A DNA stretch of 36,698 nt from a virus. Of this stretch, positions 1 through 36,698 are shown piece after piece. Position numbers and translations under genes: made by a program. Numbering within the stretch: position 1 is the first letter of the stretch; each line of letters opens with the position of its first letter. Location: the IMG/VR virus record IMGVR_UViG_3300031566_000180, positions 1 to 36,698 of that record, one strand, 5' to 3'. The notes under the pieces were generated by a model. The model made no database searches, was not told the origin of the DNA, and worked only from the letters and a program-made list of their open reading frames with translations.

Positions 1-505
1 TATCCCACACTTTGTGGGCATTCGCGACCGCGCGATCCAAAACTGTGTCGATGAGCTCGCCCCAACCGCTCTCCGCGTAGCCTCTCGCAATTCCAGCGAG
101 ATAGCTGCTCGGCGGCGGGCGCAATGCGATCTTCTTGTTTCGCATCACATAGACGAGCATGCGCTTGATGGTTCCCTCTTGGCGAACGCGCAGCCACTCC
201 TTGACGTACAGGCGCGGCGCTCCCTCATAGATGTCCAAGATCCGCTCGCACTCTGGAGTGATGGACCAGATCGCGCCGTAAGCATACTCGCCTTCCGCCG
301 CGTCTATGTCCGCAAGCCCGCCGCGGAATACCAGCTTGGTATCCGGCAGCGCGTTCCTTTGGACGAAGCGAGCTCGCGGGCAGCGATCCGCCATCTGCGA
401 ATGATCCATGTTGGAGCCATAGGAAAAGTACAGCGTGCGCGGCTGCTCTTGCTGCGGCTGCTTTCGCTTCCGCTTATGCACGCGCTTGCGCTTACGATTC
501 GTCAT
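1..505 (-). CDS. Gamma-glutamylcyclotransferase-like protein (GGCT/AIG2 family), cut by the window edge
   Basis: This gene is open at the left edge, with 168 codons visible from ATG at 505. After a Lys/Arg-rich tail (residues 2-20) the protein shows LYFSYGSNM at 25-33, the substrate-loop YGSN signature of the GGCT/AIG2 fold. It then has GAIWSIT at 77-83 and DIYEGAP at 91-97, whose Glu94 sits where family members carry the catalytic acid. The family cleaves gamma-glutamyl amides, releasing 5-oxoproline. A good ribosome site (GGAG, 7 nt away) precedes the ATG, which overlaps the upstream gene by 14 bases. If the window is circular, the frame continues from 36698 to a TAA at 36652-36654, giving 183 aa, a normal family length. 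Family call is firm; the phage substrate is unknown. Confidence 0.85.
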   Translation of the reverse strand, partial: MTNRKRKRVHKRKRKQPQQEQPRTLYFSYGSNMDHSQMADRCPRARFVQRNALPDTKLVFRGGLADIDAAEGEYAYGAIWSITPECERILDIYEGAPRLYVKEWLRVRQEGTIKRMLVYVMRNKKIALRPPPSSYLAGIARGYAESGWGELIDTVLDRAVANAHKVWD

Positions 506-740
506 GCAGCTTCTCCAACAGGCCCGCCTTGACGAGCGCGTCAACAAAGCTCCTGAAGTTTTCACTGATGCCCTGCGGTCGCGCAAACCAGTCAAGTTCC
601 GCGCGGTCTGAGACGTCATCCATGAAGTCTTCCAAGCTGTTCAGCGGATCAAGCGCTCCCTTGCGGAGCAGCTCAATGATTTCCTTGTGAGTTTCGGCAG
701 CTAGAATCTGCCCGTCTGACTTGTCAACATAGTTCAGCAT
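492..740 (-). CDS. Small acidic helical protein between amidoligase and GGCT
   Basis: 82 aa, not recognised by name. The sequence is acidic and mostly predicted helical, with SLEDFMDDVSDRAEL near residues 35-49 and a hydrophobic C-terminal helix. It has a strong ribosome site (AAGGAG, 6-7 nt before ATG at 740). It lies 23 bases downstream of the amidoligase stop and overlaps the GGCT start by 14 bases, so the three genes look co-translated. By position it could be a partner or protein substrate of the amidoligase, but that is inference from neighbourhood only. No membrane segment or signal peptide is visible. Confidence 0.75.
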   Translation of the reverse strand: MLNYVDKSDGQILAAETHKEIIELLRKGALDPLNSLEDFMDDVSDRAELDWFARPQGISENFRSFVDALVKAGLLEKLHDES

Positions 741-763
741 GGTCTTCTCCTTGGTCTTGAAAG

Positions 764-1837
764 TTAAGCGGAGCGGCGGGCGCCGTCCGCAGCGAAGTGC
801 GAAGTTCGCATCTTGAAAAAGCTAGCAACGTCCGCGGTGCAGCCGCTCCACTCCAGAAGATCAGTCAGCGTGCCTGTCGCGGGCAACGCCTTCATCGCGG
901 TCGCCGCGTCCATCATGGAGAGGAGCAGCTTAACCCAATTGCTGATCTTGCCCCACTCAGTCGTTCCACTGTGATGGCGGACTTCAATCGTTCCATGAAC
1001 GGCGAAGCTGCGGGGGTTGACTGTCCAATACCGGCCAGCGTGCGAGCTCAGAAGATTGCGACATGCTGCTCGCGTGCTGAAAGTCTGTCCGCGAAGCGCG
1101 CTGTTGATGGGGTGCGCGTACTGATTGTTATGGCGGCTGCGCGGCATGAATCCGTTGATCGCCTCTTCAAAGAGTGCGTAGGCTGCGAAAAACCGGCAGT
1201 AGCTCTGCTCACTCATCTCGCGCGCGTCCAAGTGGACATGCAAACCGCAGCTTGCGTTGATAGTCGCGCCGCCGTTGGTCGTTGCTTCGCAAACCTTATA
1301 AAGCTGCGCGAAGCCCTGTTCGCCGCTCAGCTTGGGGCTAACCACTTCGCTGCCGCCGTACACGCTAGCGTCCGTCACGATCTTCCAATGGTCTCGCAGC
1401 GAATGATTGTAGCCTTCAACCGCTGCGGGAATGCCGCTGCCGGTTATGGCGGTCTGCATTCGCGAGCGATCGCCAATCAATTCAAGCTCAACGCCAAAGG
1501 CGCGACCTTCAGTGCTCAACTCAGGGAAGAGGCGCGCGATCGCTGCCGTCTGCGTCTGAGCAGCGGCGGAGCGGCGGGGGCGCGACACAGTGCGACGCGA
1601 AGTGCGAATCCCGCTCAGCGTCATGACCGCGGGCTGGTCTGCATAGATAAAGCGGATATTCCAAGAGCGGCGGCAACTTGTGCACGTGCGGCGCGAGATC
1701 CCAAGGCCTGAAAGATAGAGGGGGTATCCGCATTCGCAGCGGACGCGGAACGCGTTCTGCTCATGCCCGCGGCCATCGCGGCGGATAACCGGCGCGCTGC
1801 GCTCGTAACCGCGCTCGCTGTTGGTGGGTGCCGGCAT
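764..1837 (-). CDS. Amidoligase (Amidoligase_2 superfamily) with N-terminal zinc ribbon
   Basis: 357 aa. An N-terminal zinc ribbon is visible (C34-x-C36 and C52-x2-C55). The catalytic region starts with FGVELEL at 114-120, followed by VTDAS at 154-158, GGSEVVSP at 161-168, CGLHVHLD at 197-204 and GTIEVRHHSGT at 282-292. This is the pattern of the ATP-dependent COOH-NH2 ligases related to glutamine synthetase, in which the E-x-E, the EVVSP Glu, the histidines and the final E-x-R bind metal and ATP. Members form amide or isopeptide bonds. The start is supported by AAGGAG 8 nt upstream. It is the first gene of the leftward block, followed by the 82-aa gene and the GGCT. Family call is firm; substrate unknown. 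The zinc ribbon may recruit a partner. Confidence 0.85.
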   Translation of the reverse strand: MPAPTNSERGYERSAPVIRRDGRGHEQNAFRVRCECGYPLYLSGLGISRRTCTSCRRSWNIRFIYADQPAVMTLSGIRTSRRTVSRPRRSAAAQTQTAAIARLFPELSTEGRAFGVELELIGDRSRMQTAITGSGIPAAVEGYNHSLRDHWKIVTDASVYGGSEVVSPKLSGEQGFAQLYKVCEATTNGGATINASCGLHVHLDAREMSEQSYCRFFAAYALFEEAINGFMPRSRHNNQYAHPINSALRGQTFSTRAACRNLLSSHAGRYWTVNPRSFAVHGTIEVRHHSGTTEWGKISNWVKLLLSMMDAATAMKALPATGTLTDLLEWSGCTADVASFFKMRTSHFAADGARRSA

Positions 1838-1879
1838 CTTTTCTCTCCTTAGACTCGCTGCTCAACTAGAAGCGTACCA

Positions 1880-1894
1880 AGCTTATCGGCCTTT
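1880..1894 (-). promoter_or_regulatory. 15-bp leader motif, leftward copy
   Basis: Reads AAAGGCCGATAAGCT on the minus strand, 42 bases before the amidoligase ATG. It matches 14 of 15 bases with the copy at 2188-2202 in the opposite leader. Such mirrored placement suggests a shared operator or activator site. Confidence 0.5.
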
Positions 1895-2076
1895 CGCAAC
1901 CAAAATCAAGCAAAAAAGACCAAATAGATCAAAATAAACTGCTTTCTAACTAGCTGAAATCAAAGGGCTTTTTGGCAGGCTCTCCAGGATGCCCCCAGAC
2001 GCGTCTTCTCCAAGCCAGCCTGTAGCTGCTCAAGGTGCCCCAAAGAAAGTCCAGCAGAGCGCGAGTCTGGAGTCCA

Positions 2077-2098
2077 CTTTTGTTGCACTTTTGTTGCA
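2077..2098 (+). repeat. Tandem 11-bp direct repeat upstream of the early promoter
   Basis: Two exact head-to-tail copies of CTTTTGTTGCA. The period of 11 places both copies on the same helix face. It ends 18 bases upstream of the -35 hexamer at 2117, a position suited to an activator or repressor. Role is inferred. Confidence 0.6.
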
Positions 2099-2116
2099 TA
2101 TTCGCGCGGTTAGCTA

Positions 2117-2145
2117 TTGCAATCCTACAGGCGCATGCCTATAAT
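2117..2145 (+). promoter_or_regulatory. Sigma70-like early promoter
   Basis: TTGCAA (2117-2122), a 17-bp spacer, then a perfect TATAAT (2140-2145). Predicted transcription start is near 2152, giving a leader of about 85 bases before the first early gene at 2237. The spacer contains the short inverted repeat AGGC-GCAT-GCCT (2129-2140), a possible operator. Confidence 0.75.
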
Positions 2146-2187
2146 CTTTTTTCAGCCTTTTTCAATTAAAGCTACGGCATTCCAATC

Positions 2188-2202
2188 AAACGCCGATAAG
2201 CT
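2188..2202 (+). promoter_or_regulatory. 15-bp leader motif, rightward copy
   Basis: Reads AAACGCCGATAAGCT, 34 bases before the first early ATG. It pairs in mirror orientation with the copy at 1880-1894. It is followed by TATAAAG, but no -35 hexamer lies at the right distance, so it looks like a protein-binding or RNA element rather than a promoter core. Confidence 0.5.
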
Positions 2203-2236
2203 ATAAAGAGCAAGGAAAGCAAAGGGAGCCAAGAAG

Positions 2237-2371
2237 ATGTTTCAAGTGTTCAACCACAATCTCGTTCTGCTTGCTGAATTCAGCGATCGCGAGCGCGCGG
2301 AAGCAGAAGCTGCGCTCTACACCTATCAGACCGGCAACTTTGCATCGGTTGAAGAAGGAGCAGCATCATGA
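2237..2371 (+). CDS. Small hypothetical protein, first gene of the early operon
   Basis: 44 aa with no recognised domain. The sequence begins MFQVFNHNLVLLAEF and continues as an acidic, Glu/Ala-rich helix. An AAGGGAG ribosome site lies 8 nt before the ATG, and the stop overlaps the next start in an ATGA tetranucleotide, the pattern used throughout this operon. It lies about 85 bases downstream of the predicted early transcription start. Role unknown; first-position early phage genes often modify the host, but nothing in the sequence shows this. Confidence 0.7.
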   Translation: MFQVFNHNLVLLAEFSDRERAEAEAALYTYQTGNFASVEEGAAS

Positions 2372-2577
2372 GCGACTATGAAGTGCAGCGGCTTGGAAAT
2401 ACCGGCCGGTTCAAGACCTACTTCAACGGCAAGCCGCTGGATGGACAGACTGACAAGTCCATGGCCGACGCGCGCATCCACTGCGAGCAGCACGCCGATT
2501 GGCAGAATGAAGTCGTCGATTGGCTTGACTGCGGATCGTTCCTCAGTGGACGCGGCCGCGTGCGAGTTTCAGAATGA
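2368..2577 (+). CDS. Small hypothetical early protein
   Basis: 69 aa, unrecognised. It begins MSDYEVQRLGNTGRFKTYFNGKPL, reading like a compact beta-rich domain, and has two cysteines (near residues 39 and 55). GAAGGAG lies 8 nt before the ATG, and both ends overlap neighbours by 4 bases (ATGA), so it is translationally coupled. A second open frame at 2378-2587 over the same bases lacks a ribosome site and is treated as a shadow. Confidence 0.7.
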   Translation: MSDYEVQRLGNTGRFKTYFNGKPLDGQTDKSMADARIHCEQHADWQNEVVDWLDCGSFLSGRGRVRVSE

Positions 2578-2789
2578 GCGCGCTTGAAACGGAGCGGCTG
2601 CTCGTCACTGAGCTCGTTCGCGACGAAGCCGGCTATGACTGCGGCCCGCTTGAGCTCTATCCGGATCCGTGGCTGACCGGCGTTTGGGCAGTCCGAAGTC
2701 CGGACGGCTGCGACTTCTTGGTCAACATCGGCGAGCGCAGCGTTGAAGACTGCGAATTCAAATCATGGCCGCCGACTTCAGAAAGGTGA
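2574..2789 (+). CDS. Small hypothetical early protein
   Basis: 71 aa, acidic, unrecognised. It begins MSALETERLLVTELVRDEAG and contains WAVRSPDGCDFLVNI, which suggests a small alpha/beta domain. It starts inside an ATGA overlap with the preceding gene, with only a weak ribosome site, so translation probably depends on coupling. The next gene begins two bases after its stop. Confidence 0.7.
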   Translation: MSALETERLLVTELVRDEAGYDCGPLELYPDPWLTGVWAVRSPDGCDFLVNIGERSVEDCEFKSWPPTSER

Positions 2790-2790
2790 T

Positions 2791-3066
2791 ATGATGCCCA
2801 CCATGGAAATAAGCTCAGAAGTTTCAAGCTGCTGCGGCAGCGGGTTGGCGGTTGATCCGATCCCGTCCGATCTGCGCTGCTTGATCTGCGTCGCATGCTT
2901 GCAGCCGTGCCTCGCGGTTTACGTTGACGAAGCGGAAGCGCGGGGCCGCGCGGCTGCTGTCCGCGCATGCGCTTCTGTAGCCGCTGCGATCCGCACGTGC
3001 TCGTTCTGCGGCTGCTATATGACCGGCAAGCGCTGCCGCGACTGCGACGACGACAGGATTGATTGA
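2791..3066 (+). CDS. Small cysteine-rich protein, probable zinc binder
   Basis: 91 aa if started at the first ATG of an ATGATG pair, preceded by AAAGG. A longer TTG-started frame from 2743 would overlap the upstream gene by 47 bases and is less likely. Cysteines cluster as a CC pair near the N-terminus, CLICVACLQPC in the middle, and CSFCGCYMTGKRCRDC at the end. The last cluster has the spacing of a treble-clef or zinc-ribbon knuckle. Function unknown. The stop overlaps the next start by one base (TGATG). Confidence 0.65.
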   Translation: MMPTMEISSEVSSCCGSGLAVDPIPSDLRCLICVACLQPCLAVYVDEAEARGRAAAVRACASVAAAIRTCSFCGCYMTGKRCRDCDDDRID

Positions 3067-3278
3067 TGAGCAAGTTCGCGGGTCAGCCCTGCCGATGCCA
3101 CGCGAATTCAGGCGGGCACTCATTCAACGAAACAGACTTGCGCTGCCCGTGCGGCGTAACTTGGTTCGCGCAGCAGATCAATCCAACAGACTGCGCGCAG
3201 CATGCAATCAAACAGAATACCATGGCTGCGCGAGCGCGAGCAGCAAACAAACGCAAAGGGGTTACTGATGATGATTAG
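3066..3278 (+). CDS. Small hypothetical protein with cysteine/histidine motif
   Basis: 70 aa from ATG at 3066, which shares one base with the preceding stop. The N-terminal half carries CRCHANSGGHSF and LRCPCGVTWF, resembling a metal-binding knuckle; the C-terminal half is basic (AARARAANKRKG). The family is not recognised. It overlaps the next gene by 11 bases. Binding of nucleic acid is plausible from the charge but not shown. Confidence 0.65.
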   Translation: MSKFAGQPCRCHANSGGHSFNETDLRCPCGVTWFAQQINPTDCAQHAIKQNTMAARARAANKRKGVTDDD

Positions 3279-3474
3279 CAAGCGGCCTATTGCGACAGCG
3301 CTTTGGCCGTGGCGCTTTGCGCCGAAAACAAAACAGACTACGCCTGCTGACGCGCCGCAGAAACGCCGCGGCTGCGTATACGGCTGGGCGCGCGATTTGT
3401 ACGATGAAGATCTGCCGCAGCAAAGGGAGCACGTGCTGGAGCAGGAATTCTTGAGCCGACTCCATGCCGGCTAG
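3268..3474 (+). CDS. Small hypothetical early protein
   Basis: 68 aa from ATG at 3268, chosen because AAAGGGG lies about 7 nt upstream; a longer frame back to 3202 would sit almost wholly inside the preceding gene. It is basic at the N-terminus with WPWRFAPKTK, then CVYGWARDLYDEDLPQQ. No domain recognised. The stop lies 11 bases inside the next gene. Confidence 0.6.
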   Translation: MMISKRPIATALWPWRFAPKTKQTTPADAPQKRRGCVYGWARDLYDEDLPQQREHVLEQEFLSRLHAG

Positions 3475-4234
3475 AAAAAGTTCACTGCGACGCCGCGCGG
3501 TTTCCAAGAAGGCTCAAGCTGCAACGTCAACCGCGACTGAACCGGCGGGAGCCAAGAAGAGCGTTGTTGACTTTCTGGAGTCGCTGCATCCGTTTGAAGT
3601 CGGCAGCAAAGGCTACCGCATGGTGGTACTCCAGAAATTCGCAGAGATATTTCCAGACGAAGAAGTTCCTGACGTCCATCCCAAATTGCTTGCGACACGC
3701 GTAGGCTATGAGCTAATTTGGTTGGGCTACCAACAAGCGAACGCGCTCAGCGAGCTCCATCCAAAAGTGATAGCGCGACGGCTAGCTAGTACACGCTACA
3801 AGGCCGCTGCGTTTGACGAGAGGCTGAGATTCTATCTTGACCTCGCCATAAACAAGAAGGAAGACGACATGCCCAAGACCGTGAAGAAGAAGGCCGCAAA
3901 GAAGTCCAAGCCCGCGACCGAAAAACGCAAGTCCATTTCCGCTCGCATGATTGAGCTGCTCGGTCAGTCCAACATGCCGACCAACGAGGCACTGACAAAG
4001 CAGGTGCAGGACGAGTTCCCGGCTAGCCGGTTCAGCGGAACGCATCTGAGCTGGTACAAGAGTCAGTTCCGCCGCGGGCTGCTCAGCGGAATGGCGAAGG
4101 GCAAGGCTCGCACGATCGCCGGAGAAAACAAGACGGCGGCGCCGGCGGAGCCCAAGAAGAAGAAGGCGTCCAAGAAGACGGCGTCCAAGAAGGCTGCGTC
4201 CAAGAAGAAGACCGCGAAGAAAAAGAAGGCGTAA
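3464..4234 (+). CDS. Lysine-rich histone H1-like protein with helix-turn-helix-like domain and possible internal start
   Basis: 256 aa. Residues 33-130 form a globular domain of unknown family. Residues 145-200 (ISARMIELLGQSNMP to WYKSQFRRGLLSGM) resemble a small winged-helix-like domain seen in phage DNA-binding proteins. The C-terminus (220-256) is a Lys/Ala tail with three ASKKX pentads, like histone H1 tails. The start at 3464 has a weak ribosome site and overlaps the previous gene by 11 bases. An in-frame ATG at 3869 (Met136) has a clearly better site (AAGGAAG, about 6 nt), so a separate 121-aa product is likely. It may coat or compact DNA. A terminator follows directly. Confidence 0.7.
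   Translation: MPARKSSLRRRAVSKKAQAATSTATEPAGAKKSVVDFLESLHPFEVGSKGYRMVVLQKFAEIFPDEEVPDVHPKLLATRVGYELIWLGYQQANALSELHPKVIARRLASTRYKAAAFDERLRFYLDLAINKKEDDMPKTVKKKAAKKSKPATEKRKSISARMIELLGQSNMPTNEALTKQVQDEFPASRFSGTHLSWYKSQFRRGLLSGMAKGKARTIAGENKTAAPAEPKKKKASKKTASKKAASKKKTAKKKKA
4166..4210 (+). repeat. Three 15-bp in-frame repeats in the lysine-rich tail
   Basis: Three near-identical 15-base units (GCGTCCAAGAAGNNN) encode ASKKT, ASKKA and ASKKK. The array can change length by slippage without breaking the frame. Confidence 0.8.
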
Positions 4235-4253
4235 TCCAGCGCGGTTACTCTTT

Positions 4254-4293
4254 AGGGCGTCCTGTTGCAAAGCGGGGCGCCCTTTTCTATATT
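4254..4293 (+). terminator. Intrinsic terminator after the first early gene group
   Basis: AGGGCGTCCT (4254-4263) pairs with GGGGCGCCCT (4274-4283) as ten base pairs, two of them G-U, across a 10-base loop. TTTCTATATT follows directly. It lies 20 bases after the stop of the lysine-rich protein gene. Its loop and T-tract overlap a promoter for the next gene. Confidence 0.85.
4265..4293 (+). promoter_or_regulatory. Promoter overlapping the terminator, for the ERCC4-type nuclease
   Basis: TTGCAA (4265-4270), a 17-bp spacer, then TATATT (4288-4293). The same -35 hexamer and spacing occur in the early promoter at 2117-2145. Only 7 bases separate the -10 hexamer from the ATG at 4301, so the transcript should begin at or one base before the start codon. 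No ribosome site precedes that ATG, consistent with a leaderless message. Confidence 0.65.
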
Positions 4294-4300
4294 GGCGGGC

Positions 4301-4801
4301 ATGCGCCAACGCAAGCCCACGATCGTGATTGATACGCGCGAGCAGCGACCGCTTGAGTTCACGCTGCCGACTTCAGTGAGTAAGCTGGACTTCGGCGACT
4401 ACTCAATCGCAGGATTGGAAAGTCGCGTTGCTGTTGAGCGCAAGAGCTTAGATGACCTGTTTGGTTCGTTCACCCGCACCCGCGTCCGAATGGATGAACG
4501 GCTGCAAGAGCTGGGCGAGCTCGCTGCGGCTGCGATCGTAGTTGAAGCAACCGCGTTGGATGTAGCGCGCGGTTCAAAGCGGACTGCGGTCAACGGTCAT
4601 TCGCTGCTCGGCAGCATCTCAACACGCTGCGCGCAGCTCGGCGTCGCGTTCGTTCTAGCCGGCGATCGGTACGGCTCCGCGGCGTTTATAGAGGCGTTCC
4701 TGCTAGCGTTTCACCGACAAGCGCGCAGCCAAAAGCGCGCAAGCCTGCGAAACGATTCAGCTTTTGGCGACAGAAAGTCCAGAGTTTACAGCGGCGGCTG
4801 A
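4301..4801 (+). CDS. ERCC4/XPF-type nuclease
   Basis: 166 aa. The XPF nuclease core is clear: IVIDTREQRPLEF at 8-20 (Asp11), FGDYSI at 31-36 and VERKSLDDL at 45-53. This gives the GD-x(n)-ERK-x3-D signature, with Glu46, Arg47, Lys48 and Asp51 in the metal site. It is a stand-alone nuclease domain without the helicase or helix-hairpin-helix domains of cellular XPF. Such enzymes cut branched or flapped DNA and in phages accompany recombination genes, as here. The ATG at 4301 is preferred over upstream TTG codons that lie inside the terminator loop. It is probably translated from a leaderless mRNA. Confidence 0.85.
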   Translation: MRQRKPTIVIDTREQRPLEFTLPTSVSKLDFGDYSIAGLESRVAVERKSLDDLFGSFTRTRVRMDERLQELGELAAAAIVVEATALDVARGSKRTAVNGHSLLGSISTRCAQLGVAFVLAGDRYGSAAFIEAFLLAFHRQARSQKRASLRNDSAFGDRKSRVYSGG

Positions 4802-4858
4802 CCGTGCTTTAATGCAGCTCCGTTCGATACGAGCGGAAATAGCTGAAAGGAAAAGCAC

Positions 4859-5074
4859 TTGCCCCGCAAACCGACGAAGCGAAAGCGGCCCGCCACGGGT
4901 CAGCTACGAACCGCGAGCTGTTCGCTCTACTTCTTGGATAGGAGCGTTCTAGACCGCATTGATAACCTCGCGTATTCAACAGGTCTCGCGCGAGCCAAAG
5001 TCATGCGAGCAATCTTGGAACGCGAGCTTGCGAGGTACGAAGGAAAGCCTGAGCTGCTGCTCCGCAATGCCTGA
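4859..5074 (+). CDS. Ribbon-helix-helix-like DNA-binding protein, TTG start
   Basis: 71 aa, starting at TTG 4859 with AAAGGA about 7 nt upstream; the first in-frame ATG is too far inside. A basic N-terminus (PRKPTKRKRP) is followed by CSLYFLDRSVLDRIDNLAYS and TGLARAKVMRAILERELARY. A beta strand followed by two helices is the ribbon-helix-helix (CopG/Arc-like) pattern. It probably acts as a dimeric DNA-binding regulator or a small accessory to the adjacent nucleases. It overlaps the next gene by 8 bases. Confidence 0.7.
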   Translation: MPRKPTKRKRPATGQLRTASCSLYFLDRSVLDRIDNLAYSTGLARAKVMRAILERELARYEGKPELLLRNA

Positions 5075-6089
5075 CCGTCAGCAAGCTCCTATCAACGACT
5101 ACGTTCGCGTAGTCCAAAAGCTCGGCGAGCCTGACTTTGAGCGCCGCACTATTTCCAACTCCGGCCGCAGTACCTTCATGGACTGCCGTCAGAAGTACCG
5201 CTTGAGCTATGGCCATGGCCTTGGCAAACGCGGCGTCGTGGACTACTTCTGGATTGGCCGCGTTGTCCATGCGGAGTGGGAGCGGATGTATACGCGCGGA
5301 GCGTTTAGCGCGACGGCATGCCGCAAGCGCATCGACAAGCAGACTCGCGAAGCTGTTACTCAGTGCACGAACGAATACCAAGAAGAAAAGATTTGGCGAG
5401 CGAGCGCGATAGCTCAAGGGCTGCTCCCCACTTATGTCGACCAGTTCTTGGAGCGCGACCTAGATCAGTTCGAAATCCTGGAGTGCGAAGGCGACTTCAA
5501 GATAACGATTCCTGGAACTGATTGGAGCTACATCGGAACGCGGGACATGGTAGTTCGCGTCAAGCGCAGCGGGAACGGCTATACCAAAGGCGAGATTGGG
5601 ATCGTTGAAAACAAGACGACCGGCGCGTTGGATACCAGCTACGTTGCGAAGCTGCCGCTCGACTATCAAATCCTCAGCTACGTTTGGAGCTACTTCGAAG
5701 AGTACGGGGTCAAGCCGAGCTTCGTGCTCTACAACGCTGCGCTCAAGAGCCGGCTGCGGCTGAAAAAGAACGAAAGCTTCGGGGAGTTCTTGAATCGCGT
5801 CGAGAGCGACTATCGCTTGGACCCTGCCAAGTACTTCTACCGCGAGCGCTTGAAGTTTGCTGCAACCGCAATGCAGGGCTTCGTCGATGAGCTCTCTCAA
5901 TTCATAATCTTGGATCTTGAGCCGACGATCGCGACGAACTACTTCTCCAAGAATACCAATCAGTGCACGCTGCGCGGGCTTTGTCAGTTCATGCCTATCT
6001 GCGACGGCTCAAGCGATCTTGACGAGGCGCTGCTTGGATTTTCAAAGCGAGACTCCACTCACACTGACCGCTTCGATTTGTTGGACTGA
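5067..6089 (+). CDS. PD-(D/E)XK nuclease of the Cas4/AddB (RecB-like) type with iron-sulfur cysteines
   Basis: 340 aa from ATG 5067. Residues 29-48 (ISNSGRSTFMDCRQKYRLSY) match the N-terminal box of RecB-like nucleases. GRVVHAEWERM at 64-74 carries the conserved His. GTRDMVV at 157-163 gives Asp160, IVENKTT at 179-185 gives the E-x-K pair, and LDYQILSY at 198-205 gives the QxxxY motif. Cys40 together with Cys300, Cys306 and Cys312 follows the one-plus-three cysteine layout that holds a 4Fe-4S cluster in Cas4 and AddB. It probably resects DNA ends in recombination or replication. The start avoids a 100-base overlap required by a longer frame. Confidence 0.85.
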   Translation: MPDRQQAPINDYVRVVQKLGEPDFERRTISNSGRSTFMDCRQKYRLSYGHGLGKRGVVDYFWIGRVVHAEWERMYTRGAFSATACRKRIDKQTREAVTQCTNEYQEEKIWRASAIAQGLLPTYVDQFLERDLDQFEILECEGDFKITIPGTDWSYIGTRDMVVRVKRSGNGYTKGEIGIVENKTTGALDTSYVAKLPLDYQILSYVWSYFEEYGVKPSFVLYNAALKSRLRLKKNESFGEFLNRVESDYRLDPAKYFYRERLKFAATAMQGFVDELSQFIILDLEPTIATNYFSKNTNQCTLRGLCQFMPICDGSSDLDEALLGFSKRDSTHTDRFDLLD

Positions 6090-6093
6090 GCGA

Positions 6094-6402
6094 ATGAAGA
6101 ACATCGCACGAGAGCTAGCGCAAGAGCTGCGGGACGCTGACCGCGAAGGCGAGCCTATTGACGACCCCGAAGGCGCGCGGTTCATCAAGCTGAGCGATCG
6201 ATTCTCTCAAGAGCTAGCAACGCAGTTGGACGCGTTCGCAAGCTATATTGAGCGCTTGGAAGATATCGGATACGACAGACACACCGATCGTTGCCAAGAC
6301 TGCCAATCGTATTGGTCACGGAATAACCGAGAAAACGCAAACGAAAACTTGCGACTCAAACGCGAGCTAGCAGAAAGGCCGCAGGAGTTGCCGACCCGAT
6401 GA
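6094..6402 (+). CDS. Small hypothetical protein
   Basis: 102 aa from ATG 6094, four bases after the preceding stop. It is highly charged and mostly helical, with DDPEGARFIKLSDRFSQELA near the N-terminus and one CxxC pair (RCQDCQSYW) near residue 75. Function not recognised. It ends in an ATGA overlap with the next gene. A longer frame from 5917 lies inside the nuclease gene and is not credible. Confidence 0.7.
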   Translation: MKNIARELAQELRDADREGEPIDDPEGARFIKLSDRFSQELATQLDAFASYIERLEDIGYDRHTDRCQDCQSYWSRNNRENANENLRLKRELAERPQELPTR

Positions 6403-6623
6403 ACCCCAAGACCGAAGAGGCGCGGCGGCTGGCCTCAGAGCTTCGCAGCGTCATTCCCCCGAAGAACCACGAGGCGTCACGAATCCTGGACTCCGCAGCG
6501 TTCACCCTACGTCTACTCGCTGCCGACGTGAATAAGCTTGAGGCCGAGAACGAGGCACTACGGGCTGCGCTGGAAAGCATCATCCAGTCGCTCAACTTCA
6601 TTGGCGACAAGATCCCAGGATGA
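6399..6623 (+). CDS. Small coiled-coil hypothetical protein
   Basis: 74 aa, almost entirely helical. The second half (LRLLAADVNKLEAENEALRA) has the heptad pattern of a coiled coil, so the protein is probably an oligomer. It overlaps neighbours by 4 bases on both sides (ATGA). The family is not recognised. Confidence 0.7.
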   Translation: MNPKTEEARRLASELRSVIPPKNHEASRILDSAAFTLRLLAADVNKLEAENEALRAALESIIQSLNFIGDKIPG

Positions 6624-6772
6624 CGCCGGAGCTTGGGCATGCGCTCAACAACCTGAAGTCCGAACTCTTGCTCGCCGTCAATCATCCAGATCCTGAAGTC
6701 CGCGAACGCGTCCGTCAGATCATCAACGAAGTCCAAGAAGAGGAGAGGAATTTTGAGCGCCCTGCCGACTGA
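6620..6772 (+). CDS. Very small hypothetical protein
   Basis: 50 aa, starting in an ATGA overlap with the preceding gene. It begins MTPELGHALNNLKSELLLAV and ends in a charged helix (ERVRQIINEVQEEE). It fills the otherwise empty gap before the ATPase gene and overlaps it by 20 bases. The operon overlap pattern is the main evidence; function unknown. Confidence 0.6.
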   Translation: MTPELGHALNNLKSELLLAVNHPDPEVRERVRQIINEVQEEERNFERPAD

Positions 6773-7553
6773 CAAGTCAAGTGGAGAAACAGTGGACCCG
6801 CGCAAGCTCGTTTGGTTTTTGTACGGCCCGCCGGGAATTGGAAAGTCGCTGCTAGCGTCGGGGTTCGGCAGCTCAGTGCTCTACCTTTGGACTAGTAGCG
6901 TCAAGTATATCGACGCGTACAAGCAGCCAATCATGGACTGGCGCAGCTTCGTCAAGGCCGTCCGCGAACTTCAGAAGTTGAACGGCAAGCGGTATAGCGC
7001 AGTCGTCGTGGATACGATCGATCTTCTTTGGATGCTCTGCAGGCAGCATGTCCTTGAAGCGCGCGGCATTGAGCACGAAACCGATCTGTCGCATGGCAAA
7101 GGCTTCGACATGGTGCGGCGAGAGTTCATTCCGGTTATCGCGAAGCTGACCACCTGCGGCTATGGCGTCGTTTTCGTTTCGCATGCAAAGGTTCGCGACT
7201 CCAACCAAGGCGGTCGCGGCGTGCGAATGGATCGCATTGTTCCGACGCTGCAAGACTCTGCGAAGGGGATCATCCTTCCAATCTGCGATGTCGAAGGCTA
7301 CTTGGGCTTTTCTGCTGAAGACGTTGACGAAGATACGGGGAAGCGCCGCATCTTCTTTCAGCCGACTGGAATCATCGAAGCAAAGGATTGGACTGATCGC
7401 TTGCCGAAGCAGATGGAGCTAGTCAAGGATCCCGCAGCAAACTATGCGGAGCTCACCAAGCACTTGCTTTCAGAAGGGCGCGGGTCAACGGCCACCCCGC
7501 ACCGCAAGAAGAAGAAGAAGACGGCCACCAAAAAGAAGAGGACCACTGAATGA
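6753..7553 (+). CDS. AAA_24 family P-loop ATPase, Sak4-like single-strand annealing/recombination protein
   Basis: 266 aa from TTG 6753, supported by GGAGAGG about 6 nt upstream. GPPGIGKS at 25-32 is the Walker A motif, VVVDTIDLL at 84-92 Walker B, and VVFVSHAK near 138-145 the sensor strand. This is the compact RecA-like core found in phage Sak4/AAA_24 proteins, which work with a single-stranded DNA-binding protein in annealing or strand exchange. The C-terminus is a basic tail (RKKKKKTATKKKR). The next gene, a DUF669-like protein, overlaps by 4 bases, the usual pairing for this family. Confidence 0.8.
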   Translation: MSALPTDKSSGETVDPRKLVWFLYGPPGIGKSLLASGFGSSVLYLWTSSVKYIDAYKQPIMDWRSFVKAVRELQKLNGKRYSAVVVDTIDLLWMLCRQHVLEARGIEHETDLSHGKGFDMVRREFIPVIAKLTTCGYGVVFVSHAKVRDSNQGGRGVRMDRIVPTLQDSAKGIILPICDVEGYLGFSAEDVDEDTGKRRIFFQPTGIIEAKDWTDRLPKQMELVKDPAANYAELTKHLLSEGRGSTATPHRKKKKKTATKKKRTTE

Positions 7554-8581
7554 GCGTTAGCGCAAAGGAACAGAAAACCCTTCAGAAGATGTGGAAGGGC
7601 GCAAAGGATACCGGCGGCAATCAGTTGGACGCGCCCGATGGGACGTATCAGTTCAAGATCGCCAAGGCGGTTTTCAAAGTGAGCGGCACCGGCAAGCCCA
7701 TGGTTTCGGCTGTTTACGAAATCGTTGGCGGCGACGAAGAGTACGTAGGCGTCAAGGGTTCGCAGTTCGATAATCTGGAGACGCCTGACAACATGGGCTG
7801 GTTCAAGCGCAAGCTTGGACGGCTTGGAATCAAGGTGCCTGCAGATATCGGTGAGCTGCTTGACGGAACCGTTTGCGAGGAAATGAATGGCCGCGTATTC
7901 GAAGGCGTCCTGCGAACTGCAAACGATTTCCAGAACCTCTACGTGAACAAGCTAGTCTCCAAGGACGGCGACGACGACGACGACGAAGAGGAAGAGGAGT
8001 CAAGCGAAGTCTCGGATGGAGCTCGCGTGACCTTCAAGCGCAAGGGTGCAGTCGTTGAAGCAACCGTCATCGAAGTCGACGAAGACGAAGAGACCGCGGT
8101 TTGCGAAGAGGACGACGGCAAGGTCAGCTCCAAGAAGTTCAGCGCGCTGACGATTCTGTCTGCGGACGCGGACGACGAAAACGAAGAGGAGGATGAAGAA
8201 GAAGAGAGCGACGACGACGACGACGACGATGCGGAAGGCGAAGAAGAGAGCGACGACGACGAAGAAGAGACTGAGGACGAAGAGGCTGGCGAAGAAGAGG
8301 CGGACGAAGAGGAAGGCGATGAGGCGGAATGGCCCGAGAGTTCTGCCGCTGCGTCCAAAGACTTCACGAAAGCAACCGCAGGCGAGTGCCTTGAAGCGTT
8401 CGGTTTCGCGGTTGATAAGCAGCCGAAGAAACTTCTCGTCGACCTTTGCAAGGTTGATGAAGGTGCTGCCCTCCCGCTCGGGCGGCTGAAGATTCTGGCT
8501 GCCGCAATTGGTGTGAAGATCATCAAGGGCGTTACTCCCAAAGCGCTTGCGAAGAGTATCAAGGCCAAGTTGGCTGCGTAG
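7550..8581 (+). CDS. DUF669-like single-stranded DNA-binding protein with a long acidic tract
   Basis: 343 aa. Residues 10-135 resemble DUF669 proteins, which act as phage ssDNA-binding proteins beside AAA_24 ATPases. A short acidic run (139-150) leads to a small beta domain (156-200, GARVTFKRKGAVVEATVIEV) that looks like a Tudor/SH3-type barrel. Residues 205-261 are almost pure Asp/Glu, and a helical domain closes the protein (268-343). Acidic tails of SSB proteins bind partner enzymes, but this tract is internal and unusually long. AGAGGA lies 8 nt before the ATG. Function by family and context; the acidic insert is the odd part. Confidence 0.7.
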   Translation: MSVSAKEQKTLQKMWKGAKDTGGNQLDAPDGTYQFKIAKAVFKVSGTGKPMVSAVYEIVGGDEEYVGVKGSQFDNLETPDNMGWFKRKLGRLGIKVPADIGELLDGTVCEEMNGRVFEGVLRTANDFQNLYVNKLVSKDGDDDDDEEEEESSEVSDGARVTFKRKGAVVEATVIEVDEDEETAVCEEDDGKVSSKKFSALTILSADADDENEEEDEEEESDDDDDDDAEGEEESDDDEEETEDEEAGEEEADEEEGDEAEWPESSAAASKDFTKATAGECLEAFGFAVDKQPKKLLVDLCKVDEGAALPLGRLKILAAAIGVKIIKGVTPKALAKSIKAKLAA

Positions 8582-8610
8582 CGATTAGCCCTATCGCAAC
8601 GCAGTCAGCT

Positions 8611-8669
8611 GTGAGAGGGTGCAGCGGTTTGAATCAGCTTGCTTCCCTGATTCCCGCTGCACCCTCCAC
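8611..8669 (+). other. Strong long hairpin before the primase-helicase gene
   Basis: GAGGGTGCAGCGG (8615-8627) pairs exactly with CCGCTGCACCCTC (8654-8666). An inner GAATCAG/CTGATTC stem (8631-8637, 8647-8653) continues it after a TTT bulge, and GTG/CAC extends the base past a bulged A. That is about 23 base pairs with a 9-base loop. No T-run follows, so it is not a typical intrinsic terminator. It fills the only sizeable gap in the replication operon (8582-8695), and a ribosome site (AAGGG) and the primase ATG follow 27 bases later. It could be a replication initiation structure, an RNase III site or a translation control element. Confidence 0.75.
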
Positions 8670-8695
8670 TTCTCTAACCCAAGGGCAGAAGGGCA

Positions 8696-11218
8696 ATGAA
8701 CTCCAAAAAGATTAGCAAGGAACTACTGCGTCGAATCAACTTGACTGACGCTATCGATGACTTGGTTGAAGGCGCGTCCACCGGCGATAACGTCTGCTGC
8801 CCTTTCCCTGAGCGCCATGAGTCCGGCAACGACAGCACTCCATCGTTTGGAGTAGACCCTGACAACGCCGGCCGCTCGTTCTGCCAAGGCTGCGGCTATA
8901 AGTCGTCGACGATAGTTGGGCTAGCGCAAGACTTGCTAGGCCTGTCGTATCGCAACGCAATTAAGCATCTCTGGACTGAGCATGTCGAGAAGCTAGTCCC
9001 CGACTCCAATGTATCGCATGCTCATGGAGCGCTCGCGAATAATCCGCTCTTGATTGGACGACTCAAGAAAAAGCGCGGTATTTCTGAAGCTGCCGTGTTG
9101 CGGCATAGGCTAGGCTGGGCTGGCGATCGCCTTTGGATTCCAATTGAGAACGAGCAAGGCCTTGTCGTCGACGTTCGCAAGCACGATCTACTGGGTCGCA
9201 GAAAAGCAGGCGCGCCCAAGATCTTCAGCTATGGCAAGAAGGGCGATGGCTTTGGAGGCGCGCGGATCTATCCGTTGAGCTCGCTCAAGCGCAGCGTGGT
9301 CGTGCTCTGCGAAGGCGAGCTAGACGCGATCCTAGCTATCGACCGCGGGATCAACGCCGTGACCATTACGAGCGGCGCGCACACGATGCCCGCTGAGCTT
9401 GCGAAGAAGTTCAAAGGCTTGAAGGTTCTAGTCGTGCCGGACAACGATAAGGCTGGATTGGCGGGCGCACGCAAGCGAGCCAAGGCCTTAACCAAAGCAG
9501 GCGCGCGAGTGATTCTGCTTGACCCCCCGCCTTGGCCGAAAGGCAAAGACTTGGGCGATTGGCTGCATGGCGGCGGCGGCAATGCTGAGCTGCTGAGACA
9601 AGCAGCGTCAGGCGTTGGCGAAGAAGAGGCTAAGCCCGTCGCGTCCGTTGCGTTGGAGTTCGAGACTTCAGAAGCTGAAAACGAAATGGTCGAGCGCGCG
9701 GAGCTGGTTCTGTCGCTGCTTGAATCACGCGGTGGATTCTTTCGCGGCAACGACGGCGAATCCTACTACGCGGAGCGAGCGGGCAGTGGATCAATGGCTG
9801 TCGGCGGCGCTCACTTCCTTGGGCATCTGTCGCGAATCAATCCTGCAATCAATTCAGCAACGTCGTCCGGTCGCTTCGTTATCAACCACTTGAAGTCAGC
9901 TGCGCTAGGGCGCGCAAGCAAAGTCACGATGGGCGCTTGGTCGCTCTATCATAACCAAAGCGTTTACCTCTACGCGGGCAAGGGCCGAACGCTTTGCGCG
10001 ACGCCGAAGTCGGTCACGATGCTGGACGACTCAGTGCAGACGCACTCAGTGCTGATTGATACGCCGCGCGAGCATGCTGCGGTTAAGTGGATCAAGTCCG
10101 CGCAGCCAAACGAAGCTGTTGCTGCGGCGTGGTCCATCGTTGGTAGGAATATCGCTTGCGACGATTCGTACCGCTATCTCTCGATGTGTTGGATCATGAG
10201 CCTGTACTTCAGGGAGTATATTCGGGCGAAGCCAATCCTTCGATTCGTTGCGAGCAGCGGCGGCGGCAAGACCACTGCGACCAAGTTGATTTCGCACTTG
10301 ATCTATGGCGAAGAAGTCATGTCGCACTCCGCGAGCACGATCGCAAGTAGCTACGCGATGGCTCAGTCGCACCCAATCCTTTTGTTTGATAACGTCGAGA
10401 CTCGCAACCTAACGCAGCCGTTTGAAGACTTCCTGCTGACCGCTGCGACCGGCGGATCAAAGACGAAGCGCGCGTCAGGAACTGACAGCGCCATCGTAAC
10501 GGAGCAAGTCAACTGCTTGATTGGGACCAACGGTATCGAGCCCTTCTCCAGAAACGAACTGATCGCGCGGACCATTGAGATTGAGCTTGACCTCGAGAAG
10601 TATGGCCGCGCGAACTTCCATGAGTACCGAGAAGTCAAGCGAGCATCAGAGCAGCGCCATCAGATTCTATCAGGCTGGTTGAAGCTCGCGCAGCAATCCA
10701 TCCTACCGCGAATCAAGAGCGGCGAAGTTTCAAGGATCGCGCACGAATTCCCGCACCATTCAATGGAACGCTTCAACGACCATTGGGCGCTGATGGCGAT
10801 CTGCTCAGATATCTGCTTCGCGTTCAGACCGTCAAACAAGTGGAACACCGCTCGCGATTTGGTAAGTGAATGGCTGGAAGAGCAAGACCGCAGCGCGTCA
10901 GAACGCAAGCAATCAACGAGCGAGCTGCTCTACTATCTGGAGACGCTAGTCGATCGGCATGGATCGCTAAGCGATACGCGCGTCAAGATTACTGAGCGCG
11001 ATGGCAAGACCTACCTACGCGCGCAAGCCAACCAGCTCTTGACAGACTTTCAGATCCTTGCAAAGCATCTCGGTCAGCGCTGTCCTTGGAGCAATGCTAG
11101 ACAGCTTGGAGTCCGCCTTGTTGACGCGGAGTCTATGCTTTCCAATGCAGGTTGGACGCGATCAAAGAAGATGGTTTCAGGCCGCATGCTCACAGTTCTG
11201 ACCAAGGAGAAGAGATGA
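8696..11218 (+). CDS. Primase-helicase: CHC2-type zinc finger, TOPRIM and P-loop helicase domains
   Basis: 840 aa. The zinc finger uses C35/H41 and C63/C66 (CCPFPERH and SFCQGCGYKS), as in DnaG-type primases. The TOPRIM domain shows VVVLCEGELDA at 201-211 (Glu206) and LVVPDNDKAG at 245-254 (Asp248, Asp250). The C-terminal half carries ASSGGGKT at 519-526 (Walker A), ILLFDNVETR at 561-570 (Walker B) and LIGTNGIEPFSRNELIARTI near 608-627 (sensor/arginine finger). It therefore joins primer synthesis and DNA unwinding in one chain. It follows the hairpin at 8611-8669 and overlaps the kinase gene by 4 bases. Confidence 0.88.
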   Translation: MNSKKISKELLRRINLTDAIDDLVEGASTGDNVCCPFPERHESGNDSTPSFGVDPDNAGRSFCQGCGYKSSTIVGLAQDLLGLSYRNAIKHLWTEHVEKLVPDSNVSHAHGALANNPLLIGRLKKKRGISEAAVLRHRLGWAGDRLWIPIENEQGLVVDVRKHDLLGRRKAGAPKIFSYGKKGDGFGGARIYPLSSLKRSVVVLCEGELDAILAIDRGINAVTITSGAHTMPAELAKKFKGLKVLVVPDNDKAGLAGARKRAKALTKAGARVILLDPPPWPKGKDLGDWLHGGGGNAELLRQAASGVGEEEAKPVASVALEFETSEAENEMVERAELVLSLLESRGGFFRGNDGESYYAERAGSGSMAVGGAHFLGHLSRINPAINSATSSGRFVINHLKSAALGRASKVTMGAWSLYHNQSVYLYAGKGRTLCATPKSVTMLDDSVQTHSVLIDTPREHAAVKWIKSAQPNEAVAAAWSIVGRNIACDDSYRYLSMCWIMSLYFREYIRAKPILRFVASSGGGKTTATKLISHLIYGEEVMSHSASTIASSYAMAQSHPILLFDNVETRNLTQPFEDFLLTAATGGSKTKRASGTDSAIVTEQVNCLIGTNGIEPFSRNELIARTIEIELDLEKYGRANFHEYREVKRASEQRHQILSGWLKLAQQSILPRIKSGEVSRIAHEFPHHSMERFNDHWALMAICSDICFAFRPSNKWNTARDLVSEWLEEQDRSASERKQSTSELLYYLETLVDRHGSLSDTRVKITERDGKTYLRAQANQLLTDFQILAKHLGQRCPWSNARQLGVRLVDAESMLSNAGWTRSKKMVSGRMLTVLTKEKR

Positions 11219-11820
11219 ACTTCAGAGCTCGATCTATTATCGCATTCGAAGGCCCTGATGGGGTTGGGAAGACGACGCTGCTTAATCAAGTCGCGGTAGA
11301 GCTTCTGCGGCAGGGCGTTCCTGTTACTGTGGTTGATTACAGAGCATCAGAGACGGGCCGCGCCGCGTATGATCTCGCGCGCGACCACGACGGCAACGAA
11401 ATGACCCGCCGCTATCTGATGGCTGCGGCAGCGGAAGAGGCGCTTGAACTGGTCTATAGCAAGTGGAACGAGTCGCTGATTCTGCTTGATCGACTGCACC
11501 CCGTTAGCGACTGGTGCTACGGCAGCGCATCGGCTGAACTCGCAGCGCATACGGATCGTTGGATTGGGCTTACCGAAACTCAGCATTGGCCGCTGGTCGA
11601 TCTGCTATTCGTTCTGAGGTATCGCCATCGCAAGCCAACGCATGCGCTCGAGCGAAGAGACGTCGACAAGTTCTACGCAAACACGAATCAGCTTAGGTTG
11701 CTTTCTGGCGCGGAAGGGCTTGATATTCTAACGGTTAATAAGCCTGCCGACGAAGGCGTTCTAGTCGCTGAAGTTATCAAAGTGATGATTGAAGAAACGC
11801 TGATAGAGGTGTCAGAATGA
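11215..11820 (+). CDS. Thymidylate kinase-like deoxynucleoside monophosphate kinase
   Basis: 201 aa from ATG 11215, preceded by AAGGAG and overlapping the primase-helicase stop in ATGA. IIAFEGPDGVGKTTLL at 8-23 is the P-loop of the dTMP kinase family, and LLDRLHPVSDWCYG carries the conserved DR motif that binds the nucleotide. The usual reaction is dNMP + ATP to dNDP. It is followed directly by a ThyA-superfamily gene whose product probably supplies its substrate; if that product is a modified dCMP, this kinase may be tuned to it. Exact specificity cannot be read from the sequence. Confidence 0.8.
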   Translation: MNFRARSIIAFEGPDGVGKTTLLNQVAVELLRQGVPVTVVDYRASETGRAAYDLARDHDGNEMTRRYLMAAAAEEALELVYSKWNESLILLDRLHPVSDWCYGSASAELAAHTDRWIGLTETQHWPLVDLLFVLRYRHRKPTHALERRDVDKFYANTNQLRLLSGAEGLDILTVNKPADEGVLVAEVIKVMIEETLIEVSE

Positions 11821-12659
11821 ATACCGCGTTTGATGGAGTCTATGTCGAGCTACTCGACTTCGTGCTCGCAGCAAAAGAGGAGCAAGACCAACGGACCGGC
11901 ATCTACTACCGCGCGCGTCCCGGCCTTTCGTTTAGCTGCGGCCATGGCGGCGGACTGCCGCTCGTCTCGCTGCGGAACATCAACACCAAGTGGTTCTGCG
12001 CCGAAGCGGTTTGGCATATGAGCGGCGGCCGCGATCCCGACTTCATGAAGACCTACGGCTTCAACGCTTGGAGTAAATTCCCGCAGTCGATGAATTGGGG
12101 TCCGACATTTCGCGGCCGCGGCGATGGCATTGACTTGCTGCTTAAGGGCGTCGCTGCGCTACGACATGATCGCACCAAGAAGTCCATCGTCTTCCAGCTC
12201 TTCGAGCGCGACGACATTGGCCGTTCGCATCGGCCTTGCATCTCGTCCATGGCGCTTTCGGTTATCGGTGAAACGCTGCATACGACGGTGCTCCAACGAA
12301 GCGCTGACCTCTACTTCGGACTTCCGCATGACGTCGCCGGCATCGCGATCATCCGCGCTTGGATCGCTCGCTATCTCAACTTGAAGATCGGCGCGATCTA
12401 TTGGACGGTGGCCAACGCGCACGTCTACGCCAATCAGTACTTTGCAGCTCACGCGATGGTCGAGAAGTTTTCAACTCGAACTGGTATCGCGTCAGCTGAT
12501 TCTATAGTTCCGTCTTGCACGGCAGAATGGAAGCGCGCGATCCAAGGCGAGCCAACGCTAGTATTTGATTTGCATCGCGTAGTCGAGGCTGACTATCTGA
12601 AGTTCAATCCACCCAAGTCTCATAGGGGGATTGCAATCATAGGGGGCGTGAATGATTAG
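11817..12659 (+). CDS. Thymidylate synthase superfamily enzyme with the Asn-to-Asp change of dCMP-specific relatives
   Basis: 280 aa. A gapless alignment by spacing to E. coli ThyA places Cys141 at catalytic Cys146 (HRPC), Gln160-Arg161-Ser162-x-Asp164 at QRS-x-D, and His202-x-Tyr204 at HxY. The position of Asn177 (PFNIA), which recognises dUMP, is Asp172 here (PHDVA). Asp at this site is known from T4 dCMP hydroxymethylase, and the Asn-to-Asp mutant of thymidylate synthase accepts dCMP. Arg126-Arg127 are replaced by Lys121-Lys122, and the residue after the catalytic Cys is Ile rather than His. The enzyme is thus divergent and may act on dCMP. Neighbours are a dNMP kinase and a DHFR-like reductase. 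Confidence 0.75.
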   Translation: MNTAFDGVYVELLDFVLAAKEEQDQRTGIYYRARPGLSFSCGHGGGLPLVSLRNINTKWFCAEAVWHMSGGRDPDFMKTYGFNAWSKFPQSMNWGPTFRGRGDGIDLLLKGVAALRHDRTKKSIVFQLFERDDIGRSHRPCISSMALSVIGETLHTTVLQRSADLYFGLPHDVAGIAIIRAWIARYLNLKIGAIYWTVANAHVYANQYFAAHAMVEKFSTRTGIASADSIVPSCTAEWKRAIQGEPTLVFDLHRVVEADYLKFNPPKSHRGIAIIGGVND

Positions 12660-13149
12660 CGCAAGTATAGTGGTTAGCTTGGATGGACGAATTGGAAAGC
12701 CGAATAGCATTGAGCACGGCGGCTGGACGAGCAGCGAAGACAAGGCTAAGTTCTGGAAGCTGGTTAAGCAGTCGCAGCTCTCAATCGTCGGCGCGAATAC
12801 TTGGAACGGCTTCTCTGCGTCAACAAAGACTCGCTTGGTCGCCAACTCCAGGGTCTTGCTCTACTCCGGCCGTAACAGCACGCACTCCGAGGATCTTCTA
12901 AAGCATGCGCTCAGTTGCAGCGTGGACGAAGAGGTTCTGATCTTGGGCGGCGCGAAGACGTTCTACTTCTTCCGCCATGTTATTCACTGCTGGAACATTA
13001 CGACTGAGCCTGTTCTGTTGGCGTCGGGGCCGTCGCTCTTTCCGTTGCTTGCAGACGACAAGAACCGCATTCCAGTCTTCCTGCAGATCGAGCGGCTTAA
13101 GCAACTGAACGCAGAAGGGACTATCCATGCGGTGTATACGAAACGATAA
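12652..13149 (+). CDS. Dihydrofolate reductase-like protein (DHFR/RibD C-terminal fold)
   Basis: 165 aa. It begins MISASIVVSLDGRIG, the first strand and loop of the DHFR/RibD-C fold, followed by LSIVGANTWNGF at 43-54 and VLILGGAKTFYFF at 94-106, the NADPH-binding glycine motif. It overlaps the ThyA-like gene by 8 bases. Thymidylate-type methylation oxidises methylene-tetrahydrofolate to dihydrofolate, which DHFR recycles, so the pairing suggests the neighbour is a reductive methylase rather than a hydroxymethylase. It is shorter on motifs than classical DHFR, so another pteridine or pyrimidine reductase is possible. Confidence 0.65.
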   Translation: MISASIVVSLDGRIGKPNSIEHGGWTSSEDKAKFWKLVKQSQLSIVGANTWNGFSASTKTRLVANSRVLLYSGRNSTHSEDLLKHALSCSVDEEVLILGGAKTFYFFRHVIHCWNITTEPVLLASGPSLFPLLADDKNRIPVFLQIERLKQLNAEGTIHAVYTKR

Positions 13150-13342
13150 GTCTAAGCCTACCTTTGCGCTAGTTCAAGCTCCCGCGCAGCTAATACGAAT
13201 CGAGCTGCGGCCGTGCAAAGTATGCTTTGAAGTCATGACGATCTCCTCTCGCATTCCTGGCGGGCGTCGACGACAGTCGAAGTACTGCAGCAACGCGTGC
13301 AATCAGAAGGCCAAGCGAATGAGAGCAAAGGAAACACGATGA
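13127..13342 (+). CDS. Small zinc-finger protein
   Basis: 71 aa from ATG 13127, with AAGGGA about 7 nt upstream and a 23-base overlap with the reductase gene. The C-terminal half has RPCKVCFEVM and SKYCSNACNQKAKRMR, a CxxC...CxxxC knuckle followed by a basic helix. This is a common small phage nucleic-acid-binding module. It ends in ATGA with the deaminase gene. Specific role unknown. Confidence 0.65.
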   Translation: MRCIRNDKSKPTFALVQAPAQLIRIELRPCKVCFEVMTISSRIPGGRRRQSKYCSNACNQKAKRMRAKETR

Positions 13343-13848
13343 ATGACGAAGCGCAAACCTATCTCCAGTTCAACGAAGGCTCAATAGGTCAAGTGCAGAT
13401 TCTTCGACGCCTCTCTAGCTTCGGCAGCCACGTTGATCGCATGCAACGCTTCGCCGCTGAAGTCGCGAGCTGGAGCAACTGTCCCATCGGTCGAAAGCAT
13501 GCCTGCATTCTAACGCTCGAGGGGAAGTACATCATCTCGACCGGCTATAACGGGACTGCGACCAAAGAGCCGGAGTGCGTTTGCGAAGGCAAGCGCAAGG
13601 GCTGGTGCATGGAGAACTGCGTCGCCGTTCATGCGGAAGTTAACGCGCTCGCGAACGCTGCGCGCATCGGCGTTTCAGTACTCGATTCGATAGCGTACGT
13701 GACCAAAGCGCCCTGCCTGCCGTGCCGCGCGGCGCTAAAGAACAGCGGAGTCCATGTGATAATCTGGGACCAAGCCAATGACTCGCTCAGCGTACCTAGA
13801 GACTCGTTCGAAGCTCTCGAAGACTTCGGGTTCTACGCGCGTGGCTGA
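13339..13848 (+). CDS. Deoxycytidylate (dCMP) deaminase
   Basis: 169 aa from ATG 13339, which overlaps the previous stop in ATGA and has AAAGGA upstream. The catalytic zinc site is clear: HAEVNAL with His98 and Glu100, and APCLPC with Cys126 and Cys129. Extra cysteines (CVCEGKRKGWCMENC) probably bind a second zinc, as in T4 dCMP deaminase. The reaction is dCMP to dUMP, feeding dTMP synthesis. Having it beside a ThyA-like enzyme that may itself use dCMP is noteworthy: the two could compete for dCMP or act on different derivatives. Confidence 0.85.
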   Translation: MNDEAQTYLQFNEGSIGQVQILRRLSSFGSHVDRMQRFAAEVASWSNCPIGRKHACILTLEGKYIISTGYNGTATKEPECVCEGKRKGWCMENCVAVHAEVNALANAARIGVSVLDSIAYVTKAPCLPCRAALKNSGVHVIIWDQANDSLSVPRDSFEALEDFGFYARG

Positions 13849-15778
13849 TCCGCTCGGCTCAGGTCTGCTGCTTGTCGTTGATCTAGAGACCAACGGCCTT
13901 GATCCTGAGAAGGGTCATACGCCGTTCTTGATCGGGTTCCAACGCGAAGGCGAAGGCCGTACTTGGAAGTTCGATATGCGTGGCAACGCGCCCAAGGCCG
14001 ATGATATTCTTGGCGCTGACCATCCCAAGCTTCGCGAGTTCATGAACGACATTGAAGACGAATCCGTTATCAAAGTCGCGCATAACGCTAAGTTCGAAAT
14101 CAGAATGTTGCGAGCTATATACCTCAAGCCGCGCGGTCCGTGGTGGTGCACGATGAACATGACCGTGCTCCATGACGAGTATTCAAGGCTCTCGCTTGAT
14201 TGGCTTGCGCAGCGATACTTTAAGGAGGAGTATACCGAAGACCACTTGATTACGGAATGGCTTTCGCAAGAGCGACGCGCACGGCGCAAGCACTATCGCA
14301 ACGAAGGTTGGGATCATGACGACGCGCCTGAACCGACCTACGAAGACTATTACGCTCAGCACCCTGACGTGATGAGCTGCTACCTTGAAAAGGATTTGGA
14401 TCATACGCTGCGGCTTGCGTTACAGTTCCGCGTCGGCTGCACTACCAAGTTCAGGACGCCATTCGAAACGGATACCGCGCTCGTCCCGTTCGTTGCAGAC
14501 ATGGAGGATAACGGGATCTACGTTGATCGCGAGTTCTGCAAGCTCAACTTCAAGAAGTATTCGAAGCTAGCGCGCAGCGAGAAGAAAAGAATTTGGGACA
14601 TCGCTGGCGAGACCTTCAACTTGGATTCGCCGCAGCAACTGAAGTCGATCTTCCACCGGCTAGGCTACGAAATATCTGACACGCGCAAGGATACGCTCTA
14701 CGCTCTTGAAGGCGAGTTCGCAAAGGCGCTGCTTGAATATAGAGCTGACTCCAAGATCGCGCGCTGGTTTCGAACATTCCTTTTGGACTCGCAGCACGAC
14801 AGCCTGATCCACGCGAGCTTCTGGCAGAACGGCCAAGACCAAGGAATCAAGACGGGCCGCTTCTCAATCAAAGATCCAGGCTTGCAAACGATTCCCGGCG
14901 GCTACCGCGGAACCGTTGGACAGCGTGGTAAAGACGTTCGCCGCGCGATCAAGCCTAGGCCCGGTCACAACCTGTTCATGGCCGACTATGCTCAAGTCGA
15001 ACCGCGGATCTTGGCGGAGTATACGCAGGACGAACGCTTGCTGACAGAGCTGCTCGCGGGTCGCGATATATACTTGGCCTTCGTGCGGATCTTCTTTGGC
15101 AAGACGCCGTTCAAGAAGGGGAACGAAACTCTCTTGGCTCAGCGGCGCAGCGACGCGAAGACTATCATCCTTGCTATCACCTATGGAATGGGCGTCGACA
15201 AGATGGCTCGCAACCTTGGAGTCGTCTCTAGCGTTGCGCGCGGTATGCGAGCGCAGGCCATGACTGAGATGCCGACGATGAAAGAGTTCATGGATGACTG
15301 CTCCCGCACCGTCGCGCGGCTTGGATATATCGATGACCTTTGCAGCCGCCGCTACCGCGTTCCTCGCGATCGTTCATACAAAGGCATCAACGCAATCATT
15401 CAAGGACTCGCTGCTCAAGTCATGAAGCGAGCGCTTGCACGCGTCGGCTATCTCATCAACATGTGGAATGAGATGCAAGGCCAAGAAGACTCCAAGGTTA
15501 GAGCTCGCATGCTGCTCACGGTCCATGACGAAATCGTCTTTGAAGTTCCGATTGGTCAAGAGGACGAGCTCTGTCCGTTGGTCCGCTTGCAGATGGAGAG
15601 CGCTATGCCGGAGCTCAAAGTTCCGCTTGTCGCGGACATGAGTTGGGGACCGCACGGCGCAAGCTGGGGCGACAAAGTTGATTGGCGCGAAGGAGCTGCG
15701 CTCGAACCAATCGCGATCGCGTCCAAGGCTGCAAGCGCCGACCTTGCCGGCGTTCGAGGCATCGGCAATATCGACTAG
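13841..15778 (+). CDS. Family A DNA polymerase with 3'-5' exonuclease, Leu at the Phe762 position
   Basis: 645 aa from GTG 13841, chosen because it overlaps the deaminase by only 8 bases; an in-frame ATG at 13778 would add 21 residues without a ribosome site. Numbers below use the longer form. The exonuclease motif VVDLETNGL has Asp35 and Glu37. Polymerase motif A is ADYAQVEPR (Asp403), motif B runs from Arg457 and Lys461 to Tyr469-Gly470, and motif C is TVHDEIVFEV (Asp584). There is no 5'-3' exonuclease domain. The residue four after the motif B lysine, equivalent to E. coli Phe762, is Leu465. It is the main replicase and the last gene of the rightward block. Confidence 0.9.
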   Translation: MADPLGSGLLLVVDLETNGLDPEKGHTPFLIGFQREGEGRTWKFDMRGNAPKADDILGADHPKLREFMNDIEDESVIKVAHNAKFEIRMLRAIYLKPRGPWWCTMNMTVLHDEYSRLSLDWLAQRYFKEEYTEDHLITEWLSQERRARRKHYRNEGWDHDDAPEPTYEDYYAQHPDVMSCYLEKDLDHTLRLALQFRVGCTTKFRTPFETDTALVPFVADMEDNGIYVDREFCKLNFKKYSKLARSEKKRIWDIAGETFNLDSPQQLKSIFHRLGYEISDTRKDTLYALEGEFAKALLEYRADSKIARWFRTFLLDSQHDSLIHASFWQNGQDQGIKTGRFSIKDPGLQTIPGGYRGTVGQRGKDVRRAIKPRPGHNLFMADYAQVEPRILAEYTQDERLLTELLAGRDIYLAFVRIFFGKTPFKKGNETLLAQRRSDAKTIILAITYGMGVDKMARNLGVVSSVARGMRAQAMTEMPTMKEFMDDCSRTVARLGYIDDLCSRRYRVPRDRSYKGINAIIQGLAAQVMKRALARVGYLINMWNEMQGQEDSKVRARMLLTVHDEIVFEVPIGQEDELCPLVRLQMESAMPELKVPLVADMSWGPHGASWGDKVDWREGAALEPIAIASKAASADLAGVRGIGNID

Positions 15779-15786
15779 GCTGCGCT

Positions 15787-15866
15787 GGTCAGCTTCTAAG
15801 GCACTGGACTCGGTATAGACGCAGCAGGCGCGCCGGTACGCTAGACCAGTGCCTTAGCGGCTGACC
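15787..15866. terminator. Large inverted repeat between convergent operons, probable bidirectional terminator
   Basis: GGTCAGC-TT-CTAAGGCACTGG (15787-15807) is mirrored by CCAGTGCCTTAG-CG-GCTGACC (15846-15866): 19 pairs in two blocks around a 2-base mismatch, enclosing 38 bases. It begins 9 bases after the polymerase stop, and its right arm includes the TAA of the opposing DUF1353 gene. There are no strong T-runs, so it may stop transcription as a long hairpin, act as an RNase III site, or be bound by a protein. Confidence 0.7.
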
Positions 15867-16309
15867 GGTGAAGCCTCGCGCTGCTTTCGGATCTGCCGGT
15901 AGGCTACCCAGCCACCGAGCCGTAGCCCGGCGAAGCCGAGCCAACCCCGGATCGGCCCGACATGGCGCTCCCCCGACCGCGCGACGTGCCGCCAGATTTG
16001 ATCGGCGATGCGTCGCTGCACTCCGATTCGATAAAGCCAATCGTGGACGATGCCCGCGATGTCATAGAGGCGGTCGTCGCCCATGACTGGCTTTAGCAGC
16101 GTAGGGATCGACGACCAGTCGTGATCAAATCCCTTGGGGATAATCACGATGATCGTATCAGCTGCAACCGACAAGCTTGCGTGAAAGTTCTTGAGCTCAG
16201 GGAATACGATTCCCAAGCTGACGATCAGATTGCGAAGTAGGATCCGCCTGCCGGTAGTCGGCTCGCGTTCCGACTGCGGCTGTCCTTTGATTACGACTGC
16301 TTGACTCAT
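15854..16309 (-). CDS. DUF1353 family protein
   Basis: 151 aa from ATG 16309, whose ATGA overlaps the stop of the lipoprotein gene. IPKGFDHDWSSIPTLL, YDIAGIVHDWLYRIG, a basic helix with RIADQIWRHV, and FAGLRLGGWVAYR are the successive blocks of DUF1353, a family common at the end of phage tail or lysis modules. Biochemical role is unknown; the HDW motif hints at a metal or active site. It is the last gene of the leftward block, and its stop lies in the convergent inverted repeat. A longer frame from 16657 covers two other genes and is rejected. Confidence 0.8.
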   Translation of the reverse strand: MSQAVVIKGQPQSEREPTTGRRILLRNLIVSLGIVFPELKNFHASLSVAADTIIVIIPKGFDHDWSSIPTLLKPVMGDDRLYDIAGIVHDWLYRIGVQRRIADQIWRHVARSGERHVGPIRGWLGFAGLRLGGWVAYRQIRKQREASPVSR

Positions 16310-16584
16310 CGTGAGCACTCGCACTTGCCGGACTCCAGAGGTTGAGCAGCAATCGACGGCGCTAGCGTTGGCCGGCCCATGAAAGCGAGCACGCCCTCGA
16401 CGGCGATCCCGATAGTGCCGCGGAAGATCTCGGAGAAGACGCTCGAGAAGGTTCCGCCAACGACTTCCACTCCGTCGTCTTTGCAGGTTGACACACTGGA
16501 GTCGCCCAACGCTAGGCTGAATCCAGGGAAGTGAACAGCGCAGCCGGTAAGCTGCAAGACCAAGACCAGTGCTAGTAGCCTCAC
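16306..16584 (-). CDS. Small lipoprotein of the lysis cassette (possible outer-membrane spanin)
   Basis: 92 aa from GTG 16584, supported by AAGAGG 7 nt upstream and by a GTGA overlap with the endolysin stop. RLLALVLVLQLTGC at 2-15 is a lipoprotein signal peptide with lipobox LTGC, so Cys15 would be lipidated. A second hydrophobic stretch (IGIAVEGVLAF, near residues 58-68) and a Cys pair near the C-terminus follow. Its place directly after the endolysin suggests the outer-membrane half of a spanin, but it lacks the proline-rich character of Rz1. A longer ATG frame from 16740 lies inside the endolysin gene. Confidence 0.65.
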   Translation of the reverse strand: MRLLALVLVLQLTGCAVHFPGFSLALGDSSVSTCKDDGVEVVGGTFSSVFSEIFRGTIGIAVEGVLAFMGRPTLAPSIAAQPLESGKCECSR

Positions 16585-16919
16585 GCTTGAACCTCTTCGA
16601 TTGCCGGCGGCCGCTCGCCATATGCGAATGCTTGGGTATGCAATCGCTGGGGAGCATAGTCGTCGCCGATATAGACTGACCAACCGCGAGCCTTCAGCCA
16701 TGTGATAGCAGGTTCGCGTTGAACAGAAGAGTCGAACCAAAGGTCGATGCCCAAACCCCAGCCGCCTTCTTGAGTATGCTTTGAACCCGTCTGCCCGCCA
16801 ACTGATTGGTTTCGTAGTTCCGTTCGGCAGCCGCCTGTGACGCTTGCGCTAAACAGCCGGCAGCATTCCCAAACGTCGCCAACGAATCGCTCTGTTCGAA
16901 TCCGAATGTTGGTAGTCAT
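16581..16919 (-). CDS. M15-like peptidase, probable endolysin
   Basis: 112 aa. SKHTQEGGWGLGIDLWF (46-62) followed by RLHTQAF (92-98) resembles the S-x-H...D...H zinc site of M15 D-Ala-D-Ala or L-Ala-D-Glu peptidases, with His48, Asp59 and His94 as candidate ligands. The gap between His and Asp is 4 residues longer than in typical members. Its size and lack of a cell-wall-binding domain fit endolysins of Gram-negative hosts. It sits among membrane-protein genes and overlaps both neighbours by 4 bases. It is the only lytic-enzyme candidate seen in the block. Confidence 0.6.
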   Translation of the reverse strand: MTTNIRIRTERFVGDVWECCRLFSASVTGGCRTELRNQSVGGQTGSKHTQEGGWGLGIDLWFDSSVQREPAITWLKARGWSVYIGDDYAPQRLHTQAFAYGERPPAIEEVQA

Positions 16920-17140
16920 TTGATGGAATAGCCTCGCTTAATGCACCAGTCAGATTCGATAAGGCCCTCCGCGCAAGACTCGCGGCGCGCGTCGTCTTTG
17001 CTCTCAGCCTCGACATGGATCTTCTGCAAGACCTCGACCACTTCATGCTTTCGATTGGCGGTGATGAACCACGCGCCTGCGATAGCTAAGCCCATGACCA
17101 GCGAAGCAATCTTCCCTAGCTTGCTCATATCATCGAACAT
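16916..17140 (-). CDS. Small membrane protein of the lysis cassette (holin or inner-membrane spanin candidate)
   Basis: 74 aa. One hydrophobic segment (IASLVMGLAIAGAWFI, residues 11-26) near the N-terminus is followed by a charged helical region and two cysteines (Cys56, Cys67). AGAGG lies about 9 nt before the ATG. The N-terminal anchor with a soluble C-terminal helix fits an inner-membrane spanin, while its position just before the endolysin fits a holin. Which applies cannot be decided from sequence. Confidence 0.6.
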   Translation of the reverse strand: MFDDMSKLGKIASLVMGLAIAGAWFITANRKHEVVEVLQKIHVEAESKDDARRESCAEGLIESDWCIKRGYSIK

Positions 17141-17145
17141 AGACG

Positions 17146-17490
17146 CTACCTCTTACTCTCTAGCGCGCGCAAGCGCTCGCGCATCTTCTCAATCATCTTG
17201 TCCGTCTCGGTGTGCAGACGCAACGACACAGGCAGGACTCCGTGAGCGATGGACTCTTCGACCGACCGCATACGGACCATCAGGTCGCCAACGAGCGCGG
17301 TCTTCACCTCTCCGATATTGCTCTCTACGTGCGTGAGCCGGTTGTCAACGTTCGTGACCCACATGACGCCAGCAGTGGTGCCGCCCACGATGATGACGAG
17401 GATCGCCCATAGGATCTTGGCAATCGTTGCGAGCTTGCCAATCGCGGCTAGCAGCTCGTCTTCAGATTGAGTCTTGCTTGTGATCGCCAT
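17146..17490 (-). CDS. Membrane-anchored coiled-coil protein, XhlA/holin-like
   Basis: 114 aa. One membrane segment (KILWAILVIIVGGTTAGVMW, 25-44) is followed by a long coiled-coil helix with heptads to the C-terminus (VDNRLTHVESNIGEVK and ETDKMIEKMRERLRALE). Proteins with this layout next to endolysins resemble haemolysin XhlA or accessory holins. It lies 2 bases after the preceding stop and 5 bases before the next gene. Lysis role is inferred from location. Confidence 0.6.
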   Translation of the reverse strand: MAITSKTQSEDELLAAIGKLATIAKILWAILVIIVGGTTAGVMWVTNVDNRLTHVESNIGEVKTALVGDLMVRMRSVEESIAHGVLPVSLRLHTETDKMIEKMRERLRALESKR

Positions 17491-17492
17491 GT

Positions 17493-18257
17493 TTAACCGT
17501 CACCCGCCACTATCGATCGATGGCTTTGGCTCAGCATCACTGTCGCGCCGCCATCGTCGTCAACCAACGTGATCTCAGCTCGGACGGTCATTCCGTCTTC
17601 CAGTCCAGCATGCGCTACTGCGATCTCGCCTTGGTAGCCCCAGTCTTTTGTATTGGCCGCAGCGCCGGCGCCATTGAAGATCGTCATGGCGATGTCAGCG
17701 CCGAGCTTGCGTGCAACGCGACGGCCGGCTGTCATAGCCACTGTCAACGCGTCACCAATGATAATGAAGGTCGCCGCTCGATTGGTGATCGTAGTTTCGT
17801 GACGCGAGCCATCGTCTTGCCGGAGCTCCACTGCATCGCCGAGCTGATATCGCAAGCCGCTTCGAACTTCGATCGTCGTCGCACCAATCGGATGGAATCG
17901 TCGATTGATCTTGCGACCTGCGCTTGCGGCAGTCGCGAGTCCAGTGGTGAGCTCGATCGTAGTCGCAGTGACGCTAGCAACGATATCGGAATGCAAAGTC
18001 CCGTCGTCCAGCTCGGTCTCGACCGTATCTCCTGCAACGAAGCGAGCGCTTGTCGCTACTTCGATCGTCGTCGCAGCGGCCGCAGCGTCGGCAGTCAGGA
18101 CTTCAAAACGGTTAGCTGCTTTCGTATCCTTGGAGTCGTCATAGAGTCGACCAGTGCAGCTCGTGATCGTGGTGATTGCAGCGGCAGGCGTCGACGCTTC
18201 ATCCGTCGGCCCAAGGGCTTGAAGCAGATCGTCGGCGTAGAGTTGAATGCGATCCAT
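17493..18257 (-). CDS. Tail-associated protein with two tandem beta-repeat domains
   Basis: 254 aa, no named family. Residues 52-117 and 122-184 are diverged copies of one another: both have a TTIEV strand, then a GD-x-VE strand, then DDG and a second TTI strand. Such small beta modules also occur in the tail-tip protein of this window (TTAIEI near residue 287), which suggests shared ancestry or exchange between tail genes. It lies between the LamG-like protein and the lysis genes. Probably a virion surface or fibre accessory protein. An opposing open frame at 17520-18260 is an antisense shadow. Confidence 0.6.
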   Translation of the reverse strand: MDRIQLYADDLLQALGPTDEASTPAAAITTITSCTGRLYDDSKDTKAANRFEVLTADAAAAATTIEVATSARFVAGDTVETELDDGTLHSDIVASVTATTIELTTGLATAASAGRKINRRFHPIGATTIEVRSGLRYQLGDAVELRQDDGSRHETTITNRAATFIIIGDALTVAMTAGRRVARKLGADIAMTIFNGAGAAANTKDWGYQGEIAVAHAGLEDGMTVRAEITLVDDDGGATVMLSQSHRSIVAGDG

Positions 18258-18260
18258 TAG

Positions 18261-19238
18261 TTAGCTCCCCATGTGAGGCTTGCTTGAGATTGACTTCTTG
18301 GTCTTGCGCCCGCTGCTACTGATAGCTGCAGTCAGGTTCGCGTTGCTTGAAACAGCGGCTACTGTAGCAGCGCCTTGATCGCTTACTGCGCTGCGAATAT
18401 TGATCGAGCTTGAAATAGCCGGTTTGATATTCGGGTCGATGCTGATTTGTTCAAGCGCTGCAACAGCTGCTGATCTCACTGACTGTGTGCCGCGATAGAG
18501 CGCGTACGGATCGCGCGCGAGTAGCGCCAAGTCCTGCAGCTCTAGCGCTCTGTTCCAGAAGTAGAACGCATGAACTGACCCACTGATCAGCGTCTGCGAC
18601 TTGTCTGCTGTATTCGATGGGATGCCGATTGTGCCGTCCAGATTCGGGGCGTTGGCAAAGGCGGCAAGCGAAATCTGCAGATCATCGAGGTTTATGGACA
18701 CGAAGCCACCAGCATATCTGATGCAAGTCAGAACGACGACGCTCGTCGTGATTTTCGTATGCTGCAACGCAGATAAAGTAACGTTGACGACGAGGCTACC
18801 TGTCGTGAGGCGCAGTTGCTTAGTGAACGGGTTGTATTGCAATAAGATGGACGAAAATCCAGGGAGTACGAATAACCGCTTGAGATGATCCGACGTAGAG
18901 AGCGCGCTGACCTGCATAACAATCGAGGCGGTCCAGGGTCCGATCCCCGTACCGATCGCCTTGGTTCCGACCCACTGATTCCCGTGGCCTCTCCCAGTAG
19001 TTTGCGCGTAGTTCATAACCAACGCGTTGCCGCGAATACCCGGACCGTTAATTGAGCTACCCCCGCCGCCTGTACCTATCACCTGCTCGCCACGCACGCC
19101 ACTAATCACGTCGCGGTTCTCGACTGTCGCACCGATGTCGTCAAACGGCATCCATGCGAGCAAGCCTTCGCGTAGACTGCTGGCACCAGTCGGCCCCCAG
19201 TAGCCCGTCTGCGGTTTGTTTTTCGGGTAGTAGCTCAC
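18261..19238 (-). CDS. LamG/concanavalin-like tail fibre or receptor-binding protein
   Basis: 325 aa. Residues 25-245 read as a laminin G/concanavalin-like beta sandwich: LLAWMPFDD near the start, IRGNALVMNY, WTASIVMQVSALS, and the closing SGSVHAFYFWNRALELQDL followed by LLARDPYALYR, typical of the end of phage LamG domains. The C-terminal 80 residues are Ser/Ala/Ile-rich with repeated ISSS elements and end in a basic tail. The fold binds glycans, so a role in host-surface recognition is likely. It overlaps the previous gene by 4 bases. Confidence 0.7.
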   Translation of the reverse strand: MSYYPKNKPQTGYWGPTGASSLREGLLAWMPFDDIGATVENRDVISGVRGEQVIGTGGGGSSINGPGIRGNALVMNYAQTTGRGHGNQWVGTKAIGTGIGPWTASIVMQVSALSTSDHLKRLFVLPGFSSILLQYNPFTKQLRLTTGSLVVNVTLSALQHTKITTSVVVLTCIRYAGGFVSINLDDLQISLAAFANAPNLDGTIGIPSNTADKSQTLISGSVHAFYFWNRALELQDLALLARDPYALYRGTQSVRSAAVAALEQISIDPNIKPAISSSINIRSAVSDQGAATVAAVSSNANLTAAISSSGRKTKKSISSKPHMGS

Positions 19239-19573
19239 GCTAGTCCGCCATCCTTCGTGACTTTCAAATTGCAGGTAACGATGTTGGCCACTCCGTTTGG
19301 AGTCATCGTCACGCGGAAATACCGAACTCCAGTAACTGAAAGGCTTTGCGCGGGTGGCGTTGCGTTGGGTGCGATGAGTATCGCGATCAGCGGAATCGTA
19401 TCAACCGAAGTCCCGTCGTCGACGCTGCCGTACACGCTTATAATCATTCCATCAGCGGTGCCAGCGTCAGTGCGTAGCGCTTGAATATGCGCGGTCTCTT
19501 TGGGTAGCAGCTCGAACCAAACTGTCGAGTCGCCTTCCCCGAGCGCTGTCGTGACTACTGTGTCCCAGGCCAT
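19235..19573 (-). CDS. Hypothetical tail-module protein
   Basis: 112 aa, beta-rich, not recognised. SVTGVRYFRVTMTPNGVANI near residues 79-98 has the look of a small beta-sandwich subunit. It is tightly packed in the operon (4-base overlap downstream, 1-base upstream) between tail-tip and fibre genes. A small structural or fibre-linking role is inferred only from place. Confidence 0.65.
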   Translation of the reverse strand: MAWDTVVTTALGEGDSTVWFELLPKETAHIQALRTDAGTADGMIISVYGSVDDGTSVDTIPLIAILIAPNATPPAQSLSVTGVRYFRVTMTPNGVANIVTCNLKVTKDGGLA

Positions 19574-19938
19574 TATGCATTCACCCTGCGCCCGGTGAAT
19601 TCGAAGCGCGCTCTGAGTTCAGTAACGAAAGTCGACTGGGCGTAGGCGGCCGTTATCCTGGCGATAGCCTGTCCCAAGTTGGCTCGCTGCGCTGGAGTTA
19701 GGTAGAGGGACACCAACTCGAACGCAGCGTTGCCGCTGTCCAGCGCCGCAAGCTCAGGTTCCGACAGTAGCGCTAGCGTCGTCACATCGATTGGCAAGCT
19801 AGCTGTTGGAGTTGGAACGATCGTCACGCCTCCAAAGGTCGCGATACGCGGCGAGACTGGAAACAAGAACAGCGCGCGAACTTGGCTGCGCTGGTCTGTA
19901 TTCGTATCGACGCCTAGCACTAGGATCTCGTTCGCCAT
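19573..19938 (-). CDS. Hypothetical tail-module protein
   Basis: 121 aa, not recognised. The N-terminal half is beta-like and the C-terminal half helical (ALLSEPELAALDSGNAAFEL, then LTPAQRANLGQAIARITAAY). It shares one base with the next gene and overlaps the previous one by 19 bases. No signal or membrane segment. Confidence 0.65.
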   Translation of the reverse strand: MANEILVLGVDTNTDQRSQVRALFLFPVSPRIATFGGVTIVPTPTASLPIDVTTLALLSEPELAALDSGNAAFELVSLYLTPAQRANLGQAIARITAAYAQSTFVTELRARFEFTGRRVNA

Positions 19939-20342
19939 GACTCCTCCTTCATCGTACGGAATAGCGCTTGCTGCGCGCGTAGTGGCTGGCCGTGTTTTGC
20001 TTCGCGCACGATCTCATCGACGTTGGGCCAGTAGCCTCTGATGATTCGTCGCTTGAGCTCGTCAACTAAGGCGGGCGGCACGTGCAGCGGTTCGCCTGTC
20101 TTCTCGTAGTGCAGCGCAGCGAAGTCTTTGACGAAGCCATCGACTGCGCGCAGCGTACCAAGGAACCGCTGCTTATGCTCGGTGTCCGTGACGAAGGTAT
20201 CAATGAACCAGCCAAGGAACCAAGCTGAGTCCGTCGTATAGGCGTCAGCAATCAATCGCCGGTTCGACTTGTACTCGCCTTCGTCGCAAACGTAGAGGAA
20301 GTCTGCAACGGTGCCCATCAAGTCGTTCACGCGCTGGGTCAT
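19920..20342 (-). CDS. Hypothetical protein downstream of the tail-tip gene
   Basis: 140 aa, helical and aromatic-rich (SAWFLGWFIDTF near residues 39-50), not recognised. It overlaps the tail-tip gene by 4 bases (ATGA). The position suggests tail assembly, but no motif confirms this. Confidence 0.65.
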   Translation of the reverse strand: MTQRVNDLMGTVADFLYVCDEGEYKSNRRLIADAYTTDSAWFLGWFIDTFVTDTEHKQRFLGTLRAVDGFVKDFAALHYEKTGEPLHVPPALVDELKRRIIRGYWPNVDEIVREAKHGQPLRAQQALFRTMKEESWRTRS

Positions 20343-23300
20343 GAAATCTCCTCGACGTTAAGACCGACGCGGGTTTCCGCGATCATCAGCGAAGTCCCAA
20401 TGATTCTGCAAGGAACCCAGCTCGTCCACCAAGGCGGACGGACATAGACGATATCGCCCAACTCCAGGGTAAAGCCTTCAGACCACGGGACGGTGAAGCC
20501 GAATCGCGCAGCCTGCCGCAGCGATTCATAGGCGTAGTAGCCGAGCACGTCCGCTGCGCTAGCTTGCAATTGGATTGACTTGAACTTGGACGAAGCTGCA
20601 ACCCGCAGACCGCGAAGCAATTCAGCGTCGTCGATTTCGGTATCAAGCAGCGGAGTAAGATCGTTCACGTCTGAGCCGATGCGAACGATCTCCTTGAACG
20701 CCGAGACGCCGTCGCCTTCCCAAGGCTGCAGTCCATAGAGTCCGCTGAACCGAGTGGCGAGTTCAATGAAAGCCTTGCGGCTCTCGGTCCAATCGCGCGC
20801 TTGGTCAATGACAGGCGCGACTGTGACAAGCTCAAAGTCATCGATCCACCATTGGTCATTGTCCACTGCTGGGCCAGAGGCTGTTAGGCGAATCGTCAAC
20901 AGCTTAGTCGGATCGCCGATGCCTTCCGGCGATCGCGTTGGATTGATGTTGGCGACATACCAAGTGTCTGCCGCTAGCGGGAACGCGTCTGAAACGTCGT
21001 AGCCCTGCAACGTGCCGGCTGCATCAAGGTAGTCGGACAGCCTCGCCCTAGCGAACTCAACGCCATCTTCATCCCTCAAGCTAGCAGTGAAGTTAGCAGG
21101 GTCAGACTGGTCAGTTCGGAAGTGGAACCGTAGGACCTTGCCGACCGTATCAACCGGATCGTCAAGCACGCCGGCGAAGATGACAGTGCCGAATCCAGGC
21201 GAGACGTCGGTAGCCTGAATTCGAACCGAGCTACCGTCAGTTTCAATCACTGCGTCGTCAGTTTCAGTTCCAACGCCTTGAACGAAAGACCAAGCCGATG
21301 CGTCGTCAAGTACGCTGAGCTGGTCGCCGGACTCGGCTGCAAGCGGATCGACGATACCGAACGCGCTGCGAGCAAGGAACCCATAGTCTGCGAGCGCACT
21401 GAGCAAGCGATACTCGGTCAAGCTTGAGCTTTCGCGAAGTACGATGTTGGTCCGCGCTTCGTAGCCCATCGACGATAGAAGCTGCGGGAAGTTTTCGCCC
21501 ATCAATCGTAGGTCGCCAGCAATCGCGTTGTCGCCAAGATTGGTTTCAGTCTCCGCTGCAGATACCGACTCCAGAGCGCCAGCTAGTCCAGCGAAGTCTT
21601 CGATCAGCCATTGGATCGCATCGACCGGCGCGCCGTCCAATCCAGTCACGACCTCAATCTCGTCAAGCCAAATCTGCAAACCAGCAGGGATGCCGTTCCC
21701 GTACAGGAACGCGATCTCAGCCCAGTCGGTGATATCGCCGGTTCCAGCTCCGACTGTTGGGTCCAAGATCAGCGTGTACCAAGTGTCTTCGTCAAAGTCG
21801 ATGGTCGAGACTAGCGTTTTGGCGGTGATGGTAAGGCCACCAGAGTCAGCAATGCCAATGGACAGCCCGTCCACGCCAGCGTCCGAGTTATTCGTGCGAA
21901 GGCGCATGCGAACCAGCTTGCCGGTCAAGTCAATCGGCGTCGCCCAACCAGTAGACTCGCAGCCAAACTGAGCGCCGCTAGTGAAGTCGAAGCGGACTGC
22001 GGAGCCGTCAACGTGCGTAACAGCATCGTCCGAGATTGAACCGGTGCCTGTCACGACCGACCACTCCGCAGCGGTGTCGCACTCCGCAGCGGGAACGCCT
22101 ATCTGACCAATCAGCGGATCGACGATAGCAAGGATATGCGCGCCGCCAACCGCGCCGATACCGATTACGTCAGCGATGAAGATAAGGCCAACTGCAGTTG
22201 ACGGCCCGCTGACCGAAACATCTGCAGTCCGAGTCAGGTTCTCAGGCTCAAGCTCGACCTCGACAAAAGATTGGTCAGCCATTATGGTCGCGAAGAAAGC
22301 CGACTCGTCTGCGTCAGTGCTAGGGTTGTTGACATAGAACGACAGGTAGTTATCGTTGGTCTCTACAGTGGGCGCAGCGACGCGTTCGATATCGGATACG
22401 ATCTTGGCCGTCGGCGTTTCCCAGGCAGACTTGTTGATGACGCCGACATTGATCGCGCTCCCCGTTGCAGTCGCGAAAGTCTGCGAGCCAACTTCGCCAT
22501 AGAATCTGAAGTTGACGATCAGCTCGAACGCGCGTGTCGCATGCTCGCCGTGATGCGATAGCCATACGACGCGGAAGCGCGAGACAGCTCGACCGCCGCT
22601 GGGCGCGTTGCCAATCCAGAAGTGAAAGCCCTGCGTGGAACCGGGATTGTTTTCGAGCTTGCCGTATAGCTGACCATCGAACGGCGGACCGAACAGATTG
22701 ATAAGGCTGTCGTCGGGCAGCGCCGCGGTAGCGTCAGGCGTGAACGCGGTACCTGTTTCTTCGACGGCGCTCGTGAATGGAATTTGAAGCGTGTCCAACG
22801 CGCCCGATTCGAAAGTCGGCTGCGCCGTGATAGCGGTTGCTGCGGCCAAGTCGTCGAAGATCGCGCGCATACTAGCTGCGCTAATCGTCACGACGCCCAG
22901 CGTTCGCCCTGTATCCAGCGCTGTATCTGAATCGTTGACAGAATAGTTGGCGCTACTAATCAAGGTCTTCTCGCCGGTCACGGGCGAAACGACGTAGAGC
23001 GCTGCAAGTGCAGCGCCGCCGTTGCCGTCGTAGACGATCTTGGACGAAGTCAAAATCTCAATAGCAGTCGTGCCGGCTTGATGAGCAGCCGCGATCGAAG
23101 ATGAAACACCGCGCGCGCTGATATTGATTGCGGTTGCGCTGCTCGTCGTAGCAGTCACGCGCTCTGAGCCAAGCTGTAGAGTGAACGCGGTTGGGCTAGC
23201 CGGCAGACCTGTGGTATCGCTGACCGCTACGACTCCAGTGGTGGTATCAGTGATCGGCTCCGCTAGCGTCGTCACCCATCCAACGGTGCGGTTGATACAC

Positions 23301-23926
23301 GCGACGCCTTTGGACTTGCCGAGCGAGATTGGATAACGCTTACCAAGATCCTTCGGGTCGACTTCGGTAGCGACCGTCGCCATCGGCCAATCCAATTCAG
23401 GCTCGATCGACTTGAAGGTAATGGGAATTCCGTTCTCGGTGACGTCACTGACTTCGGAGAGTTCGCCGCGAAAGACGACGGTGTGCTCGGTGCCGGCATA
23501 ATCCGTGAAGTCGAACCAGGCTGAGCTCGAGCGGTCAGTTCGTCGTGCAGTCTCGACTAGCAGAATTGCAATCGTGACTCGAGCGAACTCCAGGTTTTCG
23601 GCGCGCAGCGTCTGCCACAACGGTCCCGCGCCGTCATCAAGATTCCCGACCAGTAGCTCGATTGTCTTTGACCGCTGCGGGAAGTCAGCAGCGTCAGGGA
23701 TATGATCCATCGTCCGATTGACAGGACTGACTTGCTGAATAACCGGATCGAAGTCGACAGCAACCCCCCACGGATATCGGATCGGCCCAACTCCAAGAGT
23801 CCAATAGAAGTCGGTGTCGACAGTATCAGACGCGTAGTTCGTGAAGGTTTCAAGATGAACCAGCAGAATCGGCGCGGCAGCGGCGCGAGCTACCAGTGCA
23901 GCTTGACCAGCTTCTAGGGTTAGCAT
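20339..23926 (-). CDS. Large tail-tip/baseplate hub-like protein with duplicated beta-sandwich inserts
   Basis: 1195 aa. Residues 1-215 resemble the start of siphovirus tail-hub proteins. Residues 220-292 form a small beta module ending AAAHQAGTTAIEI, common in phage tail-tip proteins. Two large inserts, 601-762 and 858-1037, are diverged copies: each opens with a GIVDPL-like or AIVDPL segment and ends in a WYT/WYV strand and a W-hydrophobic-D-D/E-hydrophobic-E strand. The latter pattern is typical of carbohydrate-binding beta sandwiches. The C-terminus (1045-1195) closes the hub with LGDIVYVRPPWW. It probably forms the tail tip and may bind surface glycans. Overlaps the next gene by 4 bases. 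Confidence 0.7.
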   Translation of the reverse strand: MLTLEAGQAALVARAAAAPILLVHLETFTNYASDTVDTDFYWTLGVGPIRYPWGVAVDFDPVIQQVSPVNRTMDHIPDAADFPQRSKTIELLVGNLDDGAGPLWQTLRAENLEFARVTIAILLVETARRTDRSSSAWFDFTDYAGTEHTVVFRGELSEVSDVTENGIPITFKSIEPELDWPMATVATEVDPKDLGKRYPISLGKSKGVACINRTVGWVTTLAEPITDTTTGVVAVSDTTGLPASPTAFTLQLGSERVTATTSSATAINISARGVSSSIAAAHQAGTTAIEILTSSKIVYDGNGGAALAALYVVSPVTGEKTLISSANYSVNDSDTALDTGRTLGVVTISAASMRAIFDDLAAATAITAQPTFESGALDTLQIPFTSAVEETGTAFTPDATAALPDDSLINLFGPPFDGQLYGKLENNPGSTQGFHFWIGNAPSGGRAVSRFRVVWLSHHGEHATRAFELIVNFRFYGEVGSQTFATATGSAINVGVINKSAWETPTAKIVSDIERVAAPTVETNDNYLSFYVNNPSTDADESAFFATIMADQSFVEVELEPENLTRTADVSVSGPSTAVGLIFIADVIGIGAVGGAHILAIVDPLIGQIGVPAAECDTAAEWSVVTGTGSISDDAVTHVDGSAVRFDFTSGAQFGCESTGWATPIDLTGKLVRMRLRTNNSDAGVDGLSIGIADSGGLTITAKTLVSTIDFDEDTWYTLILDPTVGAGTGDITDWAEIAFLYGNGIPAGLQIWLDEIEVVTGLDGAPVDAIQWLIEDFAGLAGALESVSAAETETNLGDNAIAGDLRLMGENFPQLLSSMGYEARTNIVLRESSSLTEYRLLSALADYGFLARSAFGIVDPLAAESGDQLSVLDDASAWSFVQGVGTETDDAVIETDGSSVRIQATDVSPGFGTVIFAGVLDDPVDTVGKVLRFHFRTDQSDPANFTASLRDEDGVEFARARLSDYLDAAGTLQGYDVSDAFPLAADTWYVANINPTRSPEGIGDPTKLLTIRLTASGPAVDNDQWWIDDFELVTVAPVIDQARDWTESRKAFIELATRFSGLYGLQPWEGDGVSAFKEIVRIGSDVNDLTPLLDTEIDDAELLRGLRVAASSKFKSIQLQASAADVLGYYAYESLRQAARFGFTVPWSEGFTLELGDIVYVRPPWWTSWVPCRIIGTSLMIAETRVGLNVEEIS
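20816..21355 (-). repeat. Second beta-sandwich insert of the tail-tip protein
   Basis: Encodes residues 858-1037. It is a diverged copy of 21641-22126, sharing the opening IVDPL, a central TDGSSVRI strand, a GKVLRFHFRT strand, and the closing WWIDDFELVT strand. Confidence 0.65.
21641..22126 (-). repeat. First beta-sandwich insert of the tail-tip protein
   Basis: Encodes residues 601-762. It matches the second insert through IVDPL, VDGSAVRF, GKLVRMRLRT, DEDTWYTLILDPT and IWLDEIEVVT. Similarity is visible in protein but not obviously at DNA level, so the duplication is old or was acquired in diverged form. Confidence 0.65.
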
Positions 23927-24699
23927 TAGAGCTGCTCGATCAGCCGCGCGTTCGCGTCGTACTGAACGCTAACTCCCGGAGCAGGGAACGACTGCCGGTA
24001 GTCGAAGTCCTCGACCAAGCGAACCCACGTCCAACCGTAGTGCGAGTCGGGCGGCAGGAATGCGAATGGTCGCGCTCGTCCAAGATTCTGAAGCGTGTCG
24101 AATACATCCAAGTCGTCGGCGTCGCTGACTCGTCTGAAGTCCAACTCCCAGACTCGCCGCTCTGCTCCAAGTACGAGCGCAGCTTCGAACGCAGGGAACT
24201 CGCCGATGTTGACTGCCGACTGAACGGGCGTGCGCCAATCAGGCTCAGGTCCACGAACCATCGTACGCGTCTTAGATCCGAGCACCAACTCCGGCAGCCG
24301 CCATGCGCCCGATGCGTTGAAGGCTACCCGCCAGAAGCGGGCGCCTGTTCCGTTGACCCAATCGAATTGGAACGGAGCGTCTGCGGTTGCGGCCTTTGTT
24401 CCTTCGCTCGACGCGGCGGGCGACGACGCGCCTGAGAAGACTTCGACAGTCGTCGTTCCAAGCGTATGACCAGCGGGGATGAACAGCGACTGGACGACAG
24501 TCGTGACTCCGAAGTCGATCTCGATATCGTGATCGCCGAGCGCCGACGCGAACCAAAGAGGCTTCGCAGTTCGCGAGTCAATCAGCCGCTCTACGCCTTG
24601 GCCCGCGACGGTAGCGTTGTTACTAGTAACCGCTGCAACGCCTGCGTCCGCTGCGAGATGCTCAAGGATAAAGGCCGGCGACTGGTATGCGTGAGTCAT
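23926..24699 (-). CDS. Distal tail-like protein
   Basis: 257 aa. It lies directly between the tape measure and the large tail-tip gene, sharing one base with the tape-measure gene and one with the tail-tip gene, the place of distal tail proteins. Residues 30-140 resemble a discoidin/galactose-binding beta sandwich (VERLIDSRTAKPLWFAS, DHDIEIDFGVTTVV, RFWRVAFNAS), and the C-terminal part contains VWELDFRRVSDAD. It is probably the adaptor ring at the tail end. The galactose-binding-like fold could help adsorption. Confidence 0.65.
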   Translation of the reverse strand: MTHAYQSPAFILEHLAADAGVAAVTSNNATVAGQGVERLIDSRTAKPLWFASALGDHDIEIDFGVTTVVQSLFIPAGHTLGTTTVEVFSGASSPAASSEGTKAATADAPFQFDWVNGTGARFWRVAFNASGAWRLPELVLGSKTRTMVRGPEPDWRTPVQSAVNIGEFPAFEAALVLGAERRVWELDFRRVSDADDLDVFDTLQNLGRARPFAFLPPDSHYGWTWVRLVEDFDYRQSFPAPGVSVQYDANARLIEQL

Positions 24700-26333
24700 C
24701 AGTTATTCAACCCCGTGAAGTCGCGCTGACCTAGCAGCCGAGAGCCGCCGCCGGGAAGTCGGATTCTAGTTCCACCTTGGGTGACCTTGCCGCCGGCTGC
24801 AACGGTTGCGTCGACAGTGCCTTGGTCTCGATGGTCGCGCGCAACCTGCGGAGCTCCACCGGTTACCGCATTGAACTGCGCCGCAGCGACGGCTGCTTGA
24901 TTGAACGCGCGGGCTGTACTAGCTAGCCCGCTCTGCGTCGTGCGCTGCCGGCTGTCAAGCTCAGCAAGGCCTTGAGTCAAAACTTCTACGCCTTCGCCTG
25001 CTTCAATTGCTGCAGTCCCAGTTCCAGTAAGGCTTTCAGTGAGCTGATTGTTGGACTCCGCGACAGCATCTTCAATGTTGGCTAGGTCTTGGTAGGTAAT
25101 CACGCCAGCCCTAGCGGCTTTCTCTGCTTCAATCAAAGCTTCGGCGTTCTTCTTTAGACTTTCGTTGACTGACGACTCCAAAGTAACGCCTAGCCGTTTC
25201 GAAATATCCGTCAGCGTGCTGAGCTGCTCAGTGGTCTCGCGTCTGATTCTAAGCAGTCGCTCTTCAGAAACCGCGAGCTGCTCAGTGACAGTCGCTTCAA
25301 TAGTCAAGAACTGGGTAAGCGCTGCGACCTGAGCAGCGGTCTTCGCAGACTCGGAGCCCACTCCGTTAATCAAATCGACCAGAGTGAGCAAGCCCTTCGC
25401 GCCGGTCAGTCGTAGAACGACTTCGCTAACCAGTCCGAATCCACCGCCCAGCTCTTCAAAGACTGGAACGTTCTCTTGCGCTGCCGCGTTCAGCGTGTTG
25501 AGCTTCTCACCTATCGTGCTTAGGCCTTCAATGAAGTTGACGCTGGCAGTCGTAGCGTCGGCCATTGCTTCGGCCAGGTCTTCGACGCCTTCAACCAAAC
25601 CGCCGCTCGTCAGAATATCGCGAACTCGTGTGAGCGACTCAGTGATCTTTTCGTTTTCAGTAAACGCTGCACCGACTTTTTCAGTCAAGTCCCCATACGC
25701 ATTGCCGATCTGACTGATCCGACCACTGAAAGTCTCAGCCTGGGCCGACGCCTGACCGCCGAACTGTTCGCCGATCTTTTCAATCGCAGCCGCAAACTTC
25801 TCACTCTTCGTCAAGCCTTCGTCAAGAATGATGCCGTATCTGCTGAGCGTACTAGTTTCGCCTGCGGCCGCTTTACCCATGAGCAGGAACGCCGCGTTGA
25901 GGTCGACGCCCGTCGCGGCTGCAAGATCCAACGCTGCTACGGTCGCGGCCTTGATCTGAGACTCGCTCTTCGTGAACGACGCGAGCAGCGCTTGACCCTT
26001 GATGATCGTCTCGTCACCGGCAGTCGTTACCTTCTGAAGTGCAGAGGCTTGGGCTTGCAGGTTCTTTGAAACCGTAACAGACGTCGGCCCCAACGACTTG
26101 AGCGCCGTGTCTAGCTTCTTGATCGCGTCCTCTTGAACTGTCGCAGCGGTGATCGCGTCGCCTAGCGCGCCGACTAGCTTCTTGACAGCCGTGAACGCGA
26201 GCGCAGCCGCAGCTACGAATCCAACTTTGAGCGAGGTCGATAGTCCATTGAAGCCGGTCTTAGCCGACGTTACCGCCTGACCAGTATTGTCTTCAGCTTC
26301 AATGCGGACTTTGACTCGCGGATCTCGCGCCAT
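24699..26333 (-). CDS. Tail tape-measure protein
   Basis: 544 aa, Ala/Thr/Ser-rich and mostly helical. A hydrophobic stretch lies at residues 35-60 (LKVGFVAAAALAFTAVKKLV), and the N-terminal VKVRIEAEDNTGQ opening is typical of tape measures. A region around 130-190 (AALDLAAATGVDLNAAFLLM) matches conserved tape-measure segments that assemble at the membrane. At roughly 0.15 nm per residue this predicts a tail of about 80 nm. Only 29 bases separate it from the tail-tube gene, leaving no room for the usual chaperone genes. Confidence 0.85.
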   Translation of the reverse strand: MARDPRVKVRIEAEDNTGQAVTSAKTGFNGLSTSLKVGFVAAAALAFTAVKKLVGALGDAITAATVQEDAIKKLDTALKSLGPTSVTVSKNLQAQASALQKVTTAGDETIIKGQALLASFTKSESQIKAATVAALDLAAATGVDLNAAFLLMGKAAAGETSTLSRYGIILDEGLTKSEKFAAAIEKIGEQFGGQASAQAETFSGRISQIGNAYGDLTEKVGAAFTENEKITESLTRVRDILTSGGLVEGVEDLAEAMADATTASVNFIEGLSTIGEKLNTLNAAAQENVPVFEELGGGFGLVSEVVLRLTGAKGLLTLVDLINGVGSESAKTAAQVAALTQFLTIEATVTEQLAVSEERLLRIRRETTEQLSTLTDISKRLGVTLESSVNESLKKNAEALIEAEKAARAGVITYQDLANIEDAVAESNNQLTESLTGTGTAAIEAGEGVEVLTQGLAELDSRQRTTQSGLASTARAFNQAAVAAAQFNAVTGGAPQVARDHRDQGTVDATVAAGGKVTQGGTRIRLPGGGSRLLGQRDFTGLNN

Positions 26334-26362
26334 TGCGTTCCTCGGTACTTCAGAAGTTGGAG

Positions 26363-27445
26363 CTAGATCAAGTTGATTTCGATCTCTCCGTTCGCAGTGG
26401 CCGATCGAGCGATGAGCTTGATTGTGTTGGCTGCCTTGCTGCCCAGCTTCTCCATGGCGGTTTCGTCCAGCTCGGGATCAGCGATCGTGACGCTATGTCC
26501 AAGCGCCAACTCCTGCGCGCCCGTCGCTGCGCTGCCGACCGTGAAGGTCAGCGGCAGCAAGTCGCCGATCGCATCCGAGAGCGCTTGAGAGAGCTCGAAG
26601 GTCTCGCCGCTTCCGGCGTCGTCCGCGAAGAGCGTAGCCTCAACGCCGATCTCCATGGCGCTCGGCTCTTTGACGATACCGTCGACTGCGTTCGAATCGG
26701 GGATGTCGTCAATCGTCGGCGCGAAGGTCAGCGTCAAGTCACTGAAACCGCGAGTCGCATTCCAAGCGTTGCCAATCGATTCAATGGTCGGCATCGACTG
26801 CGTTGCCTGCGCGCCGTAGTCCAGCGTCGGTAGCGCGACTGGAGTGATTACCTTCGAGGACGGATCCTTGATTGACCCGACGACGATCTCCGCGGTCGCG
26901 ATTGCGATGGTTCCCGGCGTGTACTTGATCGCAAGCGAACTGCACCGACAGTCGAGCAGCTCAAGACGATTGCCGAAGTAGTAGACCAGCGCGCTGAACG
27001 GGAAGACCGTGTTGTCAGGTACGATCGAGTATCCAACGCCCGAACCCCAGACCGCAGCCTGCAAGCCAACGCCGTTGAGCAGCGCGTGCACGCCAGTCAG
27101 CGGCAGAAAGTCTGCGTCAACCGGAGTCGTGATCGTCGTCGTCTTCAGCCCTCCGCCCCAAGGCCAGGAGAAGCTAAAGGTTCGAACCTCTGCGGCCAAG
27201 AAGTCTGACAGCGATCGCGTGAACGACGCGCCAATCACAGCCTTGTCCCGCGACCGCCTGCCGATGCTGAGACTCAGACCGCTCTCGCCAACGCCGCTGC
27301 CGGAATCGCCGAGCAGTAGGCCGTCGTCCGTCGCATCCGGATCGCCGTCAAGCGTCGCGACGATCGCATCCAGATTCGCGTTGTACGTACCCTCTGCTAC
27401 TTGCGGCGCAAACGCGGCCGCAACGTCAAAAGCAAACTTCGCCAT
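26363..27445 (-). CDS. Major tail tube protein-like
   Basis: 360 aa, beta-rich. It has a strong ribosome site (AAGGAG, 8 nt before ATG) and lies just before the tape measure, the place of the tail tube gene. MAKFAFDVAAAFAPQVAEGTY at the start and alternating beta strands fit a tube subunit. The length is larger than the usual 150-250 residues, so an additional surface domain is likely. Motif evidence is weak and the call relies on order and expression signals. Confidence 0.6.
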   Translation of the reverse strand: MAKFAFDVAAAFAPQVAEGTYNANLDAIVATLDGDPDATDDGLLLGDSGSGVGESGLSLSIGRRSRDKAVIGASFTRSLSDFLAAEVRTFSFSWPWGGGLKTTTITTPVDADFLPLTGVHALLNGVGLQAAVWGSGVGYSIVPDNTVFPFSALVYYFGNRLELLDCRCSSLAIKYTPGTIAIATAEIVVGSIKDPSSKVITPVALPTLDYGAQATQSMPTIESIGNAWNATRGFSDLTLTFAPTIDDIPDSNAVDGIVKEPSAMEIGVEATLFADDAGSGETFELSQALSDAIGDLLPLTFTVGSAATGAQELALGHSVTIADPELDETAMEKLGSKAANTIKLIARSATANGEIEINLI

Positions 27446-27456
27446 AACTGATCTCC

Positions 27457-27900
27457 TTAGCTTTGCAGAATGCTGACGATGGCTACGTATTCAACCGTGA
27501 TTACGTTGCCTTCGATTTCAGGGAATGCCGCTTCAGGCCCGCCCGTCACTTCATAGAACTCGTTGGCCACATTCGCTCGCCACTGCGCGCGATCGAGCAG
27601 CACCAAGCCGATAGTCCACAAATGATCTTCCATGAAAGTCGTTGCGTCTGACGCGAGCGGCGGGTTGTAGTGGATTCGAATTCGGACTTCAGCAGATGAA
27701 TAGTTTACGTTTGAATCGCCGGTCTGCGTAGCAAGTCCAACCGCAACTGAATACTTGAGTTCGCCGCTTGGTACTCTGAAGTCAGCGCTCAAGACTTTGT
27801 TATCCGCAACAGCTGACGCGCTCAACGCGGTTGCAGCGATAGGCCCAGCCAGCACCCAAGCTTCGACGTTAGTTCGTAGATTGCCGAGCGGGGTAGGCAT
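27457..27900 (-). CDS. Hypothetical head-tail joining or tail terminator-like protein
   Basis: 147 aa, alpha/beta, not firmly recognised. It sits between a minor protein and the tail tube gene, where tail terminator or completion proteins usually lie. Features include YSVAVGLATQTGDSNVNYSS and RIRIHYNPPL. It shares one base with the preceding gene (TAATG). Confidence 0.6.
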   Translation of the reverse strand: MPTPLGNLRTNVEAWVLAGPIAATALSASAVADNKVLSADFRVPSGELKYSVAVGLATQTGDSNVNYSSAEVRIRIHYNPPLASDATTFMEDHLWTIGLVLLDRAQWRANVANEFYEVTGGPEAAFPEIEGNVITVEYVAIVSILQS

Positions 27901-28307
27901 TAGAACATGACCTCCACTTCAATGCGAACCAAGCCGATGATTTCGTTTGAGCCTTTCAATGATTGGACATTGCTATCAGATACGCGCGCAGCCCAGACCG
28001 TTCCACCAAGATCGCCTTCGTCTACGCGGATCGCATCGCGAATCGCTTCAAGGTCGTCGGTCATCCGCTCGCGACCTGCCAGCGTTTCGTCTACGCTGGT
28101 CTGCCGCTTGAACAGCAGGATGTAGGTATAGGTCGAAAGCTCTTGCCGATAGTCTAGCCCAACAGGATCATAGTCTTCGACGAAGAGCGTACCAGTATCC
28201 GGCGCGAGCTGAGCAATCGACTCGGGCTCTTCAACGATAGTTCCTGCTCCCAGTGCAGCTTCGATATAGACGATGAGCTGCGCGGAAACTTCGGCTTGAT
28301 GGGACAT
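27900..28307 (-). CDS. Hypothetical minor tail/tail completion-like protein
   Basis: 135 aa, alpha/beta, with QLIVYIEAALGAGTIV at the N-terminus and TYTYILLFKRQ in the middle, then a helix and a closing beta strand (LVRIEVEVMF). The fold pattern and position after the gp10-like gene fit tail completion proteins, but no diagnostic motif was recognised. The ribosome site is weak, so it is probably coupled to the upstream gene. Confidence 0.6.
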   Translation of the reverse strand: MSHQAEVSAQLIVYIEAALGAGTIVEEPESIAQLAPDTGTLFVEDYDPVGLDYRQELSTYTYILLFKRQTSVDETLAGRERMTDDLEAIRDAIRVDEGDLGGTVWAARVSDSNVQSLKGSNEIIGLVRIEVEVMF

Positions 28308-28310
28308 AGG

Positions 28311-28733
28311 CTAAGACCTGTCGATCGCGCGTTGAATCTCTCGCGCTAGATCGTTTCGGATAGCATCGATCTCTTCAGCTAACGCCGGCTTCAAGAACGG
28401 TCGCGGCCGCTGCCCGCTCTGCGGATCCTCATGCGCGCCGCCGTAGATCAAGTCGGTACCGATTGCCCTTATGAATCGAGCGGTCTTGTTGATTCGGATG
28501 CTGCGCCGCAATGAGCCAGTCCGAGAAGTCAACTGAGTAGGATGGACAGGCGCGTTGCGACCGCCGCCGCGAATGATTTGCTTCGTAGTCGAGCTGACTT
28601 GAACGCGGCGAGCTCCACGGTCCAACGCCTTTTCAATCCCGATGCTCGCTTCTGAATTGCGAGCTTTAAGGTTTAGCCGTCGGAACATGCGCTTGAGCTC
28701 AGCGTCGTCAACAGTAATCTTTGCTTGGGCCAT
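28311..28733 (-). CDS. HK97 gp10-like head-tail connector/neck protein
   Basis: 140 aa from ATG 28733, which shares one base with the preceding stop; a longer frame to 28796 has no support. TSRTGSLRRSIRI, LIYGGAHEDPQSGQ and RPFLKPAL are the successive blocks of the HK97 gp10-like family: a T-G-x-L-x-x-S motif, then Y-G... and R-P-F-L-x-P-A. These proteins form the neck or tail-completion ring. Confidence 0.8.
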   Translation of the reverse strand: MAQAKITVDDAELKRMFRRLNLKARNSEASIGIEKALDRGARRVQVSSTTKQIIRGGGRNAPVHPTQLTSRTGSLRRSIRINKTARFIRAIGTDLIYGGAHEDPQSGQRPRPFLKPALAEEIDAIRNDLAREIQRAIDRS

Positions 28734-29287
28734 CAGATTGTCCGGATGCGGCGATAGTTGAGGATCGTTCGCAGCGTAAGCGGCTGCCAACGCCACGCGG
28801 TGAAGGTCGCGCTTGCTTGGCTTTCGACTTCGTTCGCAGCAAGACCCAAGCGGCCGCCGCCTTCGTTGGATTGCTGGTAGGCTAGGGCGACTTCAGAGGT
28901 TGCAGCCAGCGCGATATCTTCGGGGACTTGGTCGAATCCATGAGTATAGTCGACCAGCACAATCCCTGGAGTCCAACCGTCAAGGTCGATACCTGACATT
29001 CGTTGCAGCATGTAGCCGTTGATCTTGTAGCCGTTGCTAGCCACCAAGTCACCGCTCTCAGTTACGGACTCCACGCTAATGATTGGGCCATGCTCTAGCG
29101 GGAGATTGACTTCAGCAGAACTCATGACGATCTGTTGCTCGCCTTTGGTCTGCGACGAAAGGATTGAGCGCTGCATCTCGGTTTCGAGTAGCGCGGAGAC
29201 TCCAGAGATTAGCTCGTCCAAGAGGCTATCCTTGGAATCGTTCTCAATCTTGAGGAAGTTCTTGACGCGCGCTAGGGTAGTCAGCAT
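28733..29287 (-). CDS. gp6-like head-tail connector protein
   Basis: 184 aa. It begins MLTTLARVKNFLKIENDSKD, then LLDELISGVSALLETEMQR, the usual opening of phage gp6-like (DNA packaging/head-tail connector) proteins, followed by a beta region and WTPGIVLVDYTHGFD. A helical tail follows with PEDIALAATSEVALAY. AAGGAA lies 7-8 nt before the ATG. It forms the ring joining portal to tail. Confidence 0.8.
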   Translation of the reverse strand: MLTTLARVKNFLKIENDSKDSLLDELISGVSALLETEMQRSILSSQTKGEQQIVMSSAEVNLPLEHGPIISVESVTESGDLVASNGYKINGYMLQRMSGIDLDGWTPGIVLVDYTHGFDQVPEDIALAATSEVALAYQQSNEGGGRLGLAANEVESQASATFTAWRWQPLTLRTILNYRRIRTI

Positions 29288-29299
29288 TGGATTCCTTTC

Positions 29300-29358
29300 A
29301 AAGGGAGCGGAGCGAAACCTAGCTATGGGAAGGGCAGACTAGCTAGGCCCGCTCCTTT
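29300..29358 (-). other. Long hairpin between small gene and connector gene
   Basis: CCTAGCTA (29318-29325) pairs exactly with TAGCTAGG (29340-29347), and AAAGGGAGCGG/CCGCTCCTTT form outer arms with one bulge (29300-29310, 29349-29358). On the transcribed strand CCCTTTGAAAGG follows. It could be a weak terminator or processing site reducing expression of the genes after the capsid genes. Confidence 0.55.
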
Positions 29359-29369
29359 AGCTCCTCCTG

Positions 29370-29615
29370 CTACTTGCTCTCACGCTTGCGCCCACCACGC
29401 GTCATGCGATCAGGTGAAGCCGGCTGCATGCGCTCATCAGCCGCCTTCTTGGCTGCCGCATCCGCAGCCGCAGCCGCAGCATTCGGACTCGCATCAGTCT
29501 CGCCGGTTGCGATTGCGATGATCTTATCCAGCCGTTCCTGAGCGGTCGTGCTGGGCATGGGATTCGCAAGGCGTCGGATAGCTCGCATGGCGTGTCGAAT
29601 CTGTGTGTTGTCCAT
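29370..29615 (-). CDS. Small hypothetical protein after the major capsid gene
   Basis: 81 aa. A helical N-terminus (RHAMRAIRRLANPMP) is followed by an Ala-rich stretch and a basic C-terminal tail (RMTRGGRKRESK). AAAAGGAA lies 7 nt before the ATG. It is flanked by two hairpins (29300-29358, 29640-29697), so it may be expressed at its own level. Not recognised; a small capsid-associated or head-completion role is possible. Confidence 0.6.
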   Translation of the reverse strand: MDNTQIRHAMRAIRRLANPMPSTTAQERLDKIIAIATGETDASPNAAAAAADAAAKKAADERMQPASPDRMTRGGRKRESK

Positions 29616-29639
29616 GATTCAGTTCCTTTTGCAGGCTTT

Positions 29640-29697
29640 GAAAAACTTGAAGTTTGAGGGCCGCGCCGCGGAGCTCTGAATTGGCGACGCGGCCCTC
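29640..29697 (-). terminator. Terminator-like hairpin after the major capsid gene
   Basis: On the transcribed strand GAGGGCCGCGTCGC pairs with GCGGCGCGGCCCTC (14 pairs, one G-U) around a 14-base loop, followed by AAACTTCAAGTTTTT. It begins 17 bases after the capsid stop. It probably attenuates transcription so that capsid protein is made in excess over the tail genes. Confidence 0.75.
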
Positions 29698-29713
29698 AGT
29701 CCTTGTCGAGAAC

Positions 29714-31072
29714 CTACGCGACGGTCGCGAGGGCGCTCATCTGCTTGAGGGCAACCGCATCGAGCATGTTGCCATCATATCGCTCCGTGAACTTCAGCTG
29801 AATCAGATCGCTCGCGAAGTCCGCGTGCTCGCTGGCCGCAGCCGTGATTCCCGCGCGACGGCCGAAGCCGTAACCCGAGGGATCGCCGAAGATGAGCTGA
29901 CCGTCAGCAAGCGGGACTTCGTAGACCGGCTTGTTGAAGATGAACCCAGTCGCGCCAACAACGTCGGTCACCACGTTCGCCGCGCCGGGGAACGAGAGAA
30001 CCGGGTTGCTATTGCCATCGACGAGCTGAGAGACGAGGCGCAGCGTTACCGCGTTGCCCAGCCAGATCGGACTCGTTCGATAGGCCTTGCCGAGTGCGAA
30101 GTAGAGCTTGACCAGATCCTCGTAGACCAGAACCGTGGTCGAGGCTTCGTCGACGTTCTGTCCGACGATCGCCGCGGTGATGTTCGGAGTCGTCCCATTC
30201 GAAGTGCAGATCTGGGTATCCTCCAACGCACCGAGGCTTGAGCCAGCCTTGACAGCGAGCAGACTCATCAGGTTGAAAGCGGCGTCGGCCATCGCTTCCA
30301 CACTGACCTTCGCGAAGGCCTGCGCCTTCTGAGCCTTGAACATCACGCTTGCGACCGTGGGCCCAGCGCCCGTCGAAGTCGCGCCTTCTGCGACCATTCC
30401 AGTCGTGAACGCGTTCGCAGTGGGGACCCGCTGCGTCGCACTCGTCAACGTGATGTTCTGGACCAGCGGAGCCAGCACCGCCGCACTATCACGCGCAATG
30501 GCTACCACTGCGTTGACGTTCTGCGGAAGCGCGTCGCCTGCCGTGCCGTCCAGAAGATCCGTGCCACTCACGTCACCTTCCAGATACGACGTCACGGCAC
30601 GACCCGTGATGGCGTTGAGCTTGTCCTTGGCGAGCTGCATCAGGGTGCGATCGCGTGCGACCAGTCCCTGAAACCACTTGGCTCCCCAATGATCGAGGTC
30701 CGGAGTTCGAACCTCGCGGAGTTCCGCGTTCTTCCGATAGAGCGCTCGGTAGAGCGGATCCGTCGGCTGATTGCGAGACACCACGTGGTCGCTGCCGCGC
30801 GAAGGCGTACTCGGTCGCGTGGTCGAAACCGCGCGGCGAGGCTGCCCAAGCTTGGCAATCTCCGAACGCATCTCTTCGAGTACCGCAGCTTCGCGATTCT
30901 CGAGCGCCGTGGCGAAGAGCGACGCGATGCCCTCTCCACCCGCAGATTTCGGCTCGCCTTCGGTGCGCTCGCCTTCCTCTACCGGCTCCATGGAATGAAG
31001 CTCTTCGTTGAGCTCCGTATGCTCGATCTCCAGCTCATCGCCAGTCGATCGGCAGTAGACAGTGATTTTCAT
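29714..31072 (-). CDS. Major capsid protein, HK97 fold
   Basis: 452 aa. Residues 1-110 are charged and helical, the delta/scaffold domain normally removed by the prohead protease. The HK97-type core follows from about residue 165: DLLDGTAGDALPQNVNAVV, then a long helix (VSVEAMADAAFNLMSLLAVK), GNAVTLRLVSQLVDGN, and IFGDPSGYGFGRRAGI near the C-terminus. GAAAGG precedes the ATG, which overlaps the protease gene by 4 bases. A terminator-like hairpin follows. The first 20 residues form an extra beta hairpin (MKITVYCRSTGDELEIEH) not typical of the delta domain. Confidence 0.88.
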   Translation of the reverse strand: MKITVYCRSTGDELEIEHTELNEELHSMEPVEEGERTEGEPKSAGGEGIASLFATALENREAAVLEEMRSEIAKLGQPRRAVSTTRPSTPSRGSDHVVSRNQPTDPLYRALYRKNAELREVRTPDLDHWGAKWFQGLVARDRTLMQLAKDKLNAITGRAVTSYLEGDVSGTDLLDGTAGDALPQNVNAVVAIARDSAAVLAPLVQNITLTSATQRVPTANAFTTGMVAEGATSTGAGPTVASVMFKAQKAQAFAKVSVEAMADAAFNLMSLLAVKAGSSLGALEDTQICTSNGTTPNITAAIVGQNVDEASTTVLVYEDLVKLYFALGKAYRTSPIWLGNAVTLRLVSQLVDGNSNPVLSFPGAANVVTDVVGATGFIFNKPVYEVPLADGQLIFGDPSGYGFGRRAGITAAASEHADFASDLIQLKFTERYDGNMLDAVALKQMSALATVA

Positions 31073-32019
31073 CGTGATACCTTTCCAGTAGCTGCGTCAA
31101 GGATGTTCTTCATCCGAGTACGCATGCGATCCTCGCTGCGCGTCAGCTCTCGCTGAAGGTCTGCGAAGACGCTTGCTGAGGCAGCAAGTCCGCTGCCTCC
31201 CTTCGTTGGCGCTGGTCCGCGCTTCTGAATCTCACGCTGCCCCTTGAGCAACGCGTTTACTTTGTCAAGGACTTCCGACTCCAGAGTGTCGACGGCCGCT
31301 TGCAACGAATCCCGCTGCGCCGGCGCAATCAAGAGCTCAACGCCCAAGATCTTCGCGAGCACGGTGTCGTCGTCGTCCGCCGCAAGCGTATCGTCCTGCG
31401 CTGCGGAGCGAGTCCAGACGCTTCCCTCTGTCGGTCGGTCGGCTTCGAAGGCCATCTGCCGCCAGAACGCTTCGGCGACATCCGAATCCGCAGCATCCGC
31501 GCAGCGAATGAGCGCAGCCGGATCCGCACCGAGACTGACGACTGAGCCTTCGAGCGCTCGCCACTTGGAGTGATAGAGTCCGTAGCGCTTGCGCCAATCC
31601 TTCTCGGAGTCAGCGTCGACGAAGTAGGCGTGATCGCTCGGCAGGTTGACCCGTCGCGTCGACTCGATTGGATCCCACCGAATCGAGACTGCGTTGACGT
31701 GTCCCTTCTCGATCATCAGCGCCATGTCCCGACGGATCTCTGAGCTCGGACCTTCGCCAGCCATTTCGATTTCGCCTGTCGCCGTCAACTGCGGTGGCTT
31801 GCGTCGCGAGCCCGCAACCTTGATAGGGTTGGTAATCGAGCCCGCTTGCAGGGTTGGATCGTTTGTATGAGAGATGAGCAGCGGCATGCGCGCCGGGATA
31901 CTTCCGCCAGCGATCTCGAGGATGTCGCCGTCGCTCGCTTCGCCTTCGGTGGCGAGCGTCATATCGAAAGTCCCCGACTCTCTGTTGAAGCTATTGACTC
32001 TTGCGAATGATCGCGGCAT
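31069..32019 (-). CDS. Prohead maturation protease (HK97/S78-type)
   Basis: 316 aa from ATG 32019, preceded by AAGGAG and a 7-base spacer; a longer frame to 32070 lies inside the secreted-protein gene. LLISHTNDPTLQAGSI carries the catalytic His (residue 51), and VNAVSIRWDP the catalytic Ser (residue 112), followed by ALEGSVVSLGADP. The C-terminal 100 residues are helical and may act as a scaffold, since no separate scaffold gene is present. It lies directly before the capsid gene, as in HK97-like head modules. Confidence 0.85.
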   Translation of the reverse strand: MPRSFARVNSFNRESGTFDMTLATEGEASDGDILEIAGGSIPARMPLLISHTNDPTLQAGSITNPIKVAGSRRKPPQLTATGEIEMAGEGPSSEIRRDMALMIEKGHVNAVSIRWDPIESTRRVNLPSDHAYFVDADSEKDWRKRYGLYHSKWRALEGSVVSLGADPAALIRCADAADSDVAEAFWRQMAFEADRPTEGSVWTRSAAQDDTLAADDDDTVLAKILGVELLIAPAQRDSLQAAVDTLESEVLDKVNALLKGQREIQKRGPAPTKGGSGLAASASVFADLQRELTRSEDRMRTRMKNILDAATGKVSR

Positions 32020-32030
32020 GGCCGTTCTCC

Positions 32031-32612
32031 TTAGTGATAGAGCGGAATGATTACCAATGAACCATCCCACGCGGTTGCGCTTGTTAGAAGAATCGTGAGG
32101 TAGAACACGTCCGGCAAGCCGTCAACCGCCATGATGTCGGTGGAAGACGACGCGAGGGACGCAGCGTCCACTCCAATATCCACTACGTTGACCACGGATC
32201 CCGTCGCGGCTGCTGAAGTATCCAGCAGAATCGGGGCCGCGTCTCGATCGATCGGGCTTACGTAGGAGACGGTGAGCAGCCATTGGCCGCCACCAGCGTC
32301 CGATCGGAACGCGCGTACACGGATTGCATGCGGGTTGCCGAGCTGAGCGCGTGAGATTGGTCCGTATAGCTGACTAGCGGAGTTGGCATCCTCCTTAACC
32401 CGCTTGTCGTAGTCGCACTGACCGTCGGGACTGCCCGTGGTCTGGACTTGGTTCTCGACCGAGCCTGCTGTCACCGTGTCGAACAGATCGACGCAGCCCG
32501 CCAGGTGCAGCGCCAACGGATACGCAGCGGGATCAACCGCCATCGCCGGCGTTGCAAGGCTTAGCGTAACAGCAACACCCCACCACCACTTCCAAATCAT
32601 GAAACGTTTCAT
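32031..32612 (-). CDS. Sec-secreted phage protein inserted in the head module
   Basis: 193 aa from ATG 32612, which shares one base with the portal stop; AGGAG lies 8 nt upstream. The N-terminus (MKRFMIWKWWWGVAVTLSL) ends in ATPAMA, a classical signal peptide with cleavage predicted after Ala25. The mature part is beta-rich with two cysteines in its first 50 residues (AGCVDLF, GQCDYD), able to form a disulfide in the periplasm. Family not recognised. A secreted protein between portal and protease is unusual. Possible roles are a moron-like surface or periplasmic factor or a decoration protein. Confidence 0.7.
   Translation of the reverse strand: MKRFMIWKWWWGVAVTLSLATPAMAVDPAAYPLALHLAGCVDLFDTVTAGSVENQVQTTGSPDGQCDYDKRVKEDANSASQLYGPISRAQLGNPHAIRVRAFRSDAGGGQWLLTVSYVSPIDRDAAPILLDTSAAATGSVVNVVDIGVDAASLASSSTDIMAVDGLPDVFYLTILLTSATAWDGSLVIIPLYH
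32599..32612. repeat. 14-bp perfect palindrome at the secreted-protein start
   Basis: ATGAAACGTTTCAT is its own reverse complement and includes the start codon. In RNA it could form a 5-bp hairpin hiding the ATG. It may also be a chance product of encoding M-K-R-F-M. Confidence 0.4.
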
Positions 32613-34738
32613 CACTTCTTCTCCTCAACCGGCGTAACAAAACACCGGCAATTGATTGAGTTGCTCGCAGAGAGAGAACTGCCGCCTTCGCCGATGCCGG
32701 GCGCGTCGGCTCGCTCGCCGTCAGTCAGAGTGAACGACTCATCAAGGTCAACGACTTGGCCGTCGATCAGATGCGAGTCGCGAACGTCTGCATCCAAACT
32801 GGTATTCCATTGCTTTCGAGCTACGCCGCTCTGTTCAAAGCCTGCGAGCTGGCCTGTCTGCGTAGCTTTCAGAACTTCAGTGCGTGCAATCGTGCGAGCT
32901 TGCTGGCGTCGAACATCGAACACCCGACGGATGCGGGTAGCGAGCTGACCAACGCCTTCGCCTGCCGAGTTACCGGTAGCAAGCTCGCGAGCGATAGCCT
33001 TCTGTGTCGTACGATTCGCGTTGGTAATCAGTGCGCCCGCTTGCTTTCGTAGCTGCGCGGTGACCTTCGTGTTGAATATGAACTCCAGATCATCGCTGAT
33101 ACCTGCGATCGCTTCGCTTCCAGCTGCGTTGGTAGCGGATCGGCGAATCGGCTCGACGCGTGCGTTGAAGATTTTGTCCCATGCCTCGTCGTCAAAGATC
33201 TCGTCAGCGGTCACTCGCGAGCGCGGCTTAGTCGCTTCCAGCTTCTTGAGCGTTTCGTTCTTCTGAAGTAGGAAGATCTTCCGCATCTCACGCGTGAACG
33301 CAGGTACAAACGTCCGCTCTGCGTTGACTTGACGCTCCCACGCACGAGCCTTGCTGAAGTAGGACTCTGCTGCTCGCATGCGATCGCCGTCGTCGTCTTT
33401 ATCCAACTCAAGATCAACTTCGTCGTCGTCGACTTCAGGATCTGAGATTGCACCGGGATCGTCAGCGGGCAGTAGCTCATCCTCGATCTCAGGCTCGTAC
33501 CAGGTCTCGCCAACCTTCGCAGGCGGTCGATCGCCCCACGGAACAGGATCTTCGCCGCGCGCTTCAAGAATCATGTTAGGCGAGCGAACTTTATTGGTGA
33601 TGTCCGCGGTCTCTTGCGCCAACTCGAATGCCTTGTCGTCCGACACGAACTTCTCGAACTTGACGAAGAGTGCGGGATCAAAGTCCGGTGCGAGCTGCAA
33701 CGTGAGCGCGTCTTCAATCATCGTTGAAATCGGCAGAATCGTATGACGATCGAAGACATACTGGTTGGTTTCAGCGCTTGAACGATCGCCGCTGACTACC
33801 ATGCCAAGGATAGACTTCGGAACGCCAAAGTCCATGAGCTGCATGTTGGACCAGTACTCAAGCAGCGGAGTGATGTCCGCGCCGCTCTCCATCGCCATTT
33901 GGATGAGCTTGTAGTGCGTGGGCAGAATGACCGGCAATCCATCGCTCGTTCCCACCCGATTGTTGTATCGCTTGCGCCAACGGGTAAGGAACGATTCCTT
34001 TTCGTCCTTCGTGAACGGCTGCGCTTGCTCGCCTGCTTCAAGCGCAGTCTTGGGCGTGGCGTTGTTCATGTAGTGCTCGCGCATCGTCTGACCGGCGAAC
34101 TTCAGAGAGTCGGCTGTCACTGCGGACGGGGCGAGATATCCCTCTGCATTCCAAGGATCTTCAGGATCAGCGTAGAAGAATCGGATGAATTCGTTTGCGT
34201 CGACTGCGCGTTGGCCGCCATCACCGTCTGTCACCCAGTATGCGACGATGATATTCTGTTCGATGATCGGCTCCATCAACCAAGGCGGAACGGGGTGGAG
34301 CTCAACCGGAATGCCAAGGCCCGAGCCAACCTTCTGCCAATAGGCTTCGCCGCACGTGACGACGTACTGACCGACCAATCGCAGCATCTGAGCTCTCGAA
34401 TAGTTCGGATGCGGGCGATCAAGTAGCATTTTCAGCGGGTTGTCGTCAATGATCTCGTCAATGACCGTTCCCTTGCGATCGCGACGGCTGACCATCACTT
34501 GCGGGTTGAGCATGCTTAGCCGATTGGCAATCGCACGCGTCGCAGTATCGGCTACGCCTTTGGACTCGCGTAGCAGCGTCTTCGTATTGGGCTGGTTTCC
34601 AAGGCCTGTTCCGAACCGATCGGTGCGGCTATGGTACGGAATCGCTGCAATCGCCCGAGCAAAGCCTTCTTCAAACGCGAGTGCCTGCGCTGCTTGAGCT
34701 GCTTTGCTAGGTCCGCGAAGCCGATCCAATAGCGCCAT
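32612..34738 (-). CDS. Portal protein fused to a MuF-type minor head protein
   Basis: 708 aa. Residues 60-400 match phage portal proteins (TATRAIANRLSMLNPQ, LLDRPHPNYSRAQMLRLVGQ, MQLMDFGVPKSILGMVV, SAETNQYVFDRHTI). A strongly acidic linker (414-455) joins a helical region to a C-terminal MuF domain (600-705). That domain has IARTEVLKATQTGQLAGFEQ, DADVRDSHLIDGQVVDLDE and the closing NCRCFVTPV with the paired cysteines. Portal forms the DNA entry ring; MuF proteins are minor head proteins, often injected or used in assembly. No separate MuF gene was found, so this fusion appears to supply both. It shares one base with each neighbour (TGATG). Confidence 0.85.
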   Translation of the reverse strand: MALLDRLRGPSKAAQAAQALAFEEGFARAIAAIPYHSRTDRFGTGLGNQPNTKTLLRESKGVADTATRAIANRLSMLNPQVMVSRRDRKGTVIDEIIDDNPLKMLLDRPHPNYSRAQMLRLVGQYVVTCGEAYWQKVGSGLGIPVELHPVPPWLMEPIIEQNIIVAYWVTDGDGGQRAVDANEFIRFFYADPEDPWNAEGYLAPSAVTADSLKFAGQTMREHYMNNATPKTALEAGEQAQPFTKDEKESFLTRWRKRYNNRVGTSDGLPVILPTHYKLIQMAMESGADITPLLEYWSNMQLMDFGVPKSILGMVVSGDRSSAETNQYVFDRHTILPISTMIEDALTLQLAPDFDPALFVKFEKFVSDDKAFELAQETADITNKVRSPNMILEARGEDPVPWGDRPPAKVGETWYEPEIEDELLPADDPGAISDPEVDDDEVDLELDKDDDGDRMRAAESYFSKARAWERQVNAERTFVPAFTREMRKIFLLQKNETLKKLEATKPRSRVTADEIFDDEAWDKIFNARVEPIRRSATNAAGSEAIAGISDDLEFIFNTKVTAQLRKQAGALITNANRTTQKAIARELATGNSAGEGVGQLATRIRRVFDVRRQQARTIARTEVLKATQTGQLAGFEQSGVARKQWNTSLDADVRDSHLIDGQVVDLDESFTLTDGERADAPGIGEGGSSLSASNSINCRCFVTPVEEKK

Positions 34739-36129
34739 CAGGCCGCCTCCTCTTCTTCGTCATCATCGCCGTACAGATCCGACGGCGACAGTCCAGTGTT
34801 TCGAACGAGCAGGTTCGTCAGCGACCAAACGCACGCGTCGCCGCGGTCGGGACTGCCCGATCCTTCCCAACCTGAATCCGTGAAGCCGGTCATGTCGTCT
34901 TCAAGGTGGGGAAAGTTTCCGCAGTACTTGACGCGGCCCTGTTCGTGCAGCGCTGCAATCGGCTGCGCTCGAACATGCTTGCCACGCGATGCGGTGACCT
35001 TGACGAATCGCGGGCGCGGGACTCCCATCTTGTCTGCGGCTGCATGGATTACGTGCTGCACCATGTCGCCGCCATAGTTCACCTCCGCTACGACGCGATC
35101 GGCTTGCAGCGTGTAGTAGAGCTGGACGACTGCGCGCCCCCAACCGTCAGGCCCTGCATGGGTCGACTTGTCAGTGATTACGTAGCCGACCTTGCCAATC
35201 TTCCCGCAGGCGATGATTCCCTTAGCGTCTCCGGTTTCGGTACCAGACGGGTCGACTCCAACGCATATGCTGTCATAGTCGCCGAGCTTGGGTCGCAGCT
35301 TAGCTTCAAGGCGGTTGTCGGCGATCATGTCAAGGGTAATGAGCGCGCCTTCAACGTCTTCGAGCAGAATGCCTTCAATCTCCTGACGACCAAGTCGCGT
35401 GCCCCCGTACTCAGTCTCCACCGCGCGGATGAACTTCGCGCTGAGATTCGCAGCGTTCTCCTGCATCGCGCCCTGAGACACTACGCAATCGCCGCGTTTG
35501 AGCAGCTTCGCAACCAATCGTCCACGCTTTGGAGTAGAGGTCGCGACGATTCGAGGATCGCTCCCAAGTCGGATACCAAATTCGAAGAGCGCCAACGCTT
35601 CGGCCGGCTTCATACGGTTCGGCGCCCAAGAGTCGATCTCGTCAATCCAGGCCCCCTCGGCTTGCGTACCGCGGAATCGCTCAGCCTCCTTGGCTGCGCG
35701 CAGTCGAATGACCGCACCGTTCCAGCAAAGCAGATGGGGATTCGCACTGGAGAGCTTTAGAACTGGTCGCTTGTGAGGCGGCCAGATATCGAGAAGGCCG
35801 GGAGCGCTGGGACTTCCGTTGACTTGGGTATCCATGACGTCCATCCATGTAGGCCCAGCAACGTTGACCGTTCGCCACTCACCGCGGTCAATACGCCCGC
35901 GAATATATTCCGCGGCGGTGCGGGTCTTGCCCCAACCTCTCCCGGCCTGAATGAGCCAATAGAACCATTCGCCGTCCGGCGGTAGCTGCTTTGGTCGCGC
36001 CCACCTACTCCAGGTTTTGAGCTCGTCCCAAAGCGCCATCCGTGCCGGCGTCGAGAGCTGATGCGCGATCGCACGCTGCTCAACCTCTGGCAATAAGAGC
36101 AGCGAGCTCACTAGCGAGTCGGTCTGCAT
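34738..36129 (-). CDS. Terminase large subunit
   Basis: 463 aa from ATG 36129, where GAGG lies 9 bases upstream; an in-frame ATG at 36138 has GAGG too close. Numbers below use the longer form. The ATPase has AGRGWGKT at 65-72 (Walker A), GAWIDEID at 162-169 (Walker B) and VATSTP at 198-203 (coupling motif). The RNase H-like nuclease has VGVDPSGT (Asp296), VAEVNYGGDM (Glu352) and SPDRGDACVW (Asp431 or Asp434). It drives DNA into the prohead and cuts the concatemer. The N-terminus overlaps the small subunit gene by 50 bases; the C-terminus is acidic. Confidence 0.92.
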   Translation of the reverse strand: MQTDSLVSSLLLLPEVEQRAIAHQLSTPARMALWDELKTWSRWARPKQLPPDGEWFYWLIQAGRGWGKTRTAAEYIRGRIDRGEWRTVNVAGPTWMDVMDTQVNGSPSAPGLLDIWPPHKRPVLKLSSANPHLLCWNGAVIRLRAAKEAERFRGTQAEGAWIDEIDSWAPNRMKPAEALALFEFGIRLGSDPRIVATSTPKRGRLVAKLLKRGDCVVSQGAMQENAANLSAKFIRAVETEYGGTRLGRQEIEGILLEDVEGALITLDMIADNRLEAKLRPKLGDYDSICVGVDPSGTETGDAKGIIACGKIGKVGYVITDKSTHAGPDGWGRAVVQLYYTLQADRVVAEVNYGGDMVQHVIHAAADKMGVPRPRFVKVTASRGKHVRAQPIAALHEQGRVKYCGNFPHLEDDMTGFTDSGWEGSGSPDRGDACVWSLTNLLVRNTGLSPSDLYGDDDEEEEAA

Positions 36130-36565
36130 CCGGCTCATCCTCGTGGATATGCTTTTCGATCTTGGGGAGGATCCGCTCGAGTACGCGCTCCAATGCCCAA
36201 CGATCTTTGTTCTGAGCCATGGTCATGATGATCTCAAGGATCTCTTCGCTGACCGTGCCTTTGCGCTTGTCACCGCGAGCCGACTGGAGAATGCGAGCAA
36301 ACGTCTGCTCTGCATCGCGTCGGTAGGTGTACTGATTGAGACCGCGCGGATTGCGAACTTCCCCGATCTGAATGCTATGCGCGAAGAATCCAGGGTTGTT
36401 GGTCCTAGCCGCTTTAGCTCGCGCTGCATCGGACGGAACGTGCTTGACCTTTGCGGGCTTCTTCCGCTTGCGGGCTTGCGTGCCGCGGGCGGGCTTGAGC
36501 TGCTCCGCCTTGGCCCGAGCCTTGAGGCGCACGCTCTTCTTGGAGCTCTTCTTTTTGACGGCCAT
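36080..36565 (-). CDS. Terminase small subunit-like protein
   Basis: 161 aa from ATG 36565 (MAVKKKSSKK...). An in-frame TTG at 36601 has a slightly better ribosome site, so the start is uncertain. The N-terminal 55 residues are Lys/Arg-rich and should bind DNA. IQIGEVRNPRGLNQYTYRRD and the following helices (ILEIIMTMAQNKDRWALERV, ILPKIEKHI) resemble small terminase or DUF5681-like packaging proteins. It lies immediately before and overlaps the large subunit gene. It probably recognises the packaging site and recruits the large subunit. Call rests on both position and composition. Confidence 0.7.
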   Translation of the reverse strand: MAVKKKSSKKSVRLKARAKAEQLKPARGTQARKRKKPAKVKHVPSDAARAKAARTNNPGFFAHSIQIGEVRNPRGLNQYTYRRDAEQTFARILQSARGDKRKGTVSEEILEIIMTMAQNKDRWALERVLERILPKIEKHIHEDEPDADRLASELAALIARG

Positions 36566-36698
36566 TAGACGCAAGCTGTCGGTTAGCGCTGCAAGCTGCA
36601 ACAGCCTGCTAGCAAACTGGCCCGCGCTCGAGAGCTAACCCCTTGATTTCATTAGCTTTTGTGGATTACAGGCGCGCCTGGTCGAGCCAGGCCCTGGG
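36566..36698. other. Region before terminase and possible circular junction
   Basis: About 130 bases with no complete gene. On the minus strand 36698-36652 read as 15 codons and a TAA in the frame of the gamma-glutamylcyclotransferase gene that leaves the window at base 1, which fits a circular map. It contains the 12-bp palindrome CAGGCGCGCCTG (36669-36680) and a GCCTGG/CCAGGC hairpin (36676-36692). No clear promoter was seen. A packaging site could lie here by analogy with other phages. Confidence 0.5.

What the first reader, a model, noticed from the sequence alone, without database searches (positions are those of the whole stretch)
1..1837. Amidoligase - small protein - gamma-glutamylcyclotransferase cassette
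A ligase able to form amide or isopeptide bonds and an enzyme able to break gamma-glutamyl amides are encoded as a make-and-undo pair, with an 82-aa acidic protein between them. Coupling (23-base gap, 14-base overlap) and good ribosome sites show they are one unit. Amidoligases of this superfamily were predicted by comparative genomics (Iyer, Aravind and co-workers) to make peptides or modify proteins or cell wall, and phage links to AIG2/GGCT genes are known in outline. The fused zinc ribbon and the 82-aa protein as possible target are less described. Candidate roles: envelope or virion protein modification, superinfection exclusion, or a small gamma-glutamyl metabolite.
Basis: partly seen in the sequence, partly recalled or inferred. 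Interest (0 to 1): 0.8.

Follow-up and report, generated by a model that had tools for sequence, protein, structure and literature searches.

The report
Phage amidoligase cassette with small partner

Summary
On the minus strand lie an Amidoligase_2 enzyme (1837-764), an 82-aa acidic protein (740-492) and a gamma-glutamylcyclotransferase (GGCT, 505 to beyond the window edge). A second IMG/VR contig completes the GGCT (189 aa) and places the cassette upstream of the terminase genes. In reverse, 22 of 22 testable loci found from the small protein have the ligase just upstream. Order ligase-small-GGCT holds in 24 of 27 loci with all three genes. Catalytic residues are conserved in both enzymes. 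The small family has no Pfam, PHROGs, NCBIfam or PDB match. Its confident fold prediction and lack of any conserved lysine or C-terminus argue against a Pup-like tag and for an accessory subunit. The zinc ribbon is peculiar to this phage; many relatives carry a helix-turn-helix there. Phage amidoligase-GGCT modules are already known and predicted to modify cell walls, so this is a new variant of a known kind. Best reading: a gamma-glutamyl-amide make-and-undo cassette with unknown target.

The parts
764..1837 (-). Amidoligase_2 (glutamine-synthetase-fold carboxylate-amine ligase), 357 aa
   Evidence: PF12224 E 1.5e-25, phrog_2443 E 3.1e-38; AlphaFold2 core matches glutamine synthetases and YbdK, VIA Z about 13; invariant E117, E119, H200, H202, E285, R287
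914..1507 (-). catalytic core of the ligase (residues 111-308)
   Evidence: Pfam envelope; pLDDT mostly above 90
1673..1738 (-). possible zinc ribbon, CxC-x15-CxxC, residues 34-55, peculiar to this phage
   Evidence: sequence; the first cysteine pair is in no other locus of the alignment, and the region is modelled with low confidence
   Evidence: relatives in 103 of 150 loci; reciprocal 22/22; AlphaFold2 pLDDT 84.7
1..505 (-). gamma-glutamylcyclotransferase, first 168 of 189 codons (gene runs off the window; completed in L011)
   Evidence: PF06094 E 5.3e-10, phrog_2520 E 1.3e-21; closest solved structure human GGCT; catalytic Glu94 conserved
1845..1850 (-). Shine-Dalgarno-like AAGGAG of the ligase gene
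747..752 (-). Shine-Dalgarno-like AAGGAG of the small gene
513..516 (-). Shine-Dalgarno-like GGAG of the GGCT gene
34738..36601 (-). terminase small (candidate, by position only) and large subunit genes; in the joined map they lie downstream of the cassette on the same strand
   Evidence: Terminase_6N/6C match for 34738-36138; L011 reads from GGCT through about 2.5 kb into these genes; the small-subunit candidate itself has no Pfam hit

Best explanation
The three genes form a phage gamma-glutamyl-amide cassette. The ligase (glutamine-synthetase fold) would use ATP to activate a carboxylate, most likely the gamma-carboxyl of glutamate, and join it to an amine on a target. The 82-aa protein is a dedicated folded accessory subunit or adaptor of the ligase, not its covalent substrate. 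The GGCT would remove the same mark by cyclising the glutamyl group to 5-oxoproline, making the modification reversible or transient. Shown: gene order, conservation, folds by prediction, catalytic residues. Inferred: the chemistry, the reversal, and the role of the small protein. Unknown: the target.
For: Gene unit and conserved order: 24 of 27 loci with all three genes read ligase-small-GGCT on one strand. Ligase residues expected of a working glutamine-synthetase-type site are invariant: E117, E119, H200, H202, N274, E285, R287. The predicted fold matches glutamine synthetases and the gamma-glutamylcysteine-ligase-like YbdK. GGCT Glu94 is kept in all 54 relatives that cover it and aligns with the Glu of human GGCT. 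An unrelated enzyme type that can also cleave gamma-glutamyl amides, a class II glutamine-amidotransferase-like hydrolase with N-terminal Cys, stands beside the ligase in 10 loci, never together with GGCT or small protein in this sample. Adaptor rather than substrate: confident fold, no conserved Lys, Cys or C-terminus, strict linkage to the ligase.
Against: No activity or binding is shown for any of the three proteins. The ligase's carboxylate donor is assumed from the superfamily; other members use other donors. GGCT is missing from 98 of the 150 loci, so reversal is not universal. In Hymenobacter-family genomes a small-family domain with a C-terminal extension stands without a ligase (L182, L183, L185), which a pure ligase subunit would not predict. 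No ligase-small complex was modelled, because only single chains can be folded here.
Confidence: 0.45

Rival explanations
1. Envelope modification and superinfection exclusion: the ligase attaches an unusual peptide or amino acid to cytoplasmic peptidoglycan precursors, so that competing phages no longer infect; GGCT trims the same peptides.
For: This is the standing prediction for the amidoligase/GGCT modules of phiEco32, LUZ24-like and RIO-1-like phages (PMC5498523; PMC11945000; PMC11253131). Related ligases occur in genomes of many bacterial phyla, nearly all of which have peptidoglycan.
Against: The window phage shows no homologue of the class II GATase seen beside other amidoligases (six-frame HMM search), and the proteins tested against Pfam show no ATP-grasp or second ligase of that module. 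phiEco32's ligase and GGCT are distant from these, and the phiEco32 and LUZ24-like loci lack the small protein. The prediction has not, to my knowledge, been tested.
Confidence: 0.2
2. The target is nucleic acid or a DNA-bound protein: the ligase is brought to it by its variable N-terminal domain and decorates a base or a protein near it.
For: About 46 relatives carry a helix-turn-helix-like N-terminal module with consistent sub-threshold Pfam HTH matches; others carry cysteine-rich modules, and the window a CxC..CxxC. Marine relatives sit beside ParB-like, PAPS-reductase-like and methyltransferase-like genes, named here from their sequences, and Heliusvirales cassettes beside ParB or DNA methyltransferase and TerS.
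Against: No known DNA modification uses an Amidoligase_2 enzyme to my knowledge. HTH modules can serve regulation or protein contact. The HTH matches do not pass Pfam cut-offs.
Confidence: 0.17
3. The small protein is the substrate: a Pup-like or carrier-like protein that is joined to targets or carries the gamma-glutamyl group while GGCT removes it.
For: Size, acidity and strict pairing with a glutamine-synthetase-fold ligase recall Pup/PafA; the make-and-remove logic recalls BtrJ/BtrG in butirosin synthesis (general knowledge). A small-family domain also stands without a ligase in three Hymenobacter-family loci.
Against: The C-terminus varies in length and residue; no lysine or cysteine is conserved; the model is folded with pLDDT 84.7. 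Two clades use the ligase without it.
Confidence: 0.1
4. Auxiliary metabolism: ligase and GGCT help the infected host assimilate nitrogen or turn over glutathione.
For: Proposed for phage-ZRK32, which carries amidoligase, GATase, glutathione synthase and GGCT (PMC10945688). GGCT alone acts on gamma-glutamyl dipeptides in other organisms (general knowledge).
Against: It gives no role to the strictly linked small protein, and in P. gingivalis phages the ligase-small pair sits inside the structural gene module.
Confidence: 0.06

Closest known systems
phiEco32 / LUZ24 / RIO-1 'peptidoglycan modification module' (predicted by Iyer et al. 2009, extended by Hardies et al. 2013, both read here only through citing papers)
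   Same: phage-encoded Amidoligase_2 enzyme with a GGCT in the same cluster
   Different: that module also has a COOH-NH2 ligase, an ATP-grasp enzyme and a glutamine amidotransferase, its ligase and GGCT are distant, and it lacks the small protein
Amidoligase-GGCT pairs of Clostridia prophages (Terrisporobacter TPDSL_ph1, C. clostridioforme, Ca. Heliusvirales)
   Same: ligase then GGCT, in the Heliusvirales upstream of the terminase genes as here
   Different: ligases of another subfamily; no small-family protein detected; the Monoglobales phage has two GGCT-like genes
P. gingivalis phage amidoligase locus (e.g. PP754931, XAW31964.1-XAW31965.1)
   Same: ligase followed directly by a small-family protein annotated only as hypothetical
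   Different: no GGCT; inside the structural module between portal and tape measure; helix-turn-helix-like N-terminus
EgtA/EgtC, BtrJ/BtrG and PafA/Pup (general knowledge)
   Same: ligase of amide bonds at glutamate paired with a remover or a small protein
   Different: unrelated operons; here no metabolite, carrier protein or disordered tag is identified

Membership tests
Amidoligase_2 (PF12224) | profile match above the curated cut-off | tested here: met
   91 bits against cut-off 22
Amidoligase_2 (PF12224) | glutamine-synthetase-like fold with acidic metal site and E-x-R motif | tested here: met
   Foldseek E about 1e-4 and VIA Z about 13 to glutamine synthetases and YbdK; residues invariant
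Amidoligase_2 (PF12224) | ATP-dependent amide bond formation | not testable with these tools
   no assay
Gamma-glutamylcyclotransferase (PF06094) | profile match and YGSN motif with catalytic glutamate | tested here: met
   40.3 bits against 22.8; Glu94 in 54 of 54 relatives covering it, YGSN in most
Gamma-glutamylcyclotransferase (PF06094) | release of 5-oxoproline | not testable with these tools
   no assay
phiEco32-type peptidoglycan modification module | amidoligase and GGCT in one cluster | tested here: met
phiEco32-type peptidoglycan modification module | accompanying ATP-grasp, COOH-NH2 ligase and class II GATase | tested here: not met
   no GATase by HMM over the six frames of window and L011; no ATP-grasp or second ligase among 23 proteins given to Pfam; not every frame was scanned with Pfam
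Pup/PafA-like tagging | disordered tag with conserved C-terminal Gly-Gly-Glu/Gln | tested here: not met
   folded model; C-terminus not conserved in 70 members
any known small-protein family | match of the 82-aa family in Pfam, PHROGs or NCBIfam | tested here: not met
   no significant hit for the window protein or for ten relatives (eight in NCBIfam)
known solved folds for the small protein | structural match in the PDB | tested here: inconclusive
   best Foldseek E 0.85, best VIA Z 3.3; only uncharacterised viral proteins of 79-86 aa match well in BFVD

The most novel reading that the evidence does not exclude
The small protein is itself the object of the chemistry: a new phage-encoded reversible gamma-glutamylation system in which the ligase charges or conjugates the small protein and GGCT discharges it, unlike Pup and ubiquitin in fold and attachment.
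Probability: 0.1. Interest if true: 0.85.

Novelty: new variant of a known kind. Interest (0 to 1): 0.5.

Why it matters
Phage amidoligases have been annotated for over fifteen years with a predicted but, as far as I found, untested role. A strictly linked partner that no searched library files gives a concrete handle for biochemistry: co-expression of ligase and small protein is the obvious missing condition in an activity test. If the cassette makes a reversible mark on a host or virion component, it adds a kind of modification to the phage-host conflict.

Tried and rejected
Chance adjacency: rejected by reciprocal and unbiased genome tests. Small protein as a peculiarity of this phage: suggested by first searches that found no relative, overturned by iterated profiles. 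Zinc ribbon as a conserved part: absent in relatives. Pup-like tag: see membership test. Solved structure for the ligase by sequence: none. Small-family proteins in phiEco32 and LUZ24-like loci: none; a weak shortened one in a Bacillus phage (E 1.1e-4). PDB fold for the small protein: nothing usable. Promoters: only chance-level matches. The founding paper (Iyer et al. 2009, PMC3268129) is not held, so whether it mentions the small gene could not be checked; literature searches found no mention. The 21-member alignment of the small family was too variable to scan with, so two closer subsets were used.

Full report
What is there. The window is a linear 36,698-base IMG/VR virus record. On its minus strand three genes follow one another: an Amidoligase_2 protein at 1837-764 (PF12224 E 1.5e-25, phrog_2443 E 3.1e-38), an 82-aa protein at 740-492, and a GGCT protein from 505 that runs off the left edge (PF06094 E 5.3e-10, phrog_2520 E 1.3e-21). 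Contig IMGVR_UViG_3300031673_000385 is identical over 5,505 shared bases and continues past the edge. It completes the GGCT at 189 aa and after about 2.5 kb reaches the terminase genes at the other end of the window. The two records are thus permuted pieces of one phage type, joined length about 39.2 kb; at the far end they differ at 7 of 2,536 bases, all within the last 60 bases of the window. The cassette opens the minus-strand unit that leads on to terminase, portal (PF04860) and capsid (PF05065) genes, opposite to the plus-strand replication genes.

Is the small gene real and linked? First searches with the 82-aa protein found no relative beyond the phage itself. A profile of divergent amidoligases then brought in 80 viral and 70 bacterial-genome loci. 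An iterated profile of the small protein, run over all open frames of these loci, matched in 103 of 150 loci. All 103 matches lie on the ligase strand downstream of it, 100 of them with their stop within 150-700 bases of the ligase stop. GGCT relatives occur in 52 loci. Of 27 loci with all three genes, 24, including the window phage's own, read ligase-small-GGCT; two read ligase-GGCT-small and one has GGCT divergent. Ascertainment should be kept in mind: all 150 loci were found through the ligase.

Two tests avoid that bias. Starting from the small protein, 23 viral loci were found; 22 have the ligase directly upstream, and the last is cut off by the contig end. Among 200 genomes drawn from the family of Hymenobacter norwichensis, all 15 full-length ligases are paired with a small gene; 14 genomes have both, one has only a ligase fragment at a contig end, three have only a small-family match (Fisher p 8.5e-18). 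In a second family (that of Bacteroides faecalis), 201 genomes gave six with a ligase, of which only one has the small gene; the small gene never occurred without a ligase there, apart from one weak 33-residue match inside a 509-aa protein. So the small protein nearly always comes with a ligase, while the ligase can do without it.

What the proteins look like. The ligase model has a well-predicted core that matches glutamine synthetases and the YbdK family (VIA Z about 13 to each). Residues E117, E119, D156, E164, H200, H202, R235, N274, E285, R287, H289 and K297 are the same in every relative that covers them. GGCT keeps Glu94 in all 54 relatives that cover it and is nearest by sequence to human GGCT, whose 'LDEQEG' lines up with 'LDIYEG' here. 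The small protein is modelled with mean pLDDT 84.7 as a beta-hairpin, three helices and a short strand. The most conserved positions across 70 members are Gly10, Met40, Arg46, Phe65, Leu69 and Gly73; no lysine or cysteine is conserved and the C-terminus varies in length and residue. No Pfam, PHROGs or NCBIfam model covers it, no PDB fold matches, and in BFVD its best matches are uncharacterised viral proteins of 79-86 aa. In annotated phages it is 'hypothetical protein', for example XAW31965.1 behind the amidoligase of Porphyromonas phage 019b.

Variants of the cassette. On a ligase tree of 138 sequences the small gene accompanies most clades; at least 11 gains or losses are needed. A marine clade has ligase and GGCT without it. 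Another clade has instead a class II glutamine-amidotransferase-like protein with N-terminal Cys and an HNG motif, never with GGCT or small gene in this sample; the same ligase-GATase pair is annotated in Arthrobacter phage Salgado. In established pathways such enzymes also cleave gamma-glutamyl amides, as EgtC does after EgtA (general knowledge). That two unrelated candidate removers alternate beside the ligase is the best argument that its product is a gamma-glutamyl amide; it is inference. The position of the window ligase on the tree, on a long branch, is unsure (the tool's own warning).

N-termini. About 46 relatives carry a helix-turn-helix-like module in its place, with repeated sub-threshold Pfam HTH matches on one segment; a few have other cysteine-rich modules. 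Interchangeable modules of nucleic-acid-binding type suggest, but do not show, a target at nucleic acid.

Genome position. In Heliusvirales phages ligase and GGCT precede terminase, portal and capsid genes, the same order as here. In P. gingivalis phages ligase and small gene lie between portal and tape-measure genes. In LUZ24-like and phiEco32 phages the module lies among early genes. Position therefore does not fix the target.

Literature. Phage amidoligase-GGCT modules are known and were predicted to modify cell walls and exclude other phages (PMC5498523; PMC11945000; PMC11253131; PMC11318856; PMC10580990); one paper proposes nitrogen metabolism (PMC10945688). Nearly all lean on Iyer et al. 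2009, which is not held here. No paper found describes the small partner.

Verdict. Best reading: reversible gamma-glutamyl-amide modification with the small protein as ligase subunit, confidence 0.45; target unknown. Interest 0.5.

Noticed in passing
L109, L103, L112, L156 and about 40 more ligase loci: Amidoligases of the small-protein clade carry an N-terminal helix-turn-helix-like module (TKTxKxxQLLxLGLTRxQVAxLxxxGYGFVQNVYxK); no Pfam model covers it above cut-off.
   Followed up: partly
L182:1504-1968, L183:1270-1719, L185:1495-1953: Hymenobacter-family genomes hold a small-family domain with a shared C-terminal extension of about 75 aa and no amidoligase nearby; in L183 it is followed by a gene resembling the one that follows the ligase-small pair elsewhere, so the small domain may work without the ligase.
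   Followed up: partly
L150, L146, L149, L154, L091, L147, L036, L062, L152, L155: A class II glutamine-amidotransferase-like gene with N-terminal Cys stands at or next to the position otherwise held by small protein or GGCT beside the amidoligase.
   Followed up: partly
L186:5210-6438: Monoglobales phage CHVD 5762 carries two GGCT-like genes behind its amidoligase; the first is annotated only as hypothetical.
   Followed up: no
window 1-36698 and L011: The window and contig IMGVR_UViG_3300031673_000385 are permuted pieces of one phage type, joined length about 39.2 kb, with seven mismatches clustered in the last 60 bases of the window.
   Followed up: partly
window 11152-13848: A nucleotide-metabolism cluster on the plus strand: thymidylate-kinase-like, thymidylate-synthase family, RibD-like and dCMP-deaminase-like genes; whether the synthase is a hydroxymethylase was not tested.
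   Followed up: no
window 434-505 (minus strand): The GGCT begins with a very basic tail, MTNRKRKRVHKRKRKQ, absent from the three relatives aligned with it.
   Followed up: no

Follow-up and report, generated by a model that had tools for sequence, protein, structure and literature searches.

Which pyrimidine does the thymidylate-synthase-like enzyme of this phage act upon, and what does it make of it? Some viruses carry altered cytosine in order to dodge bacterial defences, and the first-pass annotation of the window (the whole 36,698-base stretch of viral DNA analyzed here) had proposed that the ORF at 11817-12659 encodes a ThyA-like enzyme, possibly a dCMP methylase or hydroxymethylase. In this record the minus strand carries the terminase, portal and head genes and the plus strand those for replication, among them the operon that contains the ORF:

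11152..11820, plus strand: P-loop kinase of the thymidylate-kinase family (PF02223, E 6.4e-7; PHROG 761 thymidylate kinase, 1.8e-11)
11817..12659, plus strand: predicted dCMP C5-methylase of the thymidylate synthase superfamily, in which Asp172 takes the place of Asn177 (PF00303, PHROG 160, alignments, AlphaFold TS fold)
12652..13149, plus strand: dihydrofolate-reductase-like protein whose gene overlaps the thymidylate-synthase-family gene at the latter's end (PHROG 316 dihydrofolate reductase, E 4.9e-5)
13127..13342, plus strand: small Cys-rich ORF within the operon (ORF only)
13297..13848, plus strand: dCMP-deaminase family protein, with a possible start at 13342 (HAE, PCxxC and GYNG motifs; PF00383, E 7.8e-13; PHROG 174, 7.3e-26)
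13778..15778, plus strand: family A DNA polymerase, the next gene on the strand (PF00476, E 9.2e-63; PHROG 17)

The kinase gene probably starts at the ATG at 11215, which overlaps the stop of the primase gene, and its end at 11820 overlaps the start of the thymidylate-synthase-family gene by 4 bases.

The ORF at 11817-12659 is intact, begins with ATG and encodes 280 amino acids. Its matches to PF00303 (E 1.1e-26, 94.1 bits against a cut-off of 24.3) and to PHROG 160, 'thymidylate synthase' (4e-33), are far above chance and place the protein in the thymidylate synthase (TS) superfamily, as had been supposed. An AlphaFold model built with 46 sequences has the TS fold (mean pLDDT 79.2, pTM 0.78). 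The nearest solved folds identified by Foldseek are thymidylate synthases (E about 1e-17), and TS chains also head the VIA results, with 4gev_A at Z 24.3 and an rmsd of 2.8 over 236 residues. The C-terminal tail of TS closes the active site; in the model of the phage protein this tail (residues 227-280, the C-terminal 55 or so) has low confidence, mostly at pLDDT below 50. Thymidylate synthase proper is a different matter, with the best of the NCBIfam thymidylate synthase models reaching 75.4 bits against a cut-off of 327. No other ORF of the record matched the ThyA family, and a search of the record for ThyX found none.

A second public contig, IMGVR_UViG_3300031673_000385, is identical to the window at 99.93% of 8834 bases and encodes the same protein (100% identity over residues 1-280). 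The active-site residues described below are therefore not private to one assembly, and assembly error is ruled out as their cause. Searches for close relatives, run with the TS, polymerase and primase-helicase proteins, each gave this contig as the sole close match; the one with the TS protein also returned one distant TS. This near-identical contig aside, the searched collections contain no close relative of the phage, and its enzyme forms a deep lineage of its own.

Residues are numbered here as in E. coli ThyA (MG1655). The numbering was transferred through three alignments of differing size, and the residue equivalences rest on these sequence alignments. The positions that bear on substrate and chemistry are encoded as follows, all of them located by alignment:

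12096..12098, plus strand: Trp94 codon at the place of the catalytic Tyr94 (Phe98 in an alternative alignment)
12180..12185, plus strand: Lys122-Ser123 codons at the place of Arg126-Arg127
12228..12230, plus strand: His138 codon (Asp145 in T4 dCMP hydroxymethylase, Leu143 in E. coli TS)
12237..12242, plus strand: codons of the catalytic Cys141 and of Ile142 (the His147 position)
12330..12332, plus strand: Asp172 codon (Asn177 in E. coli TS)

Asn177 of E. coli ThyA corresponds to Asp172 within the motif QRSADLYFGLPHDVAG / QRSCDVFLGLPFNIAS. No alignment made here places a gap in this motif, which rules out a false alignment at this residue. The substitution claimed by the first-pass annotation was thus found again by alignment to E. 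coli ThyA, as was the retention of the catalytic Cys146 (Cys141), of Q165-R166-S167-x-D169 (Q160-R161-S162-A-D164) and of H207/Y209 (H202/Y204). Arg21, Glu58 (Glu63), Trp80 (Trp85) and Gly173 (Gly168) are retained as well. The same annotation gave Arg126-Arg127 as Lys-Lys. Both phosphate arginines are indeed lost, but by gapless spacing Ser125-Arg126-Arg127 corresponds to Lys121-Lys122-Ser123, so that the earlier register was off by one. Further changes had been missed: His147 is Ile142, Leu143 (three residues ahead of the catalytic Cys) is His138, Trp83 is replaced by Phe, and Tyr94 is lost. In addition, Phe176 is replaced by His. Most alignments place Trp94 at the position of Tyr94, and the TS-profile alignment places Phe98 there instead. 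We considered whether Trp94 might be an alignment artefact; since there is no Tyr between residues 81 and 165, the loss of Tyr94 stands with either placement. The protein thus shares with E. coli ThyA its fold, the catalytic Cys, Glu58, Trp80 and QRS-x-D, whereas Asn177, His147, Tyr94, Arg126, Arg127 and the Trp83/Leu143 pair are all changed, and at Asn177, Tyr94 and Arg126/Arg127 it departs from thymidylate synthase (ThyA) proper.

To place these residues among relatives, a 109-row alignment was used that excludes identical sequences and copies of the window protein. Removal of two alternative-start duplicates before counting left 106 relatives. Cys146, Arg166, Ser167, Asp169, His207 and Tyr209 are present in 106/106, and Tyr94 in all 104 relatives that have a letter at that position. 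At position 126, 99 relatives have Arg, 5 have Lys, 1 has Ser and 1 has a gap. None of the 106 has Ile at 147, His at 143 or Ser at 127, and the phage enzyme is therefore of a distinct type rather than a copy of a known subgroup. Nearly half of the relatives (49/106) combine Pro147 with Asn143, where the phage protein has Ile142 and His138. Asp177 is found in 99/106 rows, a figure that we reject as a natural frequency, as the scan patterns that yielded the rows themselves demand LP[YH]D. The window's own tblastn searches listed 280 phage records; of the 14 of these that were retrieved, 9 have Asp177 and 5 have Asn177.

Residue 177 is described as dictating the substrate choice of TS, with Asn to Asp switching the enzyme from dUMP to dCMP and giving 5-methyl-dCMP (PMC8670742). 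E. coli TS N177D and L. casei TS N229D are cited there as dCMP methylases. The phage protein has this substitution in common with these mutants, but it is natural and far more divergent, and it bears several further active-site changes. Roles equivalent to that of Asp177 are given for Asp186 of MilA (PMC5175136) and for Asp179 of T4 gp42 (PMC6400193). Among 433 TS sequences, positions 177 and 147 are reported to be those that best split C-modified from unmodified phage contigs (PMC8670742), and both are changed here (Asp172, Ile142). The Asp177 switch and the loss of His147, together with Asp177 relatives whose neighbors include deaminase and DHFR genes (see below), indicate that the enzyme probably prefers dCMP. 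To that extent the earlier proposal of a dCMP enzyme holds, and of its two activities the methylase is favored.

The operon could also be read as an ordinary thymidylate pathway, in which the phage dCMP deaminase feeds a thymidylate synthase whose substrate is still dUMP (dCMP to dUMP to dTMP) and which tolerates Asp172. Deaminase, TS and DHFR together form just such a pathway, the record yielded no second ThyA or ThyX, and the gp63 and gp62 proteins of phage AXL1 are described in these terms in PMC9206674. We regard this reading as improbable, given that Asp177 with loss of His147 marks C-modified phages in PMC8670742, that the ordinary TS in our alignment keep Asn177 with His147, and that the NCBIfam models fall far below their cut-off. 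A ribonucleotide enzyme acting on CMP, like MilA, is far less probable again. Lys122 is at the place of MilA Lys133, one of two residues described as selecting CMP (PMC5175136), but the second, MilA Ala176, is here Ser162, the deoxyribose-type residue, and five other rows of the alignment likewise combine Lys at 126 with Ser at 167.

If dCMP is the substrate, the product could be 5-hydroxymethyl-dCMP instead of 5-methyl-dCMP, through attack of water on the exocyclic methylene as in T4 gp42. Asp at 177, the catalytic Cys and Glu, and HxY are common to gp42 and the phage protein. A hydroxymethylase signature proposed in PMC6400193 consists of Asp/Glu three residues ahead of the Cys together with Ser-x-Tyr. 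The first of these positions is His138 in the phage protein, at the place of the water-activating Asp145 of T4, where the nine T4- and SPO1-type rows inspected keep the acid; Ser/Thr-x-Tyr (Ser94 and Tyr96 in T4) is replaced by Met92-Asn93-Trp94. It is conceivable that His138 could itself act as the base. Arg-Arg, too, is present in gp42 and absent from the phage protein.

Phylogenetic analysis, which had been suggested as a check, separated the protein from the hydroxymethylases but did not assign it to any one clade. Columns 177 and 147 were left out of the trees (and column 143 also from a 49-row tree), and 17 near duplicates or fragments were dropped for a 92-row tree. In the 49-row tree a branch with support of 99/95 has the window protein on one side, together with the TS and XP12-like rows, and on the other all 18 hydroxymethylase-type rows, gp42 included. 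A weak branch (79/44) joins the window protein with the hydroxymethylases against TS and XP12-like rows, and the protein therefore lies at the foot of the methylase part of the tree, on a very long branch of 1.96 changes per column. None of the placements examined by AU tests was firmly rejected (XP12-like p 0.44, TS 0.19, dUMP hydroxymethylases 0.106, aGPT-type 0.077, T4-like 0.055). Bit scores of the window protein likewise favor the methylase side, with 112 for the XP12-like profile, 98.9 for TS and 95.5 for the hydroxymethylases, in profiles that differ in depth.

The neighboring genes also bear on the product. In established TS chemistry DHFR is required only where folate is oxidized, as in methylation, and hydroxymethylation leaves tetrahydrofolate unoxidized; a DHFR-like gene that overlaps the TS-family gene thus speaks against a hydroxymethylase. 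The same point about folate oxidation is made for MilA and T4 in PMC5175136. Pfam scans of 29 window ORFs, which took in the structural genes in part, identified no glycosyltransferase or carbamoyltransferase, which likewise tells against a hydroxymethylase. The missing signature, the tree, the profile scores and the DHFR-like neighbor moderately favor a methylase. The common Asp177, His138, the weak 79/44 branch and the T4-like and aGPT-type AU values leave the hydroxymethylase as the foremost of the rivals, though an unlikely one. As to the DHFR-like protein itself, it shares W-T-x(3)-D-K-A-x-F-x-L with phage DHFRs; its match to RibD_C (0.003) is under the cut-off, and it did not match a profile of XP12-group DHFRs at all. 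These poor matches, the presence of Ile and His where XP12-like enzymes have Pro147 and Asn143, the loss of Tyr94 and of both arginines, and the long branch all run against the methylase reading, as does a pyrophosphohydrolase looked for without success (see below).

A tblastn search of 50,697 phage records returned 280 records, all at less than 60% identity. The top scores were to Bradleyvirinae (among them Donnerlittchen, Mallos, Elanor and PaMx74), to Rhodobacter phages and to Steinhofvirus JWX. Those of the top-scoring enzymes that were read have Asp177 and Pro147, and the gene order in these phages is pyrophosphohydrolase, 'thymidylate synthase', dCMP deaminase and, mostly, then DHFR. Within 3 kb of the Pro147 rows we identified a pyrophosphohydrolase in 47/47, a dCMP deaminase in 45/47 and a DHFR in 38/47; corresponding numbers are 0/28, 1/28 and 0/28 for Asp/Glu143 rows, 0/4, 0/4 and 1/4 for Asn177 rows, and 1, 0 and 0 for the other 19 rows, counts that are partly circular and favor the Pro147 clade, as the neighbor profiles were built from phages of that clade, several of them among the rows counted.

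These relatives include the group of phage XP12, a Bosavirus in the Bradleyvirinae (PMC11946847). In XP12 DNA 5-methylcytosine replaces cytosine, as determined from base composition by LC-MS, and the DNA resists 196 of 218 type II enzymes (PMC7653180). The group is represented in our alignments by AXL1, Elanor, PaMx74, Donnerlittchen and Mallos, and XP12 itself (MT664984) is in none of them. AXL1, whose record gives the genus as Bosavirus, is closely related to XP12; its DNA is cut by 5 of 31 restriction enzymes, its DHFR acts in its host, and the genetic mechanism of its DNA modification is given as unknown in the same source (PMC9206674). We find Asp177 in AXL1 gp63, and infer that the Asp177 'thymidylate synthases' of the XP12 group are dCMP methylases. 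The XP12 deaminase is reported to turn 5-methyl-dCTP into dTTP, with Trp128 near the methyl group (PMC12088426), and the AXL1 and Elanor deaminases also have Trp at 128.

The window resembles this group, the Bradleyvirinae with their Steinhofvirus and Roseobacter/Rhodobacter phage relatives, in several respects. Its enzyme belongs to the same superfamily, has Asp177, has lost His147 and retains Glu58, Trp80, Cys146 and RS-x-D, and its neighbors likewise include a dCMP deaminase, which matches a profile of XP12-group deaminases at 4.5e-13, and a weakly scoring DHFR. The DHFR of AXL1 scores weakly too (DHFR_1 2.1e-5, under the cut-off; RibD_C 5.8e-6, above the cut-off). The two differ in that identity is at most 31%, and that the XP12 group has Pro147, Asn143, Tyr94 and Arg/Arg or Arg/Gln where the window protein has Ile, His, no Tyr94 and Lys/Ser. 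Gene order also differs, being kinase, TS, DHFR and deaminase in the window and pyrophosphohydrolase, TS, deaminase and DHFR in the XP12 group, and the portal match identifies the window as a different phage. In gene content the operon thus resembles the nucleotide cassette of the XP12 group, though the phage is another one. A tblastn search of the phage collection returned nothing for either the kinase or the DHFR-like protein. Neither a pyrophosphohydrolase nor a dUTPase was found in the record, which has no terminal repeats and may be incomplete.

Taken as a whole, we give about an even chance to the explanation that the product of this gene is a dCMP C5-methylase, a divergent member of the thymidylate synthase superfamily, which would provide 5-methyl-dCMP for DNA, for thymidylate, or for both. 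In this scheme Cys141 would attack C6 of dCMP, and Asp172 would read and protonate the cytosine edge. Methylene-tetrahydrofolate would give the carbon, to be reduced to a methyl group, yielding 5-methyl-dCMP and dihydrofolate. The overlapping DHFR-like gene could then regenerate the folate, and the overlapping dTMP-kinase-like gene might phosphorylate 5-methyl-dCMP on the way to 5-methyl-dCTP, for use by the neighboring DNA polymerase, so that 5-methylcytosine would enter the phage DNA. Some of the 5-methyl-dCMP (or -dCTP) may be converted by the deaminase to dTMP (or dTTP). Complete replacement of cytosine is harder to imagine, because no pyrophosphohydrolase that would remove dCTP was found, against its presence beside 47/47 Pro147 rows. 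In the extreme case thymidylate would be made by way of cytosine, the Tyr94-less enzyme methylating dCMP and the deaminase yielding dTMP, so that uracil nucleotides are bypassed, with another residue or water performing the proton removal of Tyr94. As no enzyme to remove dCTP was found, such a pathway might then serve to supply thymine, or to give partial 5-methylcytosine, and not to replace cytosine in full. We think this somewhat less likely than even the hydroxymethylase.

Tyr94 serves in the removal of the C5 proton. Its counterpart in T4 dCMP hydroxymethylase is also essential, in that Y96F is reported to abolish activity (PMC6400193). As Tyr94 and both phosphate arginines are lost and the branch is long, the enzyme may be weak, altered or dead, and the gene might encode a broken or repurposed TS-fold protein, such as a nucleotide-binding or regulatory subunit, that lacks efficient catalysis. 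The C-terminal residues modelled at pLDDT below 50 would agree with this, and, with a single population known, selection on the gene is not measurable. We nonetheless judge such a protein doubtful, at a level just under that of the uracil bypass, because Cys141, Glu63, Trp85, QRS-x-D, Gly168 and His202/Tyr204 are all retained, and because the ORF is intact in two contigs, in frames that overlap the kinase and DHFR-like genes.

That Asp177 leads to dCMP is a published principle; what this phage adds is its lineage, the absence of Tyr94, and an operon that has a kinase and no detectable pyrophosphohydrolase. Among the PMC papers listed by literature searches on the subject, no title or abstract opening describes a Tyr94-less enzyme of this kind. 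The loss of an otherwise invariant Tyr94 could reveal an alternative proton step in a much-studied enzyme. Should the methylase make 5-methyl-dCMP where there is no dCTP-removing partner, the phage would separate the two uses found in XP12, DNA modification and thymine supply. Although Asp177 predicts a cytosine substrate, phage enzymes that have it are as a matter of routine labelled thymidylate synthase.

ThyA-type proteins with Asp at position 177 (E. coli ThyA numbering, where Asn selects dUMP and Asp is predicted to select dCMP) are encoded by many phage genes labelled "thymidylate synthase" (TS), at homologue loci L004, L006, L007, L009, L014 and L015; the label in Rhodobacter phage RcSimone is even "ThyX-like". 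All these proteins are probably dCMP methylases. Microbacterium phage Stoor (L019:2474-3406) and Escherichia phage ES2-BCU-3 (L021:2480-3364) each carry an isolated TS with Asp177 and an unusual residue at 147, Met and Tyr respectively; both lie on long branches outside the large Asp177 groups.

A distinct group of TS homologues with Asp177 was found on viral contigs (L063, L065, L069, L070, L072-L075, L077, L079, L080 and L082). These proteins are otherwise TS-like, with Trp83, either His or Tyr as residue 147 and either Leu or Ile as residue 143, and they branch beside ordinary TS. They likely represent a second origin of dCMP specificity.

A further set of TS homologues, from genome contigs, combines Thr147 with Asp177 (L003:5815-7744 and loci L086-L116). 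In 31 of the 32, an aGPT-Pplase3/ADDT-type gene (PF18746/PF18724) is present on the same locus, usually adjoining the TS homologue, and the cassette is located mainly on bacterial chromosomes. The partner domains take their names from thymine hypermodification, whereas most of the TS homologues have Asp or Glu at 143, the signature of dCMP hydroxymethylases. The cassette may function in cytosine hypermodification. In PMC13092281, the predicted defence genes listed include aGPT-Pplase, and the validated ones include a thymidylate synthase domain.

Two other genes of the window are recorded here:

764-1837, minus strand: putative amidoligase (PF12224, E 1.5e-25; PHROG 2443, E 3.1e-38)
7550-8581, plus strand: acidic, low-complexity protein, flanked by genes for a Sak4-like annealing protein and the primase

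The amidoligase gene sits at the record's left end. Four differences in 8.8 kb separate the window from the near-identical contig L002, and one of these, a 3-base insertion near 8208, falls within the acidic-protein gene.
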